Shown here: positions 1-64,000 of the stretch, one piece after another
How the letters are laid out: each line of letters begins with the position of its first letter
Position numbering within the stretch: the first letter of the stretch is position 1
Origin: Eubacterium sp.
GTDB lineage: Bacteria > Bacillota > Clostridia > Oscillospirales > Acutalibacteraceae
Assembly: GCA_022511225.1 (NCBI GenBank)
Contig: JAFLRZ010000001.1
Span: 124,001-188,000, forward strand
Reading direction: 5' to 3'
DNA: 64,000 nucleotides
The notes under the pieces: model-generated
The model's input: only the letters and a program-made list of their open reading frames with translations
Told to the model about the DNA's origin: nothing
Databases searched by the model: none
Made by a program: the position numbers and the translations under genes

Positions 1-501
1 TCCTATTCCGAAATTGCTTGCAGTTTCAACTGCGTCAATATTTGCACCGATGAAAAGAAATTCCCAACCGTACTTTTCTTTCTCGTGCTCTATCATTTCT
101 TTTACTCTTTGAGATGAATATTTACGGCTTGCGTTTTCCATTCCATCTGTCATAATAACAAACATTGTATTCTGCGGAACATCCTCAGATCTGGCATATT
201 TGTGGATATTTGCAATGTGGTGAATTGAACTACCTATTGCATCAATGAGAGCAGTACACCCTCTTACCTGATAATCATTATCAGTCAGCGGTTCAATATT
301 TCGTAAATCAACTCTGTCGTGCAGAACAAGCATTTCGTGATTGAAAAGCACTGTCGATACATAGCATTTGCCCTCCTGCTTTTTCTGCTTTTCAATCAGC
401 GAATTAAAGCCGCCAATCGTGTCACTTTCAAGTCCCGCCATTGAGCCTGAGCGATCAAGGATAAATACTAATTCTGTAATGTTGTTGTCTGTCCTTTTCA
501 T
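1..501 (-). CDS. von Willebrand factor A (vWA) domain protein, C-terminus cut by window edge
   Basis: I translated this by hand. The gene begins at the ATG at 499-501, behind a G-rich Shine-Dalgarno, and runs off the left edge, so about 167 residues are visible. The protein opens MKRTDNNITELVFILDRSGSM. The DxSxS part of the MIDAS metal site (D-R-S-G-S) is clear, and a later MTDGMEN segment fits the vWA fold. vWA domains bind a divalent metal and mediate protein-protein contacts; small cytosolic ones often act in stress or phage-response clusters. There is no signal peptide or membrane segment in the visible part. It lies about 100 bp downstream of the macrodomain gene on the same strand, within the mobile element. 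The exact function is unknown. Confidence 0.85.
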   Translation of the reverse strand, partial: MKRTDNNITELVFILDRSGSMAGLESDTIGGFNSLIEKQKKQEGKCYVSTVLFNHEMLVLHDRVDLRNIEPLTDNDYQVRGCTALIDAIGSSIHHIANIHKYARSEDVPQNTMFVIMTDGMENASRKYSSQRVKEMIEHEKEKYGWEFLFIGANIDAVETASNFGIG

Positions 502-602
502 AATAAAAAACCCCCGTAAATGAATTTGTGTTTTGGTTGTTTATCAACCTTACGAGCTAATTATACAGAGGTTTTCTCTTTATTTGGTCGCCTGAAATGC
601 GA

Positions 603-1682
603 CTAATTCATAGAACCTAAAAGACTTTGGTCAAAGGCAAAAAGTGCCTCGTTAATTTCAAAAATATTGTAGTTATTTTGCTTTATGAAATACTCAACGA
701 TAATATCAAATTTATTACTGTGAGATAGTGCAAATCCTGCTTTCAGGAGCATTTCATTTGTTTCCAATAGTGATAATTCAAGCGCAATACAAAAAGCGAG
801 TACAGTGGGTTTGCTCGGTTTGTAATCGGGATTGGAACGAATTTTTGAGAAAAGACGCTTATCTATATTCGCCTTTTTATAGCATTCGCTGTCTTTCAAT
901 CCCTTTTCGTCAATTTTGCGAAGAAGCATTTGAGAAAAGCTTTCGTCAATCATTTCGTTGATGATATCCCCAATATCATCTGTTTCCTGTGCAGAAAACG
1001 TAGGAGCAGTGTGGCAAATGCCTTCACTCTCAAGGATAGCTTCCTCAAGTACCGCACTTTCCTGTAAATCATCGTCATCAAAGAATCTCGTGCTTGGCAG
1101 AGGCATACTTGCGCCTACGTTTGCCATTAACCTGCGGTCGTACGGTGAATGCTCGACAACGTAGTTATCGTCGATATACTCTGCTATATCAGTAAACAGC
1201 ATACTGCCTGCTGCAAGTGAGTTTTTATTGTAGACAACGATATAAACAAGCATATCGTTATGCATTAAAAACTCTGCAATGGTATCAACAGCAACCTTAA
1301 ATGCATCATTCATCGGATATCCATAAACACCACTTGAAATAAGCGGAAATGCAACAGATTCGCAATTATTCTCTTTAGCAAGAGTAAGAGAGTTTTTATA
1401 ACAGCTTTCAAGCATTTCACGCTCACCGTTATTACCACCTCTCCATTTCGGACCAACAGTATGTATCACATATTTGCAAGGCAGATTATATCCGCCTGTA
1501 ATCTTTGCTTGACCGACCTTACAACCGCCGAGTTTCATACATTTGAGCAGCAATTTTCTACCAGCAGCACGGTGTATAGCTCCGTCAACACCACCACCGC
1601 CTAACAATGTACTGTTAGCAGCATTAACAATTGCATCACATTCAACTTTGGTTATATCGTTTCTGATAATTTGTAATGGCAT
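603..1682 (-). CDS. Macrodomain protein with C-terminal helical extension (ADP-ribose binding or hydrolysis)
   Basis: This is a 359-residue protein. Residues 1-165 are a macrodomain of the YmdB/O-acetyl-ADP-ribose deacetylase type: [20 protein letters not shown] near residue 18, a VIHTVGPKW strand, and the phosphate loop SSGVYGYP. Such domains bind or hydrolyse ADP-ribose derivatives. The remaining half is unusual: a low-complexity acidic linker (about 195-245), then a helical domain containing [15 protein letters not shown] and [15 protein letters not shown], which looks like a compact helix-turn-helix-like fold seen attached to macrodomains in Firmicutes. The start is the ATG preceded by GAGGTGA. 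A consensus promoter lies directly upstream. With the downstream vWA gene it probably forms a two-gene cargo unit. The family assignment is secure; the substrate is not known. Confidence 0.85.
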
Positions 1683-1712
1683 AAAATCACCTCGAATTTA
1701 ATTTACATAGTT

Positions 1713-1741
1713 ATAATATACTCCATTGATAATTTTGTCAA
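1713..1741 (-). promoter_or_regulatory. Sigma-A-type promoter of the macrodomain gene
   Basis: On the minus strand TTGACA (1736-1741) is followed after exactly 17 bp by TATTAT (1713-1718). The -35 box sits in the T-tract of the upstream terminator. Confidence 0.7.
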
Positions 1742-1743
1742 AA

Positions 1744-1779
1744 AGTAGTTAGAACCGACTCGCTAAGCAAGTCGGTTCT
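1744..1779 (-). terminator. Rho-independent terminator after the mobilisation genes
   Basis: There is a perfect 10-bp stem AGAACCGACT (1751-1760) / AGTCGGTTCT (1770-1779). On the minus strand it is followed by ACTTTTTG. It ends the unit mobC-relaxase-small ORF. Confidence 0.75.
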
Positions 1780-1784
1780 ATTGA

Positions 1785-2003
1785 TTAGATTTTAGTTTTC
1801 AGCTCTTTTAATATTTTCTTTTTATCATTTGCTGGAATTTTGAGATCATTTAGTTTTGACATAATTACTGATGCTTGAATTTCAATAATATCTTTTTGAA
1901 ATTCTCTTTGCTTATTTTCATTTGGTAAATGTACAATTATATTCAAAACATATTCTCCCCTATCAAGAAAATATATTTCAGGAACTGCTTGTCTAATAAC
2001 CAA
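1785..2003 (-). CDS. Small hypothetical protein downstream of the relaxase
   Basis: This reading frame has 72 codons from a TTG at 2001-2003, directly after in-frame stops. A better Shine-Dalgarno (AGGGGAG) lies inside it and would start translation at a TTG giving a product of about 53 residues beginning with the NIIVHLPNENK segment. The product is charged and mostly helical, with a lysine-rich end (KKKILKELKTKI). I do not recognise a family. It is the last gene before the terminator of the mobilisation unit, so it may be an accessory mobilisation protein or unrelated cargo. Confidence 0.5.
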   Translation of the reverse strand: MVIRQAVPEIYFLDRGEYVLNIIVHLPNENKQREFQKDIIEIQASVIMSKLNDLKIPANDKKKILKELKTKI

Positions 2004-2064
2004 TTACTAAATATTTTTGTTGCCATAATGCAACATTACTTATTTGTTTTCTGTCATTCCTCCT

Positions 2065-3008
2065 TTACCAACTCATTCCATGATACTCATTGTATTCATC
2101 ATAATAATCCTCATTTGTAACTTTTAGTCCGTGCGCTATTAACTTTTCAAATTCTTCTTTACTGTGATGAGGCATCCATTTGCGGTGGCTGTTGTTTTGC
2201 ATTTCCAGATTGAACAGATTGCCTATCAGTCTGAACAAATCGTTCGATATATTTCCCTCATATGGCGTTTCATAGTTTTGGTATTCTTCTGCGATGACAC
2301 TGTAAGAACCGCCAAGTTCAAAATAAATTTCAAGATTTTCTTTTAGAAAACGCTCATCGAATAATTTGTTGTCACGGCATTTGTGATTATCGTCCGTTGT
2401 AAAAGTAATGTACTTATGATTATCCTGCCAATCAACCTTAACGCCCATTCTTCCAAGAACATATATGAAATCCTTTTTCGTTGCACTGTGTATCATTGCA
2501 TATTCAACTTTTATAAGCAGTTTGCGTTTCCATTCAGGCATATTGTATCTTGTTGCTTTTGCTTCCGTAACGGATAATCCGTACTCTTCGCATAGCTTGT
2601 TTGAGTACTTTTTTGCCTGTATCATTTCATCTCTCGTTTGATGAAATTTCTTGCCGTTTACAAAATTGACCGAGTTGAAAACTATATGATTGTGAATATG
2701 TTTTCTATCGATATGAGTTGCTACAACTGTTTGATAGTCACCAAAGTATTCTGCAAATTTTAGTCCGATTTCATGTGCGGCTTCAGGCATGATGTTATCA
2801 TCCGGACTGAATGATTGTACTACGTGATAATACTGTCTGCCGTCTGTTTTGTTGAATTGCTTCTTGACTGAGATGAATTCTTCCAAGCTGTTTCTGGCAT
2901 GCAGTTGATACCGCTGATTAATTTCTGTTCAGTCTTTTCCTTTTTCATAATATACGGAAATATATTATTCATCGGACTGCCTGAGATAACGAATTTAACG
3001 ACTGCCAT
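2065..3008 (-). pseudogene. MobA/VirD2-type relaxase, interrupted by a 1-nt frameshift
   Basis: Relaxases nick oriT and pilot the transferred strand in conjugative mobilisation. The N-terminal 41 residues (MAVVKFVISGSPMNNIFPYI, positions 3008 to 2886) are in one frame. The rest (EEFISVKKQFNKTDGRQYYH, down to a stop at 2065) is in the next frame. Restoring one T at the TT of 2885-2886 would give the continuous junction PETA-LEEFISVKKQF. The histidine triad motif HIDRKHIHNHIVFNSVNF, typical of MOB-P relaxases, is intact. The reconstructed length is about 314 residues. The mobC gene overlaps its start by 40 nt, as usual. Either the element has lost self-mobilisation or the assembly dropped one base in a short T run. 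I regard the relaxase identity as very likely and the frameshift as real in this sequence. Confidence 0.85.
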
Positions 3009-3292
3009 ATCTTCTGTACCTCCTTTTTCGTTTCAGTCAAATCAACTGCATATATTCCGCTATTGACTGCTTTTGTGATTTGATTCAGGTTGTTGCCTAT
3101 TCTGCGGAGTTCGGTTGTTAATTCTTTTAGTCCATCAATAACGACTATTTCTTTTTTTATAGCGCAATCTCGGAGGTACTCACTTACTAATTTTCCTGTT
3201 AGCAAGGCTTTGCGTTCAATCAAATCTTTTTCTTCAGGTGTTGCTCTGAACGTTAATATTTCTGTTTTGTTTTTACTTATGGTTATCACCAA
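2969..3292 (-). CDS. mobC: MobC-like relaxosome accessory protein
   Basis: This 107-residue protein has an N-terminal ribbon-helix-helix-like segment (TEILTFRATPEEKDLIERKA) and the MobC signature ELRRIGNNLNQITKAVNSG. MobC proteins bind oriT and help the relaxase open the strands. The start is ambiguous: TTG at 3290-3292 or the next codon GTG, both just behind AAAGGA. The gene overlaps the relaxase start by 40 nt and lies directly downstream of the candidate oriT. It is intact, unlike the relaxase. Confidence 0.85.
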   Translation of the reverse strand: MVITISKNKTEILTFRATPEEKDLIERKALLTGKLVSEYLRDCAIKKEIVVIDGLKELTTELRRIGNNLNQITKAVNSGIYAVDLTETKKEVQKIWQSLNSLSQAVR

Positions 3293-3314
3293 TCCTTTCT
3301 GAATTATAGGGTAT

Positions 3315-3360
3315 GGGCTTAGCCCGATGCATTTGTTTGCGCTGAGCGTAATACAAATGC
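3315..3360. other. Candidate origin of transfer (oriT)
   Basis: The region upstream of mobC holds nested inverted repeats. These are GGGCT-T-AGCCC (3315-3325), and GCATTTGT (3329-3336) paired with ACAAATGC (3353-3360), whose loop contains CGCT-G-AGCG (3340-3348). The location next to mobC and the symmetric structure are typical of MOB-P origins of transfer. The nick site is not identified, so this is inference. The rest of 3293-3559 holds no gene I can support. Confidence 0.5.
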
Positions 3361-3559
3361 GAAACTAGCAATAAACGCTTTATACAACTACGAACTGTTA
3401 AACATTTTACCGCCTCCTTAAAATGAAACTTCAAAAGATACTGATTATTGTATAAAATATCTCTTTGTGTTATCATCTTAACAAGAATAGATAAAACAAA
3501 CTATGCGGGATTGTAATACGCAAAAATCCAAAAGTTTAATGACGGACAAGGGAAATGAT

Positions 3560-4531
3560 ATGTATCTATATGACGGTTTAATCAGAGACGGACTTCATAT
3601 GCGAATAGATGATAATGGGAAATTAGAAAGAGTATTATCCGTTGATGGTAAGCATATTGAACTGCCAGACGTTAATTTAGTTGACGAAATTTTAAGTATA
3701 GCAGAAACAGATGACAGCAACTACGTAATCGCAATGAATTATCTTAATACCGTATATAAGGAATTTGAAAGTACCGAAGGATTAGAAGACGGAGCTAAAG
3801 TGTTTGATAATTTTTTAAGATCGGTTGATGTCATCGTTGAGGGATTAATTGAAAGTATTCCTGTTCTCGGATATTTAATGAGACAGACAATTCAAATGAA
3901 ATGGTATGAGGAATATGAATTAACGTTTCTTGAAAAAGTTAATGGTGTTATTGATATGTTTCATCACTATTTATTTGTATCAACAGAGCTTGAATTTTTA
4001 TTAAGTGATTTATCACAAAGCAAGGAACTTGATTTTGAGAAACGATGCAATGTTTTTAAATATGGAGAAATCACCACTGCATACACTCATACGAAAAACG
4101 GATTGGAGCAGGAGTATTACATTACAACCGTTCTTGAATATTACATACTGCTTGTCAATAAATTTTTAGAAATGAATCTTAATGTTCAGCGCTGTAAGTG
4201 CTGCGGGAATTTCTTTGTTACAAAGACAAAAAGAAAAACTCTGTACTGTGACAGAGCTCTGTATAGAGGAGGAAAGACCTGTAAAGATGTTGCACCGAAA
4301 GCAATGCAGAAATATCTCGCAAAAAATGATGAAATCATTAAAGCTTACGATAAGACAAAAAATAAAATGTATAAACGAATGCAAAGGGCAGATACCTTTG
4401 GCGAAACTGAAAAATCAATCAGCTATGATGAATATGCAGATTGGCTTTTCAAGGCTCAGCAAGCGAGAAATAATTACCGTAACGGAAAGCTATCTGCAGA
4501 AAATGCGCTTAAAATAATACAAATAGATTAA
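3560..4531 (+). CDS. Zinc-finger protein, probably the DUF6076 type
   Basis: A frame opens at 3503, but the ATG at 3560 has the better Shine-Dalgarno (AAGGGA, 7 nt upstream), giving 323 residues beginning MYLYDGLIRDGLH. A C-terminal cysteine cluster CKCCGNFF...YCDRALYRGGKTC resembles a treble-clef zinc finger of the CGNR kind. It is followed by a basic helical tail (YDKTKNKMYKRMQR). The rest is mostly helical and acidic with no membrane segment. I associate this architecture with DUF6076 proteins of clostridial mobile elements; that label is from memory and unverified. The zinc finger plus basic helix suggests nucleic acid binding. The gene stands alone on the + strand, with a strong terminator behind it. 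Confidence 0.65.
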   Translation: MYLYDGLIRDGLHMRIDDNGKLERVLSVDGKHIELPDVNLVDEILSIAETDDSNYVIAMNYLNTVYKEFESTEGLEDGAKVFDNFLRSVDVIVEGLIESIPVLGYLMRQTIQMKWYEEYELTFLEKVNGVIDMFHHYLFVSTELEFLLSDLSQSKELDFEKRCNVFKYGEITTAYTHTKNGLEQEYYITTVLEYYILLVNKFLEMNLNVQRCKCCGNFFVTKTKRKTLYCDRALYRGGKTCKDVAPKAMQKYLAKNDEIIKAYDKTKNKMYKRMQRADTFGETEKSISYDEYADWLFKAQQARNNYRNGKLSAENALKIIQID

Positions 4532-4535
4532 ACAG

Positions 4536-4571
4536 AAAAAGCACTTGCTCAATTTAAGGCAAGTGCTTTTT
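4536..4571. terminator. Bidirectional terminator between the zinc-finger gene and the HEPN gene
   Basis: A 13-bp perfect stem AAAAAGCACTTGC (4536-4548) / GCAAGTGCTTTTT (4559-4571) has T-tracts on both strands. It serves the convergent genes on either side. Confidence 0.85.
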
Positions 4572-4970
4572 CTATATTTTATCATTGAGATATTTTTCTA
4601 CTGTTTCAACAAATAACTTAGCATTTTCATATTGTTCTAAGACTTTTTCCTTACTGATAACATAAAAATCATCGTAATCGCTACTTGATCTTACATTAAA
4701 CAGTTTTGAAATAATATCAGACATTTCTGTACTGAAAAATTCAGTTTTAATATAGTTTTTTCTGAATTCAGAAATGATACCGGAATGCTTTTTTGAATCA
4801 AATCCATCTAAAGCAAGCACCGCTCTCATTGCAAGGAAAACAGAATAATATGCACGATTGGCAGCAGTTTTATAATCGCCCAATTCCAAAATTCCGGGAA
4901 TAAAAGATAATCTTTCTTTTGCGTTTTCAAGTCGTATTTTTGCTAACGCCTTTTTCTCATCATCAAGCAA
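4572..4970 (-). CDS. HEPN-domain toxin of an MNT/HEPN pair
   Basis: This 132-residue all-helical protein has the HEPN features KTAANRAYYSVFLAMRAVL near residue 35 and RSSSDYDDFYV near residue 93. The R-x3-DY segment matches the catalytic RNase motif as it appears in PF05168-type HEPN proteins. HEPN toxins cleave RNA, and the partner nucleotidyltransferase neutralises them, in studied cases by adenylylating a tyrosine near this motif. The gene follows and overlaps the nucleotidyltransferase gene by 8 nt, so the two are translationally coupled. Classification as a toxin-antitoxin system rests on family knowledge and gene order. The family fit is strong; the activity is untested. Confidence 0.85.
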   Translation of the reverse strand: MLDDEKKALAKIRLENAKERLSFIPGILELGDYKTAANRAYYSVFLAMRAVLALDGFDSKKHSGIISEFRKNYIKTEFFSTEMSDIISKLFNVRSSSDYDDFYVISKEKVLEQYENAKLFVETVEKYLNDKI

Positions 4971-5301
4971 TTCTTATCCCCTCTCTTTCAATATTAGAAT
5001 AGAAAGGTAACGTTTTCTTAAATCGGTTGAAAGTATCCTTATCTCTTAATGTGATTGACACCGTAACGTCATTATCAAGTGATAATCTACTGCTTAACAA
5101 ATTAAAAGCATTTTCATAACTTTCCAGCAAATCAACCGGACAGTCGATTCTGACCATAATATCTATATCGGACTCATCGTCGAAATCTCCACGTGCATAT
5201 GAGCCATAAAGCACGACTGCGTCGAGCTTATCTCCAAGAATATAATTTGCTTCTTTTGCTACCGCAGACGTAACGATATTTAATTGATTCTTGGTACACA
5301 T
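4963..5301 (-). CDS. MNT-type nucleotidyltransferase antitoxin
   Basis: This 112-residue minimal nucleotidyltransferase has the signature LYGSYARGDFDDESDIDIMV (residues about 33-52). It supplies the GS motif and the two metal-binding aspartates of the polymerase-beta fold. The ATG at 5299-5301 is chosen over a GTG two codons upstream because AGGAGGTG is correctly spaced for it. MNT proteins paired with HEPN proteins act as antitoxins by transferring AMP to the toxin. The gene reads away from the recombinase gene, and the two promoters share an inverted repeat. It is the first gene of the TA operon. Confidence 0.88.
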   Translation of the reverse strand: MCTKNQLNIVTSAVAKEANYILGDKLDAVVLYGSYARGDFDDESDIDIMVRIDCPVDLLESYENAFNLLSSRLSLDNDVTVSITLRDKDTFNRFKKTLPFYSNIEREGIRIA

Positions 5302-5329
5302 ATGCACACCTCCTATGCTTTCTAAATTT

Positions 5330-5359
5330 ATTATATACTATCAATCTAATTTAAGTCAA
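5330..5359 (-). promoter_or_regulatory. Promoter of the MNT/HEPN operon
   Basis: On the minus strand TTGACT (5354-5359) is followed by an 18-bp spacer and TATAAT (5330-5335). Confidence 0.7.
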
Positions 5360-5380
5360 GTGATATAAATAAGCACTTGA
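5356..5380. promoter_or_regulatory. Inverted repeat overlapping both divergent -35 boxes (candidate operator)
   Basis: TCAAGTG (5356-5362) and CACTTGA (5374-5380) form a perfect 7-bp inverted repeat with 11 bp between. The left arm overlaps the -35 box of the TA operon and the right arm overlaps the -35 box of the recombinase. A protein bound here would affect both genes. The binding protein is unknown; TA autoregulation is one possibility. Confidence 0.55.
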
Positions 5381-5405
5381 ACAATTATTCCTTGTATGTT
5401 ATATT
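5377..5405 (+). promoter_or_regulatory. Candidate promoter of the serine recombinase gene
   Basis: TTGAAC (5377-5382), 17 bp, TATATT (5400-5405). The Shine-Dalgarno GAGG (5428-5431) and ATG 5440 follow at suitable distance. It resembles a vegetative sigma-A promoter. Confidence 0.6.
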
Positions 5406-5439
5406 TGATATAGAATTATAACACAATGAGGTATAAAGT

Positions 5440-7149
5440 ATGGAAAAGGTATTTGCTATATATTCGAGGAAATCGAAGTTTACGGGCAAGGGTGAATCTG
5501 TTGAAAATCAGATTGAGATGTGCCGTGAATATCTGAGAATACATTTTGGCGAGAAAGAGGCTGAAAAAGCTGTAATATACGAGGACGAAGGATTCAGCGG
5601 AAAGAACCTTGATAGACCTCAATTTAAGGCTATGTTTGAGGATATTAAGGAAGGAAAAATATCCGCTGTGCTTTGCTATCGACTTGACCGTATCAGCCGT
5701 AACATCGGCGATTTTGCAAACCTTATTACCGAACTAACCTCTATGGGCGTTGCGTTTATTTCAATAAAGGAGCAGTTTGACACTAACTCCCCTATGGGCA
5801 GGGCGATGATGTATATTGCATCTGTTTTCTCTCAGCTTGAGCGCGAAACGATAGCTGAACGTATTCGTGATAATCTGCACGAGCTTTCAAAAACAGGCAG
5901 ATGGCTTGGTGGTGTTACGCCTACCGGTTACACATCTGTTGGCGAAACGAGTATGAACATAAACGGAAAAACAAAGAAGGCATTTCACCTTGCTGTTAAG
6001 GAAGATGAAATGCAAATTGTTGAATTGATATTCAATTTGTTTCTTGAACATAATTCATTGACAGCATGCGAAAGCTATCTGCTTGCTCACAATTACAAAA
6101 CGAAAAACGGCAGAGATTTTACACGATTTTCTATCCGTGGAATTCTCACTAATCCCGTTTATATAATTGCTGACAGTGATGCGTTTGAATATTTTAAAAA
6201 CTCAAATGTTGATTTGTATTCTGACGAAAATGAGTTTGACGGCACACACGGAATGATGGTGTATAACCGCACCTTGCAGGAACAAGGCAAGGCTACCAAA
6301 ATCAGACCTATGGAGGAATGGATTGTTGCTGTCGGCAAGCACCAAGGCTTTATAAATGGCAAGGATTGGATTAAAGTTCAAAGAATGCTTGATAGTAACA
6401 AATCGAAAGCATATCGCAAACCGAAAAGTCACACTGCCCTGTTATCAGGTATTTTAAAATGCGAATGCGGTGAATTTATGCGTCCGCATATGACTACACG
6501 AATTAACAAAGACGGCGAATACACCTATTATTATTCCTGCACTATGAAACTGCGTAGTAAAGGCAGTCGTTGCAACAATAAAAATATTAACGGCAACGAA
6601 ATAGACAAAGAGGTCATTGCTGCTGTTAAGGCACTTGCAAACAATGGTGATGATTATTTTGAGTCACTGAAATCTGCTTTGAGTGATAGCAAAATCAAAA
6701 CTGAAAACATTAGTAATGAGCAAGCAAGACTTGATAGTGAAATTGAGAAAAAAGAAAAGGAAATTGAAACACTTGTAAATAATCTTGCTACATCAAGCGG
6801 AACAGGTGCAGAAAAATACATACTTGATAAAATCAACACTCTAAGTAACGAGATTGAAAAAATAAAATCACAAATGAACACACTTTCAAAAGAAAGTGAA
6901 AATGAACTGAATTTAACAGAAAGCATTGATTTGATGAAAGATATGCTAAAATCATTTTCTGTTACCGTTGACAATATGACTATTGAGCAGAAAAGGCAGA
7001 CAATTCGCACATTTGTAAAAGAAGTTATATGGGACGGAAAAAACGCACATATCGTATTTTTTGGCTCTGATTATGAATATCCATTCAAAAAAGCTGAAAT
7101 GCTTGCTGATAACGATAATTTGTATCCGATTGGTGAGGATAGCAAATGA
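5440..7149 (+). CDS. Large serine recombinase of the sigK-intervening element (SpoIVCA-like)
   Basis: This 569-residue recombinase has a resolvase-type catalytic domain (residues 1-150) with the nucleophile in IYSRKS and the arginine motif YRLDRISRNIGDF. A recombinase DNA-binding domain follows (LSKTGRWLGGVTPTGY onward). Next come a zinc ribbon with cysteines in CECGEFM, YYSC and CNNK (about 345-385), and a long coiled coil (430-510) typical of phage/skin-type large serine integrases. Its stop codon TGA (7147-7149) is inside the AATGA pentamer at the junction with the sigK 3' half. In B. subtilis the equivalent enzyme SpoIVCA excises skin in the mother cell to rebuild sigK. The same role is inferred here from position. 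The catalytic residues look intact. Confidence 0.92.
   Translation: MEKVFAIYSRKSKFTGKGESVENQIEMCREYLRIHFGEKEAEKAVIYEDEGFSGKNLDRPQFKAMFEDIKEGKISAVLCYRLDRISRNIGDFANLITELTSMGVAFISIKEQFDTNSPMGRAMMYIASVFSQLERETIAERIRDNLHELSKTGRWLGGVTPTGYTSVGETSMNINGKTKKAFHLAVKEDEMQIVELIFNLFLEHNSLTACESYLLAHNYKTKNGRDFTRFSIRGILTNPVYIIADSDAFEYFKNSNVDLYSDENEFDGTHGMMVYNRTLQEQGKATKIRPMEEWIVAVGKHQGFINGKDWIKVQRMLDSNKSKAYRKPKSHTALLSGILKCECGEFMRPHMTTRINKDGEYTYYYSCTMKLRSKGSRCNNKNINGNEIDKEVIAAVKALANNGDDYFESLKSALSDSKIKTENISNEQARLDSEIEKKEKEIETLVNNLATSSGTGAEKYILDKINTLSNEIEKIKSQMNTLSKESENELNLTESIDLMKDMLKSFSVTVDNMTIEQKRQTIRTFVKEVIWDGKNAHIVFFGSDYEYPFKKAEMLADNDNLYPIGEDSK
7145..7149 (+). other. Recombination core AATGA at the element/sigK junction
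   Basis: The pentamer AATGA encodes Asn and the start of the Glu codon in the SigK segment NEILMH. It also supplies the last two bases of the final Lys codon and the stop of the recombinase. As I recall, AATGA is the repeated pentamer at the skin borders in B. subtilis. The left copy is outside the window, so the assignment is inference. Confidence 0.75.
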
Positions 7150-7498
7150 AATACTGATGCATTTTAGGAGTTTGAAGAAAGGAGCTAACGACTTATATCT
7201 GAATGACACGCTTGAAATTGACAAGGACGGAAATCCGCTGACTATCGAGGACACTATCAGCAGCGAGAGTGATTTGGCAGAAAATCTTGAAACAAAGCTC
7301 AGGTGGGAAAAGGTTGCAAAAATAATTGAAAACCTCGATGATGAGCGTGAAAAAGAGATAATAATTCTTCGCTACGGGCTGAATAATAAAAGACCTCTGA
7401 CACAACGCGAGGTTGCGCAGAGGCTGAATATAAGCCGAAGCTACGTATCAAGAATCGAAAAAAAAGTAATTACAGATATAAAAAGTAAGGTTGACTAA
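7145..7498 (+). CDS. sigK: 3' half of split sigK (sporulation sigma factor K, C-terminal part)
   Basis: From the junction the frame reads NEILMHFRSLKKGANDLYLN and continues to a stop at 7498, about 117 residues. It contains the end of sigma region 2, region 3 and region 4 with the DNA-binding helix-turn-helix TQREVAQRLNISRSYVSRIE. The LKK after NEILMxxR, RYGLNN and SRSYVSRIEKK match SigK better than SigE. The N-terminal half, with the core-binding part of region 2, is absent from the window. Any upstream ATG lies inside the recombinase gene, so there is no start signal for this fragment alone. Function would require excision of the element, joining this to a 5' half left of the window. Permanent inactivation is possible if the left half is missing. 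Confidence 0.9.
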   Translation, partial: NEILMHFRSLKKGANDLYLNDTLEIDKDGNPLTIEDTISSESDLAENLETKLRWEKVAKIIENLDDEREKEIIILRYGLNNKRPLTQREVAQRLNISRSYVSRIEKKVITDIKSKVD

Positions 7499-7545
7499 AG
7501 GAACACCATGCATAACGAAGTATGCCGCGTTATATAGGTCGTCCC

Positions 7546-7575
7546 AAAAGCAATTATTTTTCTAATTGCTTTTTT
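7546..7575 (+). terminator. Terminator after sigK
   Basis: The stem AAAAGCAATTA (7546-7556) / TAATTGCTTTT (7563-7573) is followed by a T run. It overlaps the 3' end of the convergent coiled-coil gene. Confidence 0.75.
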
Positions 7576-7772
7576 AAGTTTCTGTTCTCTTCTTCAAGAG
7601 CTTCAAGAATTGCAATATTCTGTTTTAATTCACGACTTACGGACTTGAGCTGAAAATCGAGATTTGAATTAATTATTTCAAGTCTCTGACATTCAAAATT
7701 AACGTCTTCAAGTGCTGCCATAAGACGGGAGATTTCTTCTTTAAGCTTTTGTATATCCGTGTTTTTTGACAT
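7554..7772 (-). CDS. Small coiled-coil protein of unknown function
   Basis: This 72-residue protein starts MSKNTDIQKLKEEISRL. It is almost entirely a heptad-patterned coiled coil (LKEEISRLMAALEDV, LDFQLKSVSRELKQ, LEALEEENRNLKKQLE) with no membrane segment. It lies convergent to sigK and downstream of the foldase gene, from which a stem-loop at 7803-7826 separates it. No family is recognised. The clean length and acidic/basic balance suggest a real gene that multimerises. Confidence 0.55.
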   Translation of the reverse strand: MSKNTDIQKLKEEISRLMAALEDVNFECQRLEIINSNLDFQLKSVSRELKQNIAILEALEEENRNLKKQLEK

Positions 7773-7802
7773 ATAAATCCTTATACTGTTATTAATAGTC
7801 TT

Positions 7803-7826
7803 AAAGAGGTCCGAACGGACCTCTTT
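7803..7826 (-). terminator. Stem-loop downstream of the foldase gene
   Basis: AAAGAGGTCC / GGACCTCTTT is a 10-bp perfect stem with a GAAC loop. The T tract on the minus strand is short (TTT), so termination may be partial, letting transcription enter the coiled-coil gene. Confidence 0.6.
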
Positions 7827-7838
7827 ATAATTTATAAG

Positions 7839-9683
7839 TTAGTTGCTGATGTCAATATCCTTTTCGAAGTAACGTGAACCGAACCAATTAACTTTAGCTG
7901 TGTAATCCTCAGCAAGCTTTTCGATTTCAGAAGAGCCTTCGCTGTTTGCAAGTGCAGTTGAAGCCTTATACTCCCAATCCTTCTGCTCTCCGTCACCAAC
8001 GAAATACATAATATGATATCCGAACTGTGTCTTTACTATACCTGTGTCGCCGGGCTTTCTGCTATTATCAAAAATCCACGCTGAGAAGGGGTTAACCATA
8101 CGTCCTGTATAAACGTTTTCGTAGATTCCGCCTTCGCTTGCATTGCCGTCAGCTGAATGCTCTTTAGCAAGCTCACCGAAAGCTTCTTCAGTCTTGTCGC
8201 CTTTTTTGTACTCAGCAAGTATCTTCTTTGCCTCTTTATATGCGCTTGCCCATTTTTCATCATCAACAGAAGTCTGGTCGTTCGCATCTTTATCCGGCTG
8301 AATGAGAATATGACGAACGTTTACAGTCTTTCTGTCTGAAAGAGAAACGGGTGCAATTATGCTGACAACAGTAGTGCTGTCCTGATAGCTGTCGCCTGCT
8401 TTTCTGTCCTTACTGAAGAGCCAATCAAGACCCGGATAGCTGTGCTCTTGCTCCTCATTTTCATCGTGTTCATGCTCTTCTGCAACTCCGATTGCATAAC
8501 CATTCTGAAGATCCTGTCTTGTAGCGCCGATGAATGTTGAGTATGCGCTGTCTTTGTATGCTTCCTTGTCAAACTTATCTTCTGAATATTTTGAGCAAAG
8601 CTCAGCAAAGTTAGATCCGTCAGCATTAAGTGCCTTCTTGAAAGCCTTAGCATCATCCTCATTTGCACATTCAAAAATTCTTATATCTACGCTCTCAAGA
8701 GATTCAAGATTTTCATCCTTGTATGCATTAATATCGTCTGCTGTGTACTCTCTCTTCTCAGCATCAACAAGACTCTGCTGATAATTCTGTGCAATATACT
8801 GTCTTGTGAGCTCACGAGTAAATACTTTCTCGGTAACACCCCTGCCCATAGCCTGAACAAGATAGCCTGATACAGTATAACCATACTTATTTGCCTGTTG
8901 TGTATAGTTAGTAATAGTTTCTTCAATCTCTTCCTTCTGCTCGTCTGTAATCTCAGGTTCCTTGCCGTCATTTGCCTTCACAGCAGCGAGATAATAAGTA
9001 TAAGTGTTCTCAATAGCCTCGATAACAAGATCCTGCATATGCTTTGACCAAGACATAGTGTTACCGTCTTTATCAGTATAGGTCTGGCTTGAAAGAGTCT
9101 TTGTAAGATCTACATTAAGACCTGTCTGTTCAGCAGATAGTCCATACTGCTCATACATACTAAGCTGTGAGGAAATTTCATTGTACTTCATTGCAAAGTA
9201 GAAATTATAAGTATCTACCTTAACTCTGTATTTATCGTCGCCATTGGAAATAGTTACTGCGGTTAAAGTTTTTGAAGGGAGACCGGTATATGATATAAAG
9301 CCTTTTCTTACTGCACCGGTACATACGTACGTTGCAAGAAGTGCAACAACTACCACTGCACATACGACGCTCTTGATTATCTTGGCGTTTTGCTTTGATA
9401 TACCCTTAGAAGAAGCACCCACTGATGAATATTTATCAGAAAGCTTCTTGATGCTTGCGTCAAGAGCCTTAATCTTAGCTTCATCTGTTTCCTCTGCGCG
9501 TTGAGCTTTGAGCTTATCTATTTCTTCTTTAATCTGAGCTCTCTTCGCGTTGTTCTTTTCAGTAATTTTTTTCTGCTTAGCTGCTTGCTTTGCAGCCTTT
9601 TTTGCTTCCTTGCTTACCTTTTTGTCCTCTGCTGAGAGGGCACCGCCTGAAAGCAAATCGCCATTTAATTCTTTTTTTGCCAT
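7839..9683 (-). CDS. Membrane-anchored parvulin-type peptidyl-prolyl isomerase (foldase)
   Basis: This 614-residue protein has a cytosolic lysine/alanine-rich helical N-terminus of about 100 residues (KKAAKQAAKQKKITEK). A single membrane segment (about 104-124, VVCAVVVVALLATYV) follows, then a large outside part. That part has a SurA/PrsA-like N-terminal chaperone region and a rotamase domain: VNVRHILIQPD near residue 455, and GIYENVYTGRMVNPFSAW with GDTGIVKTQFGYHIMYF near 540-565. Parvulins isomerise prolyl bonds and help secreted proteins fold. Classic PrsA is a lipoprotein; this one has no lipobox and is anchored by the N-terminal helix. A paralogue lies immediately upstream with its own promoter. 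Confidence 0.88.
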   Translation of the reverse strand: MAKKELNGDLLSGGALSAEDKKVSKEAKKAAKQAAKQKKITEKNNAKRAQIKEEIDKLKAQRAEETDEAKIKALDASIKKLSDKYSSVGASSKGISKQNAKIIKSVVCAVVVVALLATYVCTGAVRKGFISYTGLPSKTLTAVTISNGDDKYRVKVDTYNFYFAMKYNEISSQLSMYEQYGLSAEQTGLNVDLTKTLSSQTYTDKDGNTMSWSKHMQDLVIEAIENTYTYYLAAVKANDGKEPEITDEQKEEIEETITNYTQQANKYGYTVSGYLVQAMGRGVTEKVFTRELTRQYIAQNYQQSLVDAEKREYTADDINAYKDENLESLESVDIRIFECANEDDAKAFKKALNADGSNFAELCSKYSEDKFDKEAYKDSAYSTFIGATRQDLQNGYAIGVAEEHEHDENEEQEHSYPGLDWLFSKDRKAGDSYQDSTTVVSIIAPVSLSDRKTVNVRHILIQPDKDANDQTSVDDEKWASAYKEAKKILAEYKKGDKTEEAFGELAKEHSADGNASEGGIYENVYTGRMVNPFSAWIFDNSRKPGDTGIVKTQFGYHIMYFVGDGEQKDWEYKASTALANSEGSSEIEKLAEDYTAKVNWFGSRYFEKDIDISN

Positions 9684-9728
9684 TTCTCTTTACATCCTTT
9701 GCTTTTATTTCAAAGATTACAATAAATT

Positions 9729-9757
9729 ATTATATACCATTATCTGCAATATTACAA
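9729..9757 (-). promoter_or_regulatory. Promoter of the first foldase gene
   Basis: On the minus strand TTGTAA (9752-9757), 17 bp, TATAAT (9729-9734), about 45 bp before the start codon. Confidence 0.65.
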
Positions 9758-9765
9758 GCAAAATT

Positions 9766-11703
9766 TTATTCTGCTGTATTTGCATTGGCTTGAGCATCGG
9801 TATCAGATGCGGCGGTTGCCTTCTTAGCTGCATATGTCTTAGCAAACCTTGCTATTGCCTTATCAATCTTGCTCTGATTTATGTCTTTGTTAACACCGTC
9901 TATTAATTCATTTATCTGAGCATCTCTCATTGCAGTAATAACAGATGCCTTATAGCTTTCCATATTATTTACAAAGAACATAATATGGTAGCCGTACTGA
10001 GATTTAACAATTCCTGTGTCGCCGTACTTTCTGCTCTTGTCAACAGACCATTCTTCGAACTCAGGAACCATCTGTCCAAGCGGTGTAGCAGCACAAAGTC
10101 CACCGAAAGCACCGGTACCGCTTGCAGAGGTTGAAGCAACGTCCTCACTGTGCTCTTCAGCAAGAAGAGCGAAGCTGTACTCACTCTTGTCGCCCTTATT
10201 GAAGGTATCAAGAATTTCATTTGCTTTTTTCTCTGCTGCCGCCCACTGTTCGTCTGTATGCTCAGTTTTACCTGTTTCATCAGCAGAAGATTCATCGCCC
10301 TCAGGCATAATTAAAATATGTCTGACTGAATAAGTCTGTGATTCGTCTGCGGTAGCATTTTCCGTTTTAAGAATTACGTAAATATATCCTGCCTCTTCAT
10401 TAATATAAATTTTTTTATCACCGATTTTTGTGTTGTCGTTAAAGAGCCAGTTAGTAGTTTCATCATCAAACGGAGTTTCTGCAGCAGTCATTGAGTAATC
10501 GACAGATGACTCGTAATTTTCGGTTGCATGTTTTATAGCTTCCTTCTCAGTCATAGACTTATCACCTGACATAATCTGCTGTGCATCGGCTTCAATATAA
10601 TCAGCATATACAGTCGGAATCATTTTTACAATTGACTTTCTGTCAGTAATTTTATCCATGTATTTATTTGCTTCTTTAATTGAAGTCTCCTTAGATTCGT
10701 CCGAGGTTGAATCATAGGTGAGTGCGAGATAACTGAATGAAATCAGCTTAAACTCGTTTTCATGCTCACTGTAGTATTTATCAATTTCTTTATCTGTAGG
10801 CTGCTTTTGAGAATTAATATATCCTGAATAATTTACTGAAACATAATACTGCTCGAGCATAGTCCTAAGCGTAGCTTCAGTACAGTATTCACCATAAAGC
10901 GATGAGATGTAAGCATCAAGGCTCTGATTTTTTTCGGATGCAGCAGTTTTCATACTTTCAATCTGCTGATCAATCGTTGCCTGCTGAGCCTTTGTTACAG
11001 TAATTCCTTCGCTGACTGCCTTCGAATATACTCCTGCTGTACGAGAGATTTCTTCAAATACTTCTGAAACGAAGAAATCTGCCCAGCTTACCCGATTGCC
11101 CTCATCGTCAGTTGTATACTGTGTTCTGAGGTCATCAGAGGTATCGAGAGTAAAATAGCCATACGAAGCATACTGCTCGTAGTACGAGAATATAGAATTG
11201 TAGTAATAATTGAACATACCTGTAGTAACCTTGGTATCCCCGACTGTTGCTACAATTGAGCCGGGGTTTGCATATTTGCCTTCCTTGCCGTTAGGAACGG
11301 TAAAATAGCGAACACTGAATACTGAAATTAATGCAATGCACGCTGCGACAAAAATTGCTGCAGAAATGAATAACAGCGGTGTTTTGGAAATAACGATATG
11401 ATTACTGCCGTTTTTCGAGGGCTCCGGCTCGGACTCTACAGCTTTTTCATCAACAATATTTTCTTTATATTCGTCTTCTGCATAATCAACAGACTTTTCA
11501 AGAAAATCGTCCGAAAGCGTCAGAGCCTCTGCCTCAAACTTCCAATTGTCGTTATTTTCGTAATTAACACCGATACCGCTTATTGTAGTATCAAACGTTT
11601 CTTCCTCTTTCTCGTCAGGGGAAGATTGAGTTATTGCTTCTTCCTTTTCTGCTTCATCACTGTTGAGCTCAGCGGAAGAATCCAAATAATCCTTTTCGTC
11701 CAT
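9766..11703 (-). CDS. Second membrane-anchored parvulin-type peptidyl-prolyl isomerase
   Basis: The ATG at 11701-11703 is preferred over an upstream in-frame start because AGGAG lies 8 nt before it. The product has 645 residues. An acidic, disordered cytosolic tail of about 105 residues is followed by a membrane segment (about 108-131, PLLFISAAIFVAACIALI). The extracellular part is parvulin-like: YSVRHILIMPEGDES, FGGLCAATPLGQMVPEF and GDTGIVKSQYGYHIMFFV. It is a divergent paralogue of the downstream foldase with opposite charge in its cytosolic tail (acidic here, basic there). The C-terminus is alanine-rich. A role in folding exported proteins is known for the family; the individual client is unknown. 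Confidence 0.87.
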   Translation of the reverse strand: MDEKDYLDSSAELNSDEAEKEEAITQSSPDEKEEETFDTTISGIGVNYENNDNWKFEAEALTLSDDFLEKSVDYAEDEYKENIVDEKAVESEPEPSKNGSNHIVISKTPLLFISAAIFVAACIALISVFSVRYFTVPNGKEGKYANPGSIVATVGDTKVTTGMFNYYYNSIFSYYEQYASYGYFTLDTSDDLRTQYTTDDEGNRVSWADFFVSEVFEEISRTAGVYSKAVSEGITVTKAQQATIDQQIESMKTAASEKNQSLDAYISSLYGEYCTEATLRTMLEQYYVSVNYSGYINSQKQPTDKEIDKYYSEHENEFKLISFSYLALTYDSTSDESKETSIKEANKYMDKITDRKSIVKMIPTVYADYIEADAQQIMSGDKSMTEKEAIKHATENYESSVDYSMTAAETPFDDETTNWLFNDNTKIGDKKIYINEEAGYIYVILKTENATADESQTYSVRHILIMPEGDESSADETGKTEHTDEQWAAAEKKANEILDTFNKGDKSEYSFALLAEEHSEDVASTSASGTGAFGGLCAATPLGQMVPEFEEWSVDKSRKYGDTGIVKSQYGYHIMFFVNNMESYKASVITAMRDAQINELIDGVNKDINQSKIDKAIARFAKTYAAKKATAASDTDAQANANTAE

Positions 11704-11734
11704 AAAAGCACTCCTAATTACTTTAATCTTATAC

Positions 11735-11763
11735 ATTATACAGTATTTAAATAGTATTTTCAA
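11735..11763 (-). promoter_or_regulatory. Promoter of the second foldase gene
   Basis: On the minus strand TTGAAA (11758-11763), 17 bp, TATAAT (11735-11740). Confidence 0.7.
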
Positions 11764-11810
11764 CTAAATAATGTAAAATTCCATACTCTTTTCTTACAAT
11801 AATTATCTTC

Positions 11811-11839
11811 TTGCAAAATAAAATAACTTGTAGTATTAT
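11811..11839 (+). promoter_or_regulatory. Promoter of the O-antigen-ligase-family gene
   Basis: TTGCAA (11811-11816), 17 bp, TATTAT (11834-11839). Confidence 0.6.
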
Positions 11840-11898
11840 GTACTCAAGTAATAATGCGCCTATTTTCCTAATTAATCTTGCTATATGAGGAAATTTAT

Positions 11899-13266
11899 AT
11901 GAAAAACAGGATTAAAAAAATCAAAGAGGAATATCCTCATAAAAAAGGATGGTACTGGTTACTTGCAACATTGCTTTTGTTTCCTATTTTGCCTGAATAT
12001 CTAAGCCTTATTTTTGCTCTTGTTACTTTTGTGGTATTCAAAATATTCTGGGGCAAGGTGTATAAAAAAGCTTTGCTTGGTGACTTAGGCAAGGTGTTTT
12101 TCGTCTATATGTGCTATATGGTTGTATCTGCCTTTTGGAGCAAAACGCACGTACTGTCTGCACTTATAGGACTTATGTGGATGGGTTGCTTTTTGATTTA
12201 TGTTTATATGGCAAATTGCATCAATGCAAAAGAAAAGCTTAAAAATGCTATAACAATTGTAAATGTTTCTGCAGGAATTATCGGTCTGATAGCGATTGTC
12301 GAGATAGTTATGTACAACATGTGTGTTCATCTGGGTTGGATTAAATATGAGCACTGCTTACCTAATCCGCTGTATTACTATATCAATGGTTTTATTTTTG
12401 ATGCGATACCTGTTGAAATTATCAACTACAAATTTTCATCACGTGCTTCTGCAACGTTTGATAATCCTCTAATTCTCGCTACATATCTGGTCACTGTCGC
12501 ACCGTTTTGCGCTTTTGGGTCGGTATACTTTAAACATTCAAAAAACAGAAAAATCAGCAGAGTATGCCTGTTACTTGTAATTGGCGGTATTGTGTGCACC
12601 TCATCAAGAGGAGCATATATTGCCGTTGCACTTTCTATAATTGTGATGATGCTGACAAGCAAAAGATCGATATTCAAAAAGATTTTTCCTTTTATAATTT
12701 TGTTTGCCGTAGCAGTTCCTGTCGGGCTTGTACTCAGATATAAGAACACACCTACCGGTGATTTTCTTGCATCGACATCGCAAAGAGTTAACATCTGGAA
12801 GCACTGCTTTACAATGTTCAAAGAAAACTTTTTGCTTGGACTTGGTGCAGGCTGTGACAATATACATACTATTCTGCGAGACGTGCACGGAATAAACAGA
12901 ACTCATGCTCATAATCTGTTTCTCGAAATGATTACAGAGGGTGGAATTATCGGCGGTGCGTTTGTAATTGCTATAGTTGTAATTATTATTCTGAAACTTG
13001 TTAAGCTTACGAAAGCAAAGGAAAAGATATACCACAGATATGCGGCGCTTTATATTTCCTCGCTTTTAGGATTTTTTGTAATGTCGGTTTTTGAATTCAC
13101 TTTACAGTCACCGAAAGAATTGCTGACAATGTTTATGCTTTTGGGATTTATTGAGGCAACATACAGAATTGCTACGAATACACAGCAGATAACGACAAAT
13201 GAGATACTTAGTTATACTGAAAGTGAAGAGATAGGTAGCTCGCAACCCGAATTAATAAACAAGTAA
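11899..13266 (+). CDS. O-antigen ligase / polymerase family membrane protein
   Basis: The start at 11899 has GAGG 9 nt upstream. An in-frame TTG at 11878 lacks such a signal. The 455-residue product has about ten hydrophobic segments. It carries the Wzy/WaaL-type region: SSRGAYIAVALSIIVMMLTS near residue 235, then a long extracytoplasmic loop with RVNIWKHCFTMFKENFLLG, GLGAGCDN and THAHNLFLEMITEGGI. Family members polymerise glycan repeat units or transfer polysaccharide to an acceptor at the outer face of the membrane. No other cell-surface polysaccharide genes are adjacent; it stands alone between the foldase genes and the convergent pyr operon. The exact acceptor cannot be deduced. Confidence 0.85.
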   Translation: MKNRIKKIKEEYPHKKGWYWLLATLLLFPILPEYLSLIFALVTFVVFKIFWGKVYKKALLGDLGKVFFVYMCYMVVSAFWSKTHVLSALIGLMWMGCFLIYVYMANCINAKEKLKNAITIVNVSAGIIGLIAIVEIVMYNMCVHLGWIKYEHCLPNPLYYYINGFIFDAIPVEIINYKFSSRASATFDNPLILATYLVTVAPFCAFGSVYFKHSKNRKISRVCLLLVIGGIVCTSSRGAYIAVALSIIVMMLTSKRSIFKKIFPFIILFAVAVPVGLVLRYKNTPTGDFLASTSQRVNIWKHCFTMFKENFLLGLGAGCDNIHTILRDVHGINRTHAHNLFLEMITEGGIIGGAFVIAIVVIIILKLVKLTKAKEKIYHRYAALYISSLLGFFVMSVFEFTLQSPKELLTMFMLLGFIEATYRIATNTQQITTNEILSYTESEEIGSSQPELINK

Positions 13267-13275
13267 ATACAAAAT

Positions 13276-13310
13276 AATAAACTGCCTTGCTAATAGCAAG
13301 GCAGTTTATT
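13276..13310. terminator. Bidirectional terminator between the ligase gene and pyrI
   Basis: A 15-bp perfect stem AATAAACTGCCTTGC / GCAAGGCAGTTTATT with a 5-nt loop. It lies between convergent genes and touches the pyrI stop. Confidence 0.85.
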
Positions 13311-13719
13311 ATTTTGCTTTTGTTTCGCAGTAAAGGCAACGGTAAGTTCCCTTTTCATCAACTAAAGTAAATATATGATCTATATCCTCGTTGTTGCAGA
13401 TACAACGGGGATTTCTGCATTTGACAACATTTTTAAGCTTTTGGGGTAAAGTGAGCTTTCTTTTTTCAACTCTTATACTGTCTTTTATAACGTTTACGGT
13501 TGCGTTGGGCGCGATAAAAGCAATAACGTCTAAATCAAGGTCAATAAGGCTATTGATTTTTACAATATCCTTAACTTCGTTTTTCTTAGACTTAGCATTA
13601 GTTATGATTGCTACCTGACAGGAAAGTGAGCTGAGATTGAGAATCTCGTAGACCTTCATACCCTTTCCGGAAGGAATATGGTCTATAACGTAGCCGTTTT
13701 CAATTGAATCAATATTCAT
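13309..13719 (-). CDS. pyrI: Aspartate carbamoyltransferase regulatory subunit
   Basis: The start at 13719 follows GGAGGTG, and the ATG overlaps the pyrB stop (TAATG). The 136-residue protein has an N-terminal allosteric domain ([20 protein letters not shown]). Its C-terminal zinc domain has four cysteines in CRNPRCICN and RCLYCE. PyrI binds CTP/ATP and sets feedback control of PyrB. Its presence means pyrimidine flux here is controlled at the enzyme level; B. subtilis-type operons lack it. It is the last gene of the pyr operon. Confidence 0.95.
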   Translation of the reverse strand: MNIDSIENGYVIDHIPSGKGMKVYEILNLSSLSCQVAIITNAKSKKNEVKDIVKINSLIDLDLDVIAFIAPNATVNVIKDSIRVEKRKLTLPQKLKNVVKCRNPRCICNNEDIDHIFTLVDEKGTYRCLYCETKAK

Positions 13720-14642
13720 TAAAGCGCACCTCCCCATTTAAGAAGCGAAATGATGAGAGCCATTCTGATGTATTTTCCGTTAAGTGCCTGCACAAAATAT
13801 TTTGCTCTCGGGTCATCATCAACCTCGGTTGCGATTTCATTAACTCTCGGAAGCGGATGCATTATAGTCAAATCCGACTTTGCAGTTTTAAGCTTATCAA
13901 GATTAAGAATGAAGGCGTCCTTATGCCTTAAATATTCATCCTCCGAGAAGAAGCGTTCTCTCTGTATTCTTGTCATATAAAGAATATCAAGCTGAGGCAT
14001 AACCTCTTCCATAGTTTCAACCTCAAGATATTCGTTGCCGTTTTTATCGAGCAAATCGGTTTTGATATATTCCGGGACTGAAAGCTCCTTAGGTGAAATC
14101 AGGACAAATTTTACGTTATTATATCTGCACATTGCTTTGATAAGAGAATGAACTGTTCTGCCGAATTTCAAATCACCGCATAGTCCTACAGTGAGATTGT
14201 CAAACGTTCCCTTTTCTCTATAAATTGTAAGCAAATCTGTAAGTGTCTGGGTTGGATGAGAGTGTCCGCCGTCACCGGCATTAATGATTGGCACAGAGCT
14301 TTTAAGGCTTGCAACTCTCGGTGCACCCTCAAGCGGATGGCGCATAGCGATAATATCTGCATAGCAGGACACCATTCTCGCAGTATCCTCAACGCTTTCA
14401 CCCTTTGAGGCTGACGAAGATGCCGCCTCGGAGAAGCCTAAGACGTTGCCGCCAAGCTCATACATCGCCGCTTCAAACGAAAGGCGTGTTCTCGTTGAAG
14501 GCTCAAAGAAAAGTGTTGCAAGCTTTTTGCCGTCACAGATATGTGCATACTTTTCTTTATTAGCGATAATATCATTAGCCGTTTTAATCATATCATCAAT
14601 TTCGCTTAAAGATAAATCGGTAGTATCTAATAAATGACGCAT
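13719..14642 (-). CDS. pyrB: Aspartate carbamoyltransferase catalytic subunit
   Basis: It converts carbamoyl phosphate and aspartate to carbamoyl-aspartate, the committed step to UMP. The carbamoyl-phosphate loop [11 protein letters not shown] is present, with [24 protein letters not shown] and the aspartate-binding [10 protein letters not shown]. The start [10 protein letters not shown] at 14642 is preferred over an upstream frame extension because AAAGGA precedes it and the extension would overlap pyrE. The length of 307 is normal. Directly followed by pyrI, with which it should form the allosteric holoenzyme. Confidence 0.96.
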
Positions 14643-14658
14643 TTTACAAGTCCTTTCT

Positions 14659-15315
14659 TTATGACTTTGCACCGTTAATTTCAAGATAATTCTTTATACG
14701 CTCTACGTTTTCACGATTGCTTTCATCTTCTTCGAGATATTCAATAATATCATAGACGTCAACAACAGAATATACAGGAAAGCCGAACTCGTCCTCAACC
14801 TCTGCCATTGCAGATTTATCAGTCTTACCCTTTTCTTTGCGGTCAACCATTACGAAGGTAGCGGCAACCTTTGTGCCTTCAAGCTTTGAGAGGATTGACA
14901 TACTCTCTCTGATTGCCGTGCCTGCGGTAATTACGTCCTCGACAATGACGATTTCTTCGCCTGACTTTGGAGTATAGCCAACAAATACTCCGCCTTCGCC
15001 GTGATCCTTTTCCTCTTTTCTGTTGAAGAAGAAAGGAACGTCAAGTCCGTTCTTTGCAAGTGCAACTGCAACTGATACTGCAATCGGAATACCCTTGTAT
15101 GCAGGTCCGTAAAGAACAGTCTTTTTATCCCCTACCTTTTCAAAATAAGCCTTAGCGTAAAATTCACCGAGCTTTTGAATCTGCTCGCCTGTTTTAATAT
15201 CTCCTGCATTGATGAAATAAGGAATTTTTCTGCCGCTCTTTGCAGTAAAATCACCGAATTTCAAAACGCCTGCATCTTCTAAAAACTTTATAAATTCTCT
15301 CTTATATCCTTCCAT
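14659..15315 (-). CDS. pyrE: Orotate phosphoribosyltransferase
   Basis: It transfers phosphoribose from PRPP to orotate, giving OMP. The PRPP-binding motif [17 protein letters not shown] is at about residues 104-120. [12 protein letters not shown] and the flexible loop with [12 protein letters not shown] are also seen. The 218-residue length is normal. The gene lies between pyrF and pyrB with short gaps of 10-17 nt in the same operon. Confidence 0.96.
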
Positions 15316-15325
15316 ATAAATCTCC

Positions 15326-16024
15326 TTATCCTACAAATTCTTCAACACATCTTCTGTATGCCGCAACGGGATCCTCTGCTGCTGTGATAGGTCTGCCTAC
15401 TACGATATAATCAGAGCCGATTTCCTTTGCTTTTGCAGGAGTTGTAACTCTTACCTGATCACCGATATCACCGTCTGCAAAGCGTACTCCCGGTGTGACA
15501 GTCATAAATCCCTTACCGCAGTTATCCTTAACCATACCTGCCTCAAGCGGAGAGCAAACAACACCGTCAAGTCCTGCGAGCTTAGCATTTGAAGCATATT
15601 TGACAATAGTATCATTGATTGATGCATTTATAAGAAGCTCATTTTTCATTCTCTCTTCACTTGTTGAGGTAAGCTGAGTTACTGCGATAAGAAGCGGTCT
15701 TGTGCCGTCCTCTCTCGTAAGTCCCTCGAGTGCCGCTTTCATCATATCAACAGTACCTGCTGCGTGCAGATTTGTCATATCAACGTCAAGCCTTGAGAGA
15801 ACTGCCATTGATTTTTTTACGGTATTCGGAATGTCGTGAAGCTTAAGGTCGAGAAAGATTTTATGACCTCTTTTCTTTATCTCTCTTACGATAGAAGGTC
15901 CTTCGGCGTAAAAAAGCTCCATACCGATTTTAACGAAAGGCTTTTCATCAGTGAACTTATCGAGGAAATTAAAAGTGTCCTCTGCTGAAGAAAAGTCACA
16001 AGCAATAATAACGTCCTTACCCAT
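15326..16024 (-). CDS. pyrF: Orotidine 5'-phosphate decarboxylase
   Basis: It decarboxylates OMP to UMP, the last step of the pathway. The catalytic Lys-Asp cluster is in [16 protein letters not shown] (about residues 58-73). Phosphate-binding [14 protein letters not shown] is near the C-terminus. The N-terminus [10 protein letters not shown] carries the first substrate aspartate. The length of 232 residues fits the short PyrF group. The start overlaps the pyrD stop by one base, indicating coupling. Confidence 0.96.
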
Positions 16025-16935
16025 TAATCAATCACTCCTATAATATCACTTAATTTTTCTATACCAAGCCTTTCACACTCGCGTGGAAGTGCTTTGATTA
16101 TATTTTTGCAGGCATACGGGTCTATAAGATTAGCGGCACCGACTTGTACTGCAGTTGCCCCCGCCATCATCATTTCGATGACGTTTTCTGCAGTAGATAC
16201 ACCACCGCAGCCCATAACCGGAATATTGCACGCCTTTGCAACCTGATACACCATTCTGACTGCTACAGGGAAGATTGCATCTCCGCTGAAGCCGCCCATT
16301 TTATTAGCTATAACAGGAATTCTTCTCTTAGTATCAATTCGCATACCGAGCATAGTATTGATAAGGCATATACCGTCTGCGCCTGCTTCCTCGCAAGCAT
16401 TTGCGATTGACACAATATCTGTTACATTAGGTGAAAGCTTAATAAATACAGGCTTTGTGGTAACAGCCTTGACCGCTCTCGTAACCTCGGCAGCTGCCTC
16501 GGGCGAAGTACCGAAGCTCATTCCTCCGCCGTGAACGTTAGGACAGGACACGTTGACTTCTAATAAGCCTACCTGCTCTTCTTTGTCAAGGAGCTCACAG
16601 GTGTAAGCATAATCCTCTACCGAAAAGCCTGATACGTTTGCAATAACAGGCTTATGAAAATACTCTTTCATTTCGGGAAGCTCGTGCCTGATAACGTGCT
16701 CAACACCGTTATTCTGGAGTCCTACTGCATTTATCATACCACTGCTGCACTCGGCAATTCGTGGTGTAGGATTACCGAAGCGTGCTTCTCTCGTTGTGCC
16801 CTTGAAGGAAAATGAGCCGAGCATATTAATATCGTAATAGTCTTTAAATTCCTTGCCGTAGCCGAACGTGCCTGAAGCCGGAACAACAGGATTGTCCATA
16901 TGAAGTCCTGCAAGATTTACAGATAAATCTACCAT
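16024..16935 (-). CDS. pyrD: Dihydroorotate dehydrogenase, catalytic subunit (class 1B)
   Basis: This FMN enzyme oxidises dihydroorotate to orotate. The class 1 active-site loop with its catalytic cysteine is in [15 protein letters not shown]. The FMN phosphate site is [15 protein letters not shown] with [12 protein letters not shown]. Pairing with pyrK, 7 nt overlapping upstream, assigns it to the NAD-dependent 1B type, a heterotetramer with the electron-transfer subunit. The 303-residue length is usual. Confidence 0.96.
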
Positions 16936-17657
16936 ATTATCTCCTCTCTTCTGAGCACTGGTCCGTCCTTACAGATTCTTTTGTTGCCGTACTTTGTTTT
17001 GCAGGAACAGCCCATACACGCGCCGAAACCGCAGCCCATTCTTTCTTCAAAAGAATACTGACCCTGCGTTGTTGCCTTTGCTTCGATTGCCCTGAACATA
17101 GGCATAGGACCACAGGTGTAAAAATAATCGTAGTCATCAGTAAAGGCATCTGTTACGTAGCCTTTTATTCCGTATGAGCCGTCAACAGTAGTAACGATTA
17201 CGTCTGCACCGAGTGCTCTGAATTCATTTTCGAAAAAGATTTCTTCCTTAGTATTGAAACCGAGAATTACAGTAACCTCCTGACCGTCAGCAATAAGCTT
17301 TTTTGTCAGGTTATACATAGGCGGAACTCCAACACCGCCTCCGATTACGAGAGGCTTTTTGGATGCGGAAATGTCATAGCCGTTTCCAAGCCCTGTCAGC
17401 ACGTCAAGTACAGCACCGGGTAACATTTCGGACATCTGCTTTGTTCCGCTTCCTACTACTTTGTAGATAATTGTGATAGTTTCGCTGTTATAATCGCAGA
17501 CAGAAATCGGTCTGCGCAGGAATTTGCCGTCAAGCTTTATGTTTATAAACTGACCGGGAGCGGTAATATACTCAGTATCGCCCACTAAAACCATTTTATA
17601 GACGTCCTTAGTCAGAGGCTCGTTAGATAAAATTATATATAGATTCTGCTTATACAT
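16929..17657 (-). CDS. pyrK: Dihydroorotate dehydrogenase electron-transfer subunit
   Basis: PyrK carries FAD and a [2Fe-2S] cluster and passes electrons from PyrD to NAD+. FAD binding is seen in RRPISVCDY and the nucleotide-binding loop in VIGGGVGVPPMYNL. The cluster cysteines are in ERMGCGFGACMGCSCKTKYG and the following RICKDGPV. The length is 242 residues. It overlaps pyrD and follows carB by 11 nt. Confidence 0.95.
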   Translation of the reverse strand: MYKQNLYIILSNEPLTKDVYKMVLVGDTEYITAPGQFINIKLDGKFLRRPISVCDYNSETITIIYKVVGSGTKQMSEMLPGAVLDVLTGLGNGYDISASKKPLVIGGGVGVPPMYNLTKKLIADGQEVTVILGFNTKEEIFFENEFRALGADVIVTTVDGSYGIKGYVTDAFTDDYDYFYTCGPMPMFRAIEAKATTQGQYSFEERMGCGFGACMGCSCKTKYGNKRICKDGPVLRREEIIW

Positions 17658-17668
17658 AGTTATATTCC

Positions 17669-20600
17669 TTACTGTGCATCTATAGTTGATACGCCGAGTG
17701 TAATTTCCTCTAAAACGTCAAGAAGTACCTTAACTGTATCAAGAGAAGTGAACATCGTAACGTTATTTTCTACTGCTGCCCGTCTGATTTCAGAGCCGTC
17801 TGAATGAGAATCGCCTGCATTAATGTCAATAGTATTGATTACGTATGCGATATGGCCCTGACGAAGCGCATATAGAATTTCATCACTTTCGTCGAGTGTG
17901 AGCTTTGCTCTTACTCTTGTACGAATACCGTGTTCTTTAAGATACTTTGCAGTACCCTCTGTTGCTTCAATATTAAAGCCGAGGTCATAAAAACGTTTTA
18001 TAAGAGGTAAAGCAGTAGGCTTGTCCTGATCGGCAATTGTAACGAGAACCGTACCGTAATTTGCAACGTTAAGTCCTGATGCCTGAATTGCCTTATAAAG
18101 TGCTCTTGTGAGTGAAGAATCGTAGCCGATTGCCTCACCTGTTGACTTCATTTCAGGCGAAAGATAAGTGTCCATTCCCTTAAGCTTTGAGAAAGAGAAA
18201 GCAGGTGCCTTAACGTACCATCTCTTTTTTTCGGCAGGATAAATTTCGTTAATACCCTGCTCCTTAAGGCTGTGGCCGAGGATAACCTGAGTAGCAATAT
18301 GAGCCATTGGAACTGAGGTTGCCTTTGACAAGAACGGAACTGTTCTTGAAGAACGCGGATTAACCTCGATTACAAAAACGTTATCGTCATTGTCGGCAAT
18401 AAACTGAATATTATACAGACCGATTATGCCGATAGCCTTTCCGAGTTTTACTGTGTATTCAATAATTTTGTCCTTAACCGACTGAGATACAGAGAAGGTA
18501 GGATATACGGAAATTGAGTCACCTGAGTGAACACCCGTTTTTTCTACGTGCTCCATAATGCCTGGGATATAGACATCTTCGCCGTCGCATATAGCGTCAA
18601 CCTCAAGCTCTCTGCCCATAATGTATTTATCAACAAGAACAGGCTGTTCGGTATTGATTTCAACAGCAGTCTGCAGATAGTGGCGAAGTGACTCCTCGCT
18701 TGCAACAATCTGCATAGCTCGTCCGCCGAGAACGAATGACGGCCTTACAAGAACAGGATAACCGATGCTTGCGGCTACTCTTACACCCTCTTCAATATTC
18801 GTTACGGCAAGTCCCTTTGGCTGAGGAATACCCAGCTCCTCCATAACCTTCTCAAAGCTATCTCTGTTTTCTGCCCTGTCGATAGCAGTAACGTCTGTGC
18901 CTATAATCGGCACTCCGAGAGCATCAAGAGGTGGTGCCAAATTGATTGCCGTCTGACCGCCGAGAGATACGACGATTCCGAGCGGATTTTCAAGAGTTAT
19001 GATATTCATAACGTCCTCTACTGTAAGAGGCTCAAAATAGAGCTTGTCAGAGGTTGTATAGTCGGTCGAAACAGTTTCGGGGTTATTATTTATGATTATT
19101 GCCTCGTAGCCAGCGTCACGGATTGACCATATTGCGTGAACCGTGGAATAGTCAAATTCAACGCCCTGACCAATACGGATAGGACCTGAGCCGAGCACTA
19201 CAATCTTTTTCTTTTCGGAAACGATTGACTCATTTTCTTCCTCATAAGTTGAGTAGAAATACGGTACGTAGGAATCGAACTCTGATGCACAGGTGTCAAT
19301 CATTTTATATACCGGGAAAATATTGTTTTCTTTTCTGAGGTGGAAAATTTCAGCAGGAGTCATTCTCCAGAGCTTTCCGATAAATTCATCGGAGAAGCCG
19401 ATTTTCTTCGCATCCTTAAGTGTATCAATATCTCCCACGTTTTCAGCAACAGGAGTTTCAAAATCAACAATGTTCTTGAATTTTTCAAGGAAGAACATAT
19501 CGATCTTAGTAGCATTATAAATTCTATTAAGATCAACACCGAGACGGATAAGCTGAGCTATGGCAAAAAGTCTGTCATCAGTGCCGTTTTTGATGTAGCA
19601 GAGAAGCTCTTCATCGGTATATTTGTCAAACTTTTTATCATAAAGGTGGCATACACCTGTTTCAAGCGAACGAACGGCTTTAAGCAGGCTTTCCTCCATA
19701 GTTCTGCCGATAGACATAACCTCGCCTGTAGCCTTCATCTGTGTGTTGAGGGTATTATTTGCATCGGCAAATTTATCAAACGGGAAACGTGCAATTTTGG
19801 TTACAACGTAATCAAGTGTAGGCTCGAAGGAAGCAGGCGTATTTGCAATCGGAATTTCATCAAGATGCATACCGACTGCAATTTTTGCAGATACTCTTGC
19901 GATAGGATAGCCTGATGCCTTTGAAGCAAGTGCAGATGAACGCGAAACTCTTGGGTTAACCTCAATAAGATAATAGCTGAATGAGTGAGGATCAAGTGCA
20001 AACTGAACATTACATCCGCCCTCAATATTAAGCTTTCTTATAATTCTGAGCGCAGAGTCACGAAGCATATGATACTCTTTATTTGTAAGCGTCTGCGACG
20101 GCGCAACAACAACAGAGTCGCCTGTATGAACACCTACAGGGTCGATATTCTCCATATTACAGATAGTGATTGCCGTATCGTTTGCATCACGCATTACTTC
20201 GTATTCAATTTCTTTATAGCCTTTAATGCTCTTTTCTACAAGTACCTGATGAACGGGTGAAAGTGCAAGAGCATTTTTCATCATAAGCATAAATTCTTCT
20301 TCATCGTCGGCAAAGCCGCCGCCTGTACCGCCGAGAGTGAATGCAGGACGAAGTACTACAGGAAAGCCTATTCTTTTTGCTGCTTCAAGTCCTTCTTCAA
20401 GGCTCTCTGCGATTTCCGACGGAAGAACAGGCTCGCCAAGGCTTTCGCAAAGCTCTTTGAAAAGCTCTCTGTCCTCAGCACGCTCAATTGCCTCAAATTT
20501 AGTGCCGAGTATTTCAACATCGCATTCTGCAAGAATACCTTTTTTTGCAAGCTGAACAGCAAGATTAAGCCCTGTCTGTCCGCCCATTGACGGAAGAATT

Positions 20601-20854
20601 GCGTCAGGTCTTTCGTGACGGATAATTCTTGCTACGTATTCAAGATTAAGAGGCTCCATATAAACCTTATCTGCAATATCGGTATCGGTCATAATAGTTG
20701 CAGGGTTTGAATTGATAAGCACTACCTCATAGCCCTCTTCACGAAGTGCAAGGCAGGCCTGTGTGCCTGAATAGTCAAATTCAGCAGCCTGTCCGATTAC
20801 AATAGGGCCTGAGCCGATAACTAATATTTTGTGTATATCAGTTCTCTTAGGCAT
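17669..20854 (-). CDS. carB: Carbamoyl-phosphate synthase large subunit
   Basis: It makes carbamoyl phosphate from bicarbonate, ammonia and two ATP. Two homologous ATP-grasp halves are visible, each beginning with a GSGPIxIGQ nucleotide motif (about residues 13 and 560). Metal/ATP residues are in [14 protein letters not shown] and [16 protein letters not shown]-terminal allosteric MGS-like domain lies from about residue 930 ([15 protein letters not shown]). The full length of 1061 residues is typical. It lies 1 nt from carA; the two form the glutamine-dependent complex. Placement in the pyr operon suggests this copy serves pyrimidines. Confidence 0.97.
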
Positions 20855-20855
20855 A

Positions 20856-21944
20856 TTAACCTACCTCCTTTTCCATTAAGTCTATGAATATATCGAAGAG
20901 ATACGCACTGTCCTGCGGACCGGGTGCGCTTTCAGGGTGATACTGAACGGAGAAAAGCTTATTCTCTTCGCTCTTTACGCCCTCTGCCGTATCATCAAGC
21001 AAATTCTTGTGGGTAAGTGTAAGCTCGGTAGATTCAAGCGAGTTCACATCGACAGCATATGAATGATTTTGAGAAGTGATTTCAAGCTTGCCCGTATTAA
21101 GATTCATTACAGGATGATTTCCGCCTCTGTGACCGAATTTCATCTTAAACGTCTTTGCACCGAGTGCGAGCGAAATCATCTGATGCCCAAGACAGATACC
21201 AAAAATCGGGAGCTTGCCCTTAAGCTCTTTTACAACGTTAATAACTGTCTGCACATCCTCGGGGTTGCCCGGACCATTTGAAAGGAACAAGCCGTCCGGC
21301 TTCATCCTGAGAATCTCGTCAGCAGTAATGTCATACGGCACAACTACGACGTTACAACCCTTTTCGTTAAGCTTTCTGATAATGTTAAGCTTAATACCGC
21401 AGTCAATTGCAACAACGTCAAATTTATGATTAGGAGTTCTTGAAAACCAACGTTTTTTACAGCTTACTCGTGACACCATATCCGTAGGAATTTTATATGC
21501 TCTAACCTTTTCGAGTGCAGTTTCATACGGCACGTCGGCATCGCATATAATTACCTTCTGCGAGCCTTCGTCACGAATAATTCTTGTAATCATTCTCGTA
21601 TCAACACCGCTGATAGCAGGTATATCATATTCATCAAGAACCTCGGAGAGAGTTTTTGTATAACGGAAGTTAGACGGAAGATCGTTATACTCCCTGACAA
21701 TAAGTCCTCCCATAGTGGGTACTCGTGTTTCGTAATCCTCGTCGGTTACACCGTAGTTACCGATAAGCGGATAGGTCATACATACCATCTGGTCTGTATA
21801 GCTCGGATCGGAAATAATTTCCTGATAGCCTACCATCGATGTATTAAAAACAAGCTCGTTTATTGCTTCTTTGTCTGCACCGAAGCTGTAGCCGTAAAAT
21901 TCTTTGCCGTTTTCAAGGACAATTTTTTTGTTATATGGCTTCAT
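20856..21944 (-). CDS. carA: Carbamoyl-phosphate synthase small subunit (glutaminase)
   Basis: CarA hydrolyses glutamine and channels ammonia to CarB. The class I glutamine amidotransferase domain has its nucleophile in [15 protein letters not shown] and the His/Glu pair in [11 protein letters not shown]. The N-terminal CPSase domain begins [16 protein letters not shown]. The ATG at 21944 with AGGAGA 8 nt upstream is chosen rather than the TTG two codons before. The start overlaps the pyrC 3' end by 14 nt. The length of 362 is normal. Confidence 0.96.
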
Positions 21945-23205
21945 AAACAATCTCTCCTTTGCAAATAGTCATTATATTTTCTCCCTGAACGTGCCAGCCC
22001 TCAAAAGGAGTGGCTCTGCCCATTGTAACAAATTTATCGGGGTCAACCGTCCACTGCTTGTCTATATCAAGCAGTGCAAGATCTGCGACCTCGCCTTCTT
22101 TGATTTCACCGCCTTCTAAGCCGAAAATCTCTCTCGGTCTTACAGACATCATATATATCAGCTTTTCAAGTGGTATAAATCCCGTTTTAACAAGCTTTGT
22201 GTTGAGGACTGCAAAGGCAGTTTCAAGTCCGACAACACCCATAAGTGATTTTTCAAGTCCTCGTGATTTTTCTTCCTTTGAATGAGGTGCGTGATCGGTT
22301 GCTATGACGTCAATAGTTCCGTCAATAACGCCCTCAATAAGTGCATTCATATCATCCTTTGCACGAAGCGGTGGATTCATCTTGAATCTGCCGTCCTCTT
22401 GTAAATCCATATCACACATTGTAAGGTAATGAGGACCCGTTTCACAAGTTACGTTGACTCCCCTCGCCTTTGCCTTGCGAATTATATCGACACTTTCTTT
22501 AGTAGAAATATGGCAAACGTGATACTTGCACCCTGTTTCTTCAGCAAGAATACAATCACGCTCAATCTGTGCCCACTCGCTTTCGGAGCATATTCCCTTA
22601 TGATTGTGCTCCTTACAGTATTCGCCGTTATGTATATAACCGCCGTTAAGAAGCTCGTTTACTTCGCAATGAGCGGAAATTATTTTGCCGAGCTTTGCGC
22701 ACTCTGTCATAGCCTGCTTCATAAGTGCACTGGTCTGCACTCCTGTGCCGTCATCTGAAAATCCGACTGCCTTATCGGCAAGAGAAGCAAAATCAACCGT
22801 TTCACCTATTCCAAGTCTTCCCTTTGTAATTGATGCAAACGGAAGCACATTAATGACAGCATCCTTTTCAATAATGTCCGTCTGCAGCTTTAGTGCTTCT
22901 GCGCTGTCAGGAGGAGGATCAAGATTAGGCATTGTAAATATTGTTGTATATCCTGCTCTTGCAGCAGCCATTGAGCCTGTCTTGATAGTTTCCTTATAAG
23001 AAAAACCGGGCTCTCGAAGATGTGTATGAACATCCACGAAACCCGGAATTAAAAAATACTTATCCATTGCATCAACAGTACGGTCAGCAATAATATCAGA
23101 AATAGAAACAGCAAGGCTATGGATTTTTCCGTCTTTAATAAAAACATTTGATTTTTCAAAGCTATCGCCCTTATAGATCAATGCGTTTTTTATAAGCAAA
23201 GTCAT
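21931..23205 (-). CDS. pyrC: Dihydroorotase
   Basis: It cyclises carbamoyl-aspartate to dihydroorotate. The metal-binding DVHTHLREPGFSYKE (about residue 57) is visible, with histidines in ISAHCEV and CHIST and the catalytic aspartate in ATDHAPHSKEE. The 424-residue length is of the class I, B. subtilis-like type. It is the first gene of the pyr operon, 62 nt downstream of a near-consensus promoter region. No pyrR or uracil permease gene accompanies it. Confidence 0.96.
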   Translation of the reverse strand: MTLLIKNALIYKGDSFEKSNVFIKDGKIHSLAVSISDIIADRTVDAMDKYFLIPGFVDVHTHLREPGFSYKETIKTGSMAAARAGYTTIFTMPNLDPPPDSAEALKLQTDIIEKDAVINVLPFASITKGRLGIGETVDFASLADKAVGFSDDGTGVQTSALMKQAMTECAKLGKIISAHCEVNELLNGGYIHNGEYCKEHNHKGICSESEWAQIERDCILAEETGCKYHVCHISTKESVDIIRKAKARGVNVTCETGPHYLTMCDMDLQEDGRFKMNPPLRAKDDMNALIEGVIDGTIDVIATDHAPHSKEEKSRGLEKSLMGVVGLETAFAVLNTKLVKTGFIPLEKLIYMMSVRPREIFGLEGGEIKEGEVADLALLDIDKQWTVDPDKFVTMGRATPFEGWHVQGENIMTICKGEIVYEAI

Positions 23206-23273
23206 AAATCCAAATTCCTTTCTTATTCAATATTATTATATAAGGGATTATCCCTCTCGTCTTTATCCGATTA

Positions 23274-23303
23274 ATTATAATACATTTCTACACTATAAGT
23301 CAA
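23274..23303 (-). promoter_or_regulatory. Promoter of the pyr operon
   Basis: On the minus strand TTGACT (23298-23303), 18 bp, TATAAT (23274-23279). The predicted leader is only about 60 nt with a small AGGGA-TAA-TCCCT stem. I see no classic PyrR attenuator (antiterminator/terminator pair). Confidence 0.75.
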
Positions 23304-23326
23304 TACAAAAATGTGCACAAAATATA

Positions 23327-23355
23327 TTGAATATGATATTTTTTTATAATATAAT
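23327..23355 (+). promoter_or_regulatory. Promoter of the GH4-PfkB operon
   Basis: TTGAAT (23327-23332), 17 bp, TATAAT (23350-23355), divergent from the pyr promoter. Confidence 0.7.
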
Positions 23356-23390
23356 TTACTATATCTATGAATTTCGGAAAGAGGATTAAT

Positions 23391-24755
23391 ATGAAACTTA
23401 CAGTTATAGGCGGCGGTGGCGTGCGCTCAATGTTTCTTTCAAAGAGTATTGCAAGAAGAGCAAGCGAGCTTAAAATAACCACCCTCGTGTTTATGGATAA
23501 TGATGAAACGAAACTGAATATATACGGCAAAATGGCAAAAAAGGTTGCTGATATTCTTTGCCCTGAGCTTGAATTCATTTTAACCTCCGATGCAGTTGAG
23601 GCAATAAAAGATGCTGATTACGTAATCACTACAATTCGTGTCGGCGGAGATGATATGAGAGTGAGAGATGAAAGAATTGCTCTTGATCTCGGCATTTTAG
23701 GACAGGAAACTACGGGTGCTGCAGGATTATCATTTGCAATGCGCTCTGTATCGGCTCTTGCTGAATACTGTGAATTAATCAAAAAGTACGCAAAGCCTGA
23801 CTGCAAAGTGTTTAACTTCACAAATCCTGCCGGAGTCGTCAGCCAGACATTAAGAGATATGGGATATGACTTCACCTATGGAATCTGCGATGCTCCGAGC
23901 GGTATGCTGCGCTCATTTGAAAAGCTTTACGGTGCCGAAGAGGATAGTATCAGGGGTGAAGTTTACGGACTTAATCACTTATCTTATTTCAAGTCGATTA
24001 CGCTTAACGGCAGAGAAATAATGAATGAGCTGATTGATAATGACAAGGCTTATGAAGATACGGATATGAGGTACTTTGAAAAAGAGCTTCTGCGTCAGCG
24101 TGGCGGAGTACTTAACGAATATCTGTACTATTTTTACTATCGTGAAAAGGCTGTTGAAAACATATTAAAAGCAGACAAAACGCGAGGTGAGCAAATCTGC
24201 GAAATCAACAAGCAGATGACTGCTGAGCTACAAAGAATTGATATTGATAATGACTTTGAAACGGCACTTAAAATATTTGAACACTGGTACGGTGAGAGAG
24301 AAAACAATTATATGGCATCTGAAACCGGTGTTAAACGAAAGGCTCCTTGGCACTTTGATATATACGAAAAGGACGCAGGAGGCTACGCAGGAGTTGCACT
24401 AAAATTTATAGAAATTGCACAGAGCGGTAAAAGTGACAGTATGATTTTATGTGTTCCTAACGGTGATGCGATTGATGGTCTTAAGGAGAATGACGTTGTT
24501 GAAATCACCTGCGATATTACTCCGTGCGGTGCAATTCCTCATAAAATCGGTGAAATTGACGAGCAAAATCTTGAGCTTATAAGAAGAGTTAAGATATACG
24601 AAAGGCTTGCAAGCAAAGCAATCAGAGAGAAATCACGGCAAGCTGCTGTCGAGGCACTCACAATGCATCCGCTTGTAAACAGCTATTCGTTGGCAAAAAA
24701 ACTTATCAGTGAATACCTTGAGCTTAACAAGGATTATACGGGAGAGTGGAAATAA
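23391..24755 (+). CDS. Family 4 glycoside hydrolase (NAD-dependent, 6-phospho-glycosidase-like)
   Basis: GH4 enzymes use NAD+ and a divalent metal to hydrolyse (often phosphorylated) glycosides by an oxidation-elimination route. The N-terminal Rossmann motif MKLTVIGGGGVRS is followed by VFMDNDE, the asparagine motif VFNFTNPAGVVSQ, the metal cysteine in YGICDAPSG and the metal histidine in GLNHLSYF. The 454-residue length is typical. The start at 23391 is taken from GAGG eight to nine bases upstream rather than the frame opening at 23367. The stop overlaps the kinase start (TAATG), so a phosphorylated or free sugar pathway is likely. The sugar specificity cannot be read from sequence. Confidence 0.88.
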   Translation: MKLTVIGGGGVRSMFLSKSIARRASELKITTLVFMDNDETKLNIYGKMAKKVADILCPELEFILTSDAVEAIKDADYVITTIRVGGDDMRVRDERIALDLGILGQETTGAAGLSFAMRSVSALAEYCELIKKYAKPDCKVFNFTNPAGVVSQTLRDMGYDFTYGICDAPSGMLRSFEKLYGAEEDSIRGEVYGLNHLSYFKSITLNGREIMNELIDNDKAYEDTDMRYFEKELLRQRGGVLNEYLYYFYYREKAVENILKADKTRGEQICEINKQMTAELQRIDIDNDFETALKIFEHWYGERENNYMASETGVKRKAPWHFDIYEKDAGGYAGVALKFIEIAQSGKSDSMILCVPNGDAIDGLKENDVVEITCDITPCGAIPHKIGEIDEQNLELIRRVKIYERLASKAIREKSRQAAVEALTMHPLVNSYSLAKKLISEYLELNKDYTGEWK

Positions 24756-25666
24756 TGGCATTTATTTCAGGAGCAGGTGCAACGAATATTGATTTACTTT
24801 ATCAGGGCTTTGACAGGCTTGCAGGTGTCGGTGAGGAACTCTACTGCAAGGACTTTTCTCTGCAATTAGGCGGTGGTCTGCCTGCAACGCTCATAAATCT
24901 CGGCAGGCTTGGGATTGAAGCAAAAATTGCAACAGAGCTTGGCTCGGATATTTTTTCTGACTTTGCTAAGGAAAAATTCTTGGAAAACGGTGTTGAGCCT
25001 ATTAATCTTTACAAAGGCAATGATATACCGCTCAATATTACCTCGGCAATAATTCTGCCAAATGACAGGACGTTTTATTCCTACGGCAAAGGTTCTATTG
25101 AAGCTGATAATGAAAGTTGCGAAATTTTTTATAATATTGCTAAGGGAAGCAAAATTTGTATGATGCAGCTCGGCGGCTTTAAGGAAGTTTACAGAAAGCT
25201 TAAGGACGAGGGCACGATTCTTGTGCTTGACACCGGCTGGGATGACGAGATGAGTTTTGAAAAATATAATGATTATCTCGACCTTGCAGATTACTACACG
25301 CCTAACAGAGTTGAAGCTATGAAAATTTCGGGTCAAAGCACTCCCGAAAACGCTGCTCAGGCACTAAAAAAATATTTTGACAAGGTAGTAGTAAAGCTTG
25401 ATGCAGACGGCTGTTTAGGTATTGATAACGGCAATGAATTTTTCGTACCGAGTGTTAAGGAATTCAAGCACGTTGACTCAACAGGTGCCGGTGATGCATT
25501 TCTTGCAGGATTTATGTACGGACTTTTTTATGACTACGGGCTTAAGGAATGCATTGAATTCGGAAACATAACCGGAGGGAAGGCGGTTACAGAGGTAGGT
25601 GCCTTGAGCGGATATGTCAGCGAGCAGGAATTAATTGAAATCAAGAAAAGAATTTACGAATCGTAA
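24755..25666 (+). CDS. PfkB-family carbohydrate kinase
   Basis: This 303-residue ribokinase-fold protein has the N-terminal glycine-rich substrate region LQLGGGLPATLINLGRLGI. The PfkB signature 2 is DSTGAGDAFLAGFMYGL (about residues 240-256) with the catalytic base Asp in GAGD. A nucleotide-binding region precedes it (VVVKLDADGCLGI). The ATG at 24755 overlaps the GH4 stop. The GH4/PfkB pairing suggests the kinase phosphorylates the sugar freed or used by the glycosidase. Ribokinase, fructokinase or KDG kinase activity are all compatible. Confidence 0.88.
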   Translation: MAFISGAGATNIDLLYQGFDRLAGVGEELYCKDFSLQLGGGLPATLINLGRLGIEAKIATELGSDIFSDFAKEKFLENGVEPINLYKGNDIPLNITSAIILPNDRTFYSYGKGSIEADNESCEIFYNIAKGSKICMMQLGGFKEVYRKLKDEGTILVLDTGWDDEMSFEKYNDYLDLADYYTPNRVEAMKISGQSTPENAAQALKKYFDKVVVKLDADGCLGIDNGNEFFVPSVKEFKHVDSTGAGDAFLAGFMYGLFYDYGLKECIEFGNITGGKAVTEVGALSGYVSEQELIEIKKRIYES

Positions 25667-25708
25667 AAGTTAGTTTAACTTGTGATTCCACTTACTATAA
25701 TTCAAATC

Positions 25709-25747
25709 AAAAAAGTGTGTAAGCTGATAAAGCTTACACACTTTTTT
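25709..25747. terminator. Strong bidirectional terminator
   Basis: A 17-bp perfect stem (25709-25725 with 25731-25747), loop GATAA, with A6 and T6 at the ends so that it works on both strands. It serves PfkB (+) and the peptide/subtilase unit (-). Confidence 0.9.
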
Positions 25748-25773
25748 GAAGTAGTGTTGTTTGCAATATTGAT

Positions 25774-25896
25774 TTATCCAAACGGCCACGGAGTATCATT
25801 ATCATCTTTAGGGAATTCTGTTCCGCTGGTTGTAATGACATCAACTGTTTTAAATTTCTCGACATCTGTTACTGGTTTTTCGTAAATTTCCTTCAT
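25774..25896 (-). CDS. 40-residue peptide gene coupled to the subtilase
   Basis: I found this short frame by reading the minus strand. It encodes 40 residues beginning MKEIYEKPVTDVEKF and ending DNDTPWPFG, with a DVITTSG block in the middle. Its ribosome site AAGGTGG lies in the last codons of the subtilase gene, and the ATG follows the subtilase stop by 2 nt, so the two are translationally coupled. A strong terminator follows. There is no signal peptide and no cysteine. Small proteins with a KP...F...DVITTS pattern occur widely in gut Firmicutes as far as I recall, without known function. It could be a precursor or substrate peptide, or a regulatory peptide. The function is unknown; the gene itself is well supported by context. 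Confidence 0.7.
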   Translation of the reverse strand: MKEIYEKPVTDVEKFKTVDVITTSGTEFPKDDNDTPWPFG

Positions 25897-25898
25897 TT

Positions 25899-28391
25899 TT
25901 ATACCACCTTATCTAAAATTTTTTGAACAGCTTTTTTAGTATTACTGTCAATAGTTTCATCGTTTAATACTGCATTTGCAATAGTGTTGTAACTATGCGT
26001 AACAACATCAGAATAAAAATATTCATTACCGATTTTAATATATGCTTTTGCAGAAATCTTCTGATTAAATGCTTTATCCGTATATGGAACATCGGTAAAC
26101 ACAAGGTTGTATGTTGTATACTCTCCGTGATCAATACGATTATTAGCAACTAATTTTAAGGCGTTATCAACTGTTAAATTATCAGTTTCTCCACTGTTAT
26201 ACACAAAGCCATATTCTTGAATGTTTTTATTCTCTTCGCCGTTATATTGATAACCAAAGCGTAAACCTGCATCTGTGACTCTGATGTTTCCGCCATTTGC
26301 AATAACCTCACCTAACAATGCAATATCATTTTCTTTCGCAAATGTTTCCATTGCACTTCCTTTAGGGGTTGCAATAGTTAAATCATTACAGTTGTAGAAT
26401 GTTCTTGCAGAAAAAGAGATAGCATCGGCGGTAGTTTTAACAAGTTTGAGGTTTTCGCAGCCGTAAAAAGCATGGTTATCAATTTCTGTTAGAGTACCGA
26501 GTTTAGCTATTTCAAGATTTGTGCAATTCTTAAACATGCCTGTGTTAGCTTGTGTTAAATTAGGCATTTCAACATTAACTAAATTATCACACAAATAGAA
26601 TGCATATCTTTCACAGTTTTCGACTCCGGGAGCAATAACTGTCTTTAAGTTCGGACAATTTGCAAAAGAATAATAGCCGATTTCTTTAACAGTTTCTGGT
26701 AAAATAATTGTCTCTACTGTTTGATTTCCAAGGAAGCAATAATCATCTATTTTTTGCACCTCATAACCATCTATTATTTCAGGTACTTTTATGACTTTTT
26801 CATTAATGAGCTGGCATCTGGATAGAGTATTGTACTGTCGTGTTGTGCTTGCCGAACTCATTAAATAACCGCTGTCATAATCATATATGGGAGCCTGAAA
26901 GTATTGAACTGTTTTTGCTTTTCCTGGTGCATATGCACAAGATGTGACTATTCGATATTTTGAAAAACTAACTGTTTCACCGGGAGTGTACAGATTAAAA
27001 TTATTTGCAACCCAAACCTTATACGGAATTTCAAGTGTTCCTCCCAAATTATCATAGTAATAAATAGAGGCATTTTCATCATCACAGTTAAATGATATAT
27101 CCGAGCAATTTGTATCACTATTGTTAATAACAGTATAATCAAATTGAACTTGTTCTAATTCGGCACCTGTTAATTGCTTTATACATTCATATGCATCTGC
27201 AATTACTCTATGTTCATCATTTTGGTTGTTTTCGTTTGTTGCCATTCCTGTTTCAAGTAAGAGTTCTTTAACTTCACTAACAGTTATATTTGGTTGTGTC
27301 AATATAAGTAACGCACAAATAGAACTTACAACTGGAGTTGCTGCTGACGTTCCATTCCAATCGGTTACTTGTTTTCCGTTGTTGTCATAACTTGTCATAC
27401 CATTTCCAGTCGCATATATATCAACGCCTTCGCCAAAATTACTGAAAGAAGCAAGTCCTTTGTTTTGACCTGTTGCACCAACAGTAATTGTACTTTCAAA
27501 AATGGCAGGTTGATGATAGCTATCTTTTAGATTCATAGATTTATTTCCCGCTGCTGCGATAACAAAAACATTATTTTTAGTTGCGTAGTCAACTGCATTA
27601 AGTAATGTAGTATGTATAAATCCTGCATTATCGTTTCCAAAACTGCAATTTAAAACCTTACAGCCATCTGCAACACCTAAATATATTGCCGATGCAGCTT
27701 TTGTAAGAGAACTGCCACCATCTTTATCAATAATCTGATAGGAATATAATCTAATATTATCAAGAGAGTTTTGAATAATTGTTCCTGCAACCTTTGTTCC
27801 GTGTCCTCGTCTATCTTCTGTTCCGTCTTCTTTATATCCGTCGACATATGAGTAACCGCCATCAATTCTATTTTTAGTGCATGAAGTGACTGCAATACCG
27901 CTGTCAATTACACCTACTTTAATTTTAGACATTTTTATGCCTTCTTTGTGAATTAATTTAATAGCGTCGTCGATATTGCTATTAACCGTGCTTACACATT
28001 GAGGCATAAAATCAAAATCATCTTTAGCCTCACATACGGCATCTGTTACTTCATAATCATATTCAACATAGTTTACATATGAGAGAGAATTATAGTACTT
28101 CTCAGCCTTTTCAGCAGATGATTCATTATCAAACTGCAGAACATACAAATCATCAATACCAGTTGCGACATCAATAGCATCTAAATAATCTATTTGTTTG
28201 CTTGAACTTACAATGAGTCTGCATGAGGGGTCATAAGACTTCTCGTCCATCTCTTTAAGTTCTTCGGCAAATTGAATTGCCTCTGATCTGGTTACATAAT
28301 CCTCACCAGGAGTAAATCCCTCTGCTGCTACTGCAATGTTGCAGGGAATGATAATACATAATACACACAATATAGATATGATTTTTTTCAC
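25899..28391 (-). CDS. Secreted subtilase (S8 protease) with BspA-type leucine-rich repeats
   Basis: The GTG at 28391 with AAGGAG 8 nt upstream is preferred. The product has about 830 residues. A signal peptide (KKIISILCVLCIIIPCNIAVAA) is followed by a propeptide-like region. The S8 domain has the full triad: Asp in KVGVIDSGIAV, His in RRGHGTKVAGTI, Ser in GTSAATPVVSSICALL. A beta-rich linker follows, then LRR_5/BspA repeats (ETIILPETVKEIGYYSFANC and relatives, about residues 560-690). A C-terminal domain of unknown type (GGNIRVTDAGLRFGYQYNGE onward) completes the protein. It is probably extracellular; no LPxTG is seen. The 40-residue peptide gene is directly coupled downstream. Confidence 0.9.
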   Translation of the reverse strand: MKKIISILCVLCIIIPCNIAVAAEGFTPGEDYVTRSEAIQFAEELKEMDEKSYDPSCRLIVSSSKQIDYLDAIDVATGIDDLYVLQFDNESSAEKAEKYYNSLSYVNYVEYDYEVTDAVCEAKDDFDFMPQCVSTVNSNIDDAIKLIHKEGIKMSKIKVGVIDSGIAVTSCTKNRIDGGYSYVDGYKEDGTEDRRGHGTKVAGTIIQNSLDNIRLYSYQIIDKDGGSSLTKAASAIYLGVADGCKVLNCSFGNDNAGFIHTTLLNAVDYATKNNVFVIAAAGNKSMNLKDSYHQPAIFESTITVGATGQNKGLASFSNFGEGVDIYATGNGMTSYDNNGKQVTDWNGTSAATPVVSSICALLILTQPNITVSEVKELLLETGMATNENNQNDEHRVIADAYECIKQLTGAELEQVQFDYTVINNSDTNCSDISFNCDDENASIYYYDNLGGTLEIPYKVWVANNFNLYTPGETVSFSKYRIVTSCAYAPGKAKTVQYFQAPIYDYDSGYLMSSASTTRQYNTLSRCQLINEKVIKVPEIIDGYEVQKIDDYCFLGNQTVETIILPETVKEIGYYSFANCPNLKTVIAPGVENCERYAFYLCDNLVNVEMPNLTQANTGMFKNCTNLEIAKLGTLTEIDNHAFYGCENLKLVKTTADAISFSARTFYNCNDLTIATPKGSAMETFAKENDIALLGEVIANGGNIRVTDAGLRFGYQYNGEENKNIQEYGFVYNSGETDNLTVDNALKLVANNRIDHGEYTTYNLVFTDVPYTDKAFNQKISAKAYIKIGNEYFYSDVVTHSYNTIANAVLNDETIDSNTKKAVQKILDKVV

Positions 28392-28478
28392 AAACAATAC
28401 TCCTTAAACATTTTATTCATATATGTATGTACATTTAACAACCAAAAACATTACACTTTTTTGAAAATAATTTTACAT

Positions 28479-28511
28479 AAAAAAAGAATTGTTCATTTAG
28501 TTGAACAATTC
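28479..28511 (-). terminator. Terminator of nanA
   Basis: On the minus strand the 10-bp stem GAATTGTTCA / TGAACAATTC is followed by seven T. It lies 12 nt after the nanA stop. Confidence 0.85.
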
Positions 28512-28523
28512 CTTTTGTTTTGC

Positions 28524-29429
28524 TTATAATTCAGCCACGTATTTATTGATTTTATCAGCTATGGATTTAACCTTATCGTCACATTCAACAGGAAGAAACG
28601 GCTTTCTCGGTTGTCCTGCATTAATACCGAAGCGAAGCGAAATCACCTGCTTTGCAGCACCGTAAAGAGAAGCACAGGACAGAAGATCAAAAATAACATC
28701 ATTTATTTTGAACTGTAATTCCTTTGCCTTATCGATTTCACCGCAGTCGATTAACTTATCAAGCTGAACGAAAAGCTCGGGCATAGTACCGTAAGTACCG
28801 CCGATACCTGCATTTGCTCCCATAAGTCTTCCACCGAGGTACTGCTCATCAGAGCCGTTGAAGATAATAAAATCTTTCCCTGCTATTGTTCTGAAGCGCT
28901 CCATATTATAAATAGGCTCTTCTGAATTTTTAATGCCTATAACCTTTGGGTTGTCAGCCATTCTCTTAAACAAATCATATGGCATATTAAACCCTGTAAG
29001 CTGTGGAATATTATAAATAATGAACGGCAGATCAACGCTGTCAATAATCGTATTCCAATGAAGCTCAACGCTTGCCGCGGGCAAACGGTAATACACACTC
29101 GGAACTGCAGAAATTGCATCAACGCCTACCTTTTCAGCGTGCTTTGCAAGAATCACGCTTTCACGGCTTGATGCACATCCGACGTGGGCAATTACAGTAA
29201 AATCATCGCCTGCCGACTCTGCTACCGCCTCGGTAATCTTCATTCTTTCCTCAGTGGAAAGCAGGAAGCCCTCACCTGTTGAGCCGCATACGTATACACC
29301 GCTGACACCCTTTTGCTTATATATTTCAACAAGCTTTTTTGTAGTATCTAAATCTACCGAATCATTTTCATCGTATATTGCATTAAGTGCAACAAATATA
29401 CCCTTAAATTTATTCAAATCAGTATTCAT
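28524..29429 (-). CDS. nanA: N-acetylneuraminate lyase
   Basis: It cleaves sialic acid to N-acetylmannosamine and pyruvate. The DHDPS/NAL fold is evident: the carboxylate loop GSTGEGFLLSTEER, the active-site tyrosine in IYNIPQLTGFNM and the Schiff-base lysine in VIGIKNSEE. STGEGFLLS and the partner genes nanE and nanK, divergently transcribed next to it, favour the lyase over dihydrodipicolinate synthase. The start at 29429 (MNTDLNKF) is chosen. An ATG three codons upstream is possible because the ribosome site is weak. The length is about 301 residues. Confidence 0.92.
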   Translation of the reverse strand: MNTDLNKFKGIFVALNAIYDENDSVDLDTTKKLVEIYKQKGVSGVYVCGSTGEGFLLSTEERMKITEAVAESAGDDFTVIAHVGCASSRESVILAKHAEKVGVDAISAVPSVYYRLPAASVELHWNTIIDSVDLPFIIYNIPQLTGFNMPYDLFKRMADNPKVIGIKNSEEPIYNMERFRTIAGKDFIIFNGSDEQYLGGRLMGANAGIGGTYGTMPELFVQLDKLIDCGEIDKAKELQFKINDVIFDLLSCASLYGAAKQVISLRFGINAGQPRKPFLPVECDDKVKSIADKINKYVAEL

Positions 29430-29446
29430 ATTCACCATCCCGCTAA

Positions 29447-29475
29447 ATGATAGCACACGAGCTTATGAATTTCAA
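29447..29475 (-). promoter_or_regulatory. Promoter of nanA
   Basis: On the minus strand TTGAAA (29470-29475), 17 bp, TATCAT (29447-29452). Confidence 0.7.
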
Positions 29476-29491
29476 TAATAAGATTGAAATT
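29468..29491. promoter_or_regulatory. Palindromic operator between nanA and nanE
   Basis: AATTTCAAT (29468-29476) and ATTGAAATT (29483-29491) form a 9-bp perfect inverted repeat with a 6-bp spacer. It covers the -35 boxes of both divergent nan promoters, so one bound regulator could control both units. The regulator gene is not in the window. Confidence 0.65.
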
Positions 29492-29512
29492 CGACAGTGT
29501 TATTGATATAAT
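29484..29512 (+). promoter_or_regulatory. Promoter of nanE-nanK
   Basis: TTGAAA (29484-29489), 17 bp, TATAAT (29507-29512). Confidence 0.75.
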
Positions 29513-29543
29513 TATTTTACTGAGAATATGAGGTTTGTTAATA

Positions 29544-30239
29544 ATGAATAACAAGGAAATATTAGATAAAATTAAGGGCGGACTTATCGTATCGTGTCAG
29601 GCGCTCAAGACCGAGCCGCTTTATGATAGCTATATTATGGCAAAAATGGCATGGGCGGCATATCTTGGCGGTGCAGTGGGTATAAGATGCAATACTGTTA
29701 AAGACATAAAGGCAATCAAGGAAATGGTTGATTTGCCTGTAATCGCAATAATCAAAGAGGAGTACGAGGACAGTGACGTATACATTACTCCTACGATGAA
29801 TGAGATCGACGCGCTTGTTGAAATAGGATGCGAAATTATTGCTACTGACGCTACAAACAGGACAAGACCTGACGGCAAAAGCTTTGAGGAATTTTTTACA
29901 GAAGTAAGAGCAAAATATCCGAATCAGCTCTTTATGGCAGACACATCCTGCTTTGAGGAAGGTAAAAAAGCTGAGGAGCTTGGCTTTGATTTAATCGGCA
30001 CTACTATGGCAGGATATACTCCGTATACGAAAGGAAGAGCCCTCCCCGACTGTGAGCTTATCAAAGAATATGCAACTAAGCTTAATACTCCCGTTATTGC
30101 TGAGGGCGGTATATGGTGCCCTGATGATTTGCTTAATGCATATGAAGCAGGAGCGTACAGTGCAGTAGTGGGAACTGCAATCACAAGACCTATGGACATA
30201 ACTAAAAGATTTGTAAAGGCTTTGGAGGAAAGTAAATGA
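29544..30239 (+). CDS. nanE: N-acetylmannosamine-6-phosphate 2-epimerase
   Basis: It converts ManNAc-6-phosphate to GlcNAc-6-phosphate in sialic acid breakdown. The TIM-barrel motifs GLIVSCQALKTEPLYDS, GIRCNTVKDIKAIK, EIIATDATNRTRPDG and VIAEGGIWCPDDL are typical of NanE, including the catalytic lysine in IIKEEY. The ATG at 29544 is preferred to a TTG at 29535. The 231-residue length is normal. The stop overlaps the nanK start (ATGA). Confidence 0.95.
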   Translation: MNNKEILDKIKGGLIVSCQALKTEPLYDSYIMAKMAWAAYLGGAVGIRCNTVKDIKAIKEMVDLPVIAIIKEEYEDSDVYITPTMNEIDALVEIGCEIIATDATNRTRPDGKSFEEFFTEVRAKYPNQLFMADTSCFEEGKKAEELGFDLIGTTMAGYTPYTKGRALPDCELIKEYATKLNTPVIAEGGIWCPDDLLNAYEAGAYSAVVGTAITRPMDITKRFVKALEESK

Positions 30240-31126
30240 GAATACTGACCTTTGACATAGGCGGAACGTTTATTAAATACGGTCTTTGCTTTTGTGACGG
30301 AGAAAGATATATACTTGAAGAATCGCATAAAACTGCAACTGAGGCTCAAAAAGGCGGACAAGCTATTCTTGACAAGGTTTTGGAAATTATATCTCTTTAT
30401 AAAGATATTGACAGAATAGGAATATCAACTGCCGGTCAGGTAGACAGCGAAAGCGGTGTTGTGGTATATTCAACTGGCAATATCCCCTATTACACCGGAA
30501 TGATGATAAAAAAGAATATTGAAAGCAAGACAGGAATTGCTACCTTTGTAGAAAATGATGTAAATGCGGCGGCAATCGGTGAGGCGCAGTTTGGCTCTGC
30601 AATCGGTTATAAAGACTTTATTTGCCTTACCTACGGCACAGGAATCGGCGGTGCAATATACATTAACGGTGATATATATAAGGGTGCAGGCTCATCGGCA
30701 GGCGAGCTTGGTCATATGATTATTCACTCAGGAGGAAAACAATGCACCTGCGGCGGTGAGGGATGCTATGAATGCTATGCATCTGCCAGAGCATTACTCT
30801 CATCAGTCAAGAAGGTTACAGGTAAAGATATGGACGGATTCGAAATCTTCTCTAAAGAGAACTTTAGTAAGCCTGAAATCCGCTCTGTAATTGATAACTG
30901 GATTGACGAAATAATTGCAGGACTTATCAATATTATTTACGTATTCAATCCGCCCTTGATAGTTCTTGGCGGAGGAATTATGAACGAGGACTATATAATC
31001 GATTTAATTGACAGAAAGCTTTATCCTAAGCTTATGGTAAATTACCGAAGTGTTAAAATCGTTCGCTCAAAAAACGGAAACAATGCGGGTATGCTCGGGG
31101 TTGCATACAAGGCATCACTGTTATAA
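30236..31126 (+). CDS. nanK: ROK-family sugar kinase, probably N-acetylmannosamine kinase
   Basis: ROK kinases phosphorylate sugars with ATP; in a nan operon the substrate should be ManNAc. Motifs: ATP phosphate loop FDIGGTFIKYG, sugar-binding ENDVNAAAIGEAQFG with the catalytic Asp, GTGIGGAIY, and the zinc site CTCGGEGCYECYAS. The length is 296 residues. Translation is coupled to nanE by a 4-nt overlap, and the 3' end overlaps the convergent membrane protein gene by 6 nt. Glucokinase activity is a possible alternative, but context supports NanK. Confidence 0.88.
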   Translation: MRILTFDIGGTFIKYGLCFCDGERYILEESHKTATEAQKGGQAILDKVLEIISLYKDIDRIGISTAGQVDSESGVVVYSTGNIPYYTGMMIKKNIESKTGIATFVENDVNAAAIGEAQFGSAIGYKDFICLTYGTGIGGAIYINGDIYKGAGSSAGELGHMIIHSGGKQCTCGGEGCYECYASARALLSSVKKVTGKDMDGFEIFSKENFSKPEIRSVIDNWIDEIIAGLINIIYVFNPPLIVLGGGIMNEDYIIDLIDRKLYPKLMVNYRSVKIVRSKNGNNAGMLGVAYKASLL

Positions 31127-31495
31127 TAAGCTCACTTTTTCCATTATTTTGAATACTGCACCTGATATTAAAAGCCATATCAGTGAAAACGGCAGGCATA
31201 TCTGCCCCATAAAATTAAACGGAGTATTCGAGTAATCCCAGACGTTTTCATTCAGGATAATATTAAACCATATTCCGAGAATCAACTCTATTGCGGTTAT
31301 AATCAATGCACCTATAATGCATTTTTGCCAGAATGTGAGACCGGTGAATTTTGAAATATAATAAAATGATGACAGCACGATTGCACCCGCAAAGAACATA
31401 GAATAGTGAGTTCTGCCGCGATATATAATTTCGAGCGTGCAATATCCGAAGCCGCCGAGGAGTGCTGCGTAGAGATAAACAAAAAATTCTTTCAT
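31121..31495 (-). CDS. Small membrane protein of the CmpB family ('putative ABC transporter permease')
   Basis: This 124-residue protein has four hydrophobic segments. The conserved stretch WDYSNTPFNFMGQICLPFSL near residue 85 is followed by another membrane helix. I recognise it as the ABC_trans_CmpB family, whose biochemical role is not established despite the name. It is convergent to nanK, with a 6-nt overlap, and divergent from the CCA-adding enzyme gene. No ATPase partner gene is adjacent. Confidence 0.75.
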   Translation of the reverse strand: MKEFFVYLYAALLGGFGYCTLEIIYRGRTHYSMFFAGAIVLSSFYYISKFTGLTFWQKCIIGALIITAIELILGIWFNIILNENVWDYSNTPFNFMGQICLPFSLIWLLISGAVFKIMEKVSLL

Positions 31496-31549
31496 ATTTG
31501 TAGTATCTGTAATATTGCAATAATATACAACAACCTAAGGAGGTGTAGT

Positions 31550-32902
31550 ATGGAAATATCTGAAAATGCACTGAATTTAATAAATCTTATAGAAAATTCA
31601 GGATACGAGGCATTTGCAGTTGGCGGATGCGTTCGCGACAGTCTTATGGGCAAACACTGTGATGATATTGACATAACTACATCTGCAACTCCTGCGCAGC
31701 TTGAAGGAATACTTGATGAAAACGGCATACGTTATATTGAAACGGGACTTAAGCACGGAACGATTACCGCAGTTATTGATAAAGAAAGCTTTGAAATAAC
31801 TACTTACAGAACAGAGGGCATTTATAAGGATAACAGGCACCCTGACAGTGTTGAGTTTGTTACTGATTTACGCGAGGATTTGTCACGCAGAGATTTCACT
31901 ATAAATGCAATGGCGTATAACGAAAAGAACGGTATTGTTGATTTATACGGCGGTAAGCAGGATATTGAAAACAGAATAATCCGCTGTGTCGGTGATGCAG
32001 ACAAGCGATTCAAGGAGGACGCCCTTCGCATTATGAGGGCAATTCGATTTTCTTCAGTGCTTGGCTTTGATATTGAGGAAAGCACAAAAAAAGCAATTTT
32101 TGATAACAGGCATTTGCTCATTAACGTATCTGCCGAAAGACTTTTCACAGAGCTTTCAAAGCTTCTGCTTGGTGACAATGTATTAAGCGTTCTCAAAGAA
32201 TACAGGAACGTTATAGCAGTATTTATACCGGAATTTGAGCCGATGTTCTCGTGCAAGCAGAATAATCCGTGGCATATATACGACGTATGGGAGCACACCT
32301 GCAAGGCGGTTGAAGAATCACCTAAAGAGCTCAAAATCAGGCTCACTATGCTTTTTCACGATATCGGAAAACCGTATACGAAAACTACTGATGATAACGG
32401 TATTGATCATTTTAAAGGTCATCAAAAAATCAGTGCAGATATTACGTCTGCAGTGCTCAAAAGACTTAAGGTATCAAATGAAATTTATGATTATCTTATG
32501 ACGCTGATACCTATTCATGATGTTCACATTGATGATAACAAGAAATGCATAAAAAGATGGCTTGGCAGACTTGGGAAGGACACGAACGGAGAATATTATC
32601 TTAAAGCACTTATTGACGTTAAGCGTTCTGACAAGCTTGGTCAGAATACTGAAAAAACAAAACCTGAGCTTAAAAAATTAGAATTATTAGAAGGAAAAAT
32701 TGATGATGTTATTGAGCTTAATGAGGCTATATCAGTCAGTGATTTAGCAGTGAACGGATATGACTTAATGGCACTCGGTATCAAGGGCAAGGAAATTGGA
32801 ATTGCACTGTCACAGCTTCTTGACAAGGTTATAAATGAAGAGCTTGAAAATGAAAAAAGTGTGCTTATAGATTATATAAAGAACAAAGGCTTGAACGGTT
32901 AG
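31550..32902 (+). CDS. cca: CCA tRNA nucleotidyltransferase
   Basis: It adds or repairs the 3' CCA end of tRNA. The start at 31550 has an ideal AGGAGGTG. An open frame extends upstream to 31406, but that part is shadow. The class II nucleotidyltransferase motif GGCVRDSLMG with DDIDITTSATP supplies the two metal aspartates. RRDFTINAMAYN and RFKEDALRIMRAIRF follow, and an HD-type domain with MLFHDIGKPYTK is at about residue 265. The length is 450 residues. A terminator overlaps the gene end. Confidence 0.95.
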   Translation: MEISENALNLINLIENSGYEAFAVGGCVRDSLMGKHCDDIDITTSATPAQLEGILDENGIRYIETGLKHGTITAVIDKESFEITTYRTEGIYKDNRHPDSVEFVTDLREDLSRRDFTINAMAYNEKNGIVDLYGGKQDIENRIIRCVGDADKRFKEDALRIMRAIRFSSVLGFDIEESTKKAIFDNRHLLINVSAERLFTELSKLLLGDNVLSVLKEYRNVIAVFIPEFEPMFSCKQNNPWHIYDVWEHTCKAVEESPKELKIRLTMLFHDIGKPYTKTTDDNGIDHFKGHQKISADITSAVLKRLKVSNEIYDYLMTLIPIHDVHIDDNKKCIKRWLGRLGKDTNGEYYLKALIDVKRSDKLGQNTEKTKPELKKLELLEGKIDDVIELNEAISVSDLAVNGYDLMALGIKGKEIGIALSQLLDKVINEELENEKSVLIDYIKNKGLNG

Positions 32903-32916
32903 GTTCAAGCCTTTGT
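32883..32916. terminator. Terminator between cca and the next convergent gene
   Basis: A 14-bp perfect stem ACAAAGGCTTGAAC / GTTCAAGCCTTTGT overlaps the cca stop. It lacks a strong T tract, so its efficiency is uncertain. Confidence 0.65.
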
Positions 32917-32918
32917 CA

Positions 32919-33308
32919 TTATTTGAAGATTATTTTTACAGGGTTTTTCTTGTTGAATTTTTCGAGTTCTTCCGTGAGCTGTTTAAGCTCGTCAGGATTA
33001 AGCGCTTCCCTCTCCTCGGGGTAATCCCAATTATCGAAGGGATTTTCCCTTGTACAAAGCATTTTGCCGTCATAAAGCACCCACGGAAACGCTAATATCT
33101 TGCGCTTATTTTTAACGTAATATAAGACTCCCCTGCTTCCGTTTGATACGTTTTTGAAAAATATCAAGCCTTTCGCCTGCTTCATAATAATTCTCACCTG
33201 TTGCTCAGGCGGAAGCTTTCTGAAGGAACGGCGGTTTACAAGAGGAAATACAATTATACCCAAAACGAGAACGGCAATTATTATTGCTATAATCTGTGCA
33301 GGTGTCAT
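32919..33308 (-). CDS. Membrane-anchored hypothetical protein
   Basis: This 129-residue protein has one N-terminal membrane segment (AQIIAIIIAVLVLGIIVFPLV). A basic stretch (NRRSFRKLPPEQQVRIIMKQ) and a soluble part with GVLYYVKNKRKILAFPWVLYDG follow. No family is recognised. It starts immediately after the alpha-mannosidase stop on the same strand, so it is probably its operon partner. Confidence 0.65.
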   Translation of the reverse strand: MTPAQIIAIIIAVLVLGIIVFPLVNRRSFRKLPPEQQVRIIMKQAKGLIFFKNVSNGSRGVLYYVKNKRKILAFPWVLYDGKMLCTRENPFDNWDYPEEREALNPDELKQLTEELEKFNKKNPVKIIFK

Positions 33309-36233
33309 TTACTTCACTCCTACGGTAATAATTTCAAACGGCTTGTATTCGATAACGTCAGTTTCTTCTATAGGATTTTCGAGCATATCAAGAATTGTGA
33401 TGTTATGGTCAAGCTTAATTCTTCCTCGTCTGCCGTTTTGCTCTGAAAGGCGGATAACAGTCATTGAACTATCTTCTGACTTTTTCACAGCCTGCATATA
33501 AAGAGGCTCAAACGTATCAAGATTGCACTGAACGTCAGCCTTGATAAGAGGAACGTTATACTGAAAAGCAATGTTATTTATATCAGCGTTAACGGCATCC
33601 TCACTGTGAGGCATAATCATATAGCAGAAATTGTGCACTCCCATATCGGAGGTTACGTCAGGTCTGATTGTGGCACGAAGAAGTGAAAGTGACATAGTAT
33701 TCTCATTAAATCCTATACCGTACTTGCCGTCATTTATAAGAGCAATACCTGCACCTGTCTCGGCAAGGTCTGCCCACTTATGATGACACGTTTCAAATCT
33801 TGCCTGCTGCCACGTTGTGTTTTTGTGAGTATCTCTTTCAATAAAGCCTGCAGACGTATCACAAAGAGCCTTGCGTGAAAGGATATTGCAGGAAAACTCA
33901 GCCTTTGCAAGCTTATGCTTTTCGTTCCAGTCTACAATATTTTCTACCTCGATACCACGGCTTCTTCTGAAAACTCTGACAAGCATCGTCCAAGTTGATT
34001 TATCAGTTGAAAGTACGGTCTTAAAGGTAGCGCTTTCGCTGTCCTGCTCACAGAGTGCAAGTGGCTCTTTGACACTGATTTCAATCTGCTTATCCCTGTA
34101 GTTCGGAAGAATGTCCCAAGCGTCATAGTTGCCGGGGTTATCTGTATAAATCTTAAGCTTGTTGAAGTCGCCGTCTGCCCACTCTCTTTCAAGCTCTTTA
34201 TCGTATAAAGATGCAATTGAGCCGTCTGCATTAAACTTGACAGAATAAAACGGTGTTTCTACTGTGTCGCCTACAGTAATCCATTCTCCGCTGAAATTAG
34301 TCTTGCGAAGTGTTGCAGATGATAAGGCAGGGATATCAGGAATAATCCAGTTGCCCTTAACTCCGTAACGAGTTGCAGTACCCTTTTTGTTAGGAACAAA
34401 TGTCAATGCGTTTCTTGTAAAGTTAAGCGTATTGAAATACTTTGAGCCTGTGCCAATGATAGAATCAAGACGGCTGTTAATATCTGCATAATCAGCCATA
34501 GCATCCTCATAAACAGGATGAATATGCGAGCCCGGCAGAATATCGTGAAACTGATTTATAAGAAGCTTTTTGTAAATATCTGTAAGCTCTGCAGTATTAT
34601 CCTCACCTCTGAGAACGCTAAGCATTTCTGCATCACGAAGCTTATATTCAAGCTGCCTGTTAGCACGCTTCATTTCTGATTTTGTTGTGAACGTACCGCG
34701 ATGCATTTCAAGATAGAGCTCACCGTCCCATACGTCAAGATTATCATTATGCGATAAATTCTTTTCGAGAAATTCAGCACCTCCCATATGCTCGCACTTA
34801 GGCATAATTGAAAGCTTATTAAATCTGTGCATAAGCTCAATCATTTCTTCTGTACAGCCTGAGCCACCGTCACCGTAGCCAAACATATTCATCGTCTGAC
34901 CGCCTGAGTCCTTATCAATATACGCTTCCCAGTTCTCCTGAATCTGTGACGGCATATTCCACGTAATAAAGTGAGTAGGCGGAACACACGCAAGCACCTC
35001 GGTGCCGTCAATACCCTTCCAGATAAAGTTATTATGAGGAAATCTGTTCGTATCGTTCCAAGTTGACATTTTGTTTGATACGAAGTAATCGACACCGCTC
35101 TTTTTAAGAATCTGCGGTAATATCCAGCTATTTCCGAAAACGTCAGGGAGCCATGCGTTATTTACTGTCTTGCCAAACATTCTTTTGTACGTCTGCTGAC
35201 CGTAAAGACACTGACGGATAAGCGATTCGGCTGAAGGAACGTTGCAGTCAGGCTCAACGTACATTGCTCCTACAGGCTCAAACTGACCGTTAGCTACTTT
35301 CTCTTTAAGCTCATCAAAGACATCCGGATAATACTTTTCAAGAGTTTCATACACGTAAGGCTGAGTATGGGTGTACTTGAAATCGGGATATTTATCCATA
35401 AGACGAAGCTGAATAAGCACTGTTCTCAGATTTTTCTGAACAGCGTGAATTCTTCTCCAGTAATAAGCAATATCAAGATGTGAATGTGCAATAAGTGCGA
35501 CGTCACCGTTACCCTTGTAATTATCGTTTGCAAATATAACGTCATCAAGGTATTTCTGACATTCCTCAACACCTGTAAGCTCGTCGCTGTCAAAATCGAT
35601 AAGATTCATTGCGTTATTAAGCTCTTTATTAAGAAACGTTCTGTAATCTTCATTAAAAAGCTCGCTCTTTGCAATATCAAGCAGAAGCTCAAAATCCCAT
35701 ACCAAATCCTGAACTGCGTGATTGACAGTACAGATATACGCTCCCTCAAATATCTGACGGCAGCCGCGAACCGAAAGGCTTTCGGGATTACGCTCGTCAT
35801 CAGGCTTTGAACGGTTGTAGCCCATCATATCAAAATGAAGTGTTTTCTTGTCATTGATATATGGTGAAAGAAGCATTCTCTCTCTGTTAGGGTCAACGCC
35901 ACCGATGTATTTACCGTTTACCTTAACGCAAATTTCTGCGGCGGTTTTAAGAGAAAACCAAAGTTCCCTGCCCTGAAGTTCGCTTGGAATATCAACGTCT
36001 GCTTTAATAAAAGCAGTGCCGTCGGGAGTGAAATACATATCTCCTTTATTAAGCGGTCTGTAGTCGTCACTATAGTATTCAAATTCCATTTCGCTTATCT
36101 GACGGGCATCTCTGATAAGCAAATTATCTATTTTCCATTTGCTGCTATAAATATGCCTTTTAAGCCAGCCGAATCGAAGGTCTGTCCACTCCTCGGGACG
36201 CATTGACCTTCTGACAACTTTAATATGAGCCAT
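33309..36233 (-). CDS. Alpha-mannosidase (glycoside hydrolase family 38)
   Basis: This 974-residue protein is probably cytosolic, with no signal peptide. The N-terminal galactose-binding-like domain is followed by the GH38 catalytic domain. Zinc/active-site residues are in IAHSHLDIAYYW (about residue 257), and the predicted nucleophile aspartate in NNAWLPDVFGNSWILPQIL. GDGGSGCTEEMIELM and the histidine in GSHIHPVYEDAMADY follow. The C-terminal beta domains are typical. It trims alpha-mannose from N-glycan-type oligosaccharides, consistent with the nearby sialic acid genes, so host or dietary glycans may be used. The downstream membrane protein may share its transcript. Confidence 0.93.
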   Translation of the reverse strand: MAHIKVVRRSMRPEEWTDLRFGWLKRHIYSSKWKIDNLLIRDARQISEMEFEYYSDDYRPLNKGDMYFTPDGTAFIKADVDIPSELQGRELWFSLKTAAEICVKVNGKYIGGVDPNRERMLLSPYINDKKTLHFDMMGYNRSKPDDERNPESLSVRGCRQIFEGAYICTVNHAVQDLVWDFELLLDIAKSELFNEDYRTFLNKELNNAMNLIDFDSDELTGVEECQKYLDDVIFANDNYKGNGDVALIAHSHLDIAYYWRRIHAVQKNLRTVLIQLRLMDKYPDFKYTHTQPYVYETLEKYYPDVFDELKEKVANGQFEPVGAMYVEPDCNVPSAESLIRQCLYGQQTYKRMFGKTVNNAWLPDVFGNSWILPQILKKSGVDYFVSNKMSTWNDTNRFPHNNFIWKGIDGTEVLACVPPTHFITWNMPSQIQENWEAYIDKDSGGQTMNMFGYGDGGSGCTEEMIELMHRFNKLSIMPKCEHMGGAEFLEKNLSHNDNLDVWDGELYLEMHRGTFTTKSEMKRANRQLEYKLRDAEMLSVLRGEDNTAELTDIYKKLLINQFHDILPGSHIHPVYEDAMADYADINSRLDSIIGTGSKYFNTLNFTRNALTFVPNKKGTATRYGVKGNWIIPDIPALSSATLRKTNFSGEWITVGDTVETPFYSVKFNADGSIASLYDKELEREWADGDFNKLKIYTDNPGNYDAWDILPNYRDKQIEISVKEPLALCEQDSESATFKTVLSTDKSTWTMLVRVFRRSRGIEVENIVDWNEKHKLAKAEFSCNILSRKALCDTSAGFIERDTHKNTTWQQARFETCHHKWADLAETGAGIALINDGKYGIGFNENTMSLSLLRATIRPDVTSDMGVHNFCYMIMPHSEDAVNADINNIAFQYNVPLIKADVQCNLDTFEPLYMQAVKKSEDSSMTVIRLSEQNGRRGRIKLDHNITILDMLENPIEETDVIEYKPFEIITVGVK

Positions 36234-36248
36234 TGGACTTTCCCCTCC

Positions 36249-36491
36249 TTACATATCCTGAAAATAAGGCTTTTTGCGAATCGCATTCACCTTAACTGTT
36301 TTATGTAAATCAGCTTTAATCTGCTCCTCTATCCAAGCGATGCAGCGGTGCAGAATAAGACATTTTGAACATTCCCCTCTAAAAATAAGAGTGAGCTCTT
36401 CTCCGTCAAGAGAAACAAATTCTACCCATCCGCCATCACCCTGAAGCTTTGGCTGTAAAACATTTTCAACATAATTCTGAACTTTGTTCAT
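36249..36491 (-). CDS. NifU-like protein (C-terminal domain type)
   Basis: The start at 36491 follows GGAGATT and gives 80 residues. A frame extends upstream into the next gene but lacks a ribosome site. The sequence has LQPKLQGDGGWVEFVSLDGE and the cysteine motif FRGECSKCLILHRC. The CxxC pair is the Fe-S-binding site of NifU C-terminal/Nfu domains, which carry iron-sulfur clusters to target proteins. The gene lies between the OYE-type oxidoreductase, which itself has a cluster-like cysteine motif, and the mannosidase. The family call is good; the exact role is inferred. Confidence 0.8.
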   Translation of the reverse strand: MNKVQNYVENVLQPKLQGDGGWVEFVSLDGEELTLIFRGECSKCLILHRCIAWIEEQIKADLHKTVKVNAIRKKPYFQDM

Positions 36492-36513
36492 AGTAATCTC
36501 CGAAATATATTTA

Positions 36514-37713
36514 TTATAAATTAACTTCACCGTAAAGGCATTTTGTGCTTTCTTTCTCAATAACTAAGCCGCAGTAATTGCACATAATGCATTTTGCCTG
36601 CTTTTGCGTACCCTTCATAAGCTTTGTCACAAGATTAGGCTCGCAGATAAAAGGTCTGCACATTGAAACGAAGTCTGCCATATTGCTGTCAACAATATGC
36701 TCCATATCATTAAGCTTATGTATACCACCTACCGCTATAACAGGAATTGAAACGTTCTTTTTGATTTTAGAAGCATTGATAACGTTAAAATTTTCAAGCG
36801 GTGTCGGCTGCTTGATTAACGGATTTACAAGCTTTGCCGCCGAAAGTGAAATACTTTTTAATTTACTCGGGAAAGACGCACACGGCTCTCTGTACTTAAA
36901 TACTGCATCCATCGGCATAACACGGCTTCGCATAGTATTCATACCGTCCTCAACACTGCCGCACGATACCTCTACGCAGTCAAGACCAGCACTTTCCAAG
37001 TATTTAACGATTTCGATACTGTCGTTAATATTCATTCCGTTTTTGCGGTTGTCAGTAGCACTCAGCTTTATCCATACAGGCATATTGTCTGTCTTTTCTT
37101 TAATGCCCTTGATTATCAGTTTAACGATTTTACAACGGTTTTCGATACTTCCGCCCCAGCCGTCATTACGTCTGTTGCCGTATGGAGAAAGAAAATCGTG
37201 GAGCAGGTAGCCGTGCCCTGCGTGAAGCTGAACACCGTCAAAGCCTGCTTGCTTTGCTCTTACGGCTGATAAAACAAAATCATCAATAATCTGATAGATT
37301 TCATTTTCGTCAAGCTCCTTAGCCTTATCCGGATAAAACAAATGACGCATAGCAGTTGGTGCTACCTTTTGAGCACCTATTGACTTTGACGACGTCTGCC
37401 GTCCGCAATGGGCAAGCTGAGCAATAATAGGTGTATCATATGCATGGACTGCATCTGTCAACGCCTTATAAGCGTCTATCATACCGTCCTTATGAAGCTT
37501 AAGCATTGCAGGATAAGGCGACATACCGTTTTCGCTTACACCTATGTAGCCTGTAATAATACAGCCTACGTTGTTTTTAGCAAGATACACATATTTGTTT
37601 ATAAGCTTTTGCGTCGGCTTACCACTCTCGTCAGCTAAGCCGTCGTGAGTGGCTGAACGAATTATTCTGTTTTTTACGGAAATACCTGATAAAACTGTAC
37701 TTTCAAAAATCAT
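36514..37713 (-). CDS. NADH:flavin oxidoreductase (old yellow enzyme family)
   Basis: This 399-residue FMN-dependent TIM barrel has NRIIRSATHDGLADESGKPT at the N-terminus and the active-site GFDGVQLHAGHGYLLHDFLS. GWGGSIENRCKIV and VGGIHKLNDMEHIV precede SMCRPFICEPNLV. The C-terminus ends with a cysteine cluster CIMCNYC...CLYG, suggesting a 4Fe-4S site as in the larger 2-enoate reductases. The FAD/NAD half of those larger enzymes is missing here. The substrate is unknown. It is followed at about 20 nt by the NifU-like gene. Confidence 0.88.
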   Translation of the reverse strand: MIFESTVLSGISVKNRIIRSATHDGLADESGKPTQKLINKYVYLAKNNVGCIITGYIGVSENGMSPYPAMLKLHKDGMIDAYKALTDAVHAYDTPIIAQLAHCGRQTSSKSIGAQKVAPTAMRHLFYPDKAKELDENEIYQIIDDFVLSAVRAKQAGFDGVQLHAGHGYLLHDFLSPYGNRRNDGWGGSIENRCKIVKLIIKGIKEKTDNMPVWIKLSATDNRKNGMNINDSIEIVKYLESAGLDCVEVSCGSVEDGMNTMRSRVMPMDAVFKYREPCASFPSKLKSISLSAAKLVNPLIKQPTPLENFNVINASKIKKNVSIPVIAVGGIHKLNDMEHIVDSNMADFVSMCRPFICEPNLVTKLMKGTQKQAKCIMCNYCGLVIEKESTKCLYGEVNL

Positions 37714-37716
37714 AAG

Positions 37717-39366
37717 CTAACCGTTAATTATATCACTGATTTTTTCTCGTATTAAGCTAAGTCTTTCCTGAGCGTGTGACTTATCAGGATCAACGATTGA
37801 ATAATAAACTTTGATTTTAGGCTCTGTGCCTGATGGACGAACAGCCATCCACGAGCCGTCATTCCATATGTATTTAAGGACGTTCTCCTTTGGCAAATCA
37901 CGGATACCTGTACTGAAATCAATTATTTCCTCAATACCGTCAAAAAGAGCTTTACCCGTATTTCTGAAATAAGTCATAAGGTCAAGAATCTTTTGTGCTC
38001 CGTCCTTGCCTTTAAGAACGAACGAATCAAGTGAATCGAGATAATAGCCGTATTCGTCATAAATTTCGTTAAGACCGTCAACCAGCGTTTTACCCTGATT
38101 TTTATACCATGCAGCCATCTGGCAGATAAGCATTGACGATACGACTGCGTCCTTATCTCTTGCATGAGTTCCTACAAGATAGCCGTAGGATTCCTCATAG
38201 CCAATAACAAATTCCTGCTCACCTGATTGCTCATATTTATTGATTTTATCTCCTATAAACTTAAAGCCTGTAAGCGTTTCTTCAATCTGAAGTCCGTACT
38301 TTCTGCCAATATTTGCGCCAAGCTCTGAGGTAACAATCGTCTTTATGAGAGTTGATTTTTCATTAAGCTGTGCTTTTTTCATTTCAAGCACAAACTTGAC
38401 GAGGAGCGCACCTGTCTGATTACCGGTAAACAGAACGTAATCATCGCCGTCCTTTACTGCAATACCTACTCTGTCGCAGTCAGGGTCAGTGCCTAATACC
38501 AAATCGGCATCAATCTTCTTAGCAGTATCAATAGCTATGGTAAGGGCATCCTTTTCCTCGGGATTGGGCGAACGAACAGTTGTGAAGTTGCCGTCAGGCT
38601 CCTCCTGCTCCTTTACTACGGTAACGTCCATTCCCTCAAGAACTCTTCTGACAGGGATATTTCCTGTTCCGTGAAGCGGAGTATAAACTATTTTAAGGTT
38701 GCTCGGTGCTTCGTAAAGCGACTGCTTTCTGACCTCATCAATAAAAGCATCAAGCTCTTTTTCGCCGATACCCTCAATCAAACCGTTTTCGAGATAGGTC
38801 TGTGCAGTTTCATCGTCTTTATAAATAGAGGAATAATCTGTAATTTCATCAATAAAGGAAAGTGCATCTTTTGCATCCTCTGTACAGAGCTGACAGCCCT
38901 TTTCGTCATAGACCTTGTAGCCGTTATACTCCTTAGGATTATGAGATGCAGTAATCATAACACCTGCTGTACAGCCGAGGTAACGCGTTGTAAAAGAGAG
39001 TACGGGAACAGGAACAATCCAGAGGTGAGCATATACCTTAATTCCCTGAGAAGCGAAGACCTGAGCCGCATCCCACAAAAATGCTTTTGAATTAAGTCTT
39101 GAATCGCAGGCAATGGCGACGGAAATTTCACCCTCGTACTTGCTCTTGAGATACCTTGCAAGTCCGAGTGTTGCCTTGCCGACAGTGTACTTATTCATAC
39201 GGTTAGATCCTGCACCCATTATTCCGCGGAGTCCGCCTGTACCGAATGCGAGATCCTTATAAAATCTATCTTCAATCTCCTTTTCATCAGAAAGTGAAAG
39301 AAGCTCATTTTTAGTTTCTTCATCAGCAAATTCGAGCCACTGATTATACTTTTCTTTAATTCCCAT
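37717..39366 (-). CDS. Phosphoglucomutase / phosphomannomutase
   Basis: This 549-residue alpha-D-phosphohexomutase has the phosphoserine loop in MITASHNPKEYNGYKVYD. The metal-binding loop LGTDPDCDRVGIAV is seen, then the sugar-binding EESYGY and the phosphate-binding RPSGTEPKIKVY. The size is typical of the PgcA/PMM-2 group. It interconverts hexose 1- and 6-phosphates, linking glycan breakdown with cell-wall precursors. It lies 3 nt from the oxidoreductase gene. Confidence 0.93.
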   Translation of the reverse strand: MGIKEKYNQWLEFADEETKNELLSLSDEKEIEDRFYKDLAFGTGGLRGIMGAGSNRMNKYTVGKATLGLARYLKSKYEGEISVAIACDSRLNSKAFLWDAAQVFASQGIKVYAHLWIVPVPVLSFTTRYLGCTAGVMITASHNPKEYNGYKVYDEKGCQLCTEDAKDALSFIDEITDYSSIYKDDETAQTYLENGLIEGIGEKELDAFIDEVRKQSLYEAPSNLKIVYTPLHGTGNIPVRRVLEGMDVTVVKEQEEPDGNFTTVRSPNPEEKDALTIAIDTAKKIDADLVLGTDPDCDRVGIAVKDGDDYVLFTGNQTGALLVKFVLEMKKAQLNEKSTLIKTIVTSELGANIGRKYGLQIEETLTGFKFIGDKINKYEQSGEQEFVIGYEESYGYLVGTHARDKDAVVSSMLICQMAAWYKNQGKTLVDGLNEIYDEYGYYLDSLDSFVLKGKDGAQKILDLMTYFRNTGKALFDGIEEIIDFSTGIRDLPKENVLKYIWNDGSWMAVRPSGTEPKIKVYYSIVDPDKSHAQERLSLIREKISDIING

Positions 39367-39378
39367 AAATTCACCTCA

Positions 39379-40494
39379 TTATTTAAAGTACATATAAAAC
39401 TGGCATTTTATCATACCGTTATATAATTTTCTTCTTTTATCGGCCTTTCTGCCGAATACCTTTTCAAACTCCTCATCAGGAGAAATTATGCCGTATGACC
39501 AGCCGTGTTTTTGAACAAATTTATCACCCATAATGCGATAAAGCTTTTCAGCCTGCTTTATATCAAGCATTCTTTCGCCGTAAGGCGGATTTGTAATAAG
39601 AGTGCCTTTTTCTGTTGTGGGGGTAAAATTCTTTATATCACGGCAATCGAGCCTTAAAAACTTGTCCGCATTTATTCTTTTTGCATTAGCCATAGTAAGC
39701 TCAAGCGCGTGATTATCAATATCACTGCCGAAGGCTGTGAAATCGGTATCTGTTTTTATAATATCGTGTGCTCTTTCTCTTTCCTGCATCCAAGCGCTTT
39801 CAGGAATAAATCCCCATCTGTCGCACTCAAAATTGCGGTTAATGCCGGGTGCTATGTTATGGGCAAGCATTGCGCCCTCAATTAGTATAGTACCGCTTCC
39901 GCAAAAAGGATCGTAGAGTGTGTGGTAATGACGAAGTCTTGAAAGTGAGCAAAGCGCTGCGGCAAGTGTTTCACGAATCGGGGCATCGTTTGACTCAGGT
40001 CGGTAGCCTCTTTTATGAAGTCCTCTGCCTGTGGTATCAAGCATTATTGTTATATCGTCCTTCATAATCGAAAACTGAATTTGATGAACGGGACCGCTCT
40101 CCTCAAACCACGATATACCGTAGTCCTCTTTCAAGGACTCAACGACTGCCTTTTTGATTATTTTCTGGCAGTCGGGTACTGAGTGGAGTGCTGAATTAAT
40201 ACTGTATCCCTTAACAGGAAAAGTGTCTGTCGAGCCGATAAATTCTGACCACGGAAGAGATTTTACACCCTGAAAAAGCTCTTCAAACGTATATGCCTTG
40301 AATCTGTCAACAACTATGAGAATACGCTCAGCAAAACGGCTGTTTATATTAGCTCTTGCAAGTATATTCTCATCACCCTCAAAAAACACTCTGCCGTTTT
40401 CAGAAAGAACGTTTTCTGCCTCCATCTGCTTAAGCTCGTCGCTTACAAGACCCTCAATACCAAGCAGACACGTAGCAACCATTTGTAAATGCAT
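39379..40494 (-). CDS. THUMP-domain RNA methyltransferase (RlmL/YpsC-like)
   Basis: This 371-residue class I methyltransferase has an N-terminal THUMP RNA-binding domain (residues about 45-150). The catalytic domain has the SAM-binding DPFCGSGTILIEGAMLAHN and the amine-methylating NPPYGERM motif. These are typical of N2-guanine methylation of 23S rRNA. The start at 40494 follows GAGG 9-10 nt upstream. Its stop is 13 nt from the phosphoglucomutase start. Confidence 0.9.
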   Translation of the reverse strand: MHLQMVATCLLGIEGLVSDELKQMEAENVLSENGRVFFEGDENILARANINSRFAERILIVVDRFKAYTFEELFQGVKSLPWSEFIGSTDTFPVKGYSINSALHSVPDCQKIIKKAVVESLKEDYGISWFEESGPVHQIQFSIMKDDITIMLDTTGRGLHKRGYRPESNDAPIRETLAAALCSLSRLRHYHTLYDPFCGSGTILIEGAMLAHNIAPGINRNFECDRWGFIPESAWMQERERAHDIIKTDTDFTAFGSDIDNHALELTMANAKRINADKFLRLDCRDIKNFTPTTEKGTLITNPPYGERMLDIKQAEKLYRIMGDKFVQKHGWSYGIISPDEEFEKVFGRKADKRRKLYNGMIKCQFYMYFK

Positions 40495-40527
40495 ATATAT
40501 ACCTCAACAATTTTTATAAAAAAACAA

Positions 40528-40570
40528 GGTCGAGTAAGGAACGCCCTGCAGGGTGTCCCAATATTCGACC
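40528..40570 (-). terminator. Terminator after the septum-formation gene
   Basis: GGTCGA (40528-40533) pairs with TCGACC (40565-40570) and encloses an inner CCCTGCAGGG palindrome. On the minus strand it is followed by TTGTTTTTTT. It ends the divIC unit. Confidence 0.75.
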
Positions 40571-40596
40571 CAATTAGTCTTACGAGTTTACTAAAA

Positions 40597-40923
40597 TCAT
40601 TCTCCGGCAGAAATATCGTAAAAAACTACTTCATCAGACTTTGCATAGCCCTTTTCTCGCGCTTTTTGTTCTATATAGCTATCCATATCGTTATTTTCAA
40701 GAATTTCAAGAAGCTCGTCATTTTCGCTCTGCTCAGCTTCATACTGAGCCTTGACCTCCTGACTCTGAACTTCAAGACGGTTTATATCAGAGGTATTTTT
40801 AATCAGCGTAAACCCAAGAAAAACAAAAGAGCTAACGAGTACTGCAACAAGGAAGATTGTAAGTAATTTTTTCTTATTCTTGATGATGCTTTCTTTTAGC
40901 ATTTCGCTTCTTTGCTTTGTCAT
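40597..40923 (-). CDS. divIC: Septum formation initiator (DivIC/FtsB-like)
   Basis: This 108-residue bitopic protein has a short basic cytosolic end, one membrane helix (LLTIFLVAVLVSSFVFLGF) and an extracellular coiled coil (INRLEVQSQEVKAQYEAEQS). A conserved tail (YIEQKAREKGYAKSDEVVFY) is typical of DivIC/FtsB. It acts with FtsL and DivIB at the division site. The ribosome site AAGGAG lies inside the yabQ gene, whose 3' end it overlaps by 50 nt. The gene order yabP-yabQ-divIC is conserved in spore formers. Confidence 0.88.
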   Translation of the reverse strand: MTKQRSEMLKESIIKNKKKLLTIFLVAVLVSSFVFLGFTLIKNTSDINRLEVQSQEVKAQYEAEQSENDELLEILENNDMDSYIEQKAREKGYAKSDEVVFYDISAGE

Positions 40924-41329
40924 TTACTTTCTCCTTGCTTTTTTTGCCTCTAATATGAACGTATATATTATAATATATATGCCCTATGTATTGCAACACT
41001 TTTTTAAAACTTTTCACTCTGTTTTTTAATAATTTTAACCATTTTTTAATTACTGAAGAAATTTTTAACTCAAGCTTTTTTGTAACGTATCCGAGAGTGA
41101 AGATATAAAGCAGAAATCCGCAGAAAGTCACGAGCATATATAACATTCTTATTGCGCCGTTATTGAATATGTAAAGATAGCAATAAAAGGCAATTGCACT
41201 GACTATGCAAAAAATGAAATCGACAATGAATTTATCATTAAAAACAAGTCTGATTAATCTGCAAAAATCATAGTAAGCACCTATTGTCATACCAAGAAGT
41301 ACAGCATAAAATAAAGCCTCACCCACCAA
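40874..41329 (-). CDS. yabQ: Spore cortex biosynthesis protein YabQ
   Basis: This 151-residue membrane protein has four hydrophobic segments (ALFYAVLLGMTIGAYYDFCR, FIFCIVSAIAFYCYLYIF, MLYMLVTFCGFLLYI), then a lysine/arginine-rich tail. The IGAYYDFCRLIR segment and the position between yabP and divIC are diagnostic. In B. subtilis YabQ sits in the forespore outer membrane and is needed for cortex formation. The start is TTG or GTG within the yabP end, an 11-nt overlap. Confidence 0.87.
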   Translation of the reverse strand: MVGEALFYAVLLGMTIGAYYDFCRLIRLVFNDKFIVDFIFCIVSAIAFYCYLYIFNNGAIRMLYMLVTFCGFLLYIFTLGYVTKKLELKISSVIKKWLKLLKNRVKSFKKVLQYIGHIYYNIYVHIRGKKSKEKVNDKAKKRNAKRKHHQE

Positions 41330-41585
41330 AAAGCCTCTTAAAAATTGAGTTTGAGCTGATTTTTTCGGTATATGTAAGTGAGGTTATTTTTCCGCTTACC
41401 GTTAGCAGTCCGCTTTCTATACTTAGCTCTTCAATATGAAGCAGCTCTCCTTTTATAGTAAGCTCGCCACAGTCACATATCAGAAGAATTTCCTGCTCGT
41501 TATATTCATCTACGTCCTTGACACCCGTCAGCGACAGGTTCTCTCTGTTGATAAGCGAAACGCTGTGCTGTACTTCATTATTCAT
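41319..41585 (-). CDS. yabP: Sporulation protein YabP
   Basis: This 88-residue soluble protein has the YabP/YqfC pattern: HSVSLINRENLSLTGVKDVD, then EILLICDCGELTIKGELLHI and LTVSGKITSLTY. YabP is needed for spore coat/cortex assembly in mother cells. The start is supported by AGGTGAT eight nt upstream. It supports a functional sporulation programme in this organism, consistent with the split sigK at the left of the window. Confidence 0.9.
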   Translation of the reverse strand: MNNEVQHSVSLINRENLSLTGVKDVDEYNEQEILLICDCGELTIKGELLHIEELSIESGLLTVSGKITSLTYTEKISSNSIFKRLFGG

Positions 41586-41628
41586 AAAAAATCACCTGCT
41601 TTATAATATGCAGGCGATTAAAAAATTA

Positions 41629-41868
41629 TTATATCTGTTCATACATTTTAGAAGCATCTTCTTTAAGGGCATGTTCAGTTACTGCAACAACTTTATAGCT
41701 TCTTTCGTTAGTGCCGAGCGAAACTTTAATTATATCTCCGACCTTAATATCGTAAGAGGCTCTTGCGATTTTTCCGTTTACTTCAACCTTACCGGCATCG
41801 CATGCTTCGTTTGCAATAGTTCTGCGCTTAATTATTCTTGACACTTTTAAATACTTATCAAGTCTCAT
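41629..41868 (-). CDS. rqcP: RqcP (S4-domain RNA-binding protein, YabO)
   Basis: This 79-residue S4 domain has MRLDKYLKVSRIIKRRTIANE followed by GKVEVNGKIARASYDIKVGD. RqcP works with RqcH in adding alanine tails to nascent chains on stalled 50S subunits. The gene order hup/rqcP/yabP/yabQ/divIC matches B. subtilis yabO. A good Shine-Dalgarno (CAGGAG) precedes the ATG. Confidence 0.92.
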   Translation of the reverse strand: MRLDKYLKVSRIIKRRTIANEACDAGKVEVNGKIARASYDIKVGDIIKVSLGTNERSYKVVAVTEHALKEDASKMYEQI

Positions 41869-41907
41869 ATAACTTATACTCCTGAAACTCCGGCATATAA
41901 TATGCCT

Positions 41908-41935
41908 AAAAAATCAAGGCATCGCAAGCGATGCC
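41908..41935 (-). terminator. Terminator between hup and rqcP
   Basis: On the minus strand the stem GGCATCGC / GCGATGCC is followed by TTGATTTTTT. The adjacent palindrome GGCATATAATATGCC (41892-41906) contains a possible -10 box for the downstream genes. Confidence 0.75.
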
Positions 41936-41956
41936 CTGAAACTTTCAAAAAACAAC

Positions 41957-42229
41957 TTACTTTACAGCGTCCTTAAGAGCTGCGCCTGCCTTGAATGCAG
42001 GAACCTTAGATGCAGGAATATCCATAGGAGCCTTTGTAAGCGGATTGATACCTGTGCGAGCTGCACGCTCTTTAACTGAGAAAGTACCAAAGCCAACAAG
42101 TGCAACCTTGTCACCATCTGCAAGAGCATCCTTGATTGCGTCGAGTACTGCTGTTACAGCTGCGTCTGCGTCCTTCTTTGAGAGAGCTGCCTTATCAGCA
42201 ACTGCTGCTACGAGTTCTGTCTTGTTCAT
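41957..42229 (-). CDS. hup: HU-family DNA-binding protein
   Basis: This 90-residue HU protein has [20 protein letters not shown] at the start and the hallmark [22 protein letters not shown]. The DNA-bending arm is [20 protein letters not shown]. It compacts and bends DNA as a dimer. A strong GGAGGA precedes the start. The terminator directly downstream suggests a high-level separate transcript. Confidence 0.96.
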
Positions 42230-42252
42230 TGAAAATTCCTCCGTTTTTCTGA

Positions 42253-43056
42253 TTAATCAGTTAATATTTCTTTTGCTTCGCTCCATAACTCGTCGAGTAC
42301 ATCAATCGACGAAGCTTTCATTGATATTTCTCTTTCCTCTGCAAGCTGCTCAACCTTTTTGAAGCGAGCGATAAACTTATCCGTAGATTGTTTAAGTGCT
42401 TCCTCGCTGTCTACATCAATAAAGCGTGCAACGTTAACGCAGGAAAAGAGCAAATCTCCGAATTCCTCTTCAATCTCAGCCGGATTGTTATGGGACACAG
42501 CAATTAATAGTTCGTTAATCTCCTCCTGAATTTTATCAAAAGCACCCTGACTGTCCTGCCAGTCAAAGCCAACCTTGGAAGCCTTTTGCTGAACCTTTTG
42601 TGCTCGCATCAAGGCAGGCAGCTCAATAGGAATACTCTCCATTGACTGACTTTGATTCGTCTGACCCTTAAGCTTCTGTTTTACAGAATCCCACACGGTA
42701 AGCACTTCGTCAACATTATCTGCCTGTGTAGTGCCAAAGACGTGAGGATGACGCACAATCAGCTTTCGGCAAAGCTCGTCGCAGATATCAGAAAAATCAA
42801 AATTGCCCTGCTCGCGCTCCATTTCAGCGTGAAGCATTATCTGCATAAGCACGTCCCCGAGCTCCTCGCGAAGCCCGTCAGTATCCTGCTTATTGATTGC
42901 TTCAATGACCTCATAGGTTTCTTCTATAAAATTCTTTTTAATGGAAAAATGGGTTTGCTCTCTATCCCACGGGCAGCCGTCCGGCGACCGCAGGAAAGTG
43001 ATGATAGAAATTAAATCGTCAATGTTATATTTTCCGTTTTTATTAGTATCAATCAT
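42253..43056 (-). CDS. mazG: Nucleoside triphosphate pyrophosphohydrolase MazG
   Basis: This is a 267-residue protein with two MazG domains. The first has [31 protein letters not shown] and [16 protein letters not shown]. The second has [20 protein letters not shown] and [16 protein letters not shown]. The conserved E-E-x2-E / E-x2-D metal residues are present. It hydrolyses noncanonical or excess NTPs. The ATG at 43056 is preferred over a TTG two codons upstream. In B. subtilis the same gene (yabN) lies in the same order. It lacks the N-terminal methylase domain of YabN. Confidence 0.92.
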
Positions 43057-43095
43057 CGGCAAAAGCCCACTCTTTCGATTAACCTACTGTTAAAT

Positions 43096-43124
43096 ATGAT
43101 ACAATAAACAGGTAATAATTTCAA
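43096..43124 (-). promoter_or_regulatory. Promoter of the mazG-hup unit
   Basis: On the minus strand TTGAAA (43119-43124), 17 bp, TATCAT (43096-43101). Confidence 0.65.
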
Positions 43125-43128
43125 GTAT

Positions 43129-44790
43129 TTAATACGATTTTTTCCATTTTTTAAGGTGAGTAAAGTCGTTAATGGATATAAGTCTAAAAGTTATTAGTGA
43201 TATTGTATAAAAAACGACAAAAATTATCAGCATAATTACCAAACAAATATTTTTATCTAAGACAAACGAAAGCTTTTCTTTTATAAATTGAGTGGCAAAA
43301 TACGTTAAAATTCCTGCTGTTACAGGCTTTATAATTACGCTTTTTAGTTGTATTTTTACTTTAGTTTTTCTTGTAATCGTGATAATATTTGCTATAACTA
43401 TTATGAAGTAACCTACAAAATTTGATACACAGCTTGCAAGAATATTTATGTCACTGTTCGTCACTAACATAAAATTTATTATTACTCTTACGATTGCTCC
43501 GATTGCAAACGGAAGTATCGTATTTTTTGCAAAGCCGAGTGACTGGGCGCAGGAAACAGTAGTAATTGCAAGACAGCTCGGCAGTATGCTTACTCCGAAA
43601 TAAAAAAGAAGCTTATTTGAGTTAAGTACGATATCGGGGTTATTGTTTGAATAAAAAAGTGCAAGCATTTCCTCGGAAAATAGAGATAGTGCCAGACCTC
43701 CTGCTATGCTTAAAAGTGACGTGTATTTAAGTATTTCGTTAAATAGAGAAGCAAATCTGTCTGCCCTGTTTTCGAACGCCGTGCTGATTGCAGGAACGGC
43801 AGTTATACCGATTGCCATTACGAGTGAGGGTACAAGATTTTTAAAATCAAGCGCAGTTGCATAAATACCGAAAACATACGTATGCACGTCCTCGCTTACG
43901 CTGTATATTGATGATAGTGCGGCCTTGTCGCATATGGAAAGGCAATACTGCATACTTGAAGTGTCAAGAAAGTTTGAAATGCTTTGAATAACCGTTGCAA
44001 GAACAAGCGGTGCACTAAAGCGGAGAAGCTCGTTATAATATACGTTTTTATCAGTGATTTTACAGGAGTAATCCTTATAATTAATACGAGTATAAACGGC
44101 ATTAAAAATATACGAAGTAATACTGCCGAAAGTTGCTCCGAACATAGCCGCAGCTGATGATATAGGATAAATTCTTGATAATGCTTCAAGCTCAGTTGCA
44201 CAAGAAAAGCCGAAAACAGTGGCGTTTTGAATATAAATATTATAAAGCGCTGTCATTGTAAGCCTTGCAAAAAGAAGTCCGAAAATCATTTTTGTAAACG
44301 CTTCTATAAGCTGACTTATTGCTGTCGGCTTCATATCTATAAAGCCTTCGCAAAATGCTCTGTGACAAACACCGAGGCACGAAAAAAGAATTGACGGTGC
44401 AAGGGCTAAAATTGTATAAATGCTTTGCGGTGATGATGCGATAATTCGAGAATATGGAACGCTGAGAAGTATTACCACTGCCATACCTATAATGCCGACA
44501 ATAGAAAAAAGCTTTTTTGAAGCTGCTCTCAGACCTTTTATCCGATTAGTATTATTCTGCGCATTATACGTGCTGATTAGCTTTGTAAGTGCTATAGGAA
44601 AGGCACCCATTGTAAGCGCGTGAACAGGCATACAAAGATTGTAAGCTATAGAAAAATATCCCCTGCCCGTTGCACCTATATACGCAGTAAGCGGAATTTT
44701 ATATACTGCACTGATTACCTTGACGATTACTGTTGCTGCGAGCATAAAAAACGCAGAGCTTATAAACTTCTCCTTAATCCCCTTTTCCAA
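43129..44790 (-). CDS. SpoVB/MurJ-like lipid flippase (YabM type)
   Basis: This 553-residue protein has about 14 membrane segments and is of the MOP superfamily (polysaccharide biosynthesis/SpoVB). Typical segments are AVYKIPLTAYIGATGRGYFS near the N-terminus and APSILFSCLGVCHRAFCEGF. Proteins of this group move lipid-linked cell-wall or polysaccharide precursors across the membrane, and SpoVB acts in spore cortex formation. Position directly upstream of mazG corresponds to B. subtilis yabM. The start is a TTG at 44790 behind GGGTGAT. The precise substrate is not known. Confidence 0.87.
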   Translation of the reverse strand: MEKGIKEKFISSAFFMLAATVIVKVISAVYKIPLTAYIGATGRGYFSIAYNLCMPVHALTMGAFPIALTKLISTYNAQNNTNRIKGLRAASKKLFSIVGIIGMAVVILLSVPYSRIIASSPQSIYTILALAPSILFSCLGVCHRAFCEGFIDMKPTAISQLIEAFTKMIFGLLFARLTMTALYNIYIQNATVFGFSCATELEALSRIYPISSAAAMFGATFGSITSYIFNAVYTRINYKDYSCKITDKNVYYNELLRFSAPLVLATVIQSISNFLDTSSMQYCLSICDKAALSSIYSVSEDVHTYVFGIYATALDFKNLVPSLVMAIGITAVPAISTAFENRADRFASLFNEILKYTSLLSIAGGLALSLFSEEMLALFYSNNNPDIVLNSNKLLFYFGVSILPSCLAITTVSCAQSLGFAKNTILPFAIGAIVRVIINFMLVTNSDINILASCVSNFVGYFIIVIANIITITRKTKVKIQLKSVIIKPVTAGILTYFATQFIKEKLSFVLDKNICLVIMLIIFVVFYTISLITFRLISINDFTHLKKWKKSY

Positions 44791-44809
44791 TCATATCACC
44801 CAAAATACA

Positions 44810-44836
44810 AAATGGGCAGTGAAAAAATCACTGCCC
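44810..44836 (-). terminator. Stem-loop terminator after the coiled-coil gene
   Basis: A 9-bp stem GGGCAGTGA / TCACTGCCC with an A5 loop; on the minus strand it is followed by ATTTTGTATTTTG. Confidence 0.7.
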
Positions 44837-44875
44837 TAAATTATATTTGAATATTCTTATTTGTATGACGAAAAA

Positions 44876-45352
44876 TTAATCTTCTTTCAGTGTGTCCTCT
44901 TCAGATTCCAGTGTGTCCTCTTCAGTTTCGAAGAATTCTGTAAGATCAACTTCAGCCTTAGGTGGTGATGCCTTTTCCCATTCTTTTTGGAAGGCTTCCT
45001 TCGTGCGCTGAACAGACTCGGCAAACTTCGCCTTTGCCTCTTCAATTTCCTCGCTCAGAGCAGCTATTCTTTCAACGTTAGCTGAAATCTTGCCGGCAAG
45101 CTGTGAAAGCTCCTCCTCGTCAACGGTTTCACCTATAAATGCGCTATACTGAAGCTTACCGAATTTTTCAAATAGCTTTGACTGCTTCGACTTAACGTCA
45201 AGAAGCTCAATTCTCTTTCTGCTAAGGTCAAGATGCTCGGCACTTTTTTTGCCGACAGCTTCTGCAACGTCACGCGTTTTTGCTAAAAATTCATCAAGCT
45301 TTGGATTGTTTGAGGATAGTAAATCAGAAAATAAACCAGCCATATTTGTCAC
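44876..45352 (-). CDS. Coiled-coil hypothetical protein with acidic repeated tail
   Basis: This 158-residue soluble protein is largely coiled coil (ISANVERIAALSEEIEEAKA, FAESVQRTKEAFQKEWEKA). Its tail contains EEDTLESEEDTLKED, a short direct duplication also visible in the DNA (cagtgtgtcctcttca occurs twice at 44888-44925). No known domain is recognised. It has its own promoter and terminator, so it is monocistronic. Confidence 0.7.
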   Translation of the reverse strand: MTNMAGLFSDLLSSNNPKLDEFLAKTRDVAEAVGKKSAEHLDLSRKRIELLDVKSKQSKLFEKFGKLQYSAFIGETVDEEELSQLAGKISANVERIAALSEEIEEAKAKFAESVQRTKEAFQKEWEKASPPKAEVDLTEFFETEEDTLESEEDTLKED

Positions 45353-45361
45353 CTCTAATAT

Positions 45362-45390
45362 ATTATATTACAAATAGTATTTTATTGCAA
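45362..45390 (-). promoter_or_regulatory. Promoter of the coiled-coil gene
   Basis: On the minus strand TTGCAA (45385-45390), 17 bp, TATAAT (45362-45367). Confidence 0.7.
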
Positions 45391-45403
45391 TAACAATTTG
45401 TAA

Positions 45404-46828
45404 TTATTTATAAAAATCTATAATTTTGCTTTTTCGATTCATTATTTCGGTAAAATTATCGTTATATTCATAAGGATATTTGAAATTATAAATTCTGTCT
45501 ATAAAGCCTGTTTTTTGATTTTTAAGTCTTGTTACTGCTCCTGCACCGACGGCAAAAACCGAGTGGGTTTCGTCCATCATATAGACGTTATAAAGGCAGT
45601 CCTTGCCCTCTTTGCACCAACCGACATTTTCAAGATTGCCTAAGGATTTTGACTGGCGGTACATATAGTAAGGATAATATCCGCTTGAGGATAAATAATC
45701 ATTTGAATAATCCACCATATCCGAAGTAATAATCCGAGCTGTATGGTCAAAGGTTTTTTCTCTCGTGACGATATAAGATGCTGATTTGAGCGCAAGAGTG
45801 TGAACTGTAACAGACTGCGCACCGAGATCTACTGCAGTATTAATGCTGTTTATAAAAGACGGCAAATCGTCCTTTGGAAGTCCTGCAATAAAATCCATAT
45901 TAATATTATCAAAGCCTGTCTGCACAGCAAGATTAAAGGCATCAACCGTCTGCTTTGAGGTATGCTTTCTTCCGATTTCCTGCAAAACTTCGTCATTAAA
46001 GCTTTGCGGATTTATGCTTATTCTGCTGACTGATGCTGATTTAAGAGCAAGTAGTTTTTGCTCTGTAACAGTATCGGGTCTTCCGGCTTCGACCGTATAT
46101 TCACGAAGATGTGACAAATCAAAACTTTTTTCAATTGCTTTGAATAAAAGCTCAAGCTGAGGTGCCGAGAGCGTCGTGGGAGTTCCGCCGCCGAAATAGA
46201 TTGTTTCAAGTCTTAAGCCAAGACTTTTTGCAATTTCTCCGACACTTTCAAGCTCCTTACATAGAAGCTCAACATACGGTTCCATAAGCTTTTTCGTTCT
46301 CTCGATTGAGTGAGAAACGAACGAGCAATACGAGCATCTTGTGGGGCAGAAAGGTATTGATACGTAAAGAGAAAATGAGTTTTCCGATGATAGTGCAATT
46401 GACTTGTTCTCGTGCTTCATTACCTCAATAGCAAGGTCAGCCTTGTTTGGCGTTGCAAGAAAATTATCGATAAAGTATTTTCTTGCGCACTCCTCACCGT
46501 ATTCATTTGAAAATCGGTGCATAAGCTTTGCGGGACGGACACCGAAAAGTATTCCCCACGGCGGCTTTATTCCCAAAAGCTCACTTAAAACAGAATACAG
46601 CAAAACAGACATAGCAGTAGCCATGTCCTCATTTTGCCGATAATGGTGAACCTTTTTAAGTGCTTTTTCATACACCTTCGCTTCAATAATCATATCATTA
46701 TCACGCATTTCGGTGATAATTATAATATCTTCACTACCCTCTTCCCTGATTTTTTCGTATGGGAAAAAGACAGTACAGATATTCTTCATATCGTACACGA
46801 AGGGATGATTGATAATCTTAAGAATCAT
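45404..46828 (-). CDS. hemZ: Radical SAM coproporphyrinogen dehydrogenase-like protein HemZ
   Basis: This 474-residue protein has the radical SAM cluster motif CPTRCSYCSF (about residue 172) preceded by LYVSIPF. The glycine-rich TIYFGGGTPTTLSAPQL and the HemN-family segment INPQSFNDEVLQEIGRKHT follow. An N-terminal domain of about 160 residues before the radical SAM core is the HemZ hallmark. HemZ is implicated in oxygen-independent haem synthesis, though some HemN-like proteins act elsewhere. It is the last gene of the long his-recJ-relA run, with no clear terminator. Confidence 0.9.
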   Translation of the reverse strand: MILKIINHPFVYDMKNICTVFFPYEKIREEGSEDIIIITEMRDNDMIIEAKVYEKALKKVHHYRQNEDMATAMSVLLYSVLSELLGIKPPWGILFGVRPAKLMHRFSNEYGEECARKYFIDNFLATPNKADLAIEVMKHENKSIALSSENSFSLYVSIPFCPTRCSYCSFVSHSIERTKKLMEPYVELLCKELESVGEIAKSLGLRLETIYFGGGTPTTLSAPQLELLFKAIEKSFDLSHLREYTVEAGRPDTVTEQKLLALKSASVSRISINPQSFNDEVLQEIGRKHTSKQTVDAFNLAVQTGFDNINMDFIAGLPKDDLPSFINSINTAVDLGAQSVTVHTLALKSASYIVTREKTFDHTARIITSDMVDYSNDYLSSSGYYPYYMYRQSKSLGNLENVGWCKEGKDCLYNVYMMDETHSVFAVGAGAVTRLKNQKTGFIDRIYNFKYPYEYNDNFTEIMNRKSKIIDFYK

Positions 46829-46832
46829 AAAA

Positions 46833-47450
46833 TTACCTGTTCATATAGGGGTTATTCCTGCGTTCAAAATCGAGTGTAGAGGCTCTGTCATGGCCTGCAT
46901 AAATCTTGTAATCACCTTTGATTGAAGCAAGCTTTTTAAGGCTTTCAAGTATTTCTCTGTCAGAGCCACCGGGGAGATCAGTTCTGCCGCAAGAGCAGAA
47001 AAAGAGCGTATCACCTGTAAAAATGCAGTCATCTGCTATATAGCACACTCCGCCCTTTGTATGCCCTTTAGTAGCAAGGACTGTAATTTCGGTTTCTCCG
47101 AGTGTTATTTTATCGCCATCGCTAATTATAAGGTCTGCTTCTGTATTGTTTTGCGCACTAAAGGAAAAGGCAGCAAGGCTTGCTCTTGACGATGAAAGCA
47201 TAGGCTCGTCTTCCTTAGAAATGACAGCTTTTGCACCTGTAAGTGCCTTAATTCCCTTAACTCCGCCGATATGGTCATAGTGACCGTGGGTAAGAAGAAT
47301 ATATTTAAGATTCGCATCACCGATAAAAGCCCTCATTTTTTCGCTGTCCTCAGTGCAGTCAACAAGTGCACTCAGTGACGTTGCTTTGTCGGTAATCAGA
47401 TAGCAGTTATTTTCAAGTTTGCCGAAAACGGCACATTTTACTTCAAGCAT
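46833..47450 (-). CDS. Metallo-beta-lactamase-fold hydrolase (glyoxalase II-like)
   Basis: This 205-residue single-domain MBL protein has the metal motif LTHGHYDHIGGVKG and further ligands in VLATKGHTKGGVCY, FTGDTLFFCSCGRTD and IYAGHDRAST. The YqgX/GloB-like small group hydrolyses thioesters such as S-lactoyl conjugates. The gene overlaps the dtd stop by one base. The substrate is inferred only. Confidence 0.87.
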   Translation of the reverse strand: MLEVKCAVFGKLENNCYLITDKATSLSALVDCTEDSEKMRAFIGDANLKYILLTHGHYDHIGGVKGIKALTGAKAVISKEDEPMLSSSRASLAAFSFSAQNNTEADLIISDGDKITLGETEITVLATKGHTKGGVCYIADDCIFTGDTLFFCSCGRTDLPGGSDREILESLKKLASIKGDYKIYAGHDRASTLDFERRNNPYMNR

Positions 47451-47902
47451 TACTTAAGCTCCTTACTTTCAAGAATAATCGTAACAGGTCCGTCATTGAT
47501 AAGTGAAACCTTCATATCTGCGCCAAATTCTCCTGTAAGCACCTTTTTCACTCCGCTTTTTCTGAGGCCTTCAACAAAATATTCGTATAGCTCATTCGCC
47601 TCATCGGGTGGTGCTGCCTTTATAAAGCTTGGTCGTCTGCCGTGAGAACAATCTGCTGAGAGAGTGAATTGAGATACGACGAGTATTTCGCCGTCTACGT
47701 CAAGGCAGGATAAATTCATCTTTCCGTTTTCATCCTCAAAAATGCGAAGCAGAGGAATTTTCTTAACAAGCTTATCGGCTTCTTCCTTAGTATCTCCCTG
47801 CTCAACACCGAGAAGTATCATATATCCCTTTTCGATTGCAGAAACTATTTTGCCGTCAATCGAAACAGAAGAATTAATTACTCTTTGAATTACTGCTTTC
47901 AT
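47450..47902 (-). CDS. dtd: D-aminoacyl-tRNA deacylase
   Basis: This 150-residue protein opens [20 protein letters not shown]. The catalytic/selectivity motifs are [20 protein letters not shown] (SQFTL) and the GP in [10 protein letters not shown]. It removes D-amino acids from tRNA. It overlaps relA by 4 nt, as in many Firmicutes where dtd follows relA. Confidence 0.95.
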
Positions 47903-50106
47903 TCATCACCGCTTCTTTCAATATGATATACACCGTCTATTTTTCTTATAAGCTTCAAGACGCTTTCAAGATGTTCCTTAGAATTTACAGAAATAGTCAT
48001 AGTCGTTAGGCAGTTGCCGTCGTTGATAGGTCTTGCATTGATAGAATGAATCTTAATATGCGCATTTGCCATTTTTGTTGCTATGTCAAGTACGACACCA
48101 TCTCTGTCGATAGCATAAACGTCTAACGTAGAGCGTGCTTCAACTTTAGCACTTGCATCCCAGTGAGCTTTAACCCATCGTGCAGGCTCAGGTGACAAGG
48201 CAATATCAATAGGCACGTTTCTGCAATCTCTTCTGTGAATAGTAAGACCTGTTCCTCTGTTAATAAAGCCTATGATTTCTTCACCCGGAATCGGTGAGCA
48301 GCAACGAGCCATTTTGATGAGGCAATTATCTATTCCCTCAACAATAATGCCTCCCGTGCTCTTGCCTGTGTTTCTCTCAACCTGAGGCATAACAGGCTTA
48401 GGTGCTTCCTGTGGCTTCCAGTTGCGGTTATACTCATCCTTTATGCCCGGCATAAGCCTTGTAATCTGTATACCACCGTAGCCGACTGCCGCATAGAAAT
48501 CCTCAACGTTTGTAAAATGCTGTCGCTCGGCAATTTTTAGCAGGAATTTTTCATATTCCTCGCCTGAAAGACGTATGAAGTTACGCTTGAACTCCCTTTC
48601 GACCTCGGACTTGCCGCGAACGATATTTTCATCGCGCTTTTCTTTTTTGAACCACGAACGGATTTTGCTTCGCGATTCGCCTGTGGTAACGATATTAAGC
48701 CAGTCACGGCTCGGTCCTTTACCCTGTTGATTTGACGTAATTATTTCGACAATCTGTCCGGTTTTAACCTTATAATCTATATTTACAATTTTGCCGTCAA
48801 CCTTAGCACCGACCATTTTGTTGCCTACGGCTGAATGAATAGCGTAAGCAAAGTCGATAACCGTTGCCCCCTTAGGAAGCGCCTTTACGTCGCCTCTTGG
48901 GGTGAATACGAACACCTGATCGGCAGAAAGATCACCTTTGATATTGGCAACAAGTTCTTCAGCGTTTTCTGCGTTATTGCCCGACTCAACCATTCGGTGT
49001 ATCCATTCAAGATGATTATCAATTGAATCATTGCCGCCCTTGCCGAGCTTATACTTCCAGTGAGCGGCGATACCGAACTCTGCCGTTCTATGCATATCCC
49101 ACGTTCTTATCTGAATTTCAAACGGAACACCCGAATCAGACAGAACTGTAGTATGAAGCGACTGATACATATTAGGCTTAGGCATTGAAATATAATCCTT
49201 AAACCTGCCCGGAAGAGGCTTAAACATATCGTGGACTATACCGAGTGTGTTGTAGCAGTCAATCATTGAATCAACAATAATTCTGATTGCATATATGTCA
49301 AAAATCTGTTCAAAATTCTTTCCTTTGATGTACACCTTACGGAAAATTCCGTGAACAGACTTAACTCTTGAAGTAATCTTTGCATTTTTGATAACAGGAG
49401 TAATGCGCTCCTCAATTTTTGTTGTAATTTCATTAAGAAATTTTTCGCCCTGCTCCTTTTTCATAGAAAGGTTTTTTTCAATTTCCTTGTATGCAATAGG
49501 ATCAAGATAGAGAATTGCAAGGTTTTCAAGCTCTTCCTTAATAGGACGAATACCGAGTCTGTGAGCAATAGGAGCGTAAATTTCGAGGGTTTCAAGACTC
49601 TTTTCCCTCTGCTTATACTCCGGCATATGCTCAAGTGTTCTCATATTATGAAGCCTGTCGCAGAGCTTGATGATAATTACTCTGATATCCTCATTCATTG
49701 CGATGAACATTTTTCGGATATTCTCTGCCTGAACTTCCTCACGGGTTGAAAGAGGAATCTGTCCAAGCTTTGTAACACCGTCAACAAGGAGTGCAACCTC
49801 GTCGCCGAATTCCGCTTTAATGTAGTCAAGGTCGTATTCAGTATCCTCTACAACGTCATGAAGAAGCGCACCGATAATACATTCGTTATCCATACCGAGC
49901 TTGAAAAGAATTTCTGACACTGCTACAGGGTGCATAATATACGGCTCTCCTGAACGGCGGCGCTGATTTTTGTGAGCGTCGCGTGCAAGGTTATATGCCT
50001 TTTGAATTTTATCAAAATCATAATTAGGGCTTTGCTTTATTTTTTCAAAAAACTCATCAAAGCCGTCATTATAATATTCATTATCGTAAACAGTTTTATC
50101 AGTCAT
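47899..50106 (-). CDS. relA: Bifunctional (p)ppGpp synthetase/hydrolase RelA/SpoT
   Basis: This 735-residue long RSH protein has an HD hydrolase domain with [18 protein letters not shown] and [13 protein letters not shown] (about 57-95). The synthetase domain is around [15 protein letters not shown] and [13 protein letters not shown] domain ([20 protein letters not shown]) and a zinc-finger-like [19 protein letters not shown] follow, with a C-terminal ACT domain. HD residues look intact, suggesting both activities. It responds to amino acid starvation, which fits its place downstream of histidine genes. Confidence 0.96.
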
Positions 50107-52128
50107 TTAAAGCCTTCCCTTCAAGTATTTCAAAACAGGTGTGTTCTCTAAATCAACCTTACCCTGTGTTTCATTAAGTAAAATTTCACCGTCATTTTTA
50201 ATTAGTCCTGACTGTTCGAATGCACTAAGGGCATACAAAAGCTGACCGTACGTAACGGACTGACCGAGTGCAAAATAAAGGTTTTCGGTACCGTATTTCC
50301 AGCCGCCGTTATTTCTTAAAAATTTATATACGTATGCACAAAGCTGTCTGTCAGGATAAAGCTGAGTTTTACAATTATAGCCGGCTTCAAAGAGCTCGTA
50401 ATCGGATTTTTCAGCGAAAAATTTATCGTCGTCAATTCCGTTTAAGCGGTAATCGACAACCTGAACAGAAAGATAATATCTGCCCTTATAGAAATTCTTT
50501 GAAAGCCTGACAGCAAGATCAATATTATCACCTTGCTTATAGGGAAATGTATCGACAGTTGCTCTGAACATAACGGCTTTTATGCTTTTTCCCTTCTTTT
50601 CAACCTCTAATCTTATGTGCTTGCCGTCTCCGATAGGCTGGGCAGACTTAAGTGTAACATTAAAAAGACCAAATACAGGCTGTAAATTCTCTGCGCCAAA
50701 CGGCTCTAAAAGTGACAGATTATCGACTAAATCGGTATCAAGATAGAATGGTGACAGCTTGCAGTCAAGCTTAAGACATTCGACAGGCATTACAGAATAC
50801 TTTTCTACTGCAAAGGAATTAATCTGCGTTCTGAAAGCATCAATATCATCAGCATTAAGTCCCAGACCTGCCGCAAGCGGATGACCTCCGAAATGAGTGA
50901 GTATAGAGGAGCATGAGCTGATTGCTTCAAAAATATTAAAACCGTCAACGCTTCTTGCTGAGCCTGTTGCTTCGCCGTTCTCGTCAATTGAAAGGATTAT
51001 CGCAGGCTTGCCGTACATACAGACTATATGTGAAGCCACAATTCCTATAACACCGTGGTGGTAATCCTTTTGAGCTATTACAATAACTCTGTCGTTAATA
51101 ATCTTAGGATTCTCAGCTATTTTATTTTTGATATCCTCAATTATATTACTCTCAACCTCGTGGCGATGAACATTATTTGTATTAAGCAGATCTGCTTTGA
51201 ATCTTGCCTCCTCATAGTCATCACTTATCAAAAGCTCAAGTGCATGGAGAGGTGTGTCCATTCTGCCAGAAGCATTAATTCTGGGGCAAAGCTTGAAAGC
51301 AATGTCAACAGAGGTCAAGTCATCGTCTGCACAGCCGGCAGCCTGACGAAGTGCGGCAATACCTATTCTTGAATCATTATTGATAAGATCAAGTCCGTAT
51401 TTGACAAGACCGCGGTTTTCACCTTTAAGCGGTACGACGTCTCCGATTGTGCCTATTGCGACCAAGTCTGCAAACATCTCAAGAAGATCATCAATCTCAC
51501 CGCCGTACACTGCACAGGCAAGCTTGAACGCAACACCGACACCTGCAAATTCGCAAAATGCAATCTTATCCTCATCTCTGTGCGGATTTACAACAGCCTC
51601 TGCACGAGGAATCACACTGCCTACCTCGTGATGATCGGTAATGACAAGCTCCATACCGAGAGAATAAATATATTCTGCCTCGTTAATGGCGGAAATGCCG
51701 TTATCGACCGTTACGATAAGCTTTACACCCTTTGAGCAGATTTCATCAATTGCAGAGGTGTTCATACCGTAGCCTTCTGTCAATCGGTTTGGTATATAAT
51801 AAATGACGTCAGCACCAAGGCTTTCAAAAAAAGTGTAAAGCAGTGCTGTTGACGTTACTCCGTCGCAATCATAATCGCCGTAAATACAGATTCTTTCGCC
51901 AAGCTCGAGAGCCTTATTAATTCGTGCGACAGCCTTATCCATATCAGTAAATGTAAACGGAGAGGTGTAATTGCACCTTGAGGAAATGAAATCCCCTGCT
52001 GAAAGCTCGTCATCAAGTCCTCTTGAAACGAGCAAAAAGGCAATAAACGGATCAATATTAAGTTTTTCACTCAAAAGCGATGCCTTTTCTTTATCGGCAT
52101 CTGCTATAATCCATTTTTTATGTGCCAT
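50107..52128 (-). CDS. recJ: Single-stranded-DNA exonuclease RecJ
   Basis: This 673-residue DHH-family 5'-3' exonuclease has the motifs RICIYGDYDCDGVTSTALLY, VTDHHE and the DHHA1 motif FGGHPLAAGLGL. An OB-fold-like region and a family-specific C-terminal domain follow. It acts in recombination and mismatch repair. The start overlaps the hisE stop by one base and the stop abuts relA. Confidence 0.95.
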   Translation of the reverse strand: MAHKKWIIADADKEKASLLSEKLNIDPFIAFLLVSRGLDDELSAGDFISSRCNYTSPFTFTDMDKAVARINKALELGERICIYGDYDCDGVTSTALLYTFFESLGADVIYYIPNRLTEGYGMNTSAIDEICSKGVKLIVTVDNGISAINEAEYIYSLGMELVITDHHEVGSVIPRAEAVVNPHRDEDKIAFCEFAGVGVAFKLACAVYGGEIDDLLEMFADLVAIGTIGDVVPLKGENRGLVKYGLDLINNDSRIGIAALRQAAGCADDDLTSVDIAFKLCPRINASGRMDTPLHALELLISDDYEEARFKADLLNTNNVHRHEVESNIIEDIKNKIAENPKIINDRVIVIAQKDYHHGVIGIVASHIVCMYGKPAIILSIDENGEATGSARSVDGFNIFEAISSCSSILTHFGGHPLAAGLGLNADDIDAFRTQINSFAVEKYSVMPVECLKLDCKLSPFYLDTDLVDNLSLLEPFGAENLQPVFGLFNVTLKSAQPIGDGKHIRLEVEKKGKSIKAVMFRATVDTFPYKQGDNIDLAVRLSKNFYKGRYYLSVQVVDYRLNGIDDDKFFAEKSDYELFEAGYNCKTQLYPDRQLCAYVYKFLRNNGGWKYGTENLYFALGQSVTYGQLLYALSAFEQSGLIKNDGEILLNETQGKVDLENTPVLKYLKGRL

Positions 52129-52451
52129 TATGAATTCTTATCCACCTGATGAAATTTCTTCAGATTACCTGATTTTTCAGCTCTTTTGCGAAGTACATCT
52201 TCAACATCTTCGATAGTAATACCTCTATCTACCATCATAACAAGCGTATGATAAATGAGGTCGCAGATTTCGCCGACAGTTTCTTCCTTAACGTCATTCT
52301 TTGCAGCGATAACCATTTCGGTTGACTCCTCGCCGACCTTTTTGAGTATCTTGTCTATGCCCTGCTCAAAAAGATAGCAGGTATACGAGCCTTCCTCTTT
52401 TGCGCTCTTTCTGGCAAGGATAGTTTCGTAATCATTTCTGATATAATCCAT
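52128..52451 (-). CDS. hisE: Phosphoribosyl-ATP pyrophosphatase
   Basis: This 107-residue MazG-like fold protein has GSYTCYLFEQGIDKILKKVG, then EESTEMVIAAKN and EEICDLIYHTLVMM-type metal residues. It cleaves phosphoribosyl-ATP to PR-AMP, the second step of histidine synthesis. It is separate from hisI here, though the two are often fused. The start abuts the hisI stop. Confidence 0.94.
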   Translation of the reverse strand: MDYIRNDYETILARKSAKEEGSYTCYLFEQGIDKILKKVGEESTEMVIAAKNDVKEETVGEICDLIYHTLVMMVDRGITIEDVEDVLRKRAEKSGNLKKFHQVDKNS

Positions 52452-52777
52452 TAAAATTCTCCCTTTATTTCGTTAAAGAAGCAGCTGTGACTGCCTGTGT
52501 GACAGGCTGCTCCTGTTTGTATCACCTTAATGAGAAGTGTGTCATCATCGCAATCGCCGTGAATTGATATGATTTTCTGCATATGACCCGACGTTGCACC
52601 CTTGTTCCAAAGCTCACGTCTTGACCTTGACCAGAACCAAGTGTAGCCGGTTTCAAGAGTTTTTTTCATGGATTCTCTGTTCATATATGCAAGCATCAAC
52701 ACTTCGTTTGTTTCTGCCTCCTGCACTATGGCAGGAATTAAATCTGATTTTTTAAAATATTTTTCTACGTCAATCAT
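52451..52777 (-). CDS. hisI: Phosphoribosyl-AMP cyclohydrolase
   Basis: The product has 108 residues. Motifs: [51 protein letters not shown] and the zinc cysteines in [14 protein letters not shown]. It opens the adenine ring of PR-AMP. The ATG at 52777 (GAGGTG upstream) overlaps the hisA stop by 4 nt. Confidence 0.95.
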
Positions 52778-53487
52778 CTGCACACCTCAACGGCCTCTTT
52801 CAAATCAAGTGTTTTTTCGTATATACTCTTACCGCAGATTGCACCGAAAAGGTTGTTATCGCGAAGAGCAGTTATATCATCAATAGTAGTAACACCGCCC
52901 GATGCAATTATATTGCAGGAAACGGCATTATTAATTTCATTCAGCTGTTCAAGATTGGGACCTGTAAGAGTGCCGTCTTTGCTTATGTCGGTAAAAATAA
53001 TTGTTTTTACTCCGACCGACTCCATCTGTCTGGCAAGATCTGTAAAATAGACGTCACTGCCCTGAACCCATCCTTCTGTTGCAACAAAGCCGTTCTTTGC
53101 ATCAATTCCGACTGCGATAATATCGCCAAACTCTTTTACTGCTTCCTTGACGAGTTCGGGATTTTTAAGTGCCACAGAGCCTAAAATAATTCTGCTTATT
53201 CCGTTATTAACGTAAAAATCTATATCCTTCATCGTGCGTATTCCGCCGCCAAGCTCAACCTTAAGAGGTGTGTTTTTTGCAACGGAAATAAACGTTTCAC
53301 TGTTAACTGGCTCTTTCTTGAGTGAACCGTCAAGGTCTACCATATGTATCCAACTGCACCCAGCTTTTACAAAGCTTTCAGCAGTTTCAAGAGCATCTTC
53401 GGCAACCTGCTTTGCTGTTGCAAAATCGCCCTTAAAAAGTCTTACAGGCTTGCCGTCAATTACATCAATTGCAGGTAAGATTATCAT
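52774..53487 (-). CDS. hisA: Phosphoribosylformimino-5-aminoimidazole carboxamide ribotide isomerase
   Basis: This 237-residue beta/alpha barrel has the catalytic aspartate in [20 protein letters not shown] and phosphate motifs [13 protein letters not shown] and [14 protein letters not shown] second catalytic region is [14 protein letters not shown]. It isomerises ProFAR to PRFAR. The next enzymes, HisF and HisH, are not encoded here. Confidence 0.95.
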
Positions 53488-53489
53488 TA

Positions 53490-54068
53490 TTATAATACTC
53501 CTTTAGTTGATAATACCGAGCCGTCTGTATTTGGCTTTACGGCAATCTGCATTGCGTGAGCTACTGCCTTGAATATAGCTTCAATCTCGTGATGTGCGTT
53601 AGCACCGTACGGCACTGAAACGTGAAGCGTGATACAGGCATTCATTGCAAAAGCCCTGAAAAACTCCTCTGTTACACACGTTTCATAATCGCCGCAGAGC
53701 TCCTGCTCAAAGGATGCCATAAATACAAGAAACGGTCTGTTTGAAATATCAACAACACAGTTTGCAAGTGCTTCATCCATAGGGATTGAGAAGCTTCCGT
53801 ATCTGCAAATTCCGCTCATATCACCGAGTGCCTGCTTAAATGCCATACCGAGGGCAATGCCTGTATCCTCTACTGTATGATGCGTATCAACCTCTAAATC
53901 ACCGATGACTGTTACTTTAAGTCCGAAACCACCGTGAACGCCGAACGCAGTAAGCATATGGTCAAAAAAGCCGATGCCTGTAGATATTGCTACCTCTCCG
54001 CCGTCAAGATTAAGCTCAACTGTTATCTGTGTTTCCTTAGTATTTCTTTGAATTTTTGCATTTCTCAT
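53490..54068 (-). CDS. hisB: Imidazoleglycerol-phosphate dehydratase
   Basis: This 192-residue single-function HisB has metal-binding FFDHMLTAFGVHG, DTHHTVEDTGIALG and the C-terminal GANAHHEIEAIFKA. It removes water from imidazole glycerol phosphate. It lies 2 nt upstream of hisA and 28 nt downstream of the DUF3006 gene. Confidence 0.96.
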   Translation of the reverse strand: MRNAKIQRNTKETQITVELNLDGGEVAISTGIGFFDHMLTAFGVHGGFGLKVTVIGDLEVDTHHTVEDTGIALGMAFKQALGDMSGICRYGSFSIPMDEALANCVVDISNRPFLVFMASFEQELCGDYETCVTEEFFRAFAMNACITLHVSVPYGANAHHEIEAIFKAVAHAMQIAVKPNTDGSVLSTKGVL

Positions 54069-54096
54069 AATAGCAACCTCGTTAAATTAGTTTATG

Positions 54097-54297
54097 TTAA
54101 TCAACAAATAAATCGTTCATTAGTTTATTTACGTTACTTTTTCTGTTTTCTGTTTCACCGATGTCTATAAAAACAGAAATAACGTCACCCTCCCGGGCAT
54201 TTTCGGGAAGTGCATTTCGGGGTACGTTCAAAACCGTACCGTTTTCAATTTCGCAAAGGGCATAATCGCCCTCAAATCTGTCAATTATCCACTTCAT
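54097..54297 (-). CDS. DUF3006 small protein
   Basis: The ATG at 54297 overlaps the end of the metallo-hydrolase gene by 17 nt. The product of 66 residues opens MKWIIDRFEGDYALCEIENG. IDRFEGDYAL and VPRNALPENAREGDVI match DUF3006, a small beta-rich family that is repeatedly encoded beside ComEC-like metallo-hydrolases. Its function is unknown; it may support the hydrolase partner. Confidence 0.82.
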   Translation of the reverse strand: MKWIIDRFEGDYALCEIENGTVLNVPRNALPENAREGDVISVFIDIGETENRKSNVNKLMNDLFVD

Positions 54298-55189
54298 AAT
54301 ATCCGTCACCGTTTGTTGTAATTATTATCTCTCCAAGCCTGTCTGTGCGGTAAATTTCTGCACCTGCGCTTTCAAGTCTGTCAAGTGCCTGAGTATGAGG
54401 ATGATCATACGTATTCCCTGCACCGCAGGATATAACGGCTATTTGGGGACTTACTACGTACAGAAAATCGTCGGTTGACGAATATCTGCTTCCATGATGC
54501 CCCACCTTAAGCACGTCGCAATCAAGCTTACTGCGTGATTGTGAAAGGAGCTCGTTTTCAACCTCTTTTTCAGCGTCACCTGTAAACAAAAAGCTTGAAT
54601 CATTATATGTAAGCTTTAATACACAGGAATAATTGTTTAGATCACTATAGTCTTCAGATATCGGTGAAAGAAATTCTGCCTGAATATCGTCAGAATCTAT
54701 TACAATTTTGCCTGACTTTGCAGTATTGATTTTGAGACCGCTTTCACTGATAGATGTAAGCAGATTTTCAAACGTTTTTGTATTAGTAGATGCTCTTGGC
54801 ATATAAATACTTTTTATATCAAGGTTTTCAACAACATACTGCATACCACCAATATGATCAGCGTGCGGATGAGTTGCAATAAGATAGTCAATACTGTCAT
54901 AACCTAAGAGCTTTATCTCGTCAACAATATCATCGCCCGAGTCGGCTGTGCCTGCGTCAATGAGCATACATTCTCCGCTTGGAAATTCTATAAACTCACT
55001 GTCCGCCTGACCGACATCAAAAAAATGTACTATAAGCTCCCCGTCTTTATCAGATGAATCAGCCTTATGTGCAGGAGTTGTACTGTCCGGCGTTTGCGAC
55101 GTGGCAAAATATGATATTGCAACAATAACAATAACTGCAAGAGATATTAACGTAGAAATAACCGATTTATTGCTTTTCTTTCTGCTCAT
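54281..55189 (-). CDS. Membrane-anchored ComEC-like metallo-beta-lactamase-fold hydrolase
   Basis: This 302-residue protein has an N-terminal hydrophobic anchor (STLISLAVIVIVAISYF), then an MBL domain. The motifs are FFDVGQADSEFIEFPSGE, IATHPHADHIGGMQYVV, FTGDAEKEVENELL and LKVGHHGSRYSSTDDF. It resembles the isolated C-terminal hydrolase domain of ComEC/Rec2, of which some members have nuclease activity. It is located between hisD and the DUF3006 gene with overlaps on both sides, so it is embedded in the histidine operon. A role in DNA uptake or nucleic acid breakdown outside the cell is inference. Confidence 0.85.
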   Translation of the reverse strand: MSRKKSNKSVISTLISLAVIVIVAISYFATSQTPDSTTPAHKADSSDKDGELIVHFFDVGQADSEFIEFPSGECMLIDAGTADSGDDIVDEIKLLGYDSIDYLIATHPHADHIGGMQYVVENLDIKSIYMPRASTNTKTFENLLTSISESGLKINTAKSGKIVIDSDDIQAEFLSPISEDYSDLNNYSCVLKLTYNDSSFLFTGDAEKEVENELLSQSRSKLDCDVLKVGHHGSRYSSTDDFLYVVSPQIAVISCGAGNTYDHPHTQALDRLESAGAEIYRTDRLGEIIITTNGDGYYEVDN

Positions 55190-56472
55190 TATTCAAATCT
55201 CACCTTTATTGAATTTGCGTGTGCCGTAAGTCCTTCAGTATCAGCAAGTTTGATGATATCGTCCTTCGCCTTTGAAAGCTCTGCTTCAGTGTAATAAATA
55301 AAGGAGCTTTTCTTTATAAAGCTGTCTACCGACAGAGGTGAGAAAAAGCGAGCAGTGCCACTCGTAGGAAGCACGTGATTTGGTCCTGCGTAGTAATCAC
55401 CGAGCGGCTCAGGTGAGTAGTTTCCGAGAAATACAGAGCCGGCATTATCAAGCATACCGATATACTTAAACGGCTCTTTAATGCAGAGCTCTAAATGCTC
55501 GGGAGCGAGCTCATTAGCAAAATCGATAGCCTGCTGTAAATTTTCGCATACTATGATTTCGCCAAAATTATTAAGAGATTCCTCAATGATGTCCTTCCTT
55601 TCAAGGTATGCAAGCTGCCTGTCAATTTCCTCAGCAGTCTTACTTGCAATGTCGGCAGAGGTTGTAAGCAGAATAGAAGAAGCAAGCTTGTCGTGTTCAG
55701 CCTGACTCATAAGGTCTGCCGCAAGAAATGAAGGCTTAGCTGTGTCATCTGCAACGATAAGGATTTCTGACGGACCTGCTACCATATCGATATCAACCAC
55801 GCCGTAAAGAAGCTTCTTTGCAGTTGCAACGAATATATTTCCCGGTCCTACGATTTTGTCAACCTTTGGTATTGATTCAGTGCCGTAAGCAAGAGCCGCA
55901 ACAGCCTGTGCGCCGCCTACAAGATATACCTTATCAACTCCTGCAATTGCCGCAGCCGCCATAATATCGGGATTAGGCTTTCCGTTTTTAGCCGGTGGTG
56001 TTACCATAATTATTTCCTCAACACCGGCAATTTTTGCCGGAATGGCATTCATAAGAACAGATGACGGATATGCGGCTGTTCCGCCCGGTACGTAGATACC
56101 GACTCTTTTGAGTCCGCGGACACGCTGACCCATAATTACGCCGTTGCTTTCAGTTGTAAGCCACGACTGCTGTGCCTGACGCTGATGGAATTTATAAATG
56201 TTTTCCTTAGCGTTGATAACGGCATTTTTAAAGCTTTCGTCTACCATATCAACGTAGCCTTGAAGCTCGTCGTTAGTTATCACCATATTCTCGGGCACAG
56301 CGCCGTCAAATTTTGCCGTAAACTCTCTTACAGCCTCGTCACCGCGTGATTTTACTTCGTTAATTATATTTGTAACACTCTCAATTATACTGCTATCGGT
56401 TTCGGACGCACGCTTTTTCAGAGTGTCTATTAAGTCATATTCTGCCTTGCCGTTTGCTTTTGTAATGTTCAT
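55189..56472 (-). CDS. hisD: Histidinol dehydrogenase
   Basis: This 427-residue NAD-dependent zinc enzyme carries out the last two oxidations to histidine. Motifs: RVGIYVPGGTAAYPSSVLMN, DMVAGPSEILIVAD, AEHDKLASSILLT and YAGPNHVLPTSGTARF. The length is normal. It lies 14 nt downstream of the hisZ-hisG fusion gene, and its stop overlaps the next start by one base. Confidence 0.96.
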   Translation of the reverse strand: MNITKANGKAEYDLIDTLKKRASETDSSIIESVTNIINEVKSRGDEAVREFTAKFDGAVPENMVITNDELQGYVDMVDESFKNAVINAKENIYKFHQRQAQQSWLTTESNGVIMGQRVRGLKRVGIYVPGGTAAYPSSVLMNAIPAKIAGVEEIIMVTPPAKNGKPNPDIMAAAAIAGVDKVYLVGGAQAVAALAYGTESIPKVDKIVGPGNIFVATAKKLLYGVVDIDMVAGPSEILIVADDTAKPSFLAADLMSQAEHDKLASSILLTTSADIASKTAEEIDRQLAYLERKDIIEESLNNFGEIIVCENLQQAIDFANELAPEHLELCIKEPFKYIGMLDNAGSVFLGNYSPEPLGDYYAGPNHVLPTSGTARFFSPLSVDSFIKKSSFIYYTEAELSKAKDDIIKLADTEGLTAHANSIKVRFE

Positions 56473-56486
56473 AATTATCTCCTATA

Positions 56487-58100
56487 TCAAACCTGTGATG
56501 CAAGCTCTAAATCATTCAAAAATTGCTCTATTTCATCCTTGCGAAGCTTCATAGATGCCATATTTACAATTACTCTTGCAGAAATAGGCATAATCTCGTC
56601 TACTATTTCAAGTCCGTTTTCCTTAAGAGTTGAGCCTGTTTCAACAATATCAACTATACCGTCTGCAAGACCGAGCAGAGGAGCAAGCTCAACACTGCCC
56701 TCAATCTTGATTATATCTACATCCATACCCTTAGCCTTGAAATATTCCTTGGAAACCTTGGGGTATTTGCTGGCAACAACCTTTCTCTTATAACCTGAGA
56801 AGAAGTCCGTACCCTTAGGGCAGGCAAGAGCAAAACGGCATCTGCCGATGTTAAGGTCAATCACTTCATAAAAGCTGTTGCCGTGCTCTACTATAGTATC
56901 TCTGCCGACTACACCGATGTCGCATACACCGTGCTCTACGTATGTAATTACGTCAGGTGCTTTTGAAAGGACTGCCTCGTAATCTCCGACAGGAAGGATA
57001 AGCCTTCTCCCCTTATTTTCGAGCTGAGAGGTGTCAAGACCCATAGTCTTGAAAAGTGAAACCGAGGACTTTTCAAGTCTTCCTTTAGTAAGCGCAATTC
57101 GAAGCGGTCTGTCGATATTGATTTCTTCTCGCATTATATCGCAAAGAGCATTGACGTTAACTGCAAATCCTACTGCGGGAGCATCAAGACCGAACTCTGA
57201 AATAAGATTATCATATCTTCCGCCTGAAAGGATTGTAAGTCCGCTTCCCTGTGCATATCCGCGGAAGTTTACTCCTGTATAATAATTGCTTCTGTTTACA
57301 AGACCGAGGTCAATCATTATATCGTCACCGAGACCAAGCTCACAAAGCTTTTCGTAAACATTTTTAAGATAATCAAGTGCATTATCGGAGCCTTTGCTTG
57401 AATATATCTTTCTCGCCTTGTCAATTACGTCGATATTGCCGAAGAGCCTCGGAAGCTTTCTGATAACGCCTACTTCAACACTGTTTGGGAGTGTATCAAG
57501 AAAATCATTAAGTGCAGAATAATTCTTGCCCTCTATATATGAGCATATGTCAGCTTTCTGTGACGAGGAAACATTGAGCTTATCAAGAATAGAATTAAAA
57601 AATCCTGCGTGGCAAAGCTCAATCTTAAAGGAATTGACCTCGCTTTTCTTGAGCGCCTCATATGCCATTGAAATTACTTCAATATCAGCTTCGATACTTC
57701 CGTCGCCGATAAGCTCAATACCACTCTGCTCGATTTCATCTGTTCTGCCTGCAAGCTGTTTATTGCGGACAAAAACGTTTTGATTATAGTAAAGCCTTAC
57801 AGGAAAATCCTCTTTAGAAAGTCGGGTTGCAACAAGCCTTGCTATAGGTGCAGTATTGTCAGGGCGGAGAACTGTAGTTCTGCCTTGATTGTCTGAAAGC
57901 TTGTACATCTCCTCAGGCTCTATGCCGAGATTATCGCTCTTAAACACGTCAAAATATTCGATTGTAGGTGTCATTACCTTGCGGTAATTATGCGATTTGA
58001 ATAAATCTGAAAGCAGGGCTTCTACTCTTCTGCGGTCATCACATTCCTCAAACAGAAGATCTCTGCTTCCCTGCGGTGTAATTTTTGAATATCGTTTCAT
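56487..58100 (-). CDS. hisZG: HisZ-HisG fusion: ATP phosphoribosyltransferase with regulatory domain
   Basis: This 537-residue protein joins two normally separate proteins. Residues 1 to about 328 are HisZ, a catalytically dead HisRS paralogue: TPQGSRDLLFEE, RTTVLRPDNTAPIARL, a class II synthetase-like core and GYAQGSGLTILSGGRYDNLI. From about residue 332 the short-form HisG follows: RPLRIALTKGRLEKSS, VCDIGVVGRDTIVE and the PRPP loop region GIVDIVETGSTLKENGL. HisG-short enzymes need HisZ for activity and feedback by histidine, so the fusion fixes a 1:1 ratio. The start has a good AAGGAG. It is the first gene of the operon. The frame is continuous with no stop between domains. Confidence 0.92.
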   Translation of the reverse strand: MKRYSKITPQGSRDLLFEECDDRRRVEALLSDLFKSHNYRKVMTPTIEYFDVFKSDNLGIEPEEMYKLSDNQGRTTVLRPDNTAPIARLVATRLSKEDFPVRLYYNQNVFVRNKQLAGRTDEIEQSGIELIGDGSIEADIEVISMAYEALKKSEVNSFKIELCHAGFFNSILDKLNVSSSQKADICSYIEGKNYSALNDFLDTLPNSVEVGVIRKLPRLFGNIDVIDKARKIYSSKGSDNALDYLKNVYEKLCELGLGDDIMIDLGLVNRSNYYTGVNFRGYAQGSGLTILSGGRYDNLISEFGLDAPAVGFAVNVNALCDIMREEINIDRPLRIALTKGRLEKSSVSLFKTMGLDTSQLENKGRRLILPVGDYEAVLSKAPDVITYVEHGVCDIGVVGRDTIVEHGNSFYEVIDLNIGRCRFALACPKGTDFFSGYKRKVVASKYPKVSKEYFKAKGMDVDIIKIEGSVELAPLLGLADGIVDIVETGSTLKENGLEIVDEIMPISARVIVNMASMKLRKDEIEQFLNDLELASQV

Positions 58101-58147
58101 ATCAGTTCTCCTTGACTGCTAATACTTTAGTGTGGTAGAGTGCTACT

Positions 58148-58176
58148 ATGCTAACACAATAAATTCTTTATGTCAA
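58148..58176 (-). promoter_or_regulatory. Promoter of the his-recJ-relA run
   Basis: On the minus strand TTGACA (58171-58176), 17 bp, TAGCAT (58148-58153). The leader of about 45 nt is too short for a T-box. Confidence 0.65.
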
Positions 58177-58188
58177 GTATTTATATTA

Positions 58189-61100
58189 TTAAAATAAAGA
58201 AATTTGGTTTGATTCGGGCATATCACCGAGAGCGCCTGCCTCGCAAAGTGCATCAATAACACTTCTGCCGACACCCGCTCTTGCCATAAGATCGTCATAT
58301 GACAAGAATTCGCCGTTTCCGTCATTAACTGCATTTGCGATTGCATTTGCCGCATTTTCGCCTATTCCGTCAATCGCACCAAACGGCAGACGGATTTTGC
58401 CGTCTTCAATCTTATATATTCTTGCATCGGACTTATAAATATCTACAGGCAGAAATTCAATACCCCTTGCAAGCATTTCGATAACAATCTGAAGCACTAC
58501 GTATGTACTTTCTTCCTTCGCAGTTTTATCGTTGCCCTTGTTTTTAATAAGCTCCATTTTTTTCTTTACTGCGTCCTTACCCTCAACAGCTGCAACTGCA
58601 TCTATTGCATCACCTCGAACGGTAAAGTAAGCAGAGTAGAAATGGATTGGATGATATATTTTGTACCACGCAAGGCGAAGTGCCGCGATAACGTAAGCAG
58701 CAGCATGAGCCTTGGGGAACATATACTTAATTTTGTAGCAGGAGTCGATATACCACTGCTCAACGCCGATTTCTTTCATAGCTTCCTCATATGGAGGTAA
58801 TTTTATAGGCGCCATACCCTTACGTGTGAGCTCCATAATACTAAAGCAGTCTATTTTAGATAAGGGAGATTCCTTGCCTGTTTTAGCTTCGTACTCCTCT
58901 GTTTTATGGATAAGATAGGTCATAATATCGTCACGGCAGCCGATAACTTGTGAAATTGTACAGGTGCCGTCTTTGATAAGCTCCTGTGCGTTGCCGAGCC
59001 ATACGTCTGTACCGTGAGAAAGACCGGAAATCTGGAGCAAATCGGCAAATGTTTTCGGCTGAGCCTCAGTAAGCATACCGACAACGAACGGAGTACCCAT
59101 TTCAGGGATAGCGAGCGTACCTGTTTCGCAGTCAATATCCTGAGGTGAAACACCGATTGGCTCTGTTGATGTTATAAGCTTATAAAGTGCAGGGTCGCAC
59201 AAATCAACATCCATTACAGGGATACCTGTTGAATCTTCGAGGTATTTATAGAGTGTAGGATTATCGTGACCGAGCTCGTCAAGCTTGAGAAGGGTATCGT
59301 GAAGTGCCTTCTTGAAGTCAAAATGAGTAGTATACGTACCCTTCTTTTCATCATTTGACGGATACTGAATAGGGGTGAAATCTTCAATTGTATACTGATC
59401 GGGCACAACAACCATACCGCCGGGGTGCTGACCTGTCGTTCTTTTGATACCGGTACAGCCGATTGTAAGTCTGTCGATCTCGGCTCTTGTTGCTGTATTA
59501 GCAAGACCACGCTCGTCGAGATATTTCATTACGTAGCCATACGCAGTTTTGTCGGCAACGGTAGCAATAGTTCCTGCCTTGAATACGTACTCCTTGCCGA
59601 AAAGCTCCTCTGTATATCTATGGGAGCGTGACTGATATTCACCTGAGAAATTAAGGTCTATATCAGGCTCTTTATCTCCGTCAAAGCCTAAGAAGGTTTC
59701 AAACGGAATTTCGTGGCCGTCCCTCGTCATAGGAGTGTGGCAATTAGGACAATCCTTTTTAGGCAAATCAAAGCCTGAGCCGTACTCTCCTTTAGTGAAG
59801 AACTCGCTGTGCTTACATTTTTTACAGTAATAGTGAGGCGGTAAAGGATTAACCTCTGAAATACCGCCCATATGAGCAGCAAGAGATGAGCCGACAGAGC
59901 CTCGTGAGCCGACTAAGTAGCCGTTTCGCTCACTCTCCTCAACAAGTCTTTTTGCAATAACGTAGAGCACGCCGAAGCCGTGACCTATGATTGAATCAAG
60001 CTCACGCTGTAATCTTGCAGCAACAATTTCAGGTACAGGGTCGCCGTAAAGCTCCTTTGCCCTTGCCCAGCATTTCTCTGTAAGCTCCTCGTTTGCGCCG
60101 TCGATATGAGGTTGGAAAGTTCCCGGCGGGATAGGCGGGATATTATCCATAACAGAGTCGGCAATCTTCTTGGGGTTATCAATTACAAACTCTCTTGCTC
60201 TTTCGCCTGCCCACGAGAAATCCTCAAGCATTTCATTAGTAGTCTTAAAGTAGAGAGGTGCCTGATTGTCAGCATCAGTAAATCCTTTTGACGCCATAAT
60301 GATTGCCCTGAAGCGAGCATCCTTTTCATCAAGAAAATGAACGTCGCCCGTTGCTACAACAGGCTTGCCGAGCTCGTCGGCAAGTGAAATTATTTTCTTG
60401 TTAATGTTAATCAAATCAGCTTCGCTATGTATATCCTCGTGAAGCTCTTTTGTGGAGGAAATCATAAAAGCGTTATTGCCGTTTGGCTGAATTTCGAGAT
60501 AATCATAAAACGACGCAATTTCTTTAAGCTTGTCCTCAGGCTGTTTTTCGAGTATCGCCTGATAGAGTTCCCCCTGTTCACAGGCAGAGCCGACGATTAT
60601 TCCGTCTCTCTTCTTTGCAAGAAGGCTTTTAGGGATAAGCGGTCTTGACTTGAAGGTTTTGATATTTGAGTATGAAATCATTTCATACAGATTCTTCCTG
60701 CCGTACTTGCGCTCTTCTTTAGGGATGCTATCATCAAAAGAAGTGTCCTCCTTAACAAGAAGAATTATGTGGTGACGAGTGAACTGCCTATTTTTAAGTT
60801 CCATAAAGTTTGGATATTTTTCATCGTCAACAAGATAACCCTCCATACCGAGAATAAGCTTTATCTTGCCTTTTGCAATTTTATAAGCCTCAGGCAAAGC
60901 CTGAACGATACCGTGGTCTGTGACAGCTATCGCACTATGTCCCCACTTTATAGCCTGATTTATGAGCTCCTTCGGTGAAGAAATACCGTCCATTTCAGAA
61001 TATGACGTATGAAGATGAAGCTCTGTTCTTTTTTCCTCGGCTTCATCCATTTTTTCTATCTTCCTTACTGTTGCTATTGAAGACGGTCTTAACACTCTTT

Positions 61101-62010
61101 GATTTGAGTAAGTGTCAAAATTATAATCGCCCGAAATAACGAGAGTCGTATTCGGGTTTATTTGTTCTGTTAATTTTTTGAGATCATTTATTTCGCCAAA
61201 CATCTTTACAGGAATTGAAGAAGTATTATCGGAAATGCTGAAATCAAAGATGATATTGCGTTTATTTTTAGTTTCTCTTGACTCGGCTTTAAGCACATCA
61301 CCCCAGACTGTAATAAAATCATCATCTACGGTGATTTCACTCATATTTTTAGGAGTGCCTGTCGGCTTTTTGCCGTAAATTGGTTTTACGGTGTCCTTAT
61401 ATATAGGCAACTTTCCCCAAGGAATATGAACAGCGTTTTTTTCCTGTTCCTCAGCAATTCTTTTCTGCTCCTCGGCAAGTCGCTTTTCCTCTGCCCTTTT
61501 CTCCTCTACTGCCCTTTCGATGGCTTTTTCCATATCAAAGGCTTCAACCTCAAGAAAATTCACACTGTCATAGTCAACGCTAAAAAGGTCATAAAGCATA
61601 TTGAGAATAAGCTTGTCCACACCCTTTTGCTCAAGTATATCTTTACCGCCTTTTTTGAGAAAGATAGTAAGCTGGTTGTCCTCGACTTCTGCCTCAGCGT
61701 TGTCGAAAAAGCCGTTAATTATAGGAGTCTGCCTTGAGGCATATTTGAGTATATTTTCAATATTATCAACAGAATATGACGAGTTATAGAATTTTGGAAG
61801 AATACTGACCTTCTTCAGCTCAATCTCCCTTGCGATACTTTGCTCGGCAGAGGTTATGTAATCTGCTAAAACAAAACGGTCAAGCGACAGCCCTATCTCA
61901 AGAGTTCTGTTTTCTCTGGAAACTGTAAAGCTTGTTATGTCACCGCTTCCAAGCTCGCCAAGAACGTCGTTATTTACATATTCAGAAAAAAAGTTTGCAA
62001 ATTTACTCAT
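58189..62010 (-). CDS. polC: DNA polymerase III PolC-type alpha subunit lacking the exonuclease domain
   Basis: This 1273-residue replicative polymerase is about 160-170 residues shorter than typical PolC. The N-terminal domain (1-190) contains a charged coiled stretch. An OB-fold (about 225-325) precedes the PHP domain, which begins TELHLHTSYSEMDGISSPKE. The zinc finger CKKCKHSEF...CPNCH and the palm aspartates in PDIDLNFSGEYQSRSHRYTE follow, then PolC-type fingers (TTGQHPGGMVVVPDQY). Normally a DEDD exonuclease (FDxETTG) interrupts PHP. Here VDDEKYP (about 395) runs almost directly into RQFTRHHIILLV (about 409), and no ExoI motif is found. Its start overlaps the ispG stop by one base. Confidence 0.95.
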   Translation of the reverse strand: MSKFANFFSEYVNNDVLGELGSGDITSFTVSRENRTLEIGLSLDRFVLADYITSAEQSIAREIELKKVSILPKFYNSSYSVDNIENILKYASRQTPIINGFFDNAEAEVEDNQLTIFLKKGGKDILEQKGVDKLILNMLYDLFSVDYDSVNFLEVEAFDMEKAIERAVEEKRAEEKRLAEEQKRIAEEQEKNAVHIPWGKLPIYKDTVKPIYGKKPTGTPKNMSEITVDDDFITVWGDVLKAESRETKNKRNIIFDFSISDNTSSIPVKMFGEINDLKKLTEQINPNTTLVISGDYNFDTYSNQRVLRPSSIATVRKIEKMDEAEEKRTELHLHTSYSEMDGISSPKELINQAIKWGHSAIAVTDHGIVQALPEAYKIAKGKIKLILGMEGYLVDDEKYPNFMELKNRQFTRHHIILLVKEDTSFDDSIPKEERKYGRKNLYEMISYSNIKTFKSRPLIPKSLLAKKRDGIIVGSACEQGELYQAILEKQPEDKLKEIASFYDYLEIQPNGNNAFMISSTKELHEDIHSEADLININKKIISLADELGKPVVATGDVHFLDEKDARFRAIIMASKGFTDADNQAPLYFKTTNEMLEDFSWAGERAREFVIDNPKKIADSVMDNIPPIPPGTFQPHIDGANEELTEKCWARAKELYGDPVPEIVAARLQRELDSIIGHGFGVLYVIAKRLVEESERNGYLVGSRGSVGSSLAAHMGGISEVNPLPPHYYCKKCKHSEFFTKGEYGSGFDLPKKDCPNCHTPMTRDGHEIPFETFLGFDGDKEPDIDLNFSGEYQSRSHRYTEELFGKEYVFKAGTIATVADKTAYGYVMKYLDERGLANTATRAEIDRLTIGCTGIKRTTGQHPGGMVVVPDQYTIEDFTPIQYPSNDEKKGTYTTHFDFKKALHDTLLKLDELGHDNPTLYKYLEDSTGIPVMDVDLCDPALYKLITSTEPIGVSPQDIDCETGTLAIPEMGTPFVVGMLTEAQPKTFADLLQISGLSHGTDVWLGNAQELIKDGTCTISQVIGCRDDIMTYLIHKTEEYEAKTGKESPLSKIDCFSIMELTRKGMAPIKLPPYEEAMKEIGVEQWYIDSCYKIKYMFPKAHAAAYVIAALRLAWYKIYHPIHFYSAYFTVRGDAIDAVAAVEGKDAVKKKMELIKNKGNDKTAKEESTYVVLQIVIEMLARGIEFLPVDIYKSDARIYKIEDGKIRLPFGAIDGIGENAANAIANAVNDGNGEFLSYDDLMARAGVGRSVIDALCEAGALGDMPESNQISLF

Positions 62011-63059
62011 TATAATTTTTCAATCTCTTTCATCAGTTCGTTTAATAAATCTTTTTCGTCAACCTTGCGGAGTATTTCTCCTTTTTTGAAAATGAGTCCG
62101 TTTCCGTCACCGCCGGCAATACCGATATCGGCTTCCTTAGCCTCGCCCGGTCCGTTTACAATACATCCCATTACTGCAACCTTGATAGGCTTTTTGCAGT
62201 CAGCAAGCCTGTCCTCTACCTGCTTTGCAAGTGAAACGAGGTCAATCTTTGTTCTGCCGCAGGTCGGGCAGGAAATAAGATACGGTGAATCCTTTTTGAG
62301 TCCGAGTGCCTTGAGAATATCAAATGCCGCAAAAACCTCTTTAACAGGTGCGTCTGTAAGGCTTACTCTGATTGTATCGCCTATTCCTTTACTGAGAAGC
62401 GAGCCAATACCGATGGAAGACTTAATTATTCCCATTCGTTCGGTGCCTGCTTCAGTTACACCGAGATGAAGCGGATAGATGCACTTGTCAGCAGCAAGCT
62501 CATATGCGCTTATCATAGTTTCTACGTTTGATGATTTGATAGAAATTACGATATCGTCAAAATCAAATTTTTCAAGAAGAGATGCGTGGTAAAGTGCAGA
62601 CTCGACCATAGCTTCGGGAGTCGGTGAGCCGTATTTTGCAAGAATTTCTTTTTCGAGTGAACCTGAATTTACTCCTATTCTGATAGGAATATTCTTTGCT
62701 CTGCACGCATCGGCAACTGCCTTAACGCGTGATTCGTCACCGATATTACCCGGATTTATACGAATTTTATCAATTCCTCTTTCTACTGCACCGAGAGCAA
62801 GACGGTAGTCAAAGTGAATATCTGCAACGAGAGGTACGTCAACAGCTTCTTTAATCGGCTCAACGAGTGCTAATGCATCTTCATTCGGTATTGCAAAACG
62901 AATCACCTGACAGCCTGCTGCGGCAAGCTCCTTTGCCTGAGCGACAGAGCCTTCGATATTGCTTGCAGGAACATTAAGCATACTCTGAACGAGTATGTCG
63001 CTATCTCCTCCGATAAAGGTATTTGCAAGCTTAATTTTTTTACTAACTCTTCTTTTCAT
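62010..63059 (-). CDS. ispG: 4-hydroxy-3-methylbut-2-enyl diphosphate synthase
   Basis: This 349-residue bacterial-type GcpE of the MEP isoprenoid pathway has barrel motifs VQSMLNVPASNIEGSVAQ and DIHFDYRLAL. KIRINPGNIGD and the 4Fe-4S cysteines in LISCPTCGRTKID with GCIVNGPGEAKEADIGIAG follow. It reduces methylerythritol cyclodiphosphate to HMBPP. The start follows AGGTGAC. The conserved neighbours rseP and polC agree with clostridial order; dxr is expected upstream beyond the window. Confidence 0.95.
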   Translation of the reverse strand: MKRRVSKKIKLANTFIGGDSDILVQSMLNVPASNIEGSVAQAKELAAAGCQVIRFAIPNEDALALVEPIKEAVDVPLVADIHFDYRLALGAVERGIDKIRINPGNIGDESRVKAVADACRAKNIPIRIGVNSGSLEKEILAKYGSPTPEAMVESALYHASLLEKFDFDDIVISIKSSNVETMISAYELAADKCIYPLHLGVTEAGTERMGIIKSSIGIGSLLSKGIGDTIRVSLTDAPVKEVFAAFDILKALGLKKDSPYLISCPTCGRTKIDLVSLAKQVEDRLADCKKPIKVAVMGCIVNGPGEAKEADIGIAGGDGNGLIFKKGEILRKVDEKDLLNELMKEIEKL

Positions 63060-63075
63060 ATTGTCACCTAATACG

Positions 63076-64000
63076 TCAAAATAGTTTTGTTATATCACTG
63101 AACGTTATAAGACACATAAAACCAAGAAGTACAACAAGTCCTATAGCGTTTATAAGGTATTCTGCTTTGGTCGGAAGCTTCCTTCTTGTTATTCCCTCGC
63201 CTAAAAGTACAAACAGCCTCCAGCCGTCAAGAGCAGGAATCGGAAACAGATTGAACAGTCCTATATTTATTGTAAGCAGTGCCATAATACGAAGCAGTGA
63301 AATAACAGACGTCTTTGCCGCCTGAGATACGTAATTTACTGCGCCTACAGGACCGCTCATATCAGACACCTTGAACTTACCGGCAATTAAATCGTGAAGC
63401 GACAGGAATACCGACCTTGCGAAAGATACTGTTTCTTTAATGCTCTGAGACAGCACATTGCCGACAGTTTTCTCCTTGCCTAAAAGCCAGAAGTCCATAT
63501 TGATATACTGCTTGCCCTCATATTCCTCTGTTGCAAAGCTGACTGTAAGCTTTTGCTCTTTACCGTTTCGCTCGACTACCATATCAACAGTATCATCTTC
63601 GCTTCGTGTGAAGGCGGTAGAAATATCATTGGTGCTGTATATTCTCATACCGTCAATGCTCTTGATATAGTCGCCTGCCTGAAGTCCGCTTTGGGAGCTT
63701 ACGGCATTATCCTCAAATTTTGCAACTACAGGCGTACCGACAAGGTCGTTTGAGCTTACAATGATAAGCACAAATATGAAGCCTAAGATGAGATTCATTA
63801 CCGCACCTGCGACTACAACGATCATCCTCTGCCATACCTTTTTTGATGAAAATGAATTTTCGCTTTCGCTGTCCTCGTTTTCGCCCTCCATCTGACAATA
63901 GCCGCCAAACAAAATCAGCCTGAGAGTGTACTTTGTATCTCCCTTCGTAAACTGAAAAAGCTTAGGACCCATACCGATGGAAAATTCATTGACCTTTATT
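63076..64000 (-). CDS. rseP: Site-2 metalloprotease RseP/RasP, N-terminus beyond window
   Basis: The frame is open to the right edge (IKVNEFSIGMGPKLFQF is read at the end), so the N-terminal HExxH zinc site is outside. The visible part has about 308 residues. Cytosolic FGGYCQMEGENEDSE is followed by a membrane segment (IVVVAGAVMNLILGFIFVLI). A PDZ domain comes next (NAVSSQSGLQAGDYIKSIDG). The third conserved region is NIGLFNLFPIPALDGWRLF, where the aspartate zinc ligand is present but the usual DGG is DGW. These proteases cleave membrane anti-sigma factors and signal peptides. It is followed by ispG at 16 nt. Confidence 0.93.
   Translation of the reverse strand, partial: IKVNEFSIGMGPKLFQFTKGDTKYTLRLILFGGYCQMEGENEDSESENSFSSKKVWQRMIVVVAGAVMNLILGFIFVLIIVSSNDLVGTPVVAKFEDNAVSSQSGLQAGDYIKSIDGMRIYSTNDISTAFTRSEDDTVDMVVERNGKEQKLTVSFATEEYEGKQYINMDFWLLGKEKTVGNVLSQSIKETVSFARSVFLSLHDLIAGKFKVSDMSGPVGAVNYVSQAAKTSVISLLRIMALLTINIGLFNLFPIPALDGWRLFVLLGEGITRRKLPTKAEYLINAIGLVVLLGFMCLITFSDITKLF

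Follow-up and report, generated by a model that had tools for sequence, protein, structure and literature searches.

A non-phage island interrupts sigK in a Eubacterium genome and is probably excised in the sporulating mother cell

The borders of the skin element in sigK of Bacillus subtilis carry the core AATGA. A five-nucleotide core is mentioned in the literature (PMC13141910), and the skin excision factor Skr is given as 64 aa (PMC6957869). For B. subtilis and C. difficile, different insertion sites of skin within sigK are described; in C. difficile a constitutive recombinase is combined with a 72-aa excision factor under the control of sigma-E and SpoIIID, and sigma-K interruption in clostridia is presented as an exception (PMC5025042). 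So far, such interruptions have been described mostly as a matter of prophages; the insertions considered here are often non-phage. Judging from sequence, we consider it very probable that in the present genome a mobile island splits sigK and that a recombinase together with a small factor excises it in the sporulating mother cell, thus rebuilding sigK.

The window, a stretch of 64,000 nucleotides from Eubacterium sp. (assembly GCA_022511225.1), starts at position C1:124001 of its contig. At the right border of the island GCA AAT GAA ATA CTG ATG encodes A-NEILM, and the frame which starts in AATGA and runs to 7498 encodes the C-terminal portion of a sigma factor of the SigK type. As the original prediction stated, an N-terminal half is not present beside it in the window. 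The 5' half, which was expected to the left, is indeed located there, outside of the window, at C1:101943-102311 on the + strand of the same contig, 28.85 kb to the left of the 3' half. It ends with RCIEN, then TKIT and a stop codon. Joining the flanks at AAAT yields YASRCIENEILMHFRSLKK, which is in frame and reads RCIENEILMHF like the intact sigK of relatives. The break at the NEILMH segment is thereby borne out: it lies at RCIE/NEILMH, inside the N-E codons, which we take to be the split point of B. subtilis sigK. Elsewhere in the genome, which is 98.65% complete, an intact sigK was not found, in agreement with the skin-like reading; the next matches are paralogs with 37% (C-terminal half) and 51% (N-terminal half) identity. 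SpoIIID exceeds the curated cut-off, and so does an M50 peptidase that could correspond to SpoIVFB.

By our count, the sigK 3' segment matches 69 other genus genomes at 56-87% identity, and in 56 of these 69 sigK is one continuous, stop-free frame of 222 aa or more. Counted over genomes with a SigK 3' segment of at least 55% identity, one continuous frame is present in 56/70. Nine interrupted genomes of the genus have a recombinase, and in none of them does the match of either sigK half contain a stop.

The island extends over C1:102297-131147. The window shows its right end, for which a size of at least 7.1 kb had been foreseen; the full element has 28.85 kb. Its recombinase has resolvase, recombinase and zinc-ribbon domains (Pfam), is free of stops and shares 86-94% identity with five copies from four further genomes of the genus. 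It is co-directional with the sigK 3' half, adjoins it and overlaps the attachment site. The gene ends within AATGA (7145-7149), its TGA being 7147-7149, exactly as first noticed, and the excised circle would leave its frame intact with the end EDSKY and a stop codon, again as foreseen. That the core supplies this stop is correct for the present copy but not in general. Among the best 80 of 485 recombinase relatives, which constitute our sample of named relatives, the neighbour is a sigK 3' half in 68 and a reversed 5' half in 2; the contig ends there in 4, and 6 are located elsewhere. The core is AAT/GA in 51 of the 68 and AAC/GA, which gives no stop, in 17. Adjoining relatives were counted by alignment ends; the frames of recombinases with the AAC core run past the border.

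The borders were compared using the islands of G000, group A and group B against intact sigK. The left border is AAATACT and AATGA is found at the right border only; for this reason AATGA was rejected as the common core. AATGA at both borders is a B. subtilis detail which other skin elements do not share, and it is absent here. Of the original assignment of AATGA as attachment core one half remains, i.e., the exchange falls inside AATGA, and the other half has to be replaced since the string common to both borders is AAAT. The borders of relatives (group B) point to a 2-base AA overlap at the presumed crossover. The inverted repeat of the putative attP arms comprises 9 of 20 in this copy (shuffled P 0.04) and up to 17 of 20 in relatives. 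Beside the core the left arm reads ACTAAGA here versus GCTATAC in relatives. In view of the deviant left arm and the marginal inverted repeat, excision could be impaired in this copy. Searching public contigs with attP junction patterns revealed neither an excised circle nor a rebuilt sigK: the group A pattern had 0 matches in viral_contigs, genome_contigs and 152 loci, the group B pattern 0 matches in viral_contigs.

Table 1. Features at the right end of the island (window positions).
Feature	Position	Strand	Basis
von Willebrand A-like protein, 5' part; gene runs off left edge	1..501	-	PF05762 E 1.3e-4, below curated cut-off
Macrodomain protein	603..1682	-	PF01661 E 8.9e-48
RDF-like protein of 53 aa with TTG start; candidate excision factor (recombination directionality factor)	1785..1946	-	profile family
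MobA/VirD2-type relaxase gene, disrupted	2065..3008	-	longer piece PF03432 E 3.1e-34
MobC/NikA-like mobilisation protein	2969..3292	-	PF21983 E 3.8e-23, PF05713 E 1.6e-12
DUF6076 protein	3503..4531	+	PF19553 E 1.2e-13
HEPN protein of HEPN/MNT toxin-antitoxin-like pair	4572..4970	-	PF05168 E 6.4e-19
MNT nucleotidyltransferase of HEPN/MNT pair	4963..5307	-	PF01909 E 2.4e-9
Large serine recombinase, 569 aa	5440..7149	+	PF00239 E 1.4e-35, PF07508 E 7.6e-19, PF13408 E 2.3e-12
Inferred attP right arm, inside recombinase gene end	7119..7143	+	inverted repeat with island left end
AAAT common to both borders; inferred AA crossover dinucleotide 7145-7146	7144..7147	+	border comparison
sigK 3' half (NEILMH to stop codon)	7145..7498 (C1:131145-131498)	+	sequence and genus comparison

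The prediction that the cargo differs from the defective prophage of B. subtilis skin is confirmed, and the cargo is richer than the window indicated. Capsid, portal, terminase and tail genes were absent when 30 island proteins were compared with Pfam and 10 with PHROGs, and a prophage reading was rejected on this basis; phage-type matches comprise integrases and regulators only. Two weak matches carry tail names, one on the coiled coil of the recombinase (E 4e-5), the other on a BspA-type protein (E 0.005). The island also contains a tyrosine integrase and a locus with an FtsK_SpoIIIE ATPase (E 1e-56) with FHA, WXG100 proteins (E 1.6e-12 and 9e-9) and YukD (E 5.5e-7). EssA, EssB and EsaA had no Pfam match among the 20 proteins scanned (for the ATPase, among its best 25 of 31 families), hence the designation type VII secretion-like; in their place Ser/Thr kinases and PP2C are present. 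One cargo kinase is split over two frames. Matches to the secretion ATPase exist in 15/80 genus genomes including this one. The other 14 have only 31-38% identity, and the secretion-like cargo is therefore not a genus-wide system. An intact relaxase, as needed by an integrative and mobilisable element (IME), was not found: residues 1-41 and 38-316 of the G033 homolog, which is open and 316 aa long, match in different frames. Together with the degenerate left arm this weakens the claim that the present copy still moves between cells. The island of G033 has a partial homolog of the DUF6076 protein at the same place (44% over 148 aa).

Recombinase and split sigK are combined in 9/80 genus genomes, with two distinct recombinase groups. 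Cargo exchange is visible in a sister island, where a rhamnose/glycosidase cluster is found instead. The only damaged interrupted case is a decayed locus (G049), in which the recombinase is truncated and sigK is damaged. In the class, a strict junction pattern identifies 13/391 genomes as interrupted; this is a minority state. Interruption of sigK is nevertheless encountered in many families, frequently by insertions other than phages.

The family of the 53-aa gene, as defined by a profile whose seeds are partly derived from these very islands, is present in 17/17 fully covered sigK islands, and was not found by profile in the decayed G049 locus. Among the 80 genus genomes it occurs in 8, all with interrupted sigK, i.e., in 8/10 genomes counted as interrupted versus 0/56 with intact sigK (Fisher p 8e-9). 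The protein has a pI of 9.6 and no Pfam or NCBIfam family over cut-off. The profile has no match in the C. difficile eut circle, the R. albus plasmid, the Terrisporobacter phage and the P. sordellii plasmid stretch.

Five promoter patterns were tried, partly shaped by looking at the tested sequences; our conclusions rest on the broad one. This sigma-E-like pattern precedes the small gene in 17/31 rows and in about 1/31 shuffled copies. Seven near-identical Lacrimispora-type rows, all without the pattern, were dropped to obtain 24 representatives, which is why the same 17 become 17/24. It is present in 9/35 genus sigK genes, 10/73 recombinases and 65/961 control ORFs, the latter having a lower AT content than the sequences under test (GC 41% versus 37%). 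For the same four sets in this order, a strict CATA-CATA pattern was found in 10, 2, 9 and 23, a SpoIIID-like box with a -10 element in 13, 7, 5 and 51, and a tighter box in 10, 4, 1 and 11. A post hoc pattern matched 16/31 small genes (0.65 in shuffled copies) and 0/73 recombinases. In this genome, as in G023, the match falls on the ribosome-binding site and lacks credibility, and the aligned promoter of the 53-aa gene has a deviant -35. The recombinase promoter is not favoured as a sporulation switch (10/73 versus 65/961 controls, p 0.035). The small gene is tied to the islands, absent from intact genomes and often preceded by a sigma-E-like promoter; we therefore propose that it encodes a candidate excision factor.

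From this arrangement we infer excision, its timing and its restriction to the mother cell. A site-specific mobile island would insert in the N-E codons of sigK, and growing cells with a split sigK would form no sigma-K. During sporulation a small island-encoded factor, for which the 53-aa protein is the best candidate, may turn the recombinase to excision; attL and attR would then be joined through the AA overlap, sigK would be rebuilt in the mother cell and the island released as a circle. The forespore would keep the island, which in consequence would be inherited. The module of sigK, recombinase and small gene appears conserved and its cargo exchangeable, represented here by the type VII secretion-like locus and the mobilisation region. 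Evenly balanced, in our judgement, is a wider reading in which sigK is a standing docking site across Clostridia into Negativicutes, where a dedicated clade of serine recombinases moves swappable non-phage cargo between species; the islands would all take their timing from a single family of ~53-aa excision factors, so far without a name, under the mother-cell promoter type of sigK, and spore development would thus tolerate the islands and preserve them. The kinds of cargo encountered are a secretion-like locus, sugar use, hydrogenase, pantothenate synthesis and defence-like genes.

The locus might also be an ordinary integrative mobilisable island which uses sigK merely as attachment site, with rare or transfer-induced excision untied to sporulation, and carriers which lose sporulation. 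The genes for relaxase and MobC, near-identical islands in different genera (L176 and L185, 94% over 10.7 kb), a second recombinase copy of G007 in a non-sigK gene and the occupation of sigK by two recombinase groups within one genus are what one would expect from such an island. Yet the sigK halves lack stops in all nine interrupted genomes with recombinase, damage being confined to the decayed G049; a sigma-E-like pattern precedes the small island gene; and matches to both sigK halves also flank islands in the genomes of named Lacrimispora, Massilioclostridium coli and Clostridium viride. We consider this explanation improbable. Very improbable, in our view, is that the copy in this genome is dead, i.e., a fossil insertion in a lineage without sporulation. 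The two-frame relaxase and kinase, the degenerate left arm and the decay of the related G049 locus would fit, but the 569-aa recombinase without stops and so similar to its relatives, the two open sigK halves and the presence of SpoIIID argue against it.

It is rather unlikely that the excision factor is something other than the 53-aa protein and that a two-HTH protein at the left border, or the recombinase alone, sets the direction. In both recombinase groups a two-HTH gene is the neighbour of the left border, as it is by eye in L201, L227 and L232, and sequences of recombination directionality factors are described as very diverse (PMC5025042). On the other hand, several compact islands (L215, L195) are, by eye, without the HTH gene at the left end and have kept the small gene, whose size and frequent sigma-E-like promoter fit the known directionality factors of skin elements.

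Should excision be confirmed, these bacteria rely on a mobile element to form spores, and a secretion-like or metabolic island is thrown away with the terminal mother cell's copy of the locus. The small gene family could then serve for the genome-wide detection and testing of developmental excision systems. Sporulation scores of metagenome-assembled genomes in which sigK is counted as missing or broken would presumably need correction.

Among known systems, the sigK prophages of Clostridium tetani and Alicyclobacillus phage MMB025 are likewise serine-recombinase insertions in sigK, yet are described as real prophages with structural genes (PMC5553647, PMC13141910). The MMB025 recombinase is only 26% identical to the one here, and its core is reported as TCTC (PMC13141910), whereas the borders here share AAAT. 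IMEs have recombinase, relaxase with MobC and exchangeable cargo in common with the island; they differ in that the island resides in a developmental gene, with a relaxase broken in this copy and putative transfer. The gin element in gerE of Bacillus cereus is, according to PMC5595907, likewise of non-phage type, intervenes in a sporulation gene and has a small factor (GirX, 42 aa), but has another target gene and three recombinases, with recombinase expression at sporulation. With B. subtilis skin (SpoIVCA, Skr) the locus shares the split sigK, a large serine recombinase, a short core, a small excision factor (a candidate one here) and, by eye, a pro-sequence-like N-terminus of sigK. Skin is described as a 48-kb prophage-like region (PMC13141910), in contrast to an island with secretion-like and mobilisation genes, and its skr overlaps spoIVCA (PMC6957869), which the 53-aa gene does not do with its recombinase. 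Further differences are the co-directional recombinase beside the 3' half, overlapping the attachment site, and the border string AAAT. As described in PMC5025042, C. difficile skin departs from that of B. subtilis by another sigK site, the opposite orientation and a sigK without pro-sequence, and its CD1234 has a pI of 5.5 versus 9.6 here; its pairing of a recombinase (CD1231) with a separate directionality factor (CD1234) is the very logic which we propose for the present island.

The sigK gene of the genome under study (G000; 2.2 Mb, 98.65% complete) is split by a mobile island, and it is a well-supported view that this island is a skin-type sigK-intervening element, i.e., a variant of a known system, for which excision is predicted. 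The recombinase beside the 3' half possesses resolvase, recombinase and zinc-ribbon domains. As originally noted, it ends within the AATGA pentamer from which the C-terminal part of the sigma factor starts. The 5' half, expected leftward on the same strand, was indeed located there when the complete G000 genome was searched for sigma-70 region 2. It is the N-terminal part of SigK, and its hydrophobic leader MFSAILSAFAANMLYFILHIQ looks like a pro-sequence by eye. When the flanks of the island are joined they read YASRCIENEILMHFRSLKK, the same as in the intact sigK genes of relatives. A second, intact sigK would have been incompatible with the original prediction; a genome-wide search with both halves returned none, and the best other matches were to paralogs, 37% and 51% identical. 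G000 also encodes SpoIIID and an M50 peptidase.

Features of the split sigK locus, cargo from left to right, and further loci of note (plain positions count from the start of the window, G000:C1:124001-188000; C, contig; L, comparison locus)
Feature	Position	Remarks
SigK N-terminal part	C1:102120-102305, +	125-aa frame; end RCIEN-TKIT*
Island between sigK halves	C1:102297-131147	28,851 bases
Two-HTH protein		adjoins left border
PP2C phosphatase		next after two-HTH protein
Ser/Thr kinases		one divided between two frames
Two CHAP-domain proteins		one with WXG100-like N-terminus, its two matches both below cut-off
Several WXG100-size proteins		two above Pfam cut-off
YukD-like protein		after WXG100-size proteins
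FHA/FtsK-SpoIIIE ATPase		1513 aa
Two BspA-type repeat proteins		after ATPase
Further kinase		after BspA-type proteins
Tyrosine integrase		after further kinase
vWA-like protein, then macrodomain protein		after tyrosine integrase
53-aa protein (small gene)	1785-1946, -	between macrodomain protein and relaxase
Relaxase, then MobC		relaxase in two frames relative to open 316-aa G033 homolog
DUF6076, HEPN/MNT, then recombinase		right end of island
Serine recombinase	5440-7149	569 aa; stop is TGA inside AATGA
AATGA	7145-7149	
SigK C-terminal part	7145-7498	from AATGA onward
Second recombinase copy (L130)	G007:C13:18881-20623	other host gene
Decayed locus (L139-L141)	G049:C30:22397-62807	
Inverted island L169	2400-2800 of L169	
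Inverted island L171	11700-11900 of L171	

AATGA had been expected at both borders. It is present at the right one (GCAAAT|GAAATA); the left one reads GAAAAT|ACTAAG. The string common to both is AAAT, and AATGA is ruled out as the common core. The three islands of a second recombinase group in the genus, group B, have the borders ATAGAAAA|AGC (left) and GCGAAT|GA (right). Compared with the intact sequence ATAGAAAATGAA, agreement extends through base 8 on the left side and begins at base 7 on the right; thus, AA at 7-8 is the common overlap. Large serine recombinases use a 2-base overlap. A comparison of the ends of 11 islands, none of them from group B, showed inverted repeats around the core in relatives, for example 17/20 in L229, 14/20 in G023 and 12/20 in G033, but 9/20 in G000.

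The cargo was predicted to differ from the defective prophage of B. subtilis skin, and this view held: no phage structural family was detected among 30 island proteins (Pfam) or 10 (PHROGs), apart from two weak tail-named side matches. Because the EssA, EssB and EsaA families had no match among the scanned cargo proteins, the secretion locus is termed type VII secretion-like. In titles and abstract openings, a scope outside of which many subscription papers fall, no literature was found that connects islands in sigK with type VII secretion or with mobilisable islands. Nine more recombinase-domain matches are located on G000 contigs C7, C12, C14, C15, C32, C34 and C47.

Within the genus the SigK 3' half was matched in 75 of 80 genomes (E 1e-15), in 70 of them with at least 55% identity; the remaining five show paralogs only. 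A continuous stop-free frame of at least 222 aa exists in 56 of the 70. In nine genomes a recombinase adjoins the 3' half, i.e., in group A (G000, G007, G033, G023, G037, G042; recombinases 65-93% identical to that of G000) and group B (G005, G008, G072; 46-47%). G038, with the left border alone visible, entered the count as number ten of the interrupted genomes; G030 (whose contigs stop at the core), the decayed G049, and G025, G027 and G054 were excluded before counting. The two groups do not cluster on a quick recombinase tree, which carries a warning about long branches around group B; hence, the sigK site has probably been taken at least twice. G007 carries a second group A recombinase copy at a GATAGAAAT site. 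In the 34-kb island of G033 the secretion-like locus is replaced by rhamnose isomerase, rhamnosidase and GH1, 2, 3, 32 and 43 enzymes; the HTH gene at the left border, the gene for the 53-aa protein, the relaxase gene, a DUF6076-like gene and the recombinase gene are common to G033 and G000. The group B islands of G072 and G008, both complete, are about 8 kb long.

In the decayed G049 locus a truncated recombinase adjoins one sigK 3' copy, and the 5' half is fused to a second 3' copy without the NEILMHF segment. Two G030 contigs (C73, end of L142; C8, start of L143) break off precisely at the AAATG core of sigK; the sample may have contained joined and split states side by side.

The small gene, a candidate excision factor, matched no Pfam or NCBIfam family above cut-off. 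A profile with seeds chosen by eye from six islands gave 33 matches in 31 distinct loci of 111 scanned, and none in the G049 locus. All 17 complete islands have the gene, a count that is partly circular since seeds were drawn from them. The fairer test is the genus-wide search: 8/80 genomes carry the gene, all with interrupted sigK, compared with 0/56 with intact sigK (p 8e-9); it was not detected in G007 and G037, both fragmented at the island. The upstream pattern ATA-N15-18-[ACG]ATA[TC]NNT was present in 17/31 small-gene rows (17/24 with near-identical rows collapsed), 12 of the 17 with ACA in the spacer. Controls gave 65/961 ORFs, 10/73 recombinases and about 1/31 dinucleotide shuffles; genus sigK promoters gave 9/35 (shuffled 2.3). 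A match upstream of G000's own small gene is not credible.

Beyond the genus, the best 80 of 485 recombinase relatives in named genomes were examined, among them Oscillospiraceae, Lachnospiraceae, Defluviitaleaceae and Sporomusa. The recombinase adjoins the sigK 3' half in 68/80 and a reversed 5' half in 2/80, i.e., inverted islands, found in two MAGs from separate projects (L169, L171); in 4/80 the contig ends at the recombinase border and 6/80 are located elsewhere. Eleven islands with both sigK halves in one locus span 4.2-11.5 kb. Anaeromassilibacillus and a Ruminococcaceae strain carry near-identical islands (94% over 10.7 kb). Of 391 genomes drawn evenly from the class, 13 matched a strict pattern for the recombinase-sigK junction (reversed control 3/391), 15 matched the small-gene profile, and 7 matched both, with about 0.5 expected by chance.

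Proteins sampled from these islands include alpha-galactosidase and NiFe hydrogenase in L195 and HypF in L231 (Lacrimispora / Clostridium sp. Marseille-P2415), alpha-galactosidase in L215, pantothenate synthesis in L198 and a rolling-circle-type replication protein in L232. In L176 the stretch upstream of the recombinase holds helicase/restriction-like genes. The L195/L231 cargo is reminiscent of the metabolic genes which occur in excision elements of cyanobacterial heterocysts. By eye, L206 was grouped with these two (NiFe hydrogenase, alpha-galactosidase or HypF cargo). A recombinase also adjoins sigK in Faecalibacterium prausnitzii APC923/61-1 (L181), a species usually regarded as non-sporulating. 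A recombinase about 42% identical to that of G000 is encoded in three 'plasmid' records from Clostridioides difficile, each about 24 kb long (L245 and L249, NZ_CP149669.1; hits H32-H34). The one inspected is circular with a large ethanolamine-utilisation cluster; eut is normally chromosomal, and the circle looks like an excised chromosomal island.

The wider pattern, i.e., a sigK-dedicated recombinase clade, an unnamed small family and swappable cargo, outweighs the single G000 case in interest. The skin elements of C. difficile (PMC5025042) and of B. subtilis with its excision factor Skr (PMC6957869) follow the same logic as predicted for the G000 island, yet G000 differs from both in cargo, core and gene order. 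The G000 53-aa protein is basic (pI 9.6), whereas CD1234, the excision factor of C. difficile skin, has a pI of 5.5 (PMC5025042).
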